From contig NC_089279.1 in the NCBI RefSeq assembly GCF_963678975.1, forward strand, positions 36,041,933 to 36,105,932: a DNA stretch of 64,000 bases, read 5' to 3'. Positions 1 through 64,000 of the stretch are shown here, piece by piece; position 1 is the first letter of the stretch; the number at the start of each line of letters is the position of its first letter. This DNA comes from Dysidea avara (taxonomy: Eukaryota > Porifera > Demospongiae > Dictyoceratida > Dysideidae). The notes under the pieces were generated by a model. That model was given only the letters and a program-made list of their open reading frames with translations, made no database searches and had not been told where the DNA came from. A program made the translations under genes and the position numbers.

Positions 1-319
1 TTTAAAATTCCTGAATTAATATTGTTCTTCTTTATGAGGTGTTGTACCATAGATTTTATGTTTCACAAAGAATAAAGCTCGAATACTGGGCTAGCCTTGT
101 GTGGTGGCACCACTTTTTGACTGTTACAATACTTCTCAATTAGAAATTGTAAGCACCTACTTTGAGCTAGCAATTATACTTTTTAGAATAGGTACTTATG
201 CATGTCTATTTGATAGTTGTCGTGACATCTATGAAAGATAGTTTGGCCATTATATAGGTCTACCTATTCAGGTGACCTATTTACACACACAGTGACCTCA
301 CTACATATTTCACTTACAG

Positions 320-500
320 GGCATCAGAGGGAAAGGTGGTAGAAGTAGGCTACAGAGGTGATGTCAATGAAACCATACAAGACATTCTCGGTGGGTTACG
401 CTCAACATGCACATACGTTGGAGCTGGCAAGTTGAAGGAACTGAGTAGGAGAACAACCTTCATCAGAGTGACCCAACAAATAAACAATGTGTTCTCATGA
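320..500 (+). CDS. GMPR: GMP reductase, final coding exon (3' partial gene)
   Basis: The frame opens after an acceptor (cttacag at 313-319) and encodes 59 residues to a TGA at 498-500. It contains [20 protein letters not shown] and [11 protein letters not shown], which I recognise as the C-terminus of animal GMP reductase. That enzyme converts GMP to IMP with NADPH in cytosolic purine salvage. The active-site part (the IMPDH/GMPR TIM barrel with its catalytic Cys) would lie in exons left of the window. The ending NNVFS replaces the slightly longer vertebrate tail. IMP dehydrogenase is the only close alternative, and RSTCTYVGA followed by KLKELSRR fits GMPR better. Nothing looks damaged in this exon. 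Confidence 0.93.
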
Positions 501-544
501 CCCCCTGTGTGAACCTCTGCGTGTCTGATTGTGTATAATAATCA

Positions 545-550
545 AATAAA
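545..550 (+). terminator. Poly(A) signal of GMPR
   Basis: AATAAA lies 45 bp after the GMPR stop codon, as expected for a short animal 3'UTR. Confidence 0.6.
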
Positions 551-608
551 AATAATGTACAAACTATATGTATCTAAAATTTGCAACTTTACCACTTTTA
601 CCATTCAT

Positions 609-2296
609 GGTAGTGTCTAATCACTGCATGGACTGGACTACTGGACTGGAATACTGGAATGGACTACTGAGCTAACATTTTTACACAGTTTTAAGGGTGG
701 GGTTACTGTACATTTGGGTGACTTGTGACAACATTTCAGCATTGAGTGGTGAATATGATCCTAAAAAGTAGCTGTGATAAGCCAAATGGGTTCAATTAAA
801 TGTATTCTATTCACTGCTTGACAGCATCTACTCTACTGTATAGCAGATACTGGTATACCCAAAAATATCTCTCTCACTCTCAGGCACACATAATTATTGT
901 GATACAACTTCACATGAACTAGTGACTAGTCACTGGGGTCCATGGTATGTAACTGTGTGTAATGGGGGCACATTAAATTAACCTACTTTTAAACTTGTAC
1001 ACACTGTATGCCATTGTGCTAGGCTATGCACTTTTCTACTCCTACTAACAGCTAAATGGCATTGTAATACAATTAACAGAATGCAGACATTTCATTCCAG
1101 TAATGAAATATAACCAGTTATGTGATGGGATCTAGTTTGTGCATTCACACACACCATAATTATATGTTATAGAAAGTTGTAACACACAATAATCATGTAT
1201 GCCTAACAGTGAGAGAAACATTTTTGCACATACACACATGTCAGTATATCTGCAGAGTAGATACCATATAGTCTTAAATATTTAAAAGGGAAAATTTTTG
1301 CTGACTTCGTGGTTTTGAGATATACCAGTGAACATTTTATTGGGCGTCACTATTCAGTGGACTGGACTACTGGACTGACATATTTTTTTTTTGTTTTTGC
1401 ACATTATATGGTTGGATTTATTGAGTTTTGCCAGTTAATGGCTGTTTGGTAGCCTGTAGCCCACTATTAAACACTGAATATGGGTGGTGAAATGTACAAA
1501 AATTGTTTTAATAATTTTGCTACTGTTCAGGTATGCTGCTATATAGCATGGGGCTCACTTACTCCTTACCCTGTAATGCTGCTATATGACAGCAATAATT
1601 AATCAGCGATCATCTTTCTAGTTGACAAAGAGCAAGCTCAACGAGTGAGCTGTGCAGTCTTTGGTGGCCAGATGTCTATTTCAATCTCAATTTCAACACA
1701 GGAACGTAACAATTAGTGCCAGTGCTGAAAACGCTAAGCCCCTATAGATGCCACAAAAGACTACATGGCTTGCTCATTGGGCTTGCTCTAAAGATATCGT
1801 CAGCTGGAAAGATGATTGCTGATTAACTATCACTGTTACATAGTAGCATTACAGGGTAAGGAGTAAGTGCTGTATTGAGCCCTATGTTGTATAGCAGCAT
1901 AACTGAACAGTAGCAAAATTATTAAGACAGTTTTTGTACATTTCACCACCCATATTCGGTGTTTAATAGTGGGTTGCAGGCTACCAAACAGCCATTAACT
2001 GGCAAAACTCAATAAATCCAACCATAGAATGTGCAAAAACCAAAAAATATGTCAGTCCAGTAGTCCAGTCCACTGAATACATTTTGGGAGTGTTAACAAA
2101 TCTACAAAAAATATATTTTTAGCAACATTGCTCAACTTTGCTCCTCAAAATATTTACACTATATGGTACTGTCAAGCAGTGAATAGAATACATTTCATTG
2201 AACCCATTTGGCTTATCACAGCTACTTTTTAGGACCATATTCACCACTCAGCGCTGAAATGTTGTCACAAGTCACCCAAATGTACAGTAACCCCAC
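609..2296. mobile_element. Inverted-repeat (foldback/MITE) element carrying nested insertions
   Basis: The left arm begins GGTAGTGTCTAATCACTG and runs through a stretch (about 690-830) that reappears inverted at about 2163-2296. The arms carry the subterminal phrase GGACTGGACTACTGGACTG, shared with the other elements at 2297, 4601, 11233 and 11400. No coding sequence is visible. Between the arms lie another short inverted-repeat element (about 1261-2168) and a third nested in that (1340-2085). The right terminus is replaced by the start of the next copy, so this copy is incomplete or recombined. Confidence 0.7.
1340..2085. mobile_element. Nested foldback element, about 350-bp arms
   Basis: The left arm (from TTCAGTGGACTGGACTACTG near 1352) is repeated in reverse complement up to about 2080. 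Recognisable paired phrases include GCTGTTTGGTAGCCTG at 1441 against CAGGCTACCAAACAGC at 1978, and CCTTACCCTGTAATGCTGCT against its complement near 1850. It interrupts a different repeat whose halves (ACCATATAGTCTTAAATATT at about 1263, and its inverse at about 2150) flank it. The similar flanking text acattttatt/acattttggg suggests a target duplication. It is non-coding. Confidence 0.7.
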
Positions 2297-3010
2297 GGTA
2301 GTGTCTAATCACTGGACTGACATTTTTTTGGTTTTACACACTTTTAAGGGTGGAGTTACTGTACATTTGGGTGACTTGTGACAACATTTCAGCACTGAGT
2401 GGTGAATATGGTCCTAAAAAGTAGCTGTAATAAGCCAAATGGGTTCAATTAAATGTATTCTATTCACTGCTTGACAGTATCTACACTGTATAGCAGATAC
2501 TGGTATACCCAAAAATGTTTCTCTCACTCTTAGGCACACACGATCATTGTGATATATAACTTCACATGAACTGGTGACTAGCCACTGGAGTCCATGATAT
2601 GTAACTGTGTGTAATGGGGGCACATTACTTTTAAACTTGTACACACTGTATGCCATTGTGCTAGGCTATGCACTTTTCTACTCCTACTAATTAACAGCTA
2701 GCTAAATGGCATTGTCACGGTAATACAATTAACAGAATGCAGACATTTCATTTCAGTAATGAAATATAGCCAGTTATGTGATGGGATCTAGTTTGTGTGT
2801 TCATACACACCATATAAAGTTGTATCACACAATAATCACGTGTGCCTAACATTGAGAGAAACATTTTTGGGTGCATACACACATGTCAGTCTATACATTA
2901 GACTGAGATACTGTCAAGGAGAGAATACATTTTAACTGAACCCATTTGGCTTATCACAGCTACTTAAAAATGTCAGTCCAGTATTCCAGTCCAGTGATTA
3001 GACACTACCC
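2297..3010. mobile_element. Second copy of the GGTAGTGTCTAATCACTG MITE
   Basis: It starts GGTAGTGTCTAATCACTGG and ends CCAGTGATTAGACACTACC. The interior matches 660-1230 in direct orientation (for example TTGGGTGACTTGTGACAACA and GGGTTCAATTAAATGTATTC), so the two copies are close relatives. It abuts the broken right side of the first copy. It is a non-coding DNA transposon derivative. Confidence 0.7.
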
Positions 3011-3125
3011 TTTGTTGATTGAATACTGATAAGTTTAAAGTATTGTAGAACTGTAGGGGAAATCCCATTACTTGATAATACGCGCTGGCGCTTCATTTTT
3101 CGACACATTACCACGGAAGGTGATA

Positions 3126-6100
3126 ATGGCGCAGCCTTTAGTGACAGTAGAGACAGTTCGGGACTATATCGCCAGTCGAGGAGGTGTAGTGAAGAATGTT
3201 GAACTTGTGAGACACTTTAGATTGTTCTTACAACAAGAGGATCCTGAGCGGAAAGGTTTTAACACATCCGTTGCGTTGTGTTTTCGAGTTACCAATTGTC
3301 TTCATTGTATTACAGCTCTGGCGCGTAGTTTGTTCAAGGACTACGTGAACGACATTGCTGCTATTAAACTAGAAAATGTGAGTACATACCTTTCCGTGTA
3401 GTTTGTTGTGTCAATGGCGGTATACCCAATGAGGTGTCCCAGCCATATAAAGACTACTAGTACATCAGAAGCTACACATGTGGACCTCTTCCTTGTATAG
3501 TGTGTGGTGTGTTAGCTGGGTAGTGTAGCTGAGACAGTGATGGTTGCTCTTATATGTTTAATATGGAGTATATTATACACTTGGTTGAGTCACTTTCCTT
3601 CCTAGATACCCAGTCGCATAGTGGTCTGGCCATACAAAACTATACAGCTATTTATACTTCTGTAGCCAGAACCCATTTTCTTCAGTATAGCACTTATTGA
3701 TTAGACAAATACCTCCTTCTGAGAAGGGCAACTTTGTCCTAGCCATTCATGGTTGTGGTTGTTTTGGTAAAGACACTGAATGCTCTCAATGACTTTTGTG
3801 ACAACCATTAGAGTCTGAAATTTGTGTACATAACCTTATAAGGTATTAGCTACCATGAATAGGGTTAAGGGATGCTGAAAAAAGTGTATCATGATAATAT
3901 TATCATGGAGATATTTATCATGATAATCGATATTATCATGATATTTATATGCACATTAGAAAAACTGTATGCAATATACGTATGTACAAGTTTTACTATG
4001 GCTGTATCCATAAGCACTGCATGTTGTTACATTTATAAGACAGTTTTATTGGTGGTATTGTATTTTGTAAGCAATACATCACGATACATCGTGAACTCGA
4101 TATATCATGATAATATGTATAAATAGCCTTGATACATGTACAGTTATCATCCATGCTTTTATCGTGATAGCAACGATATATCATTACATTGCCCAACCTT
4201 AACTGTGACTATGTAAAATTTCAAGTTAACCTTCATGACATGTTTCAGACATATAAACAGTGTTACTATAGTCAGCACATTGACCCATCCATATTGATAG
4301 TTCCAATCTGTACGTTGAATGCTGACAAACTATTGGCCAATTTGTGTATAGTAAGTGGCCCCTATAGTTTCAATGTTTAGACTGTCAGCTTAATAAACTG
4401 GCTTGACAGCAGTTACATGAAATTCCCTTCCCACAAACTATTAACAGTATGAGCTGTCATAGCAACAGTCACTGTCAATATGGATCTGCTAGCCAGTGTG
4501 AATAAAAATTTGTCCACAAACTATTTCCCTTTCACAATACAAGATATTACTATGATATGAATCAGTTGACAAGAGATGACTTAATGGGTGTACCCCTAAG
4601 GGGTGTATCCATTCACTGGACTGGATTACTGGACTGCTCACATAAAATTTGCTTAGACATATTTTTTCCACAAACACCTTTTTTAACTACTAAAAGTGAT
4701 TACATACCACACATGGGGCTAGGGCTCTCCATGTCTTGTCATATTAAAGTATATCTTTTAAAATGTACTTATTAAGGCTGTACAGCACAAGTGTGCCATG
4801 CTGAAGGTAGGATGTCTTTTTAAAGATGTTATATTTAGTATGTTTGGAAAAGTGTTCATAGTTTTGGTGGTCTATTTAATGGTATATAACTTTAATTTGA
4901 ACTCTTGTTGCACTCACTGTATATATATTTCAAATATGTGTAATCTTACCTTCCTGTTTGAAAGTGTGCACATTAGGAAGCTTAAATGTAACACTGCGTA
5001 CTCGTTGCTATTTACAAACATTATAAACCAAAGAGCCGGCAAAGCTAGAGTGAATGCGTAGGCTATAGGTGATTTCTATGTTACATAATGTAATTGCATG
5101 GTGTAAAATGTATATATGGTGTGCTATTTTACAAAAGAAGGTTAGAATGTTATTTTTTTGTTTTAACAGTGCTTGAAACATCACTAGCAGTAGACAAATT
5201 ATTTTTGATAACGAACTGCACTAGATTTTAGTGCAGTTTTTTTTTGTGATCAATGTACAAGTTTTATGTCTCGTGGTGAATGGTGTCAGTTTCTAAGACA
5301 CTTTTTAGTTAAGTCTGGTGATAAAATGTAAGAAAACAAAAAAATAAACTTCAGTCCAGTAATCCAGTCCAGTGAATGGATACACCAATGATGTAATTGT
5401 ACTTTAAGCACTTGTGTGGGTGAAGATCAAACGATAAGAGTGCTATTATTTTCATAAAGCACCTACATACAGAAAATACAACACTGTTGAGCACATGCAT
5501 AACATTTTAAATTGTCAAAAGCAGCCAAAACGATACTATCTGTTTATTTTATGACAAAACTTGTGATATATAGACGCTTGCCAATTATCTGATGTGACAT
5601 GGTCGTAGCTACAAATGAAATGAACACTCTGAACGAAGACAACCAGAAAACACTTTAAACCAGTTAAAGCATTGCCACGCTCATCTCTCTCCCACACCCT
5701 CATGCCATATTAATCACGACGGTGCTTTAACTAATAATTATGTAGATGATGGTGGAATCATCAGTTGTAAAAATAACTTTTGTGCAAAGTGTTTGTGTGG
5801 GTGGGGGGTGTCAGTGTCGTTGTCTAGTATATCTTTGAGTTTGCTTGCTGTAGTTACATTTTCTTCAAGACAGTATTGATACATGTATGGAATGTGTGCT
5901 AAAATCATTCATTGCATATGACAGATAACATATTTATGATACTACAAGTATTATCTGTCTATAATGAATATTGCCCTGGCTTGTACACCATGACATAAAC
6001 ACCATACGATAAACTGTTGGCAGTCCTCTTAATGTCTGGGCTACTGTATGTGTTCAGGACTGACTAACATACAGACATGTTATTATACAGGGTGAAAAGT

Positions 6101-9100
6101 ATTTGATATTAAAGCCACACCTCCAACAAGAAATGGGTGTTACATCTGGCACAAAACCGCCCCCTCTACCACCAGTAGAACCATCCGACAGCTCTGATGG
6201 AGGTATCCTCAGTGCTCTTAGTCCAATGTTGTTCAATCAGCCAACCCCACTTCAACAACAACCTCCCACACCAAGGGAGATGCCTCCACCAAAAGAACAT
6301 TCTTACCCTCCACCTTCTAGTCAAGAACCACGTTCACCTCTTCAATCTATCCAGCAATACCCTGCACTGTCTGTTACTCCGCCATCTACTAGTTCTTTAC
6401 CACGTGCTCATAGTAAGTTAATACAATTTGTTAATTAGGATTTGTATAATAGTAGTATTGTACACATTCCAATTACGCATACAATCACTATATTCATGAT
6501 GTTCTCATGGTTACAGATCATCCTGTAGACACAAGGAATGTTCCAAAGCAGGGCTCAGCCCCTCCTCCTCCCACCGCACGGGATAGTACGACTGCCAGTG
6601 AAAAAGCTGACATTAAAAAGATGTCAGCATCCACTGACTCCCTTGAGAAGTCTGGCGGGCTACAATCATCTGTTACCAAACGAATAAAAGGTCAGCACCA
6701 TCCATTTCATAAGGATACCTGCCTGACTGATTATTGTATCACAGCTGCAAACAGCATGGCACGACGCAGTGGCTCATTCAACTATGCAGATTATCGTAAT
6801 TCAGCAGCTGGCCGTCCACCTGTTGCCCCTCCAAGTGGCAGGAACAGTCCTCGTGGTAAGGGACGCATCAACATTCCTGCTGGCCCTGGATTTGATGAAC
6901 GTAGAAGTGGTAAGACCTCGGTAGAGTGAGAAGCTTACAGATACCTTATTCCTGTGCCTGTAGTATTTGAGAACCAAACTAGACGTATTACACTGACTCC
7001 ACAACAAAGAAGAAAGGTAACAGCTAGTCCTTGACACTGCTATGGACATTTCACTCTTGCAGGCTGGGCAGAGCCTTCAGCTAAGCATCAAAAATTTTGG
7101 TGGATCAAAGGACTCTAATTTAGCAGTAGTGGGAACTGAGGTATAGTGACATGTTATGATGTAATATGACATCATTGTAATGTTGTTAGGGAACCAACTA
7201 TGAGTGGGACGATACATCATGTAAGGACTACTGGAACCTGTTAATGTGGACACTGGAGGATACCTAGACTCCTCTTAGTTAAGGTCCCCTTAGGCTGTCC
7301 ACATTATACAGGTTCCACATTATAACCCTACAATGATACTGTGTGCTTGTAGCCATCAACACATCAGGATCAGCAATGGAGTACGAGGGTCTTGATCCAA
7401 CCGAACATGAATGGATCAATGCATCAACAGATGCCGATGTTGACACCATCCATCGTCTGTTGATGGTTGACCCAACCCTAGTCAACAGAAAGGTAATTAA
7501 CTGATCTAATTGCTAGTTTTGGAGGGATTTCAACCTTCTGGTGGGCCTTAGTGGGATAATTATCATGTGTTGTACAGGACATGCCAGGTCTTTTTGAGTT
7601 TCAGTATTTACATTCTCACTTCCCGACCCTGCTATACAGGCTTCCAGCTTTCTTAGGGGACCATAGTAACAAGAGTTAATAATATAGGAGATTGTTAACT
7701 AGTGCACATATTGAGCTGAGCCCTCAAAAACATTTAATAACTCATGGATGGGATTACACAAGTTCTTGAAATTTGGAGTACTGCTTGACCCACTAAAATA
7801 TTTCAAAATCTTGTATCAAGTGTCCACTGTGTGGAAGCCATAAATTGCATAGCCTACAACTTGTAGCACAGCCAAACCACACATCTGCTCTTGACACCTT
7901 TACTGTCACTACTAATCTGGTGCTACGTAATTTCTGCTGAGAGAAAAAAATATCCACTTCACTTTTTTAACTGAGTTCTCAGAGCTCAGCTCATTGTGTA
8001 CAGATGTGATTCAGATTTGATATTTACTGTTGTAGGATTTCTTCATGGTGAGTGTTATTATGAGTGACAATTTATTGACTACTCTCTTTCTTTGATTTCT
8101 GAACTGTTGCTATGGTGACTACACACAGGGGGTAAGTGTATATTGTGTTATGTGTGCTCACAACAAGTTGTTATTTCTTTCATCGTTTACTGTGGACATG
8201 GACCAATAGTATGTAAGTTGATATGTGTAAACATGTGGTATTGTGTGTAGTGGACCATTGTATGGGGTATTTGAGACTTAATTGTGAGTGACCACTTTCC
8301 TACAGTACATTTCACAACTTGTGTTATGATTTCAATATGATTAAGATTGTACTGTATACATAACAAATTTTTTGAGGTAGGTAATATTCGCAGATAGACA
8401 AATTTCAGGATTTTCGCAGTTTTATTTTTGAGGATCACATGTCTTTTGTTGAGGATCACATGTCTTTCGTTGAGGATCACATGTCTTTTGTTGAGGATCA
8501 CATGACTTTCACTGAGGTTATACTATTAGAAGCATAGAGATAATCGCTAACTTTTGAGTGTGATAATTTCGCAGAAAATCAAGCAACCATGAAATCCATG
8601 AAAAATACATCCCTCGAAAATTTATACATGTACGGTAGTTGTGCATTGTGAAAATTGCATTCTCTTGAATTAAAACTGATCATCTTTTGTTTATAAGAAG
8701 ATGCAGTTTACCAAGATATCTTGTTGTGGTGTTGCCCAATTGCTACAATATTGTGTTGCTAGAAATTTACTAGTAAACGTAGTGATGGAAGATGGCCCCT
8801 ATAATTGTTAATAGAATTAGTATGTAGTGTACAGCCCAAGTGTGCTTGAGAGGCATAGGCGTAAACTGGACTGTGACATACGTACATTGCCATATATAGA
8901 ATTTAATATCAAATATATTGTGAGCTGCTGGTACTACACTATGGGTGTGTTGTTCATCATTATCATTACAGACGGCAGTACACTGGGCAGCATTGCATGG
9001 TCGTGTGGACATGGTCACTGGACTGATGATCAATGGAGCATTACTGGATATCAAATCTGTGAGTAATCTGTGTGATATGTTCTAGTTTTCTGTACATAGA

Positions 9101-10743
9101 TAGAAACTACAGTACATTGATTTCCCTTCAGTTGTTGTCCAGTCAACAATATTAAAATATTCCATTTGTACTAAACTCCTTATTCTCCTCCATAACTACA
9201 CAAATATGTATATAGCTCTATACAGTGTTGTTAGTTGTGTTGTCATATTCTCTCTCTATGTGTTGCCATGACGATGACAGAATGTGAGTTTGTACTATTG
9301 TGTGCATGTTGTAATGATATGTGTCTGCTTTTGTTATCGACTTGTAACATCATGACATCACTATGACATTGTCATCACTAGGGGGTGAGTTTGTATGTAC
9401 TATACACAAGGTAAAAATGTTGTCATGGTAACTTACCATATAAGGGATACACTCCACTGCACCTTGCCGCACAGCGAGGTCATGATCATGTGATCGAGTG
9501 TTTAGTGAAGGATCACGGTAATGGGTGGATTTAATAAAATATTTATAATTGATGTGAATTCACAATTCTCAGGAGCTCGGACAGACATTCGGGAGAATAG
9601 TGGCCGACTGCCAATTGACATGCTCAAACTAACAGCTTCAGAGGATTCAAGACGTATGTGTGATGTAATGTTTCATGTGTTAAATGGAATATGTTAATTG
9701 GTGCAGGCATTCTGGAGACTGGATTGAAGGATTATGGCCTACGTCGTAAACCAGTTGCTGAAGGTAAGTAGTTTAAAAATTACTCTCTTAATACAGTACA
9801 CTCTCTGATTAAGGACACAGTAGAAAATACCCAGTAGTCTGGCTACAGTTTTAACTCCAAACTCCAGTGGAGGTTGATCATGTGCCACCACTCACCACAC
9901 GACCTCAAAGAAATGTTGAACTGTGTTTTGAACTACGTATTTCAACATTGATAAGTATATCCATACCAGTGTGTCCTAGGGAATTTGCGAGCCTCAGTGC
10001 ACTACTTTTCCTAACACAATGTCCGGTTCTGTTGTATTTTATCAGCAAAAAAGCACACGTCCTGTTGCTTCCATCTAGTAAATGTATGTGATACTGTTTA
10101 TGTTTTGTGTGAGGCTACAGTGTACATGCAATTTATGCCTCTAGGAAGTTTATAACATGTACTCTGTTTGTGTGTATGCAGGCACATTGTTTAATCAGAA
10201 CAGTCATATGGTGAAGAACTGGTTGTTAACGGGTAAATGTTGTTTGTTCCCCTGTTACAGCAAGGAGGATAAGTGGGGCTAGGAAAGGTTCAGCACAAGG
10301 AGGGGGGCAGCTGGCAGGTGCTAAGATGTGGAGCTCCATGGGTGACATGTTGGAGGGAGAGGATGAGACAGATGACAAGAAGAAGGTAAACTTACATAGT
10401 GGCCGTTTCATTAATAAGGTCCCAAACATAGCTAAGGTGTACTTCATGACCTCATTAATAATACCACCTGACCAAGCCAAGGTTGTCTATTAATATACTT
10501 TCTTGTCATTGTCTCGGTAGAAGAAAGTTCGTAACACAAGTATTTTGAGACGGTTTAGCATGAGGAAGGAAAAAAGAAAAGCTTATTTGTCAGAAATATA
10601 CGAGTCTGGAGACCAAACCGACAGGTGAGACACAAAGCACCTACATGTTGTCTTCATTAATGTGTTGTCGTAGTCCGTCTCTCGACCGGAGGAAACAGAA
10701 TCGGAACAGAGTACAGTCAGAAATGATCTCTTATGCTGTGTAA
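3126..10743 (+). CDS. SOWAH: SOWAH (sosondowah) ankyrin-repeat protein, complete gene in 22 inferred exons
   Basis: Exons: 3126-3255, 3316-3377, 6091-6412, 6517-6690, 6745-6909, 6964-7016, 7063-7140, 7190-7220, 7353-7492, 8036-8047, 8129-8131, 8210-8212, 8972-9058, 9281-9283, 9382-9384, 9445-9517, 9573-9653, 9707-9763, 10182-10232, 10261-10385, 10521-10624, 10674-10743. All phases agree and predict 608 residues. Residues 1-75 match the SOWAH winged-helix domain (TVRDYIASRGGVVKNVELV, then LFKDYVNDIAAIKLEN, GEKYLILK). A Pro-rich, probably disordered region follows. LDPTEHEWINAS (about 350) and two ankyrin repeats (TAVHWAALHGR, GYTPLHLAAQRGH) then match the family, ending with ENSGRLPIDML and a basic tail. 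The molecular role of SOWAH proteins is poorly known. Exons 11, 12, 14 and 15 are only 3 nt. The 60-bp intron 1 and 54-bp intron 4 are stop-free in frame, so retention is possible. Intron 2 hosts a MITE. Start: the first ATG giving the domain; an upstream in-frame near-start at 3072 lacks family support. Confidence 0.88.
3870..4190. repeat. AT-rich palindromic low-complexity stretch in SOWAH intron 2
   Basis: Repeated TATCATGATAATAT-type self-complementary words appear at 3887-3945 and again at 4100-4190. Short open frames here on both strands are accidental. No terminal repeats or target duplications can be made out. Confidence 0.5.
4601..5387. mobile_element. MITE with GGGTGTATCCATTCACTGG ends, in SOWAH intron 2
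   Basis: The left end GGGTGTATCCATTCACTGGA and right end TCCAGTGAATGGATACACC are inverted repeats, each followed inward by the GGACTGGATTACTGGACTG phrase. The interior resembles 11233-12654 once the insertion in that copy is removed. Around 4860 it holds GTTTTGGTGG once, the uninterrupted target site for the insertion seen at 11390. Clear target duplications are not visible at this copy. It is non-coding and sits in the transcribed intron of SOWAH. Confidence 0.75.
8048..9444 (+). other. SOWAH: Chain of four 3-nt microexons in SOWAH (8129-8131, 8210-8212, 9281-9283, 9382-9384)
   Basis: Each triplet sits between an AG acceptor and a strong donor: acag|GGG|gtaagt, atag|TAT|gtaagt, acag|AAT|gtgagt and ctag|GGG|gtgagt. 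All are phase 0, encoding Gly390, Tyr391, Asn421 and Gly422. With them the protein reads DFFM-G-Y-TAVHWAALHG and DIKS-N-G-GYTPLHLAA. This reproduces the DF..GFTxLHW and SGGYTxLH motifs of vertebrate SOWAH, and gives exactly 33 residues from the Thr of one repeat to the Thr of the next. Without them those conserved Gly/Tyr positions are missing. The exon before them is also tiny (12 nt, 8036-8047). Introns between are 81, 78, 759, 222, 98 and 60 bp. Confidence 0.75.
8430..8515. repeat. Short tandem repeat, about 22 bp x 4
   Basis: TGAGGATCACATGTCTTT is repeated four times with small changes, inside the 759-bp SOWAH intron. The surrounding text (AAGCATAGAGATAATCGCTAAC and TCAAGCAACCATGAAATCC) resembles 32060-32190, so the tandem lies within a dispersed repeat. 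Confidence 0.7.
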
Positions 10744-11232
10744 CATGTTATCATTATACAGAATATATTATTATCTTTTGTATATTATTATTATTATTTC
10801 TTCAATTGGTTACTGATTTCACAGTGTATGTGTACACCTCCATTGGTTACTGGTACTACAAGTGTGTATGTGCTACTGGTATACAGTCCTATGCAGAGTA
10901 CAATGAGTGACCTTATTACCCAGGTGTACGTAACTACATGAATCACTTTTAGACTGCACTACAATGGCTAATTTTGGTATTTCTTAAAGCAGCAGACAGT
11001 TACAAGAATAACGTAACTAAGGAGAAGTGTCCTTGTAGCTGTTTGTAATATGATAGCAATACCAAATTCAGCACAAACTACCTGAACATGTATTAGGATA
11101 GCACACAACCACCTGCCAGTGGGGCTGTGTTCATACTTGAAATGTACCTAGTCTTGTGTGGCCAGACCACCATACAAGTCTGGCTATGTGAGACTAAGGT
11201 GTACACTAGCTGCGAATGAGACATCATCAGTG
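10744..11232. other. Intergenic, no gene seen
   Basis: This is AT-rich spacer after the SOWAH stop. No canonical AATAAA stands out near 10744, although TA-rich runs follow. No open frame has family character. Confidence 0.4.
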
Positions 11233-12654
11233 GGGTGTATCCATTCACTGGACTGGACTACTGGACTCGCATAAACTTCGCTCTAACACATGTTTTGACC
11301 ACAAACACCTCTTAAGCACAAGTGCTGAAGGTCTGTAGGACACCTGGTATTACAGCCTGTTTAAAGATGTGTGTTTGAAAAAGGTACTAGTTTTGGTGGG
11401 GGTGTAACTAATCACTGGACTGGACTACTGGACTGGACTACTGGACTGGACTACTGGACTGACATACTTTTGGTTTTTACACATTCTGAGATTGGTTTTA
11501 TTGAGTCTAGCTAGCCAAGGGTCTTCAAAAAACTTGCAGCCTGCTACAGGAGTAAGCAAAAACTGACTTCTCACTACTTGTTGTGTTCTACAGCATTTAT
11601 ACACTTCTTAGTATTGTGTTTTGGAGATTGTAATACCTAGCAGTAGCTAACCAAAAATCATTTTACTATATTTGTGCTCCCTATCTTACACTGTATCCTT
11701 GAACTAAATAGCTCAGACCCCTGGGACACAACCTATCCTTCCTAAGATAATCTATTGTAGCTAAATTTGTTCCTACATGTAATATACAAACTCATTACAC
11801 AACTGTAGAGTTTTTTCTGCTATCATGATTAGTTCTTACATGTGCTGGTTGGCGTACTATAATATGTGACCAAATTTATTAGCATTGTACAAGCTTGCTA
11901 CTATCTCCAATTGGTTAACTATAACTAGCATATTCCCTGTAGCATACTGATAAGTAGTATAGGTGTATGTACTGTAGAAGAACATAATAAATAGAAGTGA
12001 AATCACTAGAAGTCAGTTTTTGCTTACTCCCACTCCTCATACTCATCATTTTAGTAACAGACTGCAAGTTTTCTGAAGGCCCTTGGTTAGCAGGAATCAA
12101 TAAAACCAACCTCAGAATGTGTAAAAACCCAAAATATGTCAGTCCAGTAGTCCATTCCAATGTTCCAGTCCAGTAATCCAGTCCAGTGATTAGTTACACC
12201 CGTTTTGGTGGTTTATAACTGGTTTAAACTCTTGTTACAGTTACCGTATTTTTTGCTTCCTGTTTGAAAGTGTGCACAATTCTTTGTAACACTACCCACT
12301 CATTGCTATTTACAAACAAACCAAAGAGCTAGAGTGAATGTGCAGACTGTTGAAAGGCTACAGGAGATTTCTATGTTACATAACATAATTGCATGGTAAA
12401 ATTATTATTGTGTGCTATTTTACAATGCTATAGAAAAGACAGACAGATGCGTTAGTAGTGTTAACAGTGCTTGAAACATTGCTAGCAGTAGGCAAATTAT
12501 TTTGATAACAAACTGCACTAAGGTTTTAGTGATCAAAGTACAAGTTTTAGTACATGTTTTGTTGGTGAATGGTATCAAATTCTAACACTTTTTGTGGTTA
12601 AGTCTGGTGATAAATGATAAAATAACAAAAAAAACTTGAGTCCAGTGTGCACCC
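11233..12654. mobile_element. MITE with 10-bp target duplication, carrying a second MITE
   Basis: The ends are GGGTGTATCCATTCACTGGA on the left and TCCAGTGTGCACCC (decayed) on the right. The flanks are ATCATCAGTG at 11223-11232 and ATCATCACTG at 12655-12664, a 10-bp duplication with one difference. Interior parts (about 11340-11390 and 12212-12640) match 4800-5370. A 10-bp duplication with GG-starting inverted repeats is in the range of Mutator-like (MULE) elements. That class call is inference, because no transposase is present in the window. Confidence 0.8.
11400..12201. mobile_element. Younger MITE inserted in the 11233 MITE, exact 10-bp duplication
   Basis: The ends are GGGTGTAACTAATCACTGGA and TCCAGTGATTAGTTACACCC. 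GTTTTGGTGG occurs at 11390-11399 and again at 12202-12211, exactly flanking the element. The uninserted relative at 4601-5387 has this word once, so the insertion event can be read directly. The arms carry three near-tandem GGACTGGACTACTGG units. It is non-coding. Confidence 0.88.
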
Positions 12655-12873
12655 ATCATCACTGTATAAAACACAATATACAGGAGCACACACACGGGTT
12701 GGCTATGCAGATCCATAGGCTTTGATGGTGCATACAACCATTATAAATTAAAAATCACAATATACACAATTCAGTGCTATAAGTTGGCTAGTCTATCCAT
12801 AGTGTCCTGTATGTCAGTATGTTGTGTGGGGGCGTGGGCCTGCTGACATCACGTGACAATGGCTTCTTTTACG

Positions 12874-13169
12874 TTACAATATAATCACCTTATTAACACG
12901 AGGTGTGCTAGTTGATTGGTGTTGATTATGGAGATGTACGAACTGATCATCAAGAAGATCCTGACCATGGCGCAGTGCCTGTCTCTGTACAACATCGCCG
13001 CAATTATCACGTGTTCACACGTGTGTGTACTTACCGATTTAGCGTTCTTCACTGTAGTCGGTTTACTTTTCTTATTAGATGACTTGTGTTTGACTTTGAA
13101 CACTTCATCAGTTGTACTGCTAGTCTGCTCCGCTACACGTTTCTTTCTCTTACCCATTATCACCACCAA
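12874..13169 (-). CDS. Small basic protein, possibly RBIS-like ribosome biogenesis factor
   Basis: There are two exons on the minus strand: 13157 (or 13169) down to 13035, and 12984 to 12874. They are joined by a 50-bp intron (gtaagt ... ttgtacag) with frame kept and TAA at 12876-12874. The 77-residue product starts MGKRKKR and has EVFKVKHKSSNKKSKPTTVK, reminiscent of the VFxVxxK..KxKxKPVTTNLK segment of RBIS/C8orf59, which aids 60S subunit maturation in the nucleolus. The C-terminal half (LLDDQFVHLHNQ) aligns only loosely, and the protein is shorter than human RBIS (about 100). The start 12 bases upstream adds MVVI. It is transcribed divergently from SDR39U1, with ATGs 49 bp apart. The gene structure is fairly convincing; the identity is tentative. 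Confidence 0.45.
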
Positions 13170-13206
13170 AACAAAGTAATTGTGGGTTTTAATTTTTAGC
13201 TACAGA
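13158..13206. promoter_or_regulatory. Minimal bidirectional promoter / shared 5'UTR region
   Basis: Only 49 bp separate the divergent start codons of the small basic protein (minus) and SDR39U1 (plus). Any promoter must therefore overlap both first exons. No TATA box is evident. The stretch holds CCACCAAAACAAAG and a T-rich run. Confidence 0.45.
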
Positions 13207-15404
13207 ATGAAGGTGCTAATAGGTGAGGTGTCCTTACAACACAACATTTATTAACTATTTAAAACTCCACAGGAGGCGGTACTGGTTTTATTGGTCGTGC
13301 TATCACTAGGACATTAAAGGATAGCGGCTGGGACGTGTGGAATATTTCTCGTAGTAGAGGTGGCGCCAACACTATCAGCTGGGTAGCCAAGGTGTGTGTT
13401 TAATACCTCCCCTAATGGTGTGCGTTATTAGGGAGATGTGGAGAAGAATGGAATACCAGAATGTGATGCAGTTATTAACCTGTCTGGGGAAAATGCTTTC
13501 ACTCCCTTTAGAAGTTGAGTAGATGTCTGTTCTGTATGTGAGTGTTAGTATGATATGTTATGTACAATGAAAAATTTCATTTGGCCTTCAAATGTTTCAA
13601 TTCAAAATTGCAAAAGTGATGACTTCTCCATAATTATTTTACTCGGAAAGCCACGATAAACCTTGCTTGTCACGTGATCATCGTTATAAGTTATGCAGAA
13701 CATTAATTTTGGCAGCCATCTGATCACTGATACTTCACGGAGTGACCTAGTCTCGCCCCCATACCACGAAGGTCACAATACAAACTTTTGGCAGTGACGT
13801 ATATGACTGAGGAATTCATCAGTCGCCGATCAGATTTGAGAACACCTCTGACGTCAGTTGTTTCTTAGGCTTTACACACTGTGACCATGACAGCACTCGG
13901 AAGTTGTGGACGAAATAGTTGAATTCACATGCGTAGTTTGCGTAATGCGTGACGTCATATAAATGTTGTAAAGCTTCACGTAGTAGCCACTACTTTCTAT
14001 TGCGTGTCACCAGACCCTTGTGTTCTGGGGGAAGGACTAGGAGTGACCGACCCCTTAGTTGTGTATATGTGTAGTCACAGTTGAACATCCTTTAGTAAAC
14101 TCTTTTGTCCCATCAAGTATTATGGCTCCATATATTTTTGCTGCTTTAGGAGGGAATCTTGATGTTACAAAAGTCATAAATATACAGACAAGTACCAGGG
14201 ATTGGAATCATTGGGTTATTCGTGTTTGTTACCGGAAGTAGCAATATCTTCGAATTTATCACACAGAAAACTAGTTCTACTCTTGTGAGTACTTCCTAAA
14301 ACATTAATAATTAGTTGGCTATACGCATCAGCCAGCCGGATTGAGAGACACACCTACAAACCAGGCCCTACCACTAATTAACCACCCTCTTTCGCGAGGA
14401 AGGCTTACCAACAACTAAACAAACACTCTCATGTATTGACATTTTACAGAAACATATTGTGAATGACGCATTTCACTCTCCCGCCTTTTCGAAGCAGGTA
14501 ACAACGATCCGGCGAACTCGTTTGTATTGAGGTTAATGGGCTCATGTGAGGTGATTCCAATCCCAGGTACTTGTCTGTATATCTATGCAAAAGTGGACCA
14601 TATATTCTTGGTCCTTTATTAAGAGATCCCACCATAGTCTAAACATTTGACTATTGATAATACTACAGGTGGGACGACCAGTACAGGAATGTTGTCATAC
14701 AGTCCAGGATGAACACTACCCGTCTCCTTGCTGACAGTATAGCAGCATCATCACGACCTCCTAAAGCATGGGTAGCCACATCAGCTGAAGGTGAGACGCA
14801 TTAATATGACCTGTCCTTTACTAAATGACATGTAGGGTACTATCCAGTCAGTAGGGATCAAGAGTTCACTGAGTATAGTGAGGTTGACTGTAGTAACTTG
14901 AAGGATGACTTCTTCAGACAGTTATGTGTACAATGGGAGGATAGTGGGAGACTACCTGGGGACTGTCCCACCAGACACAGCATCATTAGAGTAGGGTTGG
15001 TACTGGGGAGAGATGGTGGAATACTGAATCAACTTTGGTATCAGTACAAGATGGGCATGGGTGGTCCAGTTGGTGGAGGAGACTATCACTTCTGTTGGAT
15101 ACATATACAAGACATGGCCAGAATGTACCAGTTTGCTATCGAGTGTGACAATGTGTCTGGGGTACTCAACGGCACAGCACCAGGGTGTGTATTACAGAGA
15201 GAATTCGCACAAGCTTTAGGGGCAGCCATGTATCGACCAGCACTCCTACCTACCCCAGGACTTGTTATGAAGTTGTTATTGGGCAGTGAACGAGGAGAAT
15301 ATGTGTTGAAGGGTAAACAAGTACTACCACAACGTGTACAGGACTTGGGGTTCAAGTTTAACTATCCGGACATCACGTCATGTTTAACAGATCTAGTAAA
15401 GTGA
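13207..15404 (+). CDS. SDR39U1: SDR39U1-type NAD(P)-binding epimerase-family protein
   Basis: Exons: 13207-13222, 13273-13391, 13432-13514, 14669-14790, 14836-15404, giving 302 residues, close to the human protein. MKVLIGGGTGFIGRAITRTL is the Rossmann glycine motif. INLSGEN, WVATSAEGYYP, RVGLVLGRDGG, GMGGPVGG, WIHIQD, GVLNGTAP and a C-terminal LKGKQVLPQR follow in family order. This is an atypical SDR related to bacterial YfcH; its substrate is not established. Intron 2 is only 40 bp. The donor of intron 3 reads AGAAG|TTGAGT, so TT instead of GT. The Arg-Trp codon junction (RR-WDD) requires that position, and the nearby GT one base left would shift the frame. The 1154-bp intron 3 contains a degenerate inverted repeat. 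The gene ends tail-to-tail with CCDC113, 65 bp apart. Confidence 0.9.
13515..14668. repeat. SDR39U1 intron 3 with diverged inverted repeat
   Basis: ATACAGACAAGTACCAGGGA (about 14179) reappears inverted near 14560-14580, and CCATATAT phrases flank both, suggesting an old foldback element of about 500 bp. Plus-strand open frames here (for example 14059-14241) read across this repeat and have no family character. Confidence 0.5.
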
Positions 15405-15469
15405 CTGTCTGAGATGATATATATTGTACGATAATGAATCATTTGGTGGTACACCACTATAATTATACA

Positions 15470-18400
15470 TCATGTTGTAGCCCTCATTGGATCTAGTGCA
15501 TTCCAAGGATTGTCCGCTCTGTTTTGTAACTTCCTCCATTGTTTTCTCAGTCCCTGTAGTGCCATCTAATACACAACACAAGAGGTAGACAGCTACATCA
15601 TCATCATATGTCTCACCTCAGAGATCTCCACCTTCCTACCCCATGCTCGGACAGTTTTAGTGAGGTCACATAACAGGGCTCTCTCCTTAACATACTCCAT
15701 CACCTATAAGATGGTATAGTATTGTACTGTAATATTCTGTTGTGTACATTGGTAGAGTGAGTACTGGCCCTTAAAATTAGCCAAATTGTATAAAACCATG
15801 ACACTTTCCATATAAAGTAGTACTCCTCATGACATGTAATTTTTTGGTATAGTGCCATCACAGATTTAACCTGTGGTTATAACCTTTATGGCCTTTTTTT
15901 GCACAGAAATTTGGCCATTTCTGTATTGAGGCATAAAATGTTAAAACATGGTACCAAAGTAAAGATCTTGCTGACCAAAACAACTTGCAATTTATTTGAA
16001 GTTAATTCATAATTCCATTTTGAAGTTATAGTCACTTATTAGCTGCAAAATCACCTGCCACTGGGATGTAAATTACCCAGGGGAAAGTAATTACCTCTAA
16101 ATTCATGGGTAATTATAATGAATGAAATCCCCTATTAACTTCCAATATAAACTATCTAATTTCACAATCCAATTCAGCTAGATTTGAGTGGTCTAGTTTT
16201 GTCAGCTATTTCCAAGCCCAGTGGCGATCCATATATGCAGTGTGGGGCCTTAATGGAACTCTGGTCAGCCTGGGGATGACTGTATATGGCTGTACAGCTC
16301 TGTGGTGTTGAATAAAGACCTGTGCTGAGAATTTCCTTTCGTTTAAAGAGACTTGAATGGCCCATAACTAGGCCTACGCCTTCCTTTTCAAATTTTTCAA
16401 CAGCCTCTTGCCCTCCTTCCAGGCCCCTGCCTCCCTCCCCTTTTAGAGCTCGCCTGATACAGTCAACCTCGGTTTAGAAATAAGGCCACTTCAACTAAAT
16501 TACTTGTTCTTGGACCCGACCGACCCATAAAATTTGTAAATGAAATGTTTTTGTTCATTTTAAAGATCACGTGTTCGATCGCGTGAGTTTATGGCATCAA
16601 TCTGCTATGCATGGGGCAAGCTTGGTTAATACAAGAAGAGTTGTAAAAGCAGACTTTGGATGGACGTTTGATCATTTAGATGTACTAACCATAACTAATA
16701 GTTTGTCATTGAACTCAATCAAATGCCATAGTTACACATGTTTCCATGACTTCAGTTTTAAAAAAAATTATTACCACCTATTATTATTTTAATTATACCT
16801 ACCTACCGACACACTTTTCAACTAGTTTCAGTCCGAGAAATAAAAGATTTAGTTGAAGTGGCCTAACCTAAAATGATGGGAAACTTAGTTGTTGGCTACT
16901 TGCACAGTGAATGCTCTGGGAGGAAATACTTTTAAATAGGCGATAAGACTGGTTTTCCCAAACTGAGTCACATATATAGAGCGAGCTTTTGCTTTGCAAT
17001 CTTTATTAAAAGTTAGTGGGTCACTCAAACTTTGTACCAACAAAATAATAATAAGTGTTTGTTTACCTCTGGTACTCTGTAATCTTCTAATTTCCTACGA
17101 GCTTCTTTGTTGACTTTCTCAGCTTCTTCTCTTTCCTGTATACAGGTCAAAATGATGTAGTATACCTCTACAAAATGACCGCACCTTTGTAGCAGTTCTT
17201 GTCTCTGCCTCAATTTTTTCCAAAAGTTCTTGACGTTGTTTTAGTTCATTATCCAAATGAGCTGACTCCACTGATAGTGCATGTAATTTTTTCTGTACAA
17301 ATTATTCTATACATCAGTGTTTTGTGTAGTGTTAGAGTGGACTAGCCTTGTAGGAGTTGAGAACTTGTAAGGTATTGCCGGCAGTTAGCTTTAGTTTGAG
17401 TAGTTCTTGATTCTTCTCCTCGTAGTGTTCAGAATGTCTCTTATTCTCAATCTTTAACTGCTTAAAATCTACCTCATGTCTTACTTCACCAGACTCCTCC
17501 TTCTGTAGTGATGACAACCACATTAGAATTGTACATGATTGGCACTCTGAAATGTGTGTGTTATTATTAAAAAAGCCACCTCTATTTTTTTATACATAGA
17601 TTTCCTGGACATCTGAAGTTTATCATTTTGGAATAGACAGCAAGCAGGCCTTTCATTCAATTAACAATACTGGCAAGGTTGGCCCTTTGTTTACGACTTG
17701 ATTGCTACATATATCCTATCCCAAAATTTGGTAATAAGGACATCTTTTTGTACCACACAGTACTAGAGCAGTGCTGGTGAATGGTAATAATATGGAGTAA
17801 TACGAAGGGCTATATATAGGCTACCTACATGTACCAACACTTACCTGTTTTAAATGTAATATCAATTTCTTGCATTTTGCCCTTAGTGAAGTATTTTTCA
17901 GTCTCAACTTCTCAATCATTGTGTCCTGCCATAATCAACCATGTCATATTAGAATTAGTGATGGTAACCAACCTTGGAACGTAACTTATCATCATAGAAC
18001 TTCATCACCCTCTCTGCCATGATCTTACCAATCCTCTAACATAACAGATGTACATAATATTGTCTTGTATAGTATTGGTACCTCTTACAGGGTTTACTCC
18101 ACCCCTGGATACATCTCTTTCAAACTCATAAGTTTCCTTCTTCACCTCACCATGTCTGATCTCAGCCTCAGCAGTAGTAGCCTATAATACACCAAAAAAG
18201 CCATTGAAATTCTGTAATTCTGTTGAATGAATCTTTTTGACTAGCCAGTTTGCAACCTAGGCGAGTGCAGGCAGCACATCTTCTTGTGCTGTCAGTAAAA
18301 TTTTGGTCTGGGATCAAGATTTTATATGTTGGCTAATACTTGTGCACCTATCAGTGTATTGCCCCACTATCCCTCACTGGGCGGGGATCTGACACACCCA

Positions 18401-19701
18401 AATGTCAAATTCCCCATTGTAGGTCAAAACCTAGCATGTCAATTAAATCCTCACCATAAACCTCAGGTACAATATCAAGGTTTGACGTTGTATAGCCGGA
18501 GGTAGCAACTTGGGCACTTGTCAAATGCCCCATGGTGAGGCAACAGTTTCATGTCAATTCCCCTGTAAAGTCCCACTTAGGATTTTTTTATCAATCTCCA
18601 TCTGAAATTTTAAGCCATGTACACCTTTGTGAGCATTACTAAAACATGATTTTAGTGAGTGGGAACTGTACAGACCACTTGCCTTCTAGGTCAATAATCT
18701 CAGCATTAATTTTCACACATTTCTATCGCAATAAGACATTAGTTTGTGTAATTATACAACTGCTGTCTGCTTTGAACATCATGACTGATCTATTAGAATA
18801 TTTGACGGTTACAATAGCTTTTGGTAGGGCCTAGACCCTGTTGTATAGGCCACCTCTGCACTGAAAGTTAATGGATTATGGTAGATGAACATAAGTACTT
18901 TGTAGCTGGTTTTGGTCGTCCTGTTTATAACTTAAGACCAATGCAGTGTAACATACCAAAAATTCAGTGAAATATTGGTCTGGAGCAGTAATTTTTCCAG
19001 ACTGAAAGACCACAATTTTAAGACAAAACTTGTCAATCAGTCTGGGGGACTGAGATTTTCAGTGAAAATATCAGACTAACCAAAAATTTTCCTGCCAGCA
19101 CAATTAATAAAATTACTTGGTTAGTGTTACCTTATAACTGTCTAGGAGTTGTTCATATTCTTTGTCTTTTCTAGCCATCTCTTCACGAAGTATGTCAACC
19201 TCTTTAGTAGCAATATCACATTTCTGTTCCACTGACAACTTCATTAGACCACTGTAAGGAGCAATAATACACTCTAATAGAACAGTCAACACATATACTC
19301 TCCCTTACCGTTCTGCTGTGGAGCTCACTCTAGACTTGCCTTTCTTCCTGACCTTACCAACATCATGTTGAGTAAGATGTGCATTAGCCATAGTGACTAA
19401 AACATGTGACTTAACACTGAGACAATTTATAGAGGCGCATACTTCTCTGGTGGAAGTCCTTTGGGTCAATTCGCTTTAAATATTTCTCAAATATTTGTGT
19501 CTCCTTCTGTAGTGCTTCATTGGTACGCCTGCAACATCAGTTATCAAAGAGATCCTGAAAGTAGTGACAAGACTCTGAGACTTACTCCACCTCCTCCACG
19601 TAGTTCATCAGCTCGTCATTTTCCATCTGCTCCAATGACTCCATTGGAAAAGGTGATGGACTCTTACTGTCGCTCGTAGCGTGACTAGACCTCGCTGACA
19701 T
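15470..19701 (-). CDS. CCDC113: CCDC113 / CFAP263, ciliary coiled-coil protein (complete)
   Basis: Twelve minus-strand exons: 19701-19586, 19528-19443, 19396-19309, 19251-19131, 18181-18089, 18035-17973, 17925-17845, 17502-17347, 17292-17185, 17135-17067, 15703-15617, 15565-15470, giving 387 residues (human 377). EVDFKQLKIENKRHSEHYEE, LKLTAGNTLQVLNSYK, KEARRKLEDYRVPEVMEYV and WGRKVEIS match CCDC113 almost residue for residue. This family binds CCDC96 and is known from motile cilia and centriolar satellites, so the organism has motile cilia. The protein is nearly all coiled coil after an acidic N-terminus. The relative CCDC96 shares the central region, but TAGNTLQVLN and the C-terminus favour CCDC113. 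The donor after exon 8 is AAG|GCTAGT, a GC-AG intron. The 1.36-kb intron before exon 11 holds two transposon relics. Confidence 0.93.
15760..16170. repeat. Half-element of the GCCGCTATAG foldback family in CCDC113 intron
   Basis: ATAAAGTAGTACTCCTCATG, GTGCCATCACAGATTTAACC, ACATGGTACCAAAGTAAAGA and GATCTTGCTGACCAAAACAA match one arm of the palindromic element at 53495-54186 in the same order. A second arm is not evident. It is a decayed non-coding DNA-transposon relic. Confidence 0.6.
16484..16863. mobile_element. MITE with TAA target duplication (PIF/Harbinger-like)
   Basis: Left GGCCACTTCAACTAAAT and right ATTTAGTTGAAGTGGCC are a perfect 17-bp inverted repeat, flanked by TAA at 16481-16483 and 16864-16866. 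The 380-bp interior has no transposase. A 3-bp TWA duplication suits PIF/Harbinger, by inference. It lies in a CCDC113 intron. Confidence 0.75.
18344..18600. repeat. Relic related to the TGCACCTATC MITEs, in CCDC113 intron 4
   Basis: TGCACCTATCAGTGTATTGC and a series of near-palindromic GGGGA...TCCCC phrases around CAAATGTCAAATTCCCC resemble the elements at 35733 and 36523. The right terminus is not recognisable. Confidence 0.4.
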
Positions 19702-19874
19702 GTCGCTCGTCCTCGCGCTGATCTCGCCCTGCTGTTGTGATACTATGGCAACAAGCCTCCAAAAAAATTATCGACTACCTGGTAAATTTTGTGTCTATCA
19801 CGGCGTCCTGTAAACGGAGAAAAAAGCGCGTGAATTAGTTTTTGGAAGGAGAAAATCCTAGTGAATCAAGCTAG
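19702..19874. promoter_or_regulatory. Bidirectional promoter between CCDC113 and SNRPD1, with a possible RFX X-box half-site
   Basis: 173 bp separate the divergent ATGs. ATGGCAAC at 19745-19752 (GTTGCCAT read toward CCDC113, about 45 bp upstream of its ATG) is a perfect half of the RFX X-box that controls ciliary genes. The second half (GTGATAC) is poor. The rest is GC-richer than the neighbourhood with no TATA box. The RFX reading is inference. Confidence 0.4.
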
Positions 19875-22800
19875 ATGAAGCTTGTAAGGTCAGTCATGTT
19901 ATGCTGATACTATACTCTCCACTTGTTGGTTGTGTTCGTGTGCTGATATCCTGCATCTACACGTGTTGTGTTCGTGTGTAGGTTTTTAATGAAACTTAGT
20001 CACGAGTCAGTGACGATCGAGCTGAAGAATGGCACGATTATTAATGGAACTATCAACGGTAAGGCCCGAGGGGGGAGTGCGGGTAGAACAACCCTGGATC
20101 AACTTATTCCATATAATGCGCTTTTTTTTTTGCAGGTGTGGACATGTCAATGAACACACACCTGAAAAGCGTTAAAATGACGATTAAAGGGAAAGAACCT
20201 TTAACAATGGATACACTGAGTGTTCGAGGAAACAACATCCGGCTGATTATTCTCCCAGAGAGCTTACCCCTAGACACACTACTCATCGATGATGCCCCAA
20301 AGATCCGGAAGAGAAGAGAACACAGTAAGAAATTATGTACTGATCTGTGTAGGATGTAGAGTTTTGTTTGCTGATGAACTATTGTGGTACAAGCACTGTA
20401 TTGTGGCCCCGTCATTTAAACAGTGTCACTATGCAATCATAAAACAAGCATTAATACATTTGGATTGTTCCTACCCTCCTGCTGTGTTCCATAACTTAAA
20501 AGGATAGTCAGTTGATTTATGTTAGACTATTTTGTGATGGTTCACAAACTCCACTGTAAACGTGTGACGTGTTGCCATTACTATACCAGACACAAATTTG
20601 GCTTGCTTCACTTGTTTATACAGAAATGTGTTTTATGGTAGAATGTATTGTGTAGTTGACTGTTGTGGGTCTCCAAATAACGTGTTCATGTGGTCAGGAA
20701 CTTAATGGTTATTTTCTGTTGACTGTCTAGATCAGCATACTAAGAGCTCAAATGATTAGAGCAGTAATATAAAAGAAAACAATCTGACTTACGAGGTTTC
20801 AAAAGCGATTTCAAACAAGGGTGCTCCGTCCACGATTTCAACTTCTGTCGTGGTCCTCGATATGTTTTGAATGAAATAGGACATAATTATTTTGGTGTTG
20901 GTACAAACTTAGTAGCAAATCAGAGAGGTTGGCCACACATAACTATTGATGTGATTTATGGGAGGTGATAAAACTTGTTTAACCCTTAAACCTGCAGAGA
21001 ACTTTTGGGAAATGCGTGTTTATGCAATATGGACATGCATAGCGACACTAGGCGGGATAACTTAATTCTTATAGCCTACAACAGCACTGTGATTAAACTC
21101 TGTTCACTGGGCTACTTGGAGAAGGTCAAATGAGCTCTAACTACAGTGGCTTACTTGTTATGAATCAATGAAACAGCGAAGTGTTTTCAAATCCTAGTCA
21201 CATGGTTGATTTCGATTGTGGGTTTACTCATGCGAGTTGTGTATGGCCTGATAGAAAATTTAATGGCAAATTGAACAGAACTTGTTGCAAAGTGATAGAG
21301 CAACCACCATTGAATTATGGATAATTTTATAAGGTATGTAAAGGATTTGCGTGTTTCCCTACTGAAAAGTTACATGGTTAGTTTTGGACTCACTGTTTAG
21401 CATTAGGGTAAAACCGTAGGTGTCATTTTGCTCGTTATATCACAGGTAGAATGATGTAGCCATAAGACAGGCACTTTGATAGTTACAGTGCTTTGTGCAA
21501 GGCATGCATACTTATTAAGTTTAATTTAAATCTAATTTTCTGGTTTAAGGGTAAAGTGACGTGTTATACTGAGAAGGTTTGTTGTAAAGGGTGCTGGAAC
21601 ACATTTGAAATGATAATAGACTCCATCCTTTATGTATGTGTTAAAGCATTGCCGTGAGTGTTATATGAAAAATAAAGCACTAGGCGTGCGGCCAAGTGCT
21701 TTATTTTTCACATAGCACAATCAAGGCAATGCTTTAAATGATTTATGGAACTTTCTAGTAGCGTAGCTTGCAGCCATACACAAGGACTTGTAATTAAAAT
21801 GCATTGTATGAATTGTTAGCAGCCTGAATGCACACAAACTAGTTTAACAAAGTAACTCACTTGTAGTTCACCGTAGCTTGTTATGGTAGACACTATTTTG
21901 GCAGGTTTTGGTCACAACCCACAATCGATTCACATAGTGAATGAAGTATTGCGATGATATCTCCAGGACTTGTCCGTTTATATTAACAAACATAACAGCA
22001 CATTACCTTCTCACCCATCATCCAAGATTTTGATGTGTCTATGAAAGCAAACCAGAGATAGAACTCGTATTGGCTTGGGTGATTGACCACCCAGTGCGGC
22101 AAGGGCTATCAGCCTGCACCAGCTTGGATGATTAGTCATACTGGCATGAGAGCTATAGAGCACGTGGGCAACTGTGCTTTATTGCCCACAAAGGGTGCTT
22201 TATGTATTCACCAAGTGCTTTATTTTTCAAGCAAGACAATGCTTTAAATGATTTATGGAACTTTCTAGTGGTAGCTTGCAGCCATACACTAGGACTTGCA
22301 ATTAAGATACGTTGCATGAATTGTTAGCAGCCTGAATGCATACAAACTAGTTTAACAAAGTAACCCATACATACATCACCATAGTTTGGCATAGTAGATG
22401 TTTACGTATTTTAGCAGGTTTTGGTTACAACCCACAATTGATTCTATTGTGACACATGGGGAAGTATTTCCGTGATATATCCAGCACTTGTCCGCTTACA
22501 TTAACAAACATATCAGCAACATTACCTTCTCCCACCCATCATCGAAGCATTTAGATATGTCTATAAAAGCAATCCAGTGGTAGAACTCGTATTGGCTGGG
22601 GTGATTGACCACTCAGCATGGCAAGGGCTATCAGCTTTCACCGGCTTGGATGATTAGTCGTACTTGCGTGAGCACTGCAGGCTATTATCCTACACTAGAG
22701 CACATGGGCAACTGTGCTTTATTGTACAATCAAATCATCAAAGCATTCCTTGCGCTGCAATAAAGCACTGTTTGCCAACATAAAGTGTACTCTATGAAAT

Positions 22801-23390
22801 TTAAAGTACACTTTTTCCTTTGATCTCATCCATGCAACTCATTTTAAAGGTTGACACTTCTTTGAAAGCATTACCAACCTCTTCTGGTAGTGAAGTATCA
22901 GTTTTACAGAGCAACGTATTTTATGGACGAGTTAGAAACAAAAAAATTTTAATCATAATAATCTACTCTTGTAATTCTGGAGACTCCATTGTCGAGCTAA
23001 ATCTGTAATATGTATCAGTGGAAGAGTGGCTAATATTGTTTAGTTGCTGTAGCACTGATTGCAGTGATGAGCCAGTAAGTGTTATGTGCAGACATCTAGG
23101 AAATGACTTAGGCCTTGAGGTGGTTTTATGTGTGTTTTTGTAACTAGTCACTTCTATTACTAATGTTGTATTTCTTTGATTAAATGCTGCACCTTCGGTA
23201 GTAGCCACAACTGATTCATAATTTCCACATTGAACTTTTAAGTTTTATATGCTTAAACATTGTAATACAAATTACAATTGTGTTTTGTCCACCCTGTGTA
23301 GTGCCATTGGGTCGGGGGAGAGGTCGAGGTCGCGGGAGAGGACGGGGCAGAGGAGGAGGTAGGGGACGTGGTGGACCACCAAGACGATGA
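19875..23390 (+). CDS. SNRPD1: Small nuclear ribonucleoprotein Sm D1
   Basis: Exons: 19875-19888, 19982-20058, 20136-20324, 23302-23390, giving 122 residues (human 119). The start [20 protein letters not shown] and Sm1 motif ([20 protein letters not shown]) lead to Sm2 ([20 protein letters not shown]). A C-terminal GR-repeat tail of about ten GR units ends GGPPRR. Sm D1 is a core subunit of the heptameric ring on U1, U2, U4 and U5 snRNAs, and the GR tail is the usual target of arginine dimethylation. All splice junctions are GT-AG. Intron 3 is about 3 kb and packed with repeats, in contrast to introns 1 and 2 (93 and 77 bp). Start choice is fixed by the invariant MKLVR N-terminus. The gene is head-to-head with CCDC113. 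Confidence 0.96.
21641..22730. repeat. SNRPD1: Hairpin element plus about 460-bp direct duplication in SNRPD1 intron 3
   Basis: TTAAAGCATTGCC at 21641 and GGCAATGCTTTAA at 21725-21737 bracket an inner palindrome (AATAAAGCACTAGG ... AAGTGCTTTATT). The stretch from ATGATTTATGGAACTTTCTA (21738) to GGGCAACTGTGCTTTATTG (about 22185) repeats at about 22244-22720 in the same order with scattered changes. The AAGTGCTTTATTTTTCA word begins both units. It is a non-autonomous DNA element or tandem of one; no coding sequence. Confidence 0.6.
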
Positions 23391-24532
23391 TGTCATCATC
23401 AGCAGACACACCCACACTATGATAACTATTATAGCTGATCATTAATTTTTTAGCAATGCATGTTATAATAGTAATAACCAATTCTGATAATATTAAAAGT
23501 TTTTACCCAAATACACTGTTGTGGTAATGTATCAACTAGTAGTTTGTTGCTCCTGTGTAGCTGAGGGGTGGGGCGGAGTGACTGAGCATCCAACAGAGTG
23601 GTGGTAATCTGTACTTAGTGGCTTGCTTATGTTACGAACTCTTGATGGTGTTTCAAGATTGCTTCAAAGTGCTCATTACTTTGTCATGTGATATTGGGGG
23701 TTGGAAGGTGCTATTCATCATTACTGAGCTGTGTTTCAGTTATTTACCCACTAGTTTTACTACATACCCTACAGCCATGCCACTGTCAGATACCATATAG
23801 AGGGAAACTTTAGTGGGGGAAAACTTTGGCGAATTTGGCGTTCTGCTACAAATTCGCCAAAGTTTTACCCGCCAATTACTCATAGCGCCTCAGATTAGCA
23901 TCTTTATAGCTAAGCATTGAGTTTTTATTTATAGTATGTGTCAAACATATACTGTGTCACTTACATGACAATAGTCACCCATTGGCCAGGAAATATCTTC
24001 CATCAGAATTTGGAATGCTGACCCAGGCCTTCCAACTCTAAAAAAGAACTTCGTAAGGCTAAGGTTTATCATAGAACTGAAGTTAGCTACCTGAGGTCCA
24101 TCAAATTCAGAGAACTATACAGTGACAATAGCCCACTTGCCTTCCTTGCCCTCAAGCTAGATATAGTGTCTCCTAGCTTTGCCATGGTAGTACCGCTGAA
24201 ACAGACGTAACACATGTTCTAGTTTCAGCTGCACCTCAACATGTTAATTATATAATTAGCTAATCAAGTCTGTGCACCAGGTAGACCCATTAGCTCAGTA
24301 GATATACAGAGATCCTTCTATTATCAGAACTTGTTGGGCCCTCAAATAATCAAAAAAAAATTGGATAATATATATATAGAAGCCCATATAATATATTTAT
24401 ACAGAGCCCAGTTCAATTACTCTAATAGAACACACACTTTAGACAAAGAACAGTCACCGCCACAACAGAAAGTTTGGACAATTGATGGACAACTGTATTC
24501 ACTTCAATACAAAAAGAGAATTGATTGATAAA
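23391..24532. other. Intergenic between SNRPD1 and the ARF gene; contains a hairpin at 23821-23866
   Basis: AAAACTTTGGCGAATTT and AAATTCGCCAAAGTTTT form a 17-bp perfect stem with a loop of about 12 nt at 23822-23866, next to ACCATATAGAGGGAAAC, a start-like phrase seen in other MITEs. No convincing gene. One copy of the dispersed ACTCTAATAGAACA motif lies at about 24419. Confidence 0.45.
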
Positions 24533-25413
<881 letters not shown>

Positions 25414-25603
25414 CCTGCTGTTTACTGATCACAATAGCAGTAAAGTTTTGAATTGTGCGAGACACAAGGGGGACGTATAAATACCCAGCCATAGCGTGAT
25501 TCTTTCCACTTTTCCACGCTTCGTCTGCCAACGTGTCACATTACGTCATGTGCTTTATAAAGCCACCACGTCATATTGAGGCGCGCGTGAACCGCACAGA
25601 ATT

Positions 25604-25633
25604 ATATAAAAAGAGAGGCTCTCTTTTTATATT
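25604..25633. repeat. Perfect AT-rich hairpin upstream of the ARF gene
   Basis: ATATAAAAAGAGAG and CTCTCTTTTTATAT face each other with a 2-nt gap, about 190 bp upstream of the ARF start codon. It may be structural or part of the promoter; no function can be assigned. Confidence 0.6.
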
Positions 25634-25639
25634 ATGAAC

Positions 25640-27777
25640 TCTTGTTGTTACTAAAAGTTTACCGCATTCTTGTAAGTAAATAGTACATCAGCACATGCTA
25701 AGAAGTACAAAAAAGCAAAAGATACAAATTGCCATGCAATGTCACAATTTAAGGTCACTCCAAGAAAATTTCATTGACCTCAAAAACACATGCAGGTGGG
25801 CGTTTCATTAAGTTCATTATAGATTTTTCCACTAATTTTCGAAATTTATATACATACAGGTAAGAATACAGTATAAACTAAGAACCTGAACAGTGAACAC
25901 GCAGCTAGCTAAATGGGCTTTCTGAATGCTAAACTAGTTATTGCTATGCAATCACAGGATAAATAATGAATAAAATGTTCAGTTGACAGCAATAATGAAT
26001 GACCATGTGGGAAGAGAATCTGCAATCTGCAGGCGGGAAATGGGAAACAATGAATTTTATTGGAGTGGCCTATAGCAAAAATTATCCTAGCTACTATTAC
26101 TTACAAGTACAACAGGGACTAGGAAAAATCAGTGACTTCGATTCACATGATAAAGCCCATTACTATAAAATCATGTGGGCATTGTTTTATCCATAAGCCG
26201 GACAGTTGTAATAATTTTTTTTTTGTTTGGCAGGTACTCCACCGTTCCCTATACTAGCTTCTGGTTGTGGTACAGTCAACAGTCGATGGTTTGAAGAGCA
26301 AATATAACAAAGCTGTAGGACCAGACCTATCAACACTTGTGCAGTAAATAAAACATGGGCAAGCACCAAAGCCTATAGCTAGCTAGTCTCATTAGCCAGC
26401 CTGTATTTTTTCTTTCACTTTTCTGATCAAATGCCAAAAAAAACAAAAAAACAGGCAAAACTAGCTACAAGTGGGATAATGTCACTCCTTAAGTTTCCTT
26501 GTATTACCTCCTCTAAAGCATCTTAAATTTCTTTGAGATCCTTGGCTAACTCACCAGTTCCAGCAGGCCTCAGAAGAGAAAGAAATGTGAGAAGGCTGCA
26601 GCATGGGTAGTGCTATAAACTGAATACTTAGAATGGTCAAACTAAAAATCATGGTGGTACACATTACCTGCATGTATAGAGCACGATGGTGACAGTTTCT
26701 TATAATTATGCCCAGAAGGTGTGTCAAATTGGTCGTTGTATACACATAGTGTAAAAAAGAATTTCAAGATGAAGGCAAATAGGCTGTTCAACACCAGATG
26801 AGTGAGAGAGAGCTCTGAGATCTTGGATGTTGCAAGGATGGTAGCTTGATTAATTGATTTGTAACTGCATAGGCAGTTGCTGATAGTATCCCAGGGAGCT
26901 GATTCTGAAACATCACAGCTCCAGTAAAAATACTATGTACAAGTATAGCTTGAAGTTTTTTAGCTTCAGTTATTATTATACAAAACATTACGACAAGGGG
27001 TATTATTCCCCTGTGAGCCAAGATATGAGTTCAAACAACATGTAGGGCCTCTATATGTAACTGGTCATCATCATCACAGTCCCCATCAATCAAACCCTGA
27101 TATAATTGAATTAATTGAGGGTACGTAGCTACATCTAAGTAGGCATCAAAACTGAAGCAAGGAGGTATGTAAACTAGAGAATAGTTATAAATTAATCCAT
27201 AAATAAAATGCTTTGGAATGATTCACTTGTCATGTTTCTACCAACAGCATCCTGCAATCAATCTTTAATAGTATTTGCAATGTTGTGATATTTCGATCAT
27301 CACAATACCAAAAATACCATTCGGTGCATATTACATAATAATATACATGAATCATTTTGAAGTATTGACTTCATCCAACATTACCTGTGATGAATCTTAT
27401 ATAAACTTTTTTGATTTGATGACAGGGGAGCAAATGTTCCATGTGCACTAGTACTGTGGATCTGTCATTGCATTGAACACATATATTGTGCATGGCTCTA
27501 TAAATGTACACAAGTTAAGAAGGGGTACCATAATATAATTTAATCTTAGTAAAGTCAAACTACTATACTGAGAAGATTCTGCATGCATTAGACCCAGGAA
27601 TTTGTATGCTTTCCCATAACGGGACTGTGTTATTATTACTCCAATATTTCACCAGTCACAGTTTCAATTCATACAATAGAAAGCAGAAAATATTTAGCAA
27701 AAGATTTATAATATACACAAGTGCAATACATATAATATATGCAGCTGTATGGATTGTTGGTCATCAGTGCACCTGTC
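25640..27777. other. Intergenic, no gene recognised
   Basis: Several frames of 60-80 codons occur on both strands, none with domain character, good splice context or biased composition. No inverted-repeat element with clear ends was found by eye. Confidence 0.4.
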
Positions 27778-28452
27778 CTACTGGTAGGTTGTGACCTCAT
27801 GTGAGGGTGTTGGCTCATACTTAGGAGGGTAAGGAGCCTCATGTGAGGGTGGTAGCTCATACTCAATGGGGAAGGGAGCAAGTGGATAAGCAGTAGCAGC
27901 AGGATATGCAAGACTCAAATCATATGGTGGAGGTGGTTCATCATAACCAGTAGTACTTGTAGCAGTATTATTATTATTATTAGCATCTTTAGAAGTTCCG
28001 GCAGAAGTATAGTTGTTAGTTGTAGCATCATACACAGTACTAGAGTTAATAGTTGGTGTGAGTGTCTGCAGCCTAACAATAGGAGCTGGAGCTGGTTTAG
28101 TGTGATGAAGACATTGTTCTTTGTTTTTATAACAAATACAGCTGTAAACGCAACCAAATACAACAAAGAACATGAAGACAGTTATCCCTCCAAGGATCAG
28201 TGATATTAAATTCCTCTCATCTACACAACAATATATATATACATACCCACAATGTAATATTAACAGTGACTGTACTTACAACATTCTGTACTTACAACAT
28301 TCTGTACTTACAACATTCAACACCAATATCTTTAGAATGTCTACACCGATCAGATTTCTAAACTGCAACAAAGTGTTAATCTACAACTTGATATGTTCCC
28401 TTCATTTCCACCACAGCTTGTGCGGCACACACTAACTGATAAGCTGGTTGAA
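27778..28452 (-). pseudogene. SRCR/transmembrane receptor, copy 1 (partial, one-base frame disruption)
   Basis: Two minus-strand exons are visible. 28452-28312 encodes the second half of an SRCR domain (CRTSCGGNEGNISSCRLTLC, then RCRHSKDIGVEC). 28220-27778 encodes a transmembrane segment (NLISLILGGITVFMFFVVFG) and a tail with EPPPPYDLS and a second PPxY (PPKY). The exon phases match copy 2. The first exon is 141 nt where frame requires 140 or 143, so its two halves read in different frames near 28365. This is either real damage or an assembly error. No first half of the SRCR domain or signal peptide was found upstream. The splice donor is present three times in a 16-bp tandem. PPxY motifs bind WW domains of Nedd4-type ubiquitin ligases, suggesting controlled turnover (inference). 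Confidence 0.7.
28264..28318 (-). repeat. 16-bp tandem x 3 triplicating a splice donor
   Basis: ACAACATTCTGTACTT (plus strand) is repeated about three times. On the minus strand each unit supplies AATGTT|GTAAGTACAG. Only the donor nearest the exon body (cut after 28312) keeps frame with the next exon; use of the others adds 16 or 32 nt. Confidence 0.8.
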
Positions 28453-29000
28453 CTAAAACAGTATAATATAGATGTTGTTGTCAATTGAATCACATAAAAC
28501 AATTACGTTTTTTAAAAAATGGAACATTTCTCACAGCGAAAATATTCACCCCTTGAAATTTGATGTAATATAGCTTTGTCATTTTGATTACACCACACGA
28601 TACTATGCTGTGCAGCCAACTTTACTTGATTGTTCTATTAGAATGAATGTATGACTGTTCTAGAGTAAATCAATCTAGGACCACATCCTGTATTATTACA
28701 TACGCTGTTAGGATAGTTTGAGATACATAGCTCTCACTTTTTCATCTGTGATATTAACCCTCAGTTTCTTCTAGTTTTGCAGACGAAAATTTCCTAACAT
28801 TTAAAGAACACCTCCAGAGTTATTGTTATTACATTTACCAGTATATGGTTTCAATGTATGTGGCTGGATTTGTGCACACATTTTATATACCAGCAAACAA
28901 AATGATGTAACATTTGACTCCTTATACTAATTAACTTGCTCTTAGTATCAAAATTCAGCCAGACACTCTAGCTATGCTTATGGAAACTTTCAAGCAATTA
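28453..29000. other. Intergenic, no gene seen
   Basis: AT-rich. It contains a reversed, diverged copy of the ACTCTAATAGA motif near 28630-28665. The expected upstream SRCR exon of copy 1 could not be found. Confidence 0.35.
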
Positions 29001-29423
29001 CCGTATTTTACCGGTTAATAGCCGCAGCTTGAATAATAGCTGCCCCCGGATAGTAGCCGCTGTACAACCTAGAATTATTGTAATAAGAGTCACTCTCAGA
29101 TAAGAGCCATGGCTTGTACCTGAACATACTGTTGCAAGTGTTGTTACAGGTTGTTAAGACACATTTGAAGCAGAAACCAGGCAAAGGAGTTGTTTTAAGC
29201 CAGGAAATAGCATTTTTGAGAGAAGTTAGAATGAATGACAGTATTGACAAATGATTAAACAAGGTCAGTCACTTGTGAATCCATATATATGCAGTGGGCT
29301 AGCACTGCTGCCACACAAACCCACAGTAGCCGCCCTCGGATAGTAGCCACCTTTGCATAGTAACCAGAGGGTTTTGCTTGCTGAAAGTTATAGTAGTCAT
29401 GGTTATTAACCAGTCAAATACGG
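29001..29423. mobile_element. TA-flanked MITE (mariner/Tc1-like ends)
   Basis: CCGTATTTTACCGGTTAATA at the left and TTAACCAGTCAAATACGG at the right are imperfect inverted repeats, with TA on each side (28999-29000 and 29424-29425). Subterminal GGATAGTAGCC / AATAGCCGC units repeat on both arms. The minus-strand frame inside (29008-29262) is part of the element. Confidence 0.7.
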
Positions 29424-30088
29424 TATGTCATAATAAAAAGGTATGAAGTTTCAAAGTTTAAAAAATGGGTCAAATTTTGTGTGTAAAAAGGTACCTTTAC
29501 ACAAACCTGGTCACGTATCACATTGATACCCAAACTCTATAAACCTAATCCTCCAATGGTTTATGATTATACTATTAATTTTTCTATTGCTGGTAAGGAA
29601 CATGGTTAATTGGTTTTTAACTTCACAAAAACGTTTTAATATACTTCTCACTATCCTAAAGCTTCAAAACTTGTCGTACATTTACACCAAGTACTTAATT
29701 ACAGGCAGAAATAGTACATCATAGTATGTTTTTGTTCCACAAAAGAAATAGTCAGAACAATCATCACAATGCAGTTCTCCATTTCATACCCAAAAGCAAA
29801 TATAAGGCAGACATCCTGTTACTATTTCTAGCTACTCTCTAGTGTTGTGTATTCCAAGAAATTCTATTCTTTTACATATTTTATATATTAAAAAAATATA
29901 GGTCTACTTTTCCATGGTGCAGGAAACTATAAGGGTTAATTAATTGCAGAAATTTGTTTCGTGAGTTGGTAAGTGGCTAACAAGGTATACTATTTCAGAA
30001 AAAAAAATAACAAGGTACACTTCGTATACCCCCATATACCCTCAATTCAAGTTCTGATTACAGGGATTCCATTGGTATAAACATCATT

Positions 30089-30475
30089 ATGATTAAAGTA
30101 CCTGGTAAAGGCAGAGCCTGTATACCAGAAGGCCTAAGATGTTTATATTAACTTCACTAAGTATGTTTGAAAAGTAGGAGAAATAAGACAAAATCCATGA
30201 CTGGACCTGGGCAGCCTTGCACCTGCAGCCATCCGATTAACGCTCGAACGCTTACAAGAGTCTGCCAGGTGGTCAGGATATTTTCTTCTTACTATTTTCA
30301 TGTATTTGTATCCATAGGAACCCTAGATAGTGACTTATTATCTCTAAGTACCCCAAGTGAAACCAAATGGACATTGTTTTATTATGATTAAAGTACCTGG
30401 TAAAGGCAGAGCCTGTATACCAGAAGGCCTTATAAAGGCCTAAGATGTTTATATTAACTGCACTAAGTATGTTAT
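30089..30475. repeat. Direct repeat pair, about 80-90 bp
   Basis: TATGATTAAAGTACCTGGTA ... AGAAGGCCTAAGATGTTTAT occurs at 30089-30168 and again at 30384-30475, with an 11-bp insertion (CTTATAAAGGC) in the second. The interval of about 215 bp is non-coding. The pair might be the ends of a small element, but no boundaries are clear. Confidence 0.6.
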
Positions 30476-30601
30476 CATAACCGAGCCATTCCATTTTATT
30501 AGTGCAAGATTAATTTCTACCTTGGCAATACTTGGTCAAATGTTAATATTATAATTTTTACACACTTCCTTGCTTCAATAATTTTGATGTCCATTAGATG
30601 T

Positions 30602-30804
30602 ACTGTATAGCCTAAATATTTCAAGGGGAAATTTTTTTACTAATTTTGCAGTTTTGGGGATTACCAGCAAACATTTTATTTAGACCTCCATATAGTCTGA
30701 TACATTATGGGAGTTTGCAAATTCGTGAAAATTTTATTTTTAGCAACATTGCTCAACCTCAAAATAATTTGCCCCTTGAAATATTTAGGCTATACAGTGT
30801 ATGA
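30602..30804. mobile_element. About 200-bp MITE
   Basis: ACTGTATAGCCTAAATATTT and AAATATTTAGGCTATACAGT are inverted terminal repeats, with inner arms AGCAAACATTTTATTT / AAAATTTTATTTTTAGCAAC. The same family flanks the nested insertion at 1261-2168. It is non-coding. Confidence 0.7.
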
Positions 30805-30809
30805 TTGCA

Positions 30810-31237
30810 TAATGTCAAGACACAAACATTATCCTCAATTAATACCATACAAATTCTCAGTGCTACCCATCACTATATACTACTATTGAGGGACAGTGGC
30901 AATTCAAAACCTGACCTACATGGGGGAGGGGACCAAGTAGGGACTATTGTTATATGGTTGCAAATATAAAGTAGAATTTCAGTAGGGCCTGGGATGCAAC
31001 CCCCAGAAGCTGCAGGATTTTTGCAATTTGAAGGCTTGAAAACATTTTTAAAATTATGCTGAAAACATGAAAAATGCTAAAAATAACAATGCCAATCTAT
31101 ACTGCAACCTTTCCCCAAGATTTTAAAATAAAAGTTATTGTTTTATCATCATCGTGGTCTTATGCTAACTGAAAAATAAATATGAGGGAATTATTTTACA
31201 AACAAAATCAGTAAATAAAACACACAACTGATTCAGT
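30810..31237. other. Spacer downstream of MPHOSPH10
   Basis: No gene seen. AT-rich, with polyadenylation-like runs on the minus strand just below the MPHOSPH10 stop. Confidence 0.3.
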
Positions 31238-32493
31238 TTACAGTTTAAACAATGATGAAGATTTTGTTTGTTTGGGATTTGGTTCATTACCTTTTTCGAC
31301 TTGATAGATGGTAGCAACTTCTTGTACACGTGCAAAGAAAGACATTAAGCTCTCAAAGTTTGTTTTTTCAGAAATGTCAGTGTTACTAGCAGCTGCTCGT
31401 AAATTTATTTACAAACTTCTGTGCGTCAGCTTTTGATTTGATGAAAATCTTTGTCCGTTTCTTTTTCTTTCGTCTCTCTCTAAGTTTGTCGGTCTTTGTT
31501 TTCTCAGTTTGTCCAACATAGTGTGATCTGTTTTTTACTTGAGGAGTTGACAACTTAGTGTCACTTTGAAATGATGGTGTCACTTCTTCAATAGCTAATG
31601 ATGGTACATTTACCATCACCACCTTAATGTCTGGCTTGGCCTATAGGAACAATAGTTAATAATTGGTCTGAACACAGTTTGAGTTACTGTTAGGAGTGTC
31701 TTACTGGCTTAGGAGTGAAGTGTAAATTTGATAATGTATCTAACTTGTGGAACAGTCTGAACATCAACTCTTTAATTTCCAAATGTCTTGTATCTTCCTT
31801 ATCCTCAGCCTGTACACATTACACATACACAGTTAGCACATGGCCTTATAACTACCTGTGATTGCTTCAGAAACTCTTGTCCATAAGTTTCCGCTAGACT
31901 CAGTGAACTCTTCGTCTGATCCAGTGGTTGAGCATGAGTATACTCAAGAGGTTTTTCAACTGGTTTCATTTTTCTTTCAATGTCATCCCAAGCCTATAAT
32001 AAGAACTTATAACAATTGCAGTGTCCTCTTTTTTAAGGTTCGTGGATTAACAAAATTTTAGGATTTTTAGTTTTGCTATCAAGGATCACTCATTTTTACT
32101 CAGGTTACCTAGCTATTATAGCATAGAGACAATCCTGGTAACTGTTAAGTATCAAGGATCAAACTTGCACGGACAGCCAAGCAACTGCAAAATTACAAAC
32201 ATGTACCTCTTTACGGATTGCCACGCTAAGAATTACCAGATTACCATGCCTTATGAAAGATCACCCCATCATGGATGAATTACCTCATCAAGGATTCGTT
32301 GCTTGATAATCTCCTCCAGGTTCCTGGTGGTCTCTTCAGTGATGGTGGGTGTGATCCTGGTCATGTGATCAAATGTAAACACTTCTTCCAACAAGCTGTT
32401 GGCCGGTCTGTGTTGGGAGGTGATCTCTCCAGTGAGTTGCCATGGTTTGTCAGTTACACTCTCCCCTTCTAAATTTTTGATCAGTTTCTTCAA

Positions 32494-33991
32494 CTACAAA
32501 TACAGTACAACAAGTATCCAAGCATTTAGTTAAGATTGGACCCTTTGTAATAGGACATTAGTTACAACTGTTACCAGTGGATGGCCCTTTGATATTATGA
32601 TCTCTTATCTACTATTGTCATTTGTCTTCACCTAGTTTCATTACAAGAGTAAGCTGCATACATTTACTAAATACAATTCAGACATGAAAAATGTTTTTAA
32701 AATGCTTGTTCTAGTGCAAAAACATTGGCAGTGAACACACGAGCCAAGAAAGCTGGAGTGCCACACCATGGGTATATTTACAGCATGTATGGTGTGATGA
32801 TCTCTCCTCGAAAGCACATAATTTTTGCATCATAACCATCTTTAATTTATCACCCCACACATAGGAGGCGGAAGGGTGCTATAGTTGGGGGTGCCCAAAA
32901 TCTATGGTGGTAGTGGTAGGCGTGTGAAACACACCAAGCATGCTTTGAATTCTAAGGGGTCTACAGGTATCCCCCAAGGAAATTAGGTGTCAGGAGATTG
33001 AATTTGGGGGGCATTTCAGTGGTTTTAGCTGATATTCAAATTTAATACATGCTTGACTGTTGTATTAGGGTGACTGTTCTATTGGGGTGGCTGCTTTATT
33101 AGAATATCTCGATCATCATTGACAAGTTTCTGGAAGTTCACGTGATGACTATTGCACAATACAGCTTTGAATTGGGGATGTCACCCCCAGTAAAATAGTT
33201 GGGGGTCTGCCGCCTATCCCACATACCAAAATCACCTTATGCATTGTCCTTTTTTGCAAGTAAAATTCACTGTAAGATAGGTATGCAGTAAATATTGGAT
33301 CAGCTAAAAAATATCCGATATTGGTTATTGGAATGGTAAAATCTATTATCGATGCAATACTGGATTGACGTGAAATTCAGCTTACATTAAGGATGTTCTG
33401 AGGGTGAATTGACTACACAGCTTTTCAAATGAAGACAGTACAGGAAACGTCTCTGCCATCAATCCAGTCACTATGGAAAACACTGATGATAAACATGATA
33501 GCTAGATAGCACAGCAACAGAGAAGCCATAGTGCACCACCACAAATCAACACTTTGCAGGTGTTGTCAGCAAAAGAAATGGGACACAAAGAAGTAAGTCC
33601 ATGATTTGTGCATTGCACGTACTGCAATATGCAATGCCCCTATCAAGGTGAGGTAACATCTAGCAGGGAAAAGTCAAGCCCATAACCTTTACCATTATTG
33701 AGTTACACTTGTCTGAAGGAATTAGTAAGTCAACACAAAATTCTACTAAAAATTTATATTTTGTAGCACCTTATTGGAAACATTTTGGGCAGCACTGAAG
33801 ATACTTTTGGGCTTGATTATACTTCACCAATACTGCCAACTGAGGTGCCATGAAAGTTTGGTTTCTGGTCAATATTTTTTCTGCAAGTGTGCAAATCTCC
33901 ATGATGCCTAATATACAGTACTACCATACTATATGATTATGGACTTTCAGTATTACAATGCAATGGGTTAATTCTTGTAGTGAGAACATAC
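32494..33991. other. Large MPHOSPH10 intron with decayed repeats
   Basis: It holds reversed, degenerate copies of the ACTCTAATAGA motif near 33060-33110 (TGTTCTATTGGGGTGGCTGC). No inverted-repeat element with clear ends and no gene seen. Confidence 0.35.
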
Positions 33992-34154
33992 CTTTTGTTG
34001 TTGTTTTACATGTGTAGATTGAGGTCTAGTGTAAATAGTAGCTGAATTCTCATCATCAAAATCATAATCATCAAGGTCATCATTATTGTCTAGGTCAAGA
34101 TCATCAAGGTCATGATCAACAACATAATCACAGTTGCCAAAGTCATCATTATAG

Positions 34155-34280
34155 AAGGAAAAAAATCATCATATATTATTTTATCATCTGATAAAATAAT
34201 ATATGATGATTTTATATATTATATTATCAGATTTTATATATTATATTATTTGATTTTATATTTTATATATTATATCATCT
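34155..34280. repeat. AT-rich palindromes in an MPHOSPH10 intron
   Basis: ATCATATATTATTTTATCA and TGATAAAATAATATATGAT form a near-perfect stem at 34168-34208, followed by TTATATATTATATTATCAGA repeats to 34270. They overlap where the acceptor of the Asp-rich exon should lie. Confidence 0.6.
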
Positions 34281-34304
34281 TATCAAACAGTACGATAGTA
34301 CTGT

Positions 34305-35104
34305 TTAAGTAGGGATCGGGGTAGATTTGGCGCGCGCCTCAAATTTCGATCCCTCAAAAATCATCCTAGAAATATCTCACACAGCAAATAAACCTTTTAC
34401 TAAAGAGTCTTCAAGTTTCTAACTTTATTTCTAGCGTTATATATCAGGAAACGACTAGAAAAGTGCTGGAATTTTATTTCTAAAAAATCGCTAAAACAGA
34501 AATTTTCATCTGCCTGCCAGCCTGCCTGCCTGACCACATTCGCAAGGCTACAGGCCAAACGAAGCAGCGAAGGATCACCATTCTATGCCACAATATTTAA
34601 CTCGCTGCTGGGATGTGCCTTTTCGGGTTCCGACGAGTGTCTGCCTTCTGCGCTTTGCCTTTCCTTTTATCTTCAATTACGGATCGTCTTCTTCTTTTCC
34701 AGTCACGGAGGCGTTAATAATTCGTATCGACACTTTCCTTAGAGCAGCCGTATTCGGACGCCACAAAACTTATAACGGATTCCGTACTGCAAGGGCAAGT
34801 AGATGCCTGTATAGCAACACTTGCAAAGCGATCAAACAGCCTAGTGAAGTAAGAACACACTGCCACGCCCTTATCAATCAGAGCGCGCGCTCGTACTTAA
34901 CGATCAGTGGACCACGCCCATTATTAATGGTCCAGCTGTAACTAATTGTAGAAAACAGGAGATAGAAACCCTGCGTGCCTTTCAATTTAGTAATTGAGCA
35001 GCTTGCATAAAGCAAGCAGCAAGATCGAGATACTCTAATAGAGCAGTCAGTGCCAAAGATCAATAATAGCTATATACCTATACCAAAAAAAGTTAGCAAA
35101 CTAG
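34305..35104. other. Non-coding insert-like stretch between MPHOSPH10 exons
   Basis: It is GC-richer than its surroundings, starting near AAGTAGGGATCGGGGTAG. A plus-strand frame of 118 codons (34585-34941) has no recognisable domain, no neighbours and sits inside an intron of a minus-strand gene, so I do not call it a gene. One TACTCTAATAGAGCAGTCAG motif lies at 35031-35050. It may be an unrecognised transposon. Confidence 0.4.
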
Positions 35105-35381
35105 TGAATTTAAAAATTGTTAATTTAGAAATGGAAGTAGGGATCAAGCGATAAAAACTACTGAAACAAGTGATTTGAATGATGGCAACTATTACAACAT
35201 AGCTTTGTGGGGAAATCCCTACTTTGGCATTGAACATATATGGTTACGTGGTGAGATGCCAATGTAAGGATTTCCCCACAAAGCTATGTTGTAATAGTTG
35301 CCATCATTCAAATCACTTGTTTCAGTAGTTTTTATCGCTTGATCCCTACTTCCATTTCTAAATTAACAATTTTTAAATTCA
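35105..35381. mobile_element. Palindromic MITE with perfect 114-bp arms
   Basis: 35105-35218 and 35268-35381 are reverse complements with no mismatch that I can find, around a 49-nt loop that itself contains TTGGCAT/ATGCCAA. The ends read TGAATTTAAAAATTG and CAATTTTTAAATTCA. Target duplications are not obvious. It directly follows the last readable MPHOSPH10 codons of the second coding segment. Perfect arms point to very recent insertion or gene-conversion upkeep. Confidence 0.85.
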
Positions 35382-35732
35382 TATATATATATTTGTTCCC
35401 TAAAATAATCAACCTCATCAACTGACAGAAATAGCTGCTGGCTCTGGCGATTCTCATATTTGTGACCTTCCTCTTGTAAAAACTGGGATACATTGAAAAA
35501 TCTATCATCACTTGTTGGTGGTAATTTTCTAGAGTAATCGTCACCACTACAGTGACCACTTTCTGATCGTTGCTCCATTTTGCTCTGATCATTTACTGCT
35601 TGTGGTAGTACAGCTGAACAACTTGGTGTCATTTTAGCAATTTCTTTACTGCTCTTGTTAGCAGCATATTTCACTGTTGGCTTGTTTACTAATTGAAATT
35701 GTTCCCATATCTGATCTAAATCCAATCCTTTA

Positions 35733-36113
35733 TGCACTTGTCAATTTCATGCCCTACCCCTCCACCCCCGGGCGTCCCCACACCCCAGGTGGGGATTTGA
35801 CATTGCTTCTTGTCCCCACCCCTGGAGCAATTGACAGTTGTCCAATTCACTGACCGATTTTGGGTAGTTGCACTTCTAAACAATAGAATCGCACTTGCTA
35901 TAATTTTACTAGCTACAGGGCAGGTTTATTACTAGTCGCATGCATGAAATATGCGCTTAGTCATCCTTGAGGTGTTGTCAAATCCCCTACTATTGGAGTG
36001 GGGACATAGTGGAGATTTGACAGCCGATTTTGCCCCAGTAGTGGGGAATTTGACACCACGATTTGTCAAATCCCCTGTATTCCGGGGGGTGGGGCATGAA
36101 ATTGACAAGTGCA
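35733..36113. mobile_element. MITE inserted in the MPHOSPH10 coding sequence, TTA target duplication
   Basis: TGCACTTGTCAATTTCATGC and GCATGAAATTGACAAGTGCA are perfect 20-bp inverted ends, flanked by TTA at 35730-35732 and 36114-36116. Removing the element and one TTA leaves an uninterrupted frame (LHTKGLDLDQIWEQF on the minus strand). The element is 381 bp, so with the duplication it adds 128 codons exactly but contains stops. GGGGATTTGAC/GTCAAATCCCC units recur inside. TTA with these ends suits PIF/Harbinger or a relative. Confidence 0.88.
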
Positions 36114-36250
36114 TTAGTGTGAAGGGCGCGTCCTGGATTGCCATAACTGAATAATTCCTGACTTAGCGCCAAACAATTGGTTTTTAAGCTCATAAGGTAT
36201 CGCTCGGGACGCGACAAATTAACTTCGAATTTTTGCAATAATCCATCCAT

Positions 36251-36519
36251 GCTACCACGTGTGCATAACACGTGACAGCATTGTCTAATTAACGCGCTCT
36301 TGGGAAGTACGGAAACGTGGACTGGATTATGGGGAGTGGTACTAATACACTCTCCCAAAACCCTTGTCAACAGGTGCTATTGCCAATATCTCGATATACT
36401 CGCTGGTTTAGAACTTTCACACCCTGCATTGCAGCATTGGTAGCTAGCTAGCTAGCTAGACAGTTTAGCTACCATAGCTAATTAGCTATCAGTGTATAAT
36501 GGCTGGATTCGCAGTTGTG
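36251..36519. promoter_or_regulatory. Upstream region of MPHOSPH10
   Basis: Presumed 5'UTR and promoter by position only. It includes a short TAGC tandem (TAGCTAGCTAGCTAGCTAG at 36440-36458). No core element recognised. Confidence 0.3.
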
Positions 36520-36522
36520 TTA

Positions 36523-36843
36523 TGCACCTATCAATGTTAAGCCCCACTATCCCCCTTCCGGGCTTACTAGGGGATTAGTGGGAGATTTTGACCTGATTTG
36601 ATCTGAAACTCTGCCCCACTAGTGGGGCATTTGACCGCTCGAAATTTTAGGCGTTTGTTTTATCTTGCAAGCTAAAGGAATTGAGCTGTTTCCTAAAGTA
36701 CGTAACAGCCATACTACATGGAGATTTGACCACTAGTCGTTCCCCCATGGGTGGAGAATTTGATTTTTCAAAAAGTCAAATCCCCATCATTCCCCCCACT
36801 ACGCCCGGGAGGGGGTAGGTGGGGGATAACATTGATAGGTGCA
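36523..36843. mobile_element. Second MITE of the TGCAC family, TTA target duplication
   Basis: TGCACCTATCAATGTTA and the right end TAACATTGATAGGTGCA are inverted repeats, with TTA at 36520-36522 and 36844-36846. Inner CCCCACTATCCCCC / GGTGGGGGATA stretches pair as well. It is a 321-bp non-coding relative of 35733-36113, 410 bp away. Confidence 0.85.
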
Positions 36844-36849
36844 TTAAAT

Positions 36850-38690
36850 GTTCAAGATAATGTCATTAGGTGAATCGATCCGTCTGTAAAGAAAACAGTC
36901 ATCTGCGCCCGAAAAGGCGACATGAAGAGGACATTTAAGTGTCGTGTCAGTCCGGTCTATACTAATCATCGAGTATATTGTTAGGGCCTGCCTTGTGGAA
37001 GCAAGGTCGGATTTAGGGGGCTGCATGGGATGCTGAAGCACCCCTTCCCCTCCAGAATTTTAGTGCTAGCTAGAGATCCATATGATATAGGTGCAATTGC
37101 ATTTTAAGTACACACTGGTAATGAAAACTGCCGCATGAGCAAGAAGGAAAAAACTAGGGACCAACAATAGTTTGTAAAAATTATAAGAGGTACTACGAAA
37201 TACTCTAATAGAGCAGTCAAATAGTACATTCATTAAAGCTTTTCTAAACTATAAAGAACAAAAGCCAATGTTTTTGCTGAAATTAAACCTATGTTCTTCT
37301 GCACTGCTATATATCTCATCATTGTGCCAAGCATCCTGCCTTACCAGTTGCTTAGAAGTTATAAAATTTGACCATGAACCATGCACATGAAATAAATTTT
37401 TCTTTCTGGGAATAAATTCTTTTAGTTAAATATGTGGTCTCAGTTGTAGCTACAAATTTGATATTTGGATTGATATACTTCCGTGACAACTAAAAATATT
37501 AATCAGGCATGTGACCAAGTACATTTTTGCTAATTTTTTAAATCCATCAGTCTGATTCTCAGGCTTAAATTTCTTTTTCTGCAATGCTTAACAGAGGCAG
37601 ATGATGCAGGAAATATTTTGCCACAATGGAAAGGTAAGGATATAATGCTTTGTGAAAAAAAGTTTACAGGATTGGTTTTAACTGGTATAGGGGGCTTCCA
37701 AGCAGTATTGCTCAGCATGTTTCAGTTGCTACGTATATACATAAGTTGAGTTGTCTTCTTCACGAGCAGTACTAGTGTTGTCTAACAGAGCAAGTGCTAA
37801 CACTAATTCAACAAACCCTATAGCCTTACTAGTTACTACCTCATTCAGGTTTAGGGCAGAAAGTTTTTGCCAACCATTCTCTTCGACTATAAATTTAAAC
37901 AACACAGAATTCCAATTAAGCAGCTGTTTGTGGCATATATTAGGGTAGTAAAAGTACTAAAGAACTCCAAAAAGTTGAAAACTACACCAAGCAAGTATCT
38001 ATAAAGTTAACAAACCTACAATGTCTGGGGCTACACCTTTATACTTGATCAAGCTACGACAACAAAATGTGTCCACTGTAGCTGTATATCCCTTCTACTT
38101 GTATATTGCATTTGAAAGAGTACGTAAAGGTTTATAATAATAGTTTTGTATTAACATAAATGGCAATAGTTGTACAACTTTGCCAAAGTTGTACAACTTT
38201 GCCTTAATTCAAAGGAGATGTTAATACAATAACTATATTATACTAGCCTTTCCTGATGAAATAAAATTGAAACTAACTCTTTGAGCGGTGTCATGGTTTA
38301 GCGTTATTACGTATTAGCATCAAGTTGGGGAAATATCTTACAGCTTCTGGAGATTACACTCCTATACCCCTTGAAATTCAACATTGGACTCAAACCATAC
38401 TGCTTATGATGCTTATGCTCATATTCGGTTTATTAAATTCACTCAAAACTATTACTAAATTCAATCTCAGTAGAGTAAATTTACAACATTTTTCTGTGAG
38501 GGTGCCCCCAGACCCCCAGATATAGAGAATACTCCACACGCTGAATGTATTGTACACTATACTGCCACTTTTCTTAGTCCCCGTGCCCCTAGCTTAACAC
38601 CCCTCCCCCTTGAAATCCTAGTCTTGGGAACACTCGGCTAACAACCCTTACAGGTGCTGAGGAATAACAAACAACACATTGTGCATGGCC
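36850..38690. other. Intergenic, no gene recognised
   Basis: It contains one TACTCTAATAGAGCAGTCAA motif (37201-37220) and a small palindrome GGCAAAGTTGTACAACTTTGCC-like at 38170-38203. GGGTGCCCCCAGACCCCCAG near 38500 belongs to a dispersed repeat also seen at 55570 and 56560. Confidence 0.4.
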
Positions 38691-38789
38691 AGGCAGGAAA
38701 TCAGCAATCCTGACACTTCCACATATTCCATAATGCTTTAACTTCAGTAGAAAACCTTAAAGTTTTACTAAACCCCACATTGTAGAAAC

Positions 38790-39250
38790 AAAGGTGTTCT
38801 AAAACACCTTTTTGGGTGTCCTAACTACTATGTCTGTGGGGCTCCCTTGCGGGGTTTTATTACACTTCATCAGGGTGCTACAAAACTCCCACTAGGGTGT
38901 TAAATAACACCGAATACAAAGAAGTCTGACCCTTTGAAGGGAGGGTACTGGGATAGGTGTAACAGGTTGCTAACAGGATTACCATTTCTAATGTCAAAGA
39001 AAGTCTACCTATTAAAATAGAATCATAACACATGTACAATACATAACACAGCTACATGCTTTTATTTATACCTTGCTTATAATGGTTAGCATTTTGTATT
39101 AATAATAATCTAACAACCAAGCATCTCTTTTGATTGTGGGTTTCCACCGATTTTGACAAAAGCACCCTAATGGTGCAGAGAAACACCCCTAAAGGTGTGA
39201 GTGTAATATAACACCCTATATGTTGGGTGTAATTAAACACCTCCATCAGT
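38790..39250. repeat. Cluster of short AAACACC/GGTGTT hairpin words
   Basis: GGTGTTCTAAAACACC, GGGTGTTAAATAACACC, AACACCCCTAAAGGTGT and GGGTGTAATTAAACACC recur over 450 bp, each a small inverted repeat. They surround or interrupt the LINE fragment. Element borders are unclear. Confidence 0.5.
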
Positions 39251-39251
39251 A

Positions 39252-39620
39252 TAGTATCAATCAATTGTAGTTCTGCTGAACAGTTTTCACAAAATCCAAA
39301 TTGAGCATCTGACAACATATGATGGCTAGATAGGTGCTTCATAAGATCTTGCTGCAAACACAGGTAAGTGAAATAGGAGTTTGTTTGGTTTGATCCTTGA
39401 CCTTTTTTGAACAATGAAGTTACCAATACTATCTTCCAATCTTGAGACACAATTCCTTGGTGCAATGAGGCAGCAAATAATAAAGCTAAGATAGGAGAGA
39501 TTTCAGTTGACAGTGATTTTAATAGTTCAGGTAGGGAAGCTTGTCTGCACCATGTATGTCTAATTCATAAAGTAAGTGACACCAGTTTGACTGATTTCAA
39601 ATTCAGGCATGGCTAGCTGA
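39252..39620 (-). mobile_element. Non-LTR retrotransposon (LINE) fragment, reverse transcriptase N-terminal part
   Basis: Read on the minus strand it gives LLFAASLHQGIVSQDWKIVL, FKKGQGSN and LSDAQFGFCENCSAELQLI. These correspond to the usual P..WK.A.V.P.FKKG ... L...QFGFR...S...L entry region of LINE reverse transcriptases. The frame is broken upstream, and only about 120 codons are readable. The catalytic FADD box is not in this piece. It is a dead fragment of a Jockey/CR1-like element. Confidence 0.7.
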
Positions 39621-39713
39621 TTGAGGGCTATATACAGGTCCCAGATAGGGGCATGGATGCTCACTGCTTATAAAATAGTGGCAGAAAACTATTTATTTAG
39701 TATTAGCCTTCTC

Positions 39714-41620
39714 TAGTAGAGCGGCGTAGCTAGCAAAACTGCACAACTGAGTAAATTGTGCACTTTGTGCAGAAAACATGAAACTTTGTATAGTATCTAC
39801 CTCCCATGAAGTGTATTTTGAGATGTGGAGCCATCACAGATTTGACCTTTGGTATCCTCTACAGCTCATTTTATGCTCAAAAATAGTGATCTTTGTCTAT
39901 ATATCACCCATACAACACTCAATTTGTTCAAACTAGGTGCCAAATTGAAGACCTTTATCCACGAAACAAATTGATACTTGTTGCAAGTTCATAGCATATT
40001 CCATTTCAAAGTTATGGTCATTTTTACCAGCAGCAAATTCATATAAATCCAACCACCCACGCAAATACACTCATCTACATTCTTGTTTGCCATTCAATTT
40101 TTGTATATTTTTTAGCTCACCATGAGCACTGCAGGTTGCATATACAACCAAAAAGTGGAGAGAGATATCCAGGGGTGGGGCATGTACCCTCCTCTTTTGT
40201 GGTAGTTAAATAAAAGTAGTTCATAATTATATGTATGTTGCCTTATCAACAGTTTTAACTACAATGGAGATTCAGTAATAGTTCATTGGGGGCGGGGTGA
40301 TTTTTTATCCCCTTTGACAAATAAACTCCTTAATCTATAAATCAAAATCTCAGTGAATACGTCAACAACAACTGTAATATTCAATGAAATACATGACATG
40401 TGTATTTTTTCTTGTACAACAGCCCAGAACTGTACCTGAGAATACAAGCATGAGATTACTTCTCATCATTGTCAGGTACTGTAGGTCATTCTCAGGTACT
40501 TTAGAGGTTGTACCTGAGAATGCATCAGTGGGAGTCTAAAATATCCTGGGTGCATGGCATACCCCTTTAGATGCCATGTGTTTAAACTAGTTATGAACAC
40601 AAAGATCTTTATACCATCGTCCCCCATTACTCTCATTGTGACTCCCCTTTAGCCATTTCCTAGATGAAGGTCTAATTGATAGTACTGTTTCTAAAACCTG
40701 TATACTAAAGTTTTATTGCTGTAAAGCTTTGAAAAATACTTTTTTTTGAAGTCTGTTAGCTTTTTAGCTATATACTTGCAAACATGGAACACATTTTGCT
40801 ATATGGAACCAAACCTCAGACTCCAGTCACTCCACAACATCTTGGGTGTGTGTGTCTCTAAAGGCAAATATTTATTTAAGGGGATACAAGATGTAGGTAT
40901 AGTTCAGTGCCATAATCTCCCTATAGTCAGTTCACAAAATTATCTATCAATACGGTGTGTTAGATACGTATAAGGCTTTTAAGGCTTTTCAGTAAACGTG
41001 ACTGATAGTAGCATGTATAACCTCAAGAGTTTTATGCATTAAAATATTATACAGAAGCAAAATTATAGCCATACAACCTCAAATTTGAGTTTAATCTAAT
41101 GACGAAACTAGCTACATATATTATGACGTTTGTTGATTTATCTCACAGTATTGTACATAACCCCTACGCCTCACTCCTGGTATCTCTCCATGTTTTGGTT
41201 GTATATGTAACCTGCAGTGCTCATGGTTAGAATAAAAAATAAATAATTGAATGGCAAATAAAGAATGTAGATTAAGGGTGTAATTGCATGGGAGGTTGAC
41301 TTTAACTATGAATTTGCTGCCGGTAAAAATTACCATAACTTTGAAATGGAATAGGCTATGAACTTGCAATAAGTATCAACTTGTTTCTTGGATAAAAATC
41401 TTCAATTTGGCACCTAGTTTGAACAAATTGAGTGTTTTAAGGGTGATATATAGACAAAGGTCACTATTTTTGAGCACAAAATAAACTGTAGAGGACAACA
41501 AAGGTCAAATCTGCGATGGATCCATATCTCAAAATATATTTCATGGTAGGTAGATACTATGTGTAAAGTTTCATACTCTCTGCACAAACTGTACAAATAT
41601 TTCACTAAGCCGCTCTACTA
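39714..41620. mobile_element. Foldback element with about 440-bp arms
   Basis: The ends are TAGTAGAGCGGC and GCCGCTCTACTA. The left arm (39714 to about 40160) is matched in reverse by about 41190-41620, with paired phrases such as TTCAAACTAGGTGCCAAATT and AATTTGGCACCTAGTTTGAA. A loop of about 1 kb (40165-41190) has no recognisable protein. The outer arm text is related to 53495-54186. It is a non-autonomous DNA transposon. Confidence 0.8.
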
Positions 41621-41639
41621 ATAATGCACACCATCCTTC

Positions 41640-42440
41640 TGTAATGTTGACACTCCACAGTAGTCAGTTTTAAGTGACTTTATAAACAATTCTTTTCCCA
41701 CTTTCATGGGATTCACTGATAATAACAGACATGTATTTATTGTAGGAATTATGACATACATTTCTTTAATTCCTTAAAATGGACCCAGTCAGAATATTGG
41801 TTTGATGACTTGTAACTCCTTGGCTTCTGCTGGCGCTGCCTTAACTTTCTGCTAATTTATGGTTTGTGACTATTAGCTTAGTTGGAACAAACATTTCCAG
41901 CAAGTCCAGTAGTTGGTACGGAAGCTACACCACATCTGCATGTTTGATGAGTGATACAATACTGTAATCTTATAAGCAGCATTTTGATGCTCATTTCTTG
42001 TAAATTTGCTCTCAATTTCCTTTGTTGTTTTTAATATAATTATTATATGTTACTTTTAAAGTCATGTTGACCAACACTATGTCATGGTCACTAATATCAG
42101 CCTTTATACCAGGTAAGGGTTTGCATGTTTGAATCAGTGATGGCTGCATGATCAGTGAATAACAGGTCAAAAGTTACTGAGAGTACGTACAGCATCGTAC
42201 ACTTTTCAATGTTGAGTTTCATAATATACAGTGTATTCCCATGTCTCTAATTGAAGAAAGTCATTTTGTAGTATATTTTAATGTCAGTAGGTGAGTCTGT
42301 ATAGATGAATAATGCAATCATCGGTAATCAGCTGACATGAACTGAGACACACTGGACAATCTCATTTATGTAAATAAAAGTGGTCTCAACACAGTACCTT
42401 GAAAGACACGTACACTATAAGTATTTCTATTTCCATGGAA
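41640..42440 (-). mobile_element. Rearranged LINE fragments (RT C-terminal side and endonuclease side)
   Basis: Minus-strand reading from 42425 gives VFQGTVLRPLLF, then a degenerate CIIH (in place of FADD) and KSVRC-like text; this is the GVPQGTVLGPLLF and later region of LINE RT. Directly after it (about 42170-42060) comes FTDHAAIT ... ISDHDIVLVN, the end of an APE-type endonuclease. Endonuclease normally precedes RT, so two pieces are joined out of order. Several stops and shifts are present. It abuts the truncated left side of the Helitron. Confidence 0.6.
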
Positions 42441-42585
42441 TATTTATTACTGTAATAAATTATCATGGCCAATTAAATTTCCCAGTGTATGATAGGTGAG
42501 ATTTAGTTTTTGATCGTTTCCTAAAACATCAGACAGACAAAGTTTGATACATACAAGATAGGTGATGCAGCATTTTGGGCTTTGA

Positions 42586-45500
42586 CAAATATTTCATAGA
42601 AGTGGATGTTTGCATCCAAGAGATGGTCAAACTCCTTCATATAACCAGCTTTACATAATAGATACAGACAAAGCCAATAACTACCGTATGACACAGCCTG
42701 CCAATAAACCATGTCGTGATGATGCGATGCATGTAATTCATGATGTGATGAATAATCAAAGCCCATATTTATTGGCCTACAGGAACATGGCAGATGTGGA
42801 GAAAAGTGAATTATCCAGGACTGTAATTAATGAATGCCAACAATCGACAATCACAATGCAATTCAGAATTGGTAAAGATCGGCGAAGGTACAACATGCCA
42901 CATCATGATGAAGTTGCGGTGGTGTTTGTTGGGGAGGATGGTGCACCTCCAATGGATCGTGACATCATTGTATATCCAAGAAATCAACCTTTACAGAACA
43001 TATCTTACATGTCAGCCAACTGTGACCCAATGATATATCCACTACTGTTTCCATGTGGTGATCCTGGTTGGCACTGTGGGTTAACACATGTTGAGCAATA
43101 TTCCACAGTAAAACGCAACAGAGTCACAATGTTGCAATTTTACACATACAGATTGGCTATAAGGAAAGACTTCAATCCAATTCACCATAGCAAGAAACTA
43201 TTTCAACAATACTTGGTTGATGCCTATGTGAAGGTAGAGAGTCAGCGTCTTGACTATATACGGCGCAATCAACAACAGCTTAGGGTTGAAAAGTACCGAG
43301 GCTTAATGGACCAGATGAATAGCAATGCCAATGATATGAGCTTACCACCTGGCAAGGTAGTGATCTTACCTTCTACTTTTCAGGGAAGTCCACGCTCCTT
43401 GCTACAGAACTATCAGGATGCAATGGCTTTAATTTCTAAATATGGAAAGCCAGATTTGTTTTTAACATTTACATGCAACCCAAAGTGGCAGGAAATCACT
43501 GAGAACTTGCATGATGGTGAAATGCCAATTAATCGCCCAGATTTGTTGGCCAGAGTTTTTAAATTGAAATTGAAGGAGTTGTTGGAAGACATCACCGTAC
43601 ACCATGTACTTGGCAAAGTGGTAGCCAAAATTCATGTCATTGAATTTCAGAAACGTGGACTACCACATTGTCACTTACTGATTCACCTTCATCCTGATGA
43701 TAAATTACGCAACTCTGAGGATATCGATCATATCATTTCTGCAGAAATACCTGATCAGAATGCGAATCATAAACTTTATGACATAGTGCAATCATGCATG
43801 ATACATGGTCCATGTGGATATCTAAGGCCTGGATCGGTATGTATGGAGGACAACACGTGCACTAAAGGTTATCCTAAAGAGTTTTGTGAACATACAATTG
43901 AATCAGTAGATGGATATCCCAAATATCAACGCAGAGATAATGGTAGATCACTGAATGTGATGAATGTTACCGTGGATAATCGGTGGGTTGTTCCATACAA
44001 TCCATGGCTGTTATTGAAGTATGGAGCTCATATTAACCTAGAGGCATGTATGTCGATTAAATCAGTGAAGTATCTGTACAAATATGTCTATAAGGGGCAT
44101 GATTGCATTCAGCTGGAATTTGAGGAGAAGTTTAATCATGATGAAATACATACATTTGTTGATGCCAGATATATAAGCGCACCAGAGGCAGCTTGGAGAT
44201 TATTTGAATTTCCAATGCACCAACAATCTCATACAATTGTATGTCTTGCTGTGCACCTACCTGATGAACAAAGTGTATATTTTTATCATGGTGAGGAGGA
44301 ACATGCACTGCTGAATGCAAGTCATAATGATACACACTTAACAGCTTGGTTCAAGCTAAATCAAGTTGATTCTGATGCAAATAGTTTACTATACACTGAG
44401 ATTCCATCACATTATATATTTGACTGTAAATCAAGGAAATGGAAGAAACGTCAGAGAGGAGGTGACAAAGTAATAAGTAGAATTTATGCAGTATCACCCA
44501 ATGAGACAGAGAGGTACTATTTGCGCAATGTGCTATTACATACCCCCGGTGCCAATAGTTATGCAGATTTACTTAAAGTTGGTGATAGGAAATGTAATTC
44601 ATTCAAGGAAACTTGCCATTGTTTGGGTTTGCTAAAGGATGATGCACAATGGCACAATACCTTGGCTGAAGCTGCTACCTTTCAGATGCCATATCAGCTT
44701 AGGAGAATGCTGGCCATTATATTAACACATGGTGATCCTGCCGAACCATTGCAGCTATGGGAAGACCATAAGGCAGATATAATTGAAGATTATTTGAGAA
44801 GACTATCATTTAATGATGCAGTCCAATGTGGCCTACGTGATTTAAATTCATTGCTTATTCAGACAGGCAAATCATTAATTGATTATGGTATTCCTTTACC
44901 AGTTGAGCATGAAGTTGAATGTGATGCACAACCAGATTATGACCTCAATCAAGTTGCAATCTGGCGTTCTCAACTGAATGTACTACAGAGAGATTTAGCT
45001 AATGCTGTGTTGGATTCTGTCATGTCACCTAATGAATTTAATCCTAGACTGTTTTATTTGGATGGACCAGGTGGAAGTGGAAAAACCTTTACGTATAACT
45101 ATTTAGTTGCAGAGTTGCGTAGTAGGGGATGCAAGGTTGCTACTGCTGCCTGGACTGGTATTGCAGCCACCCTAGTGATTGGGGGACATACAGTTCACAG
45201 TCTGTTTAAGCTGCCTGTACCACTGCTTGATACCAGCTCCTGCAATATCTCACCTACATCGAACTATGCAGCTATGCTAAGAGAAGTATCTCTTTTTGTT
45301 GTTGATGAATCCTCCATGGTACCAGTCTATGCCTTTGATGCCATTGATAGGCTATTAAGAGACATTACAGGCAACAGTAAGGCTTTTGGTGGCAAAGTAT
45401 TTTTGTGGGGAGGTGACTTTCGTCAGGTGCTTCCAGTTGTATGTCATGGACATCCATCTGCCATTGTTGAAAACTGCATTAAAAGTTCCACACTTTGGCC

Positions 45501-46347
45501 ATGTGTAGCCAAATATCAACTCACAACCAACATGAGGGTGCATCAGGATGAAGCTGAATTTTGTGAATGGCTATTAAATCTTGGTGATGGAAAGTTACCA
45601 ATTAGAGACAGTCCACCCTTTAATGGATGCATTCAAATTCCAGGCCATTGTGTAACGGATTCTGTAGTGAAATCAGTCTTTGGAGATGAATTAATCCACG
45701 ACCGAGTGATACTTTGCCCTACAAATGATGAATCACTTAAACTCAATGAGACTATATTAAATCTACTTCCTGGTCAGCCACGCATGTACTTTAGTTATGA
45801 TGATATAGTGTCTGATGATGACAATGAACGTGCACAATATCCTATTGAGTTTCTCAACAGCTTGACACCATCAGGTATACCACCACATCGCCTTACACTG
45901 AAGGTTGGCGCAGTTGTAATACTATTGCGTAATATGAATGTCCATTAAGGTTTGTGCAATGGGACACAGTTACAAGTATGTCACATGCATGATCACAGTA
46001 TTGATGCAGAGGTGCTGACAGGCATGAAAGTGGGCTACAGAGTGCTAATACCACGTATACAACTTGCACCATCTGACAGTGGCATGCCATTTGTGTTATC
46101 ACGGTGTCAATTTCCTTTAAGGCTGGCATACTCAATGACCATAAACAAGGCTCAAGGACAGACATTTGCAAAAGTTGGATTGCATATGGAGCAGCCATGT
46201 TTTGCACATGGACAATTATATGTTGCATTGTCAAGGGCACGAAGATTTGCAGATGTCAAGGTTGAAATTTTAGGCTCTACCAGGCAAGGGACACATAATG
46301 GAGATACATTTACTGCCAATGTAGTGTATAGACAAATATTAAACTGA
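42586..46347 (+). pseudogene. Helitron Rep/helicase (RepHel), 5'-truncated, one internal stop
   Basis: The frame is open from 42586, right after a TGA, and reads HRSGCLHPRDGQTPSYNQLY, a point well inside normal RepHel proteins, so the N-terminal zinc-finger region is missing. Residue numbers count from 42610. The Rep domain has LPHCHLLIHL (HxH metal site, about 354-356) and VKYLYKYVYKG (paired catalytic tyrosines, about 487-495). The SF1/Pif1 helicase has GPGGSGKT (about 819), VVDESSM (about 898), WGGDFRQVLPVV, SMTINKAQGQT and YVALSRARR. A single TAA at 45946-45948 replaces what is normally Gln or Lys in RNMN.xxGLCNGT; the same frame then continues to 46347. The rest of the roughly 1,245 codons is intact, so inactivation looks recent. 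Rolling-circle transposition is the known role of the family. Confidence 0.93.
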
Positions 46348-46524
46348 TTACATTAATTAAATTGATTGTATATATATATGTTAATTGATGCAAATATTAT
46401 ACTGTTGGTATGTAATGATGTGATTACTCCTTGATCATTAGTACTGTTGAATTTAAGTGTATTCACACAATGGGAGATATAAAATTATCTTAGTATCACG
46501 CGCATTTTGCGAGGGTACCACTAG
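46348..46524 (+). mobile_element. Helitron 3' terminus with hairpin and CTAG
   Basis: After the RepHel stop, the sequence ends in CGCATTTTGCG (small stem-loop, 46501-46511), about 9 nt, then CTAG at 46521-46524 followed by T. That matches the family rule of a hairpin 10-12 nt before CTRR and insertion next to T. The 5' terminus of this Helitron is not found, consistent with truncation near 42585. Confidence 0.7.
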
Positions 46525-46569
46525 TTCTATACTAATAAGCTAAACACTGCATATACCTAGCTGTGCATG

Positions 46570-46933
46570 CAGGGCCGCCCACAGGGGGGGGGGGGGGGGA
46601 GGGGGGGGTGGGGCAACTGGGGCATTTTGCCCCGGGCCCCAGCCTGAAAGGGGCCCCAGGAGGCCCCATGAAGGGCCCCCTGAATACCTGTTTAAAAGAT
46701 CGATATACTCTAATAGAGCAGTCAGATCTAAATACTCTAATAGAGCAGTCACAGTATTCTTCAGAGGAGCAGTGTAGCAAGCTTATAGATAAGGAGATAT
46801 GGTTGGTGATGGTAGTTATTATCATTGCCAGCAGGTTGTGACCTTATTTTTTTTTTTTTGGTCTTCACCTTACAACAAGGGCCCCCACTTTAACTCTTTG
46901 CCCTGGGCCCCTTAATTTCTCTGGGCGGCCCTG
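46570..46933. mobile_element. hAT-type MITE, 8-bp target duplication
   Basis: CAGGGCCGCCCA and TGGGCGGCCCTG are inverted ends. The flanks are TGTGCATG (46562-46569) and AGTGCATG (46934-46941), 7 of 8 matching. G-runs and GGGGCCCC phrases fill the outer parts. The core (46705-46880) holds two TACTCTAATAGAGCAGTCA motifs and a segment nearly identical to 51765-51945. Long frames in the G/C-run part are composition artefacts. Confidence 0.8.
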
Positions 46934-46939
46934 AGTGCA

Positions 46940-48400
46940 TGAGATTTAGTTAGAAATGTATTCACATAATTTGCTAGCTGGCTAACTACTAGCAGCTATA
47001 TCTTTGCTCAATTCCAGTTTAAAGCTTTAACTATGTAGCTTACTGCTTTAATATCAATCATTAGGGAATGTTGCAAAAAAGAATGCAAAGTCAAGTGTAG
47101 CTACTGTGTCACTGCTCTAAGTATTTCAACTGCTAGTTAGCTACACTATCTTATTTATACATGTTATTTCATTTATTTTATTAACTTTGCAAGCACAGGG
47201 GGAAGGGAAATCAAATTACATCATTTCTTATACAATTGGTACAAGTTCATTGATTATACATGGATGAATAACTTCTTAAATTGGCCGATCCATGGAAGTA
47301 ATTTCTCTGGTGTAGTTTGGCAGATGCTACAGGTGTTCGGTACACAGGAGTAGCTATACATAGTTTGGTCCCATAAATTACTAGTGTATTAATTTACAAA
47401 TTGAAGTAGGGATCCAACCAATAGGAACCCACTGATCATGATACTAAGCATTATAGGTACCTGAAAGTATTGAACATAACATAATAGGCAGAACACTTGT
47501 GCCATACTATAAATCATCATTAATGTGTCCTTGGTCATTGTGATAAACAGCAATTAATTAGGAGTCCACAAGTTTTATTCTGTGAATGGTATCCCACTAT
47601 TGGGACCTGCAGTTGTGAGAAGCCTGTGAATGCAGGAAGTCAACAACCATGTAATTGTTGCTAAAGTATGAAGAATGCAGAAAAATACCCCATCAAAGGA
47701 GCCACAACAGCTGAGATCTGAGATCTTCTCTGCATTCAACCTGTACTTAAGCATCCAACTTATTGCCAGAAAATGGAAAGAGAATACTATCCCACTAGGG
47801 ACCTGTGAGAATTAAGGCTTTAAAAGGATGATGTCGATTTCTTGAACAAAAGATGCATGACCTTTGTGCCAGTGATAGTTGAAGTCTAAGTTTAGCAAAT
47901 AGAAATTTTCATTGGTGTGTTGTGCAGGTGATCGACAAAAATTTAAGATAAAAAATGGGATATTTTGTTCTGTTTTCATAACCAAAATGTTCATTTTTAT
48001 TCTTGCTGTTAGCAGATTTGTCACTTTATAGATGTAGGGGTCTGAGGGTGTAGCCCCTAGCTGCTGACATAATTTTGAACGCTAAAATGCTTCAAAATTT
48101 ACTAGATTCATAGTTTCATGGGTATTATTGCTATTTTCAATACATGCTTGCCTTGCTTGGTTCCAGTAAGTCAGTCAACTCATAAATGTCAAATACACAT
48201 CCATATTCTCCAATTTCAAGTAAAAAACTGATTTAGCTGCTAACTTTTTGAAGTAAATCTTATAGTTATATCATTCTTTAATGTCCATTTAAAAATTTGC
48301 ATTTTATTATGAATGTTCTATTAGAGTAGTTTAACTGCTCCGTCTGATTGCTCTATTAAAGTATCGTTCTCCCTTTTACTATGCATTTTGAGGAATACAT
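46940..48400. other. Intergenic, no gene recognised
   Basis: It includes GAAGTAGGGATCC near 47403, resembling the arm of the 35105 palindrome, and a pair of reversed ACTCTAATAGA motifs near 48310-48365. No coding signal. Confidence 0.4.
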
Positions 48401-48437
48401 GTAAATTACCTATTATACTGTATAATAGGTAATTTAC
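48401..48437. repeat. Perfect 17-bp hairpin
   Basis: GTAAATTACCTATTATA and TATAATAGGTAATTTAC are exact complements around a CTG loop. No T-run or gene is nearby to give it a role. Confidence 0.8.
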
Positions 48438-48843
48438 GTGTAATTACTGTAGCTACCCTGTCATGCTCTTATTTACTCTGTACATTTGTGCTACCAAACT
48501 AAGATGGTGGTGTTCAAACCCACAAATTAATATTTCAGAGGGGGTTTCTGGTACACCCATAAATATGACTCTGAGGCATATCAGCTGCAACAGCAAGCAA
48601 ATCAATAGATCTGGAAGGAGTACCTACATATTAAACCATTTGAGGATGCAGTGATCATATGGATCAAAGTATTAAACTACCAGGAGTTCTATCTCCAAAA
48701 GTTTTCGGCTGGACTTGCTACTTATCAGTGTCGCAAATCAATGGAGGCACAGCTGACCCTAGTCCTGTTACATTAACAGACTCTCTTGAGTCTCAACGCA
48801 TGGCAGCACAGTGATGTGGTTAAAAGAACTCTAATTATAACTA

Positions 48844-49037
48844 CCGTAATTTGCTTTTTTTTCGTTGTAAAATAATTTTCGTATGCAAAAACTTGTACGA
48901 AAATTTCTTGCACGAAATTTTTTATAAAAGATCGAACTACTCTAATAGAACAGTCATTCACGTAAATCATACGAAAATATTTTTACAACGAAAATTTATC
49001 ACGAAAATTTTTTGCACGAAAATAAAGCAAATTACGG
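48844..49037. mobile_element. About 195-bp MITE carrying the ACTCTAATAGAACAGTCA motif
   Basis: CCGTAATTTGC and GCAAATTACGG are terminal repeats, with ACGAAAATT units repeated inside both arms. The dispersed motif sits at the centre (48938-48956). TA is on the left flank and TG on the right, so a TA duplication is only half visible. Confidence 0.7.
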
Positions 49038-49367
49038 TGGCGCTATATTGCTAGTTAAGATGAATGCTGTCCTCATACTTTATAATTTAAATACCTAGCA
49101 AAGCTGAGTGCTCTAATAGAATATTTGACAGTAAATTAAAGTACCCATATAGTTGCTTTACATTCCTGCAGCTACATCATTGTGTATGTAGTGGCATGTA
49201 TGGGTTTTCTACATGCACATGATGATCCTCGTGATGATCCTCGTGATGATCATTATTTGGAGTTAAAAACTGGTGCACAAATCATCATATAAAATTCAGC
49301 ATTGCACTAACAATCAAATCAAAATAGGCCTAGGATTACATATAGCACAATTAAAATCTGTAGTCAG

Positions 49368-51529
49368 TCATTCAGTAAAATTTCCCTGCTTAACAGGGTA
49401 ATCAGGAACAGCATTACCATTTGCTGTTAGCAGATTATCTGGCAAAAAATCGGTAGGGTAGGGAGCAGGTGGACTATCAGGAACAACAGGAATCTGAGTA
49501 ATGGTAGCTGGTAGTTGAGTGGTGGGTGAGGTATCTGTTGGTGGTGGATAAGTATCAGTAGCAGAGTATGGAGGTGGTGGCTCAACAATAGTAGCAGTAT
49601 CGTTAGCACGGTTATATGATGTGGTTGCTATCCTGGTATGTTGTACATGTCCTTTGTAATAACAGCCACAACTTGGTATACAACAGCAGAGTAAGATAGC
49701 AATACAGCAACAAACACATCCAATGAAGAAGAGAACTCCAAAGACAATACCAACAACAGCACCAACAGGTAGATCGTCAGCTAAAGGACACAACATTACA
49801 ATGTATATATACACACTTTAGTACTATAGTGGCCACTTACTACAAGCAATGGCAATGTCTTCATAGTGGCTACAGTAATAGAATGCTCCACAATGTGACA
49901 ATAAACAGTGTGTTAGCTTGTCCTCATGTCCATTACATTGTGTATAGCAAATAGCAACACGCAGGTTAGCTGGATTGACACTACAATGGAAACATTACAT
50001 ACTGGGTTGGTGTGACCATTACAGCACATGTACAACATGTGTACAACATGTAGGTATAGTAGTACACATGGAATGATGTCATTGGAAACAAGTTGTGTAG
50101 TAAACAGCTCAGTTGATGTTGTTTTCCATCATAGCTAAAAGTTTTTACAAAATTTACTATGAAAGTTTTGAAAATGATAATTTTGTGTCCCATCATACAG
50201 GTTATACCTGCACACTAGTAAAGAAAGACAGAAAAGTGTTTGACGATGTATGATCATGGTATTAATCTAACAGTTATGTGCAATCATTCACAACTTGACA
50301 TTGAACTACACGCAGCAAAGATAATTATTCTAAAGTACCAAAAAAGCTGTCTGCATCAATTGACAACCTTTTAGCAAGATTTATTGTCATGGCATGATGG
50401 CTACAAATCAACATACGTAGCTATTGATTGTCCCTATTGTGTTAAATTGTACTAATTACAATTACTGTGGGGAAGGAGGCAGGCTGCCTTTATTTGACGT
50501 AAGGATTTTTCGTCTTAATGCACCTAGCTACCATAATACCACTCTTCCCTCCATCTACAGGCGGCATGAACAGGTTAAAAAGAGAGAGTATGGTGATTGG
50601 GTTTGTATAGTCAAAGAGACATCCTTTATCCCACTATAGTCTTTAACTACAGGGGGTATGGGAAGAGAGGCAACCGTTTTTATTGCAGACTTGCTGATCT
50701 ATTGTCCAGCAGGAACACACTAACTCATAAATTGGCATGGGTTCGACACACACTATCTTTTTCATTGTTAAGATCTGCAACAATGTGGATCCGTACCATT
50801 TCTTATCGCTCTGCCAACGCTTCTCTAGAGATGGGCCTGGCTTCAGGTCCTAAGGACTTTTAAATTATCAGCTTTTGTCCAGTGCTTATGCTATCTGTGC
50901 TAGGGGTAGCTGTGAAAAAAATCATGATTACTGTATACATTATTGCAATTCCAACCTGTCTAAAAAGGAATGCTTGAATAGTCAAAGTATGTATCTTATG
51001 CACTTTTTTAAAGTTCTAGGTACTAAAGGCACATGACAGGTGTTTACCAACCTTGTTGACACTGTTACAGCTAAAGTATAATGTAGCCGAACAAGTTGAC
51101 AACAACTATCTGGCTACCCTATGCATTCTATTAATAGATTTGTGACAAATTAATTTACTGCATTAATGTGTATATTAGCTACAATAGCTACATAAAGGCT
51201 GCACAATACACACAACACCAGTTCACTGACTCACTTGTTGCTGTAATCATATTTGTTTACACTACCGAGCCGCTTATATCCTAACTGACGGCAAGCCACA
51301 TCTCCAGCATCATTATCAAATCCATCATCACACACTGTACCCCACGAACCATCTGACCTCTTAAACTCCAGTCTGCCAGAGTCCCCATCGCCATTAATCC
51401 TCAGATCACCATACACTGCAGATCATGTCTCATTTGAGCTAGCCTCGAAATTATAATCTGGTAATTGTGCTAACCTGCTAGGGCGGGAGCCACAAGAGCC
51501 AACAGTACGATGAAGTGAACCACAACCAT
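49368..51529 (-). CDS. Single-SRCR type I membrane protein with PPPPY tail, copy 2 (complete)
   Basis: Exons: 51529-51475, 51415-51235, 49980-49841, 49780-49368, giving 262 residues. Residues 1-18 ([18 protein letters not shown]) are a signal peptide ending at the exon 1 border. The SRCR domain (19-125) has [29 protein letters not shown], then [11 protein letters not shown] and [11 protein letters not shown], split between two exons. [18 protein letters not shown] is the membrane span, followed by Cys-rich [11 protein letters not shown] (likely palmitoylated). The cytoplasmic tail has [10 protein letters not shown] (WW-binding PPxY) and many Pro/Thr. SRCR domains bind diverse ligands and are expanded in invertebrate immune and adhesion receptors; the ligand here is unknown. 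The phase of every junction is consistent. A retroelement fragment lies in the 1.25-kb intron 2. It is the intact paralogue of 27778-28452 and 61777-62209. Confidence 0.88.
50430..50870 (+). mobile_element. Retroelement reverse-transcriptase C-terminal fossil
   Basis: Plus-strand text such as [36 protein letters not shown] and [14 protein letters not shown] resembles the conserved tail found after reverse transcriptase in a retroelement group common in invertebrate genomes. Which order (LINE or another) I cannot decide. It is a broken, isolated fragment in the intron of the SRCR gene, on the opposite strand, with no visible terminal repeats. Confidence 0.55.
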
Positions 51530-51685
51530 CTTAACACCAATCGATATAGCTATCGGTAGTGTTAAAATCAGGTTATAAACAGTTTAATCAACACGTTGCA
51601 CTATGACGTTGATTTTCGCCCTCGTGATCATCGATTTACAGTGCTTCAATTTTTTGCGAAATTTGCAACTTTGCTATTATAGTTT

Positions 51686-51999
51686 CAGGGGCGGATCCAG
51701 GGGGGGTTCCAGGGGGGTTTCCAAGGGTTCCATGGAACCCCCCTTTTGAAAGAGCCTCTCTTACTCGAGATACTCTAGTAGAGCAGTCACAGTAGTCTTT
51801 TGAGGAGCAGTGTAGCAAGTTATGTATCTAGATATAAATAAGGAAATATCATAGTATAGTTGGTAAGGGTATCTATGGTGAGGGGTAGCTGTTCTCAGTA
51901 GGTGATGACTTTTTTTTTTTGGTCTTCAACTTACAGCTAGGCTGAAGTTGCAATTCCAAAAATGGAACCCCCCTTTTTAATAGTCTGGATCCGCCCCTG
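51686..51999. mobile_element. MITE with CAGGGGCGGATCCAG ends
   Basis: CAGGGGCGGATCCAG and CTGGATCCGCCCCTG are exact 15-bp inverted ends, flanked on both sides by AGTTT (51681-51685 and 52000-52004). The core has TACTCTAGTAGAGCAGTCAC and then GAGGAGCAGTGTAGCAAG, shared with the element at 46570 although the ends are unrelated. It lies about 150 bp upstream of the SRCR start codon. Confidence 0.75.
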
Positions 52000-52004
52000 A
52001 GTTT

Positions 52005-53494
52005 AGTTAGTGTACAATATACACTGTACTACGATCTGCGACCGCGGTCAAAGCTAAAGGTCAATGAACAAGGCCAATTTTTCACGAAGAACTACGGTCA
52101 AACTGTTTTCAACTGTTTTTCACCCAACATGATCAGTTGAAACCCACATTCCTTGTCAACACATTTGCACTAAGGAATAGCTAAGTCACTTCTACAGAAA
52201 GTGCATACTGGCTACATAGTTTACTCGTGCATGGATGTTCACTATATATGGTTAAGCATTATTTTGAATTAAGGTTTGCTTATTCAGTTATTGCACTGTA
52301 GCTATTTGATATATTTTGGCAGTTTATCACCTCAATTTGTTATGACTATCAAGGGCAGATCCAAGGGTGGAGGGAGTTGGATGAAATTTTGGTAAAAAGT
52401 TTCCAAATTTTCTGTTACATGTACGCTATACACTGAAATTTAAGGGATCTGCATGGGGCCACTATCCCCCAGAAAATTTAGTATTCTGTGATTGAACCTA
52501 TAGTAATAATTTTCACCAAAAAGCCTTAAGCTGACATTTAAAACATATGTTAGGAATTTATTGATATACAGTAGACTGCTTGTGCCTGCTTCTGCTGATG
52601 CAGTATTAGGAGCAAGCCAAACAACAAAGAGGTGGAGTTTGAAGGACATGCATATGAATGCCATTCTGGGGGTCTGCATGGGGGAATTCTCCCTGGTTCA
52701 GAGATATAGGTTGCTATAATAAGAGCAGGGTACAATTTTGAAAACATTTCAAGAATTTTCTTGCAATTGAAGGTATTGAGAATAGCTTAACTCCATGTAT
52801 CAACAAGTAGATTTGCACTATAAAGTTTGTGATTTGATCATTAAATATTTAAGGTGTCAAATGCAGCCATATGGGTAAGTTTCTACAAATATGCCTGCAT
52901 AATAGGCTAAATGTTATGCCAGTATAATGCTAGATGGTATTCCTATTTCTGGTCTTTTAAAAATTGGATGAGGGCTGGAGGGTTTAGACATATGCCTTTA
53001 TTTACATGCAAATTTTACTTCAGCTAATAAATCTTGTATCAATAAAATACTGAGGATGCAGGTAATTATTCTAGGGCTGTTAGGGGGAACTCCCCCCCCC
53101 CCCCTAAAATCTCAAGATTGAAGTAACACCTAACAGTGAAAGAATCAAGCCAGTACCATTATTAAATTATGCCTGTCTGAATGCATAAGTCAGCCAGTCA
53201 GTGATCAAACAGCAGAAAAGATTCCACCTAAAATTTCTCACAATTTAATGGATGCATTTTGGGTCACACTGAACACACTTTGGGCTTGATTTTACCTACA
53301 ATATACTGCCATGGAGCCATGAAGGTATTGTGAAGCTGGTTTTAGGGTGATATTTTTGACCAGAAAAGCCCAAATTCTCATGATCCATATTTTGTACTGT
53401 ATGATAACTGAAATAAAACTCTTGAAATCTAAACGTGACATCTAAAACTATAACTAATATGTAGATGGTAACCTAAAACCTTAACTAAACTATA
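52005..53494. other. Intergenic repeats, no gene
   Basis: It contains GGGGGTCTGCATGGGGGAAT-type phrases (52440-52460 and 52670-52690) belonging to a dispersed family and a 13-bp C-run at about 53090. Frames near 52440-52750 lie in this repeat. Confidence 0.4.
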
Positions 53495-54186
53495 TAGTAT
53501 AGCGGCATAGTCCCCAAAATTGGCAATATTGTGCACTTTTCATAAAGCCATGAAACTTTCCACATAAATAATACTCCTCATGACATGTAATTTTAGATAT
53601 AGTGCCATTACTGAGTTGACCTTTGATGACCATTTTTGTACAGAAAATTGATCATTTTTGTCTTTAACTCCCTGAGGCAGTAATTAACTTGCTAAAACAT
53701 GGTACCAAACAAAAGATCTTGCTGATAGAAACAACTTGGTTTTTATTTGAAGTCAATAGGCGATTTCATTACAAAGTTATGATCATTTTTACTAGCTGCA
53801 AAATTTGATAAATTTACCTGCCCTCGAGGTGTGAATTACCTGTGGGCAGATAATTATGCATACATTTATCAAATTTTGCAGCTAATACAAATACTCATAA
53901 TATAAGAATGAAATCGCCTATTGACTTCAAATAAAAACCAAGTTGTTTCTATCAGCAAGATCTTTTGTTTGGTATCATGTTTCAACAAGTTATTTACTGC
54001 CTCAGGAAGTTAAAGACAAAAATGATCAATTTTCTGTACAAAGATGGCAGTAAAGGTCACCAAAAGTCAAATCAGTGATGGCACTAAATCTAAAAATACA
54101 TGTATTGAGGAGTACTATTTATGTGGAATGTTTCATGGCTTTATGAAAAAGTGCACAATTTTTTGGTTGTGCCGCTATAGCTACTA
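53495..54186. mobile_element. Palindromic foldback MITE, about 345-bp arms
   Basis: The ends are TAGTATAGCGGC and GCCGCTATAGCTACTA. The arms match almost throughout (CACTTTTCATAAAGCCATGA / TCATGGCTTTATGAAAAAGT; AAGATCTTGCTGATAGAAAC / its complement), meeting near 53847 around CCTCGAGG. It is related to one-armed 15760-16170 and to the outer arms of 39714-41620. Confidence 0.85.
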
Positions 54187-54189
54187 ATA

Positions 54190-54851
54190 AAGAATCTAAT
54201 ATCTAAAACTACTAAAATACATTAATGATGGTAACTAAAACCAATTCAGCTACACCTACTAAAAGTCTAAAAGTAAAATGCAATACTAAAGCAACACTAT
54301 TAAGTACACATACTGCAAGATCTGAAGTGTGAATGACGCGTTAATGATACAGATGGTATACAATGATGGGCAACACATTTTGTGACTGCATGTACGTATG
54401 ATAGCATGACGGACTGCAACATGTGCAGTAGGAAACCTCACAAGATAGACTAAATAAATTCTGCATGTGCTAACAATTTGGTTGACATCAACCCACCTGA
54501 AGGATATTATTACAAGATCATGGTCACCCGTTACAATTTAGGTGGTTGCAAATATATGTTAATTCATACAAGCTAGTATTCATTTTATCCTAGTGTCATT
54601 TACCAGCCTTGAAATATTTAAAAGCAAATTGAATTTTCTTTCTGTTTTGTACTGTATACTTGGTCTTGAGCTTGTACAGTAATAACAATAATATATAAGC
54701 AAATAAATACAATGTATAGGTGCATTTGCACTAGTGTAGACTTCACCACTTTACCATGGCATATAAAGGCTACTACTACCACTAATGAACACAAATATAC
54801 ACACAAATAGTACATTGCTACTACTATAGCTGTCTAAAATATCGATATCTA
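54190..54851. other. Intergenic, no gene
   Basis: AT-rich spacer. The short minus-strand frame at 54618-54815 has a hydrophobic run but no start context, splice partners or family match. Confidence 0.35.
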
Positions 54852-55724
54852 CAGGCCCGTAGCCTGTGGGGGGTTCTGAAGAACCGCCCTCTTGGAAAAA
54901 AGGTCCCCAATTTTAGTAAAAAGGTCTACAATTTTAGCAAAAAGGTCCATAATTTAACCAAAAAGGTCCACAATTTTAGTATACAAGTCCAAATTTTCAG
55001 GAGCAAAAGTCCATTAGCTACAGTTTACTAGATATCACTAATAAAAAGCTAAATTAAATGCTCCTAGTAACTCATTCAATGCTTGCATTAAATGCAATGC
55101 AAGATAGAGATACTCTAATAGAGCAGTCAACCACTCTAATAGAACAATAGCTCTAATAGAACAGTCACAATTACATTTTCTTTAAAAGCTACTTAATTTG
55201 CATTCTAAACTGAGCTTTCATTAAAATATATATAAGATTTTGGTAGACAAGTCCCTCCATGCAGAGCCCATGAATATAGCATACTTCATGCCTCGCTCCA
55301 TGCAATGTGTCAATTTCATTGTTTAAGACACCCTTTGTTCTGCTCCACTGCCCCTGTTGATCTTGGCAGAGTATTTAATCTTTCCCATTCTTATTCACTG
55401 TGACATTCCAACATATTTTTATTAAGACACATGCATGTGCAGATGGTATAATTACAGTAGCAGTAGAGATATTTTCCCAGATATCATCCATACAGCTGGT
55501 CTTCAGCTTAACTTAAAAATTGTTATTATATTGACTGAAATGCCACCTTTTAGTATCCATTTTCAAAACATTTCCTGGGGGAACATGCCCCCAGACCTCC
55601 CTAGTTTCAGCATGCTTCACATGCTGGGTGCGTACACCATAACATGATCTAAATCATTTCATTTAAAAAGGTCCACTTTTCTTCTAAAAGAACCTACCCA
55701 GATAAAAGTCTGGCTACTGCCCTG
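54852..55724. mobile_element. Non-autonomous DNA transposon with 5-bp target duplication ATCTA
   Basis: CAGGCCCGTAGCC and GGCTACTGCCCTG are inverted ends with two mismatches. ATCTA precedes (54847-54851) and follows (55725-55729). Inside are three copies of the ACTCTAATAGARCA motif at 55110-55170 and repeated AAAAAGGTCCA units at 54900-54990. The 70-codon frame at 55435 has no family character. Confidence 0.7.
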
Positions 55725-55729
55725 ATCTA

Positions 55730-56442
55730 TACTATAAGTGAAAATTTTGGAAATTCCTGAAAGCATTTTGGGCAAACGTTTGACTATATTTAGACTCAGG
55801 CCTAGGTATATAAAGTAACAGCCTACTGAGATTGAATCTGGTACTGAAAAAGTGACATATATGTCACTTGGCTCTCAGTGCCATAAGCATTGTGTATCAA
55901 CTTAAAAGACATCATAATACTAGCTGTCATGTAAGGGCACAGCCTGTAGCTTTTTTCATCTTAAAGAACAGGAAATTGTATCATGATCAATACTAAACAA
56001 ATTTTGCTATTGTGTTTATATATATATATATATATATTCCGTAGTGAATGCACTTTACAATGTCATAGTTCAAACCATATATTATTGTAAATGTCCATAT
56101 ACAATTATAATGAAGAGAGGGCTTGTGTGGAAAGTGTCAGCCAGAGGGGGAAGGATGACTCACAGTGTGCGGAATACATGTACACCCAGCTATATATGCA
56201 TATAGCATGCTCCAGTTAATTGGGACATCCTCCCCCAGGAAATAACTATCACAAAACTAATATTTAAACCAAATATGAAAAGGTTGAGACCTGGAAGAAA
56301 TTCTATAACAAACTATTTTGGTGGGTGCAAGATCAGTTTGAAACAATTTAACAGAACTATACATGTACTGTACCCATGCTATTGCATGGATTTTATGACA
56401 ATATGGACTGTCAAACAGAATAAACTAGCTAGGGCTGAAATG
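55730..56442. other. Intergenic with (TA)n microsatellite
   Basis: TATATATATATATATATATA lies at about 56016-56036. No gene seen. Confidence 0.5.
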
Positions 56443-57019
56443 CAGGGGCGGATCTGGGATTTCAGAAGGGGGAGTGCTAACATGGACACTTATATATGTG
56501 GCAAGAAAGTTGATACAACTAGTGTGAGAAGCACACTCAACATGTGGAGCATGCTCTATCTAGGGGGGTCTGGGGGCATGCCCCCACAGAAAATTTTTGC
56601 AAATTTTGCCTACTGAGATTGAATTTGGTAGTAATTTTGAGTGAAAAATGATGTCACCCTTTAATGTGATACTATTATTCCCCTACAGTTTGTCAGCATA
56701 ACTAAAGAGCACAGCCAGTAGCTAAATTCAATCTTAAAGAACTAGTAGTGGAAACATATGGGTATCAGCTGCACATGATCAATTCTAGTGTTCTGAAGTA
56801 TAGCATAATTTACAGTCTCATGGCTCAAACTACACTAGTTGTCCAAACAGTAGAGAGGGTAAGTGTGAGTGGAGAGGATAAGTAGACTCACCAGTGTGTG
56901 GAGTGCATGTGCACTCAGCATGTATAGAATTCTCCAGCTAGGGGGCTCTGGTGGCATGCTCTCCTGGAAATTTTTGGAAAATGGCTATCACAAGATTGAA
57001 TTTAGAAGCTATTTTTAAC

Positions 57020-57062
57020 CATAGATAGTATATTCAACATACTGTAGAATATACTATCTATG
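57020..57062. repeat. Perfect 16-bp hairpin
   Basis: CATAGATAGTATATTC and GAATATACTATCTATG pair exactly over an 11-nt loop. Confidence 0.8.
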
Positions 57063-57719
57063 TTTTAACCAAATGTGGGTACAAGATGAATGAGTTCAGT
57101 TGAAAGTAAAAACAAAACTATACACTGTTTCTTATTATTGGATTTTAAGAAAATATAGTGGCTTGTCAAAGAGAATAAAGAATGTATAGTTAATTGAATG
57201 TTAGGTCAAGGGGAATATATGAACACAGGATTGGATCTATTTCATATATATAACCACTGTTCTGTGGTGCAGGTTGCTATTTCAGTCTACCTTATATAAT
57301 GATGGATCCATCCATCACCATAATTGTTTTACAACTATTCTACAAATACAACTAGTTTTTGGCCACAACTAGCCCCTTTTTAACACACAATCATGACAAC
57401 GTAAATGCTGCAGTATCATTTAAAGTTGAGTTTCAAGGAATTTGATAGTGCAAACTCCAGAAGCTGCCAGATTTAGAATGGGATTTGATCAAGTAAGGGA
57501 AACAAAACGAACAGCTCTCAGATGTTGCGGCCTTATGAACTTTAAAAATGCTAAGAAACTCACTATTATAATAAAAGTGACTATTGTTTTACTTGCAAGA
57601 GAAGCATTTCAACCTAAGAATCAAGTTTGTAGCAGAGCCTAAAAACTGACAGAAAAAGCTGTTTTCAGAATAGATTTCAATTAATAATACAATTTAGTAC
57701 ATCAAAAGTATAAACCTTT

Positions 57720-57800
57720 CTAAAGTGATAGGTATATAGCAGGATGTTTGGTACAATGGTGAGGGTAGCAGTGCACAGGTCTAGAAGAATAGGTTTAATT
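57720..57800. repeat. Dispersed repeat shared with 60785-60870, possibly tRNA-derived
   Basis: GGATGTTTGGTACAATGGTG ... AGCAGTGCACAGGT is matched at 60797 by GGATGGTTGGCACAATGGTG ... AGCAGTGCATAGGT. TGGCACAATGG resembles an RNA polymerase III A box, but no convincing B box follows, so a SINE origin is only a suggestion. Confidence 0.35.
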
Positions 57801-58132
57801 TCAGCTTGCACTCTGGTAACTTCTATAGTTTTAATAATGGATGTTCTATTAGAGTAGTTGACTGTTCTATTAGAGTATTTCGATTTTAGCAGCTTATAAA
57901 GTAACACTTACACCAAAAGTATAATTTTGAACCCCTCTTAGTAATTCTTGGATAAGATTAGCTATTCCCCTTGCTCTTTCCATCTTTTCATTGCCCATAG
58001 CTACATGTGTATAAAATGTAACTGCATATGTACTACAGGTTCTAAAAGCTTCCTGGCTTGCTCATTGTAAAATTTTGGAGGGGGGGGGGGGGTGCTTCGG
58101 CCCCCCAAGCACCCCCCTAAATCCGCCCTTGG

Positions 58133-61100
58133 AAACTATCATGGTTTTTTAGCATTTGAGTACTCTCTAAGCTAACAATCAAGTATTCACCAATACTAGC
58201 TACTTGTAGTCATACCCATTTGACAATGTTTTATAAATAATTGAAGCTTTTTAATTATAGCTTATACTAATAATTTATAGCTTATTCAGGTAACAACAAT
58301 GATATGATACACACACTGTATTATGTGTACAGTACTGATGGTAGTGTTTCTGAAATTATACCAATTAAACTCTATAACCTTCATTATGTCACTCCCTGAT
58401 GGCAAATGCATCATGTGAGCTGGGTCATGTGAACTTAACAAGTACTTGAGTACCAATGTCACTATCTGAGTACACCAAAATTCTTAATGAGTACTGAAAT
58501 GTTTGCAGTATGTTTCACCCCTAGAATAAACAGTGTTGTATGATTAGACTGAATTGTATAAGGTCATATAGTGGATCAAAAAAAAAAAATTTTTTTGAAA
58601 ACGCAGGACATGCATAGTGTACATAACTTCAGCTTCACACATAAAATTATAGCTACTTTTCAATAGTGTAAGCTGCTATTTCAATCAACTATGACCCCCA
58701 TCACTATATTTTACAACTGCATGGTTCAAAGTTGTTTAAATGGTTTGACTCTTTTGGCTGAAAGCTATCACATAGCTACACATTTTCTCTAGCTAAAGTC
58801 TATGATTCAGAAATGCAGAACAATTTATCGGGTACAGTATAGTGTTAGTACATAATAACACACTCAAAATCTGACTATAAAATAAGTGCTAAAGATAGAA
58901 TTTTGTGTTTTAGACTTCAAGAAGTGGATGTACCACCTACATAAGTTGAACAGTTGAACATATCCTGAAATGTGGATATGTGCACCTTGGCTATCAGGAT
59001 ATTTGCCTATATGGTCCCATTTGCATTAAACACACATGCAATTAAGCCTTGAGATCAGGACAACTTTCCAATAAGGACACTTTAGTGGAGTCCTAAGGTG
59101 TCCAGAATACTTGTATTACTGTCCATTATAGATAGCCTCTAGCTATATTTTATACAGTGAAAGAAAGAACAGCTAGGCTCACATATATGTATGACTGTGC
59201 CTATATACTTTCACCGATATTTACATTCAGTAAATAGATCATGACATGCCCTTTGTACTGAAGTTATGTCTGTTAGCATTGGTCACTTCTGTTCATAATG
59301 TATACCTTTTGCTATTTTGACTGAAACGGCCATCAAACCAAGTTCTTTAAGTTATTCCCCTACACTTGCATGTTGCTCTAGCCTTTAGGTAACCTTGCAA
59401 TTTAGCATGCAAGAGAGACACTACACTACATTTCATAGAACACTGTATATATGTAATCCATGTGCAACATTACTGTACACTGTACAAACAGAATACATGA
59501 GTTGGTATGTATTTGTATAAAGCCAAGTTTGTATACTACATCTGTTACTAACCAAACACACTGTGTACCACACTATATATACCAGTGCTGTTGAATAAAG
59601 GAAAACATTAGTGGAGCAAATAGGTTTCAGCAAGAAAGACTTTTAAGTCAAATTTTGTTAATGTCAAACACTTTTTAAATAAACAATTACAGCAGATCAT
59701 GCTTATATTGTGATGAATGTTCTAAATGGCTAGATTTGTGTATTCCACACACATCCAAATTGCAATTGCATCAATCTTTCAAAGTAGCTACAAAATTAAT
59801 ATGAATGTTTTTCATCCAGTGCTCTATGTTATGCATGCCGACAAGTTTTCAATCAATAGCTTAATTTCAATCTAAAAGTTATGAACTGTTGAATTTTGTG
59901 TGTGCATGCACAAATTGGTTACAGATAGACTGACATGTTTGAACCTTTTTATATATCATTAAAAAAGTGCAGATTGGGACAGTGCTGGCGATTGGTTCCA
60001 ACAAATCCATAAAGAGTCGAGCTGTGAACAGGGTGCTGTGGTGCTTCAGCTGTATTGTGAGGAGTTGAGTTTTGTGTAAACTAATCAATGGTAAAAATAT
60101 GTAACTGAAATCTTATCACTTTTAATGATTTCTTGTTTGCTGGTTTTGATTAACTTGTAAAGTCTGTCAAAACTTGCCTATTCTGTCACAGCTTGGCTAT
60201 TTTAGCATGGAACTACTTTACATGTGCCCTATTCAAGGTCCAACAAGGCAGACAGTCAAGCTGATGTTGAACAAAGAACTTACACAGTTTACTTGTATCT
60301 GAATACCATTTAGTTAATGAGATTACGTTAATTTAACTACTACAAATTTACTTATTTGCTAAGCATAAAAGTATAGTGAACCTGTTTCCATTCTGGTCAC
60401 TTTTGGGCCTGTCTTATTAAGGAGGTGGTTGCATTAAGCATGTTAATGTTGTTGTATACACAAATAACACAATTAAGGAGACTGTTACAATGGTCAGTTT
60501 AAATCAGTTGACCATATTATACAGTGATCCAATTAGACAGGTTTTGCTATTAAAAAGTATTGCACAATCACAAATGCAATAAAATACCTACAGTAAAGCA
60601 ATCACAGAATGTGATCAAAAGAATCAGATGAAACTTGGTGCACGACTTTGTCTCATGAACTGCCTTTGTGCCAATTTTAAAAAAATTTGGTCAATATTTT
60701 AATAATTTCTCTGATTATTTAATATGGAATGACTGAAATACTAGAATCTCCTGAATTAATATCCCAATACTGACAGATCTAGAGGTCCAGCATATGGCAG
60801 GATGGTTGGCACAATGGTGAGATAGCAGTGCATAGGTTAAAAAATTTCAGCTTGAACACTATAAGAGTATACAATGGGGAGGGCAATAATAACTTTACAG
60901 TGCAAGGAATGGTACAATCGCAGTAAAGAGATAATTATCGATAACATTAGATTTTATATATTGCACTGATGGTCTGCTAGCAGCCGGAAAAAATTGAATT
61001 ACATTAATACTTAATTAAAACTAGGGGTAGGAACAATGTTACACCAATTATAACAAGGACAAAGGGAATGATATGTGCATGAATTACTTGGATTTAAGTG

Positions 61101-61776
61101 TTCTGTAAAATGGTTCCACAAGTACTCATAAATTATTGATTTGGTTGTGTTGAAATGTAGTTCAGTGTTGATAGGGGGAAAAGCATTCCAAAGTCTAGGG
61201 AGGCGATTGAAATAGAAATCACAAATTTTAATATTTGATGAAATAATAGTGAAGCAACTTGTGAGCTGTAGCTGATCTTGTCCTACTATTAGAGAAGGCT
61301 ACATAATTTTATAGTTTTATAGAAACAAATCATCCTGTGGAGAGTTCAACTACAAACAAGCCACCCTGTAGAAAGATCACTAGAAACTGTATAGAGTTCA
61401 GCTACAAACAGCTAGTTCAATAGTTGTAATGATGAATGTTCTATTAGAGTTTTAGCAGCTTAAAGTTAAGTCTTACTTATAGTAGTAGTAATGAACTATA
61501 GAAGACGTGGGGGTGAAAAGTAATGCAGGTAGGGATGAGAAGTGATTAATCAAGTTTTCTTGACCTTAATAGAGGGAGTCAAATCTTCAGCCAATATCAG
61601 CAATGGCTAGCTCAATTCTCTGGTACTGGGTACATTGGCCAATAGGAACCGGGGCCCAGAATTTCTCAGCGATACTGCACAGCTGTTGTAATACTGTATA
61701 TACATGATACACTCCACCATACATACACACAATAAATTATAGGATATATAAATAACATACTTATAGTAAATAACAG
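58133..61776. other. Intergenic, no gene recognised
   Basis: It is AT-rich throughout. Frames of 60-70 codons on the minus strand (59433-59633, 59879-60088) have no domain, bias or splice support. One reversed motif (TGTTCTATTAGAGT) lies at 61438. It contains the second copy (60785-60870) of the repeat at 57720. Confidence 0.4.
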
Positions 61777-62209
61777 TTAGCAACAATTACAGCGAAATTT
61801 AGGTTTTTCAATCAAGCTATCTGTGTCACACGGGGACTCAGAGTTAGTGGAAAGAATCTTTTCATATGGTGTGTGACAGCAGTGATACCACGGACATGTC
61901 TGTACTGTACAGCAGAGTAGTAAAGTTATGACTAATGCTACCAGACAAAATGTCACAAAAGCACAGACAATGCTGATCCACATCATATATTCGGTTTCTC
62001 CGTCATCATCTAGTATAAATCTGATGATAAAACATCACAAGGTGAATGGTTATTACTCACAGCAGGTAACACCGAAGTCACGTGAATGATTACAACAGTA
62101 TGGCTTATCATTGCCATTACAGAATGTAATAGTACAGTTTAGCAAGCTCTTTTCATTTCCATTACAGGATATGTATGAGATCATGATGGGAATACTTGTG
62201 GAGGAAAAC
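61777..62209 (-). CDS. SRCR/transmembrane receptor, copy 3 (C-terminal exons)
   Basis: Two minus-strand exons. 62209-62061 encodes the second half of an SRCR domain (CNGNEKSLLNC, CCNHSRDFGVTC). 62009-61777 encodes YDDGETEYMMW, a membrane span (IVCAFVTFCLVALVITLLL) and a short cytoplasmic tail ending KPKFRCNCC. The junction phases (2, then 1) equal those of copy 2, so the exon structure is shared. Unlike copies 1 and 2 the tail has no PPxY, but it has Ser/Thr/Asp-rich SESPCDTDSLIEK and several Cys. The signal peptide and first SRCR half are absent up to 64000 and may lie beyond the window or be lost. Both exons are open. Confidence 0.75.
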
Positions 62210-63204
62210 CTATCATGAACATACACAGTCAGGTATATAAGATTACGATTACTGACAAGTGTGGAACTATATCTACTCAGGCCTAATATGATTGCAATTA
62301 CAGTTACCTTATTATTGTCATTTGCAAAACAGACAGGATGTGGAATTAGCTATATAGGGTATACAGCTATAGCTGGCTACTAATAACGCTACATCATTTT
62401 TCACTGGACTTAGTTGAAGGTATGATGGTGGGCAGTAAATATTGTAGCCCAGTGGCTAAAAAAACAACTATTTTTACAACTAGCCTGCCTAACTTGAGAC
62501 CGGGGCTTTCACATACTGAGTAGTTTTGTGCTGTATATTGCAATGATTATCCAAACAGTTAAAGTAAAGAGAGAGCTTGTGTGACAAAGTGCCAGTAAAG
62601 AGGAATGCTGTAGGAACTTCTGGGGATCTAGGGCACACTCCTGGGAACATTTTGAAATGTAAGTATGCCAAGATTGAAGCTGGAAGCTATTTTAGAGAAA
62701 TGATTGAGATCTGGAAGTAATTAGCAAGCTGAAGGGACAAAATATAAACAAACAACTGTGTATATAATATAATTACGTACAAGCAAGCAAGCAAGCCTTG
62801 TTTTAGGTTTTTTATTTTATATATAATGGACTGTAAGAAAGAGAATTAAAAGTAGTTGGATTGTAAGAGTAGACCACGAAATGGAAAGTTTTGAAAATGG
62901 TCATCTCAAGTTTGGATCTTGAGGCACTTTTAGTCAAATCCCTGTGGTAAATTATAACACAGTCAAGATGTACAACACATAAGCAATTAAGTATACATAA
63001 CTAGTTTATACTTTTCTGTGGTACAGCTGGCTATTTTTGTCTACCAACTAGCTATAGCCCAATCACCATTTACAACTAGATCATTACAACTAGCTTTTTG
63101 GCCATCCTTTTTTTAGCCCCTGTGTTGTACCCTGATAACATGTTTCTATTGGATACAAGTGACACCGTAAACTATGACATTATAGTGTATGCCATATTTG
63201 GTGT

Positions 63205-63234
63205 TTGTATGTATGTATGTATGTATGTATGTAC
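63205..63234. repeat. (GTAT)n microsatellite
   Basis: About seven GTAT units, followed by a GT-rich stretch. Confidence 0.9.
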
Positions 63235-63589
63235 AGTGTGTGAGTGTGTGTGCGTATGTGTCATTACTGAACATGACCCTCTCCCCTTGTATGTAATAAA
63301 TAAAACAATGTTGTGCATTGCATGTACTTTGTTAAATGGAATGGACAAATAATTGCCTTAGAAGTACAGCATGCCTCCCTCCAAAAATACAGGCAAAACT
63401 TTAAAAAAAGATTGAGATATTCTAATAGAGCAGTCAGTCAAATACTCTAATAGAACAGTCACCATACTGTATTAATAATCCTCCACAGTCACTGAGTATA
63501 TATGCAGTACCATCCCATTGGGCACATTTAACCTGCTAGGAATTTTGTAGATAGCTACAGATTTTTGCAATTGAATTCATCATCTTTGT

Positions 63590-63710
63590 AATTGACTTTG
63601 TCTCGTTTGCAGTAGAGTTCCTCGCATTTGCAGTAGAATTTGTCCCATTTGCAATTGAATTCATCATTTTGCATTAGAATTCATCACACAAGAATTCATC
63701 ATAATTACAT
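63590..63710. repeat. Degenerate tandem of TTTGCARTWGAATTCATC units
   Basis: Five or so imperfect units of 18-24 bp, for example TTTGCAGTAGAATTTGTC, TTTGCAATTGAATTCATC and TTTGCATTAGAATTCATC. Confidence 0.65.
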
Positions 63711-64000
63711 TGACTCCAATAAACCAGCCGCTCATCACAAGATGGATCATGAAGAATACCACTTGAGACACTACAGAGTAACTGGAGCTGGTTATACGTG
63801 AAGCCATTGAGTTTGTTTGTTCACGAGTGACCACACCCATCACCAATGGCATAGCACAACTGTGTAGCACAATTCTGTAGCACAATTGCGAATGCTATTG
63901 AAGAAGCTGTAGCTATAGAAGAATTATTGCCTTACAACAGAAACAAAGGCACAGTTAGTATCTGGCCGATTATGCCAGCATAATTTAAAGTATCAAGCTT

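Follow-up and report, generated by a model that had tools for sequence, protein, structure and literature searches.

A SOWAH gene of the sponge Dysidea avara contains four coding exons of 3 nt each, arranged as two pairs within its ankyrin domain. The gene occupies 3126..10743 on the + strand of the 64,000-nt stretch of DNA analysed here (the window), and exons 11, 12, 14 and 15 are almost certainly real 3-nt coding exons. The best explanation overall, to which we assign a probability of about 0.87, is that they belong to the main mRNA, are ancient remnants of closely spaced phase-0 introns, and are probably spliced stepwise.

The frame of the gene, rebuilt by hand with the four 3-nt exons included, comprises 21 coding exons and 591 codons with zero internal stops, and all 20 introns are GT-AG. 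Exon 10 (8036..8047, 12 nt, phase 0, encoding DFFM) is followed by exon 11 (8129..8131, GGG, Gly390), exon 12 (8210..8212, TAT, Tyr391), exon 13 (8972..9058, 87 nt, phase 0, TAVHW...DIKS), exon 14 (9281..9283, AAT, Asn421), exon 15 (9382..9384, GGG, Gly422) and exon 16 (9445..9517, GYTPLHLAA...), all on the + strand. The splice contexts are cacag/GGG/gtaagt and aatag/TAT/gtaagt at the first pair (site A), and gacag/AAT/gtgagt and actag/GGG/gtgagt at the second (site B), so that each triplet is a microexon under the definition of at most 30 nt with AG before and GT after. Every unit in the series of 12, 3, 3, 87, 3 and 3 nt has a length divisible by three and is in phase 0, and in the spliced model the threonines of the two TxLH motifs are residues 392 and 425, a spacing of 33. 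An earlier, sequence-only reading had placed the four triplets at these positions between AG and GTAAGT or GTGAGT, in phase 0, with one residue each (G, Y, N, G), behind a 12-nt exon and with the TxLH spacing of 33; the sequence and the rebuilt gene bear it out on each of these points, and also on the pyrimidine-poor acceptor of the exon that follows, exon 16 (ccatataag; acttaccatataag). Nine of the 20 introns measure 46–60 nt, which is consistent with recognition across introns. By eye, and without statistics, TGC is seen upstream of exons 11 and 14; a UGC motif ahead of the acceptor is a mark of eMIC-dependent neural microexons.

That the gene is SOWAH, as the same reading had proposed, is upheld by the domains of its product. 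Our Pfam scan reported ankyrin repeats after the SOWAH linker (PF00023, 1.4e-12; PF12796, 2.9e-11); it did not report the N-terminal SOWAH winged helix (PF25877), which is in the precomputed listing for P0001, the NCBI D. avara SOWAHA-like model that is identical to the window protein over the first 390 residues. That identity extends through the glycine of exon 11, and beyond residue 390 P0001 continues as translated sequence of the next intron until a stop is reached. The annotation thus entered the first 3-nt exon and never left it, and the ankyrin repeats were lost; the NCBI model breaks exactly at the first of the triplets.

Other ways of supplying the same residues are few. We enumerated six-base insertions with GT/GC-AG introns at least about 30 nt long and flanking exon ends fixed, allowing exons of 1–5 nt in pairs or a single 6-nt exon. 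Glycine plus tyrosine can be supplied by two combinations, the second of which (8129 + 8821) has a poor donor, gtagtg, and asparagine plus glycine by a single one; when consensus donors are required, one solution per site is left. No single 6-nt exon encoding GY or NG turns up in this enumeration, which rules that option out. A zero-nt recursive splice site, in which AG would be directly followed by GT, is likewise excluded, because AG and GT are 3 nt apart in each of the four cases. In the predicted mRNA the site codons are carried by the k-mers GATTTCTTCATGGGGTATACGGCAGTACAC and GATATCAAATCTAATGGGGGATACACTCC, the alternatives being versions without 3 or 6 nt.

A comparison with relatives, proposed in the sequence-only reading, was run on protein models. 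P0002 (602 aa, from a 2,473-bp contig) shares 61% identity with the D. avara protein across 99% of its length, is presumably the protein of a related sponge, and has all four residues, in DFFMGYTATHW and DIKSNGGFTPLH (DFFM-G-Y-TATHW and DIKS-N-G-GFTPLH). As a 7.6-kb, 21-exon gene cannot fit unspliced into 2,473 bp, P0002 is probably cDNA-like. Among the SOWAH proteins listed, two residues are present at both sites in six out of six on contigs < 5 kb (P0002, P0012, P0169, P0174, P0179 and P0181), whose ‘cDNA’ status is judged from contig size and open reading frame rather than from a stated library. From these six proteins, inclusion of the four exons is probably constitutive in D. avara. The description ‘constitutive-looking’ given in the sequence-only reading is supported indirectly, by the residues that these proteins retain. 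Because a spliced retrocopy would have served as a natural cDNA, we sought one in the D. avara genome: none was found among the 150 of 302 candidates that were scored, and the 74 matches at E 0.001 comprised four of SOWAH's own exons and 70 others at most 47% identical. The assembly searched has 551 Mb in 108 contigs, and is another version of, or another assembly than, the one that the D. avara genome paper describes as 575 Mb in 162 scaffolds (PMC12909245). No pair of SOWAH introns was similar at E 0.01, as an introner-like origin might have left, and a phage collection queried with 8036–8260 gave no match, a result uninformative about the 3-nt exons.

The four residues also matter to the predicted ankyrin domain. 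With them, the domain aligns to solved ankyrins with no gap at site B; without them, the alignments shown have 2-residue gaps, the best solved-ankyrin score drops from 270.8 to 229.2 bits and the PF00023 score from 47.5 to 42.9 bits. In the AlphaFold2 model of P0002 the corresponding residues (403, 404, 434 and 435) lie in loops before helices 406–413 and 439–446, and while mean pLDDT is 61, it is 96 for the blocks around the four residues. Each 3-nt exon would supply one residue to the turn that precedes the TxLH helix in two ankyrin repeats.

How such exons might be spliced can be considered from their signals. GTRAGT donors occur in six of six introns touching 3-nt exons vs. three of the 14 others (P 0.002; one gene, 20 introns), a contrast that is partly circular, as donor sequence had guided the initial choice of the sites. 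Acceptor scores are lower for the 3-nt exons (P 0.03, leave-one-out, four vs. 16 acceptors of one gene). A 3-nt exon is too small for the splicing machinery to sit on both sides together, and splicing of the flanking introns therefore probably proceeds in sequence. Published arguments hold that exons of 3 nt require stepwise splicing (PMC8553928), that there may be no room for U1 and U2 on the two sides, and that the downstream intron is often removed first (PMC10250204). Following these arguments, we propose for SOWAH that the downstream intron would be removed first, from its GTRAGT donor, whereupon each codon would form the 5′ edge of an exon of ordinary size and its lower-scoring acceptor could be used. 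This order is inferred, and we consider the odds on it to be about even. The donors of fly eMIC exons are described as weak too (PMC8797185), which counts against our favoured explanation.

To examine the array in other animals, 126 proteins were taken, and 11 without an ankyrin anchor were removed before alignment. The hymenopteran set, drawn from the best 120 of 287 protein matches, consists of 87 models from 56 species recognised as Hymenoptera, in which the string before TALHW is made up of three units: DPTS (or DPSS and similar), G and Y. Counting a unit as present also when a substitute residue stands in its place (SY, VY, GC), all three occur in 27 of the 87 models; Y is absent from 21 and G from 20, five have DPTS alone, five have none, three have Y alone, two have GY without DPTS, three show read-through and one is joined otherwise. 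The units are present or absent independently of one another, and among the 23 species represented by two or more listed models, 14 have models that disagree in them; those of Eufriesea mexicana have DPTSY, DPTSG, DPTS and Y within one species. Two flanking control segments did not vary in length: one measured 24 residues in all 79 models that could be parsed for it, the other 16 residues in all 78. A third length control was bimodal (25 in 62 models, 62 in 22), and since its 62 is 25 + 37, with the pattern starting at the GYTALH of site A, it was not counted as an independent control. With GT-AG splice sites, an extra codon at the margin of an adjoining phase-0 exon would have to begin with GT or end with AG. 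Neither GGN nor TAY does so, and each is therefore expected to form a separate exon. With exon boundaries outside D. avara read from protein models, the hymenopteran order of K, four residues, one, one and T suggests the sponge order of K, 12 nt, 3 nt, 3 nt and T.

At site B, NG was kept in 73 of the 87 hymenopteran models, lacking in three and replaced by VS, VSI or VG in three, with eight unparsed. Where residues are lost (three models) N and G vanish together, in P0088 NG is joined to a different exon, and two ant models have VS or VSI after NETT, as read-through of GTNAGT would give. Two separate exons at site B are seen only in D. avara. Among 28 non-hymenopteran models, site A has two residues in 16, as either intron loss or correct annotation could explain; five lack one residue (Tribolium, Parasteatoda, Homalodisca, Melanaphis and one Myzus isoform), three lack both (Nilaparvata, Thrips and P0067) and four are unclear (Ciona, two Orchesella and Daphnia), the Ciona model reading DFIS and then VSKH, likely a GTNAGT donor. 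P0067 (Em0200g1a) reads KKDFIF/TALHW and DIQS/GLTPLH, with exactly two residues absent per site, and from its name prefix is probably from Ephydatia muelleri. Both residues of site B are missing from the three hymenopteran models, a spider model and P0067. These insect and second probable sponge models suggest that genome annotation often misses the 3-nt exons of SOWAH.

Given the independent hymenopteran units and the two-residue losses in Em0200g1a, the one-codon array is probably older than the sponge–bilaterian split. On these comparisons of predicted proteins, the site A array very likely dates from early animals, and for site B an ancient origin is the better-favoured reading, with appreciably less assurance. 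The 3-nt exons would then be what remained between phase-0 introns that already lay close together in an early animal ancestor. That the array looks ancient, and not peculiar to D. avara, goes beyond what the sequence-only reading had held. Guinea-pig SOWAHB, which we take to be intronless, reads DFLTGYTALHW and KSSCGYTPLH, with two residues at each site; as a retrogene is a frozen mRNA, these residues would show the spliced form. A Sowah retrogene replaced the intron-bearing parent in tetrapods, according to what papers citing Maeso 2012 relate. A broader conjecture is that four one-codon exons and the 12-nt exon form a pan-animal array predating the sponge–bilaterian split, kept because the codons are independently includable ankyrin-turn units, escaped by tetrapods through the Sowah retrogene and hidden by annotation in many animal genomes; we hold this as speculative and on balance doubtful.

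The triplets could instead be chance, with an mRNA that skips them and ankyrin repeats that are shorter. Within the 64-kb window the + strand has nine occurrences of the motif AGNNNGTRAGT, four of them the 3-nt exons, and the − strand has none; single motifs are short, and the frame can be open without the four residues. However, when the host introns (8048–8971 and 9059–9444) were shuffled 20,000 times with dinucleotides preserved, at least two sites arose in 29 and seven shuffles, respectively, and in no shuffle in both introns simultaneously. Codons for G then Y, or for N then G, never came up, while the real codons and their order match exactly. The relative P0002 carries all four residues, the NCBI model itself enters the first triplet, and domain scores drop without them, so that chance is extremely improbable. 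Somewhat less remote, if still improbable, is the possibility that the exons are real but alternative cassettes, through which cells choose single residues and toggle the ankyrin domain between a functional and an altered form. All units, including the 12-nt and 87-nt exons, are frame-preserving, some of the RefSeq isoforms behind the 14 of 23 variable hymenopteran species could reflect genuine skipping, and the published 3-nt exons in hth (PMC7392893) and bee elavl2 (PMC8553928) are alternative. Yet the six short-contig proteins uniformly retain both residues at both sites, losing one residue alone would alter the distance between ankyrin repeats, and G-only and Y-only isoforms would be expected from short-read aligners that fail on adjacent 3-nt exons.

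The age of the array raises a separate doubt, namely that it arose independently in sponges and insects, at intron-gain hot spots, or that other errors in insect models mimic it. While some arthropod models are complete and the insect evidence consists of protein models, the order and lengths of the units (four residues, one, one) match at the same place in the same gene, and the exact two-residue losses recur in the second probable sponge and in the spider model. We therefore regard independent origin as unlikely, and prefer real 3-nt exons inherited from an early animal ancestor and included in the main D. avara mRNA.

Sponges are not known to have neurons. The neural eMIC/SRRM4 microexons resemble those of SOWAH in the short introns of flies and in the steric clash and downstream-first removal proposed for them, and may do so in their weak acceptors, but differ in being regulated and neuronal and, in flies, in having weak donors (PMC8797185; PMC10250204). 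Drosophila homothorax micro-Ex8 is a 3-bp, frame-preserving coding exon traced across insects; unlike the SOWAH exons it is single, is alternative to a 48-bp form with the same first three bases, and varies among insects between 0, 3, 6 and 9 nt (PMC7392893). Exon 4d of bee elavl2 likewise has 3 nt between AG and GT and, per its authors, requires sequential splicing, yet is described as alternative, single and in a linker region (PMC8553928). The 1-nt exons of plant APC11 and VPS55 share ultra-short size, conservation, absence from annotations and, for VPS55, GTRAGT donors, and intronless copies of APC11 are explained by reverse transcription; in contrast, they are of 1 nt, one per gene and in plants (PMC8831610). 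In recursive splicing, acceptor and donor of a ratchet point almost touch and removal is stepwise, but as described there the introns are long and nothing is retained, whereas SOWAH retains three nucleotides (PMC8605326). A word-matched search of open-licence papers, with supplementary microexon lists outside its scope, found no precedent for four 3-nt exons in one gene, paired, apparently constitutive and common to sponges and insects. The 3-nt exon as a kind is already known; the probably ancient, apparently constitutive array of four in one domain would be new.

The array matters, as the reference annotation of D. avara has a damaged ankyrin domain, lost from the NCBI model, and among the 87 models from Hymenoptera no more than 27 contain the two site A residues following the DPxS unit. 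The 3-nt exons of SOWAH offer a natural test of how the spliceosome deals with exons too short for exon definition, of the order in which introns are removed, and of why such a structure persists.

A search of both strands for AGNNNGTRAGT, the pattern of a 3-nt exon between an acceptor AG and a GTRAGT donor, found five + strand sites in the window besides the four SOWAH 3-nt exons, with the triplets CCA (23072), TTG (29966), TAG (42288), AGG (56856) and TGT (63237), and none on the - strand of the 64-kb window. These five non-SOWAH sites may be ordinary exon ends.

Close 5' of the acceptors of SOWAH exons 11, 14 and 16 lies the motif GTTGYYATGRYRAC (8106-8119, 9262-9275 and 9419-9432, respectively), which is similar to an RFX X-box. 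With at most one mismatch allowed, five matches were observed in the 64-kb window versus 0.85 expected, a count that includes one place scored on both strands. Intron 12 of SOWAH holds 3.9 tandem copies of a 21-bp unit, TTGAGGATCACATGTCTTTTG, at 8428-8509. The recurrent sequences CCAGTCCAGT / ACTGGACTGGACTACTGGACTG, spotted by eye at 4605-4635, 11240-11270, 11410-11465 and 12140-12195, are likely a dispersed repeat.

Among insect SOWAH protein models from the database (P0091, P0126, P0174, P0178, P0167), the residue position of exon 11 (G) is occupied by S, V, A and S, and that of exon 12 (Y) by D. Since the residues at these two places differ among insects, the units swap residue while length stays constant.
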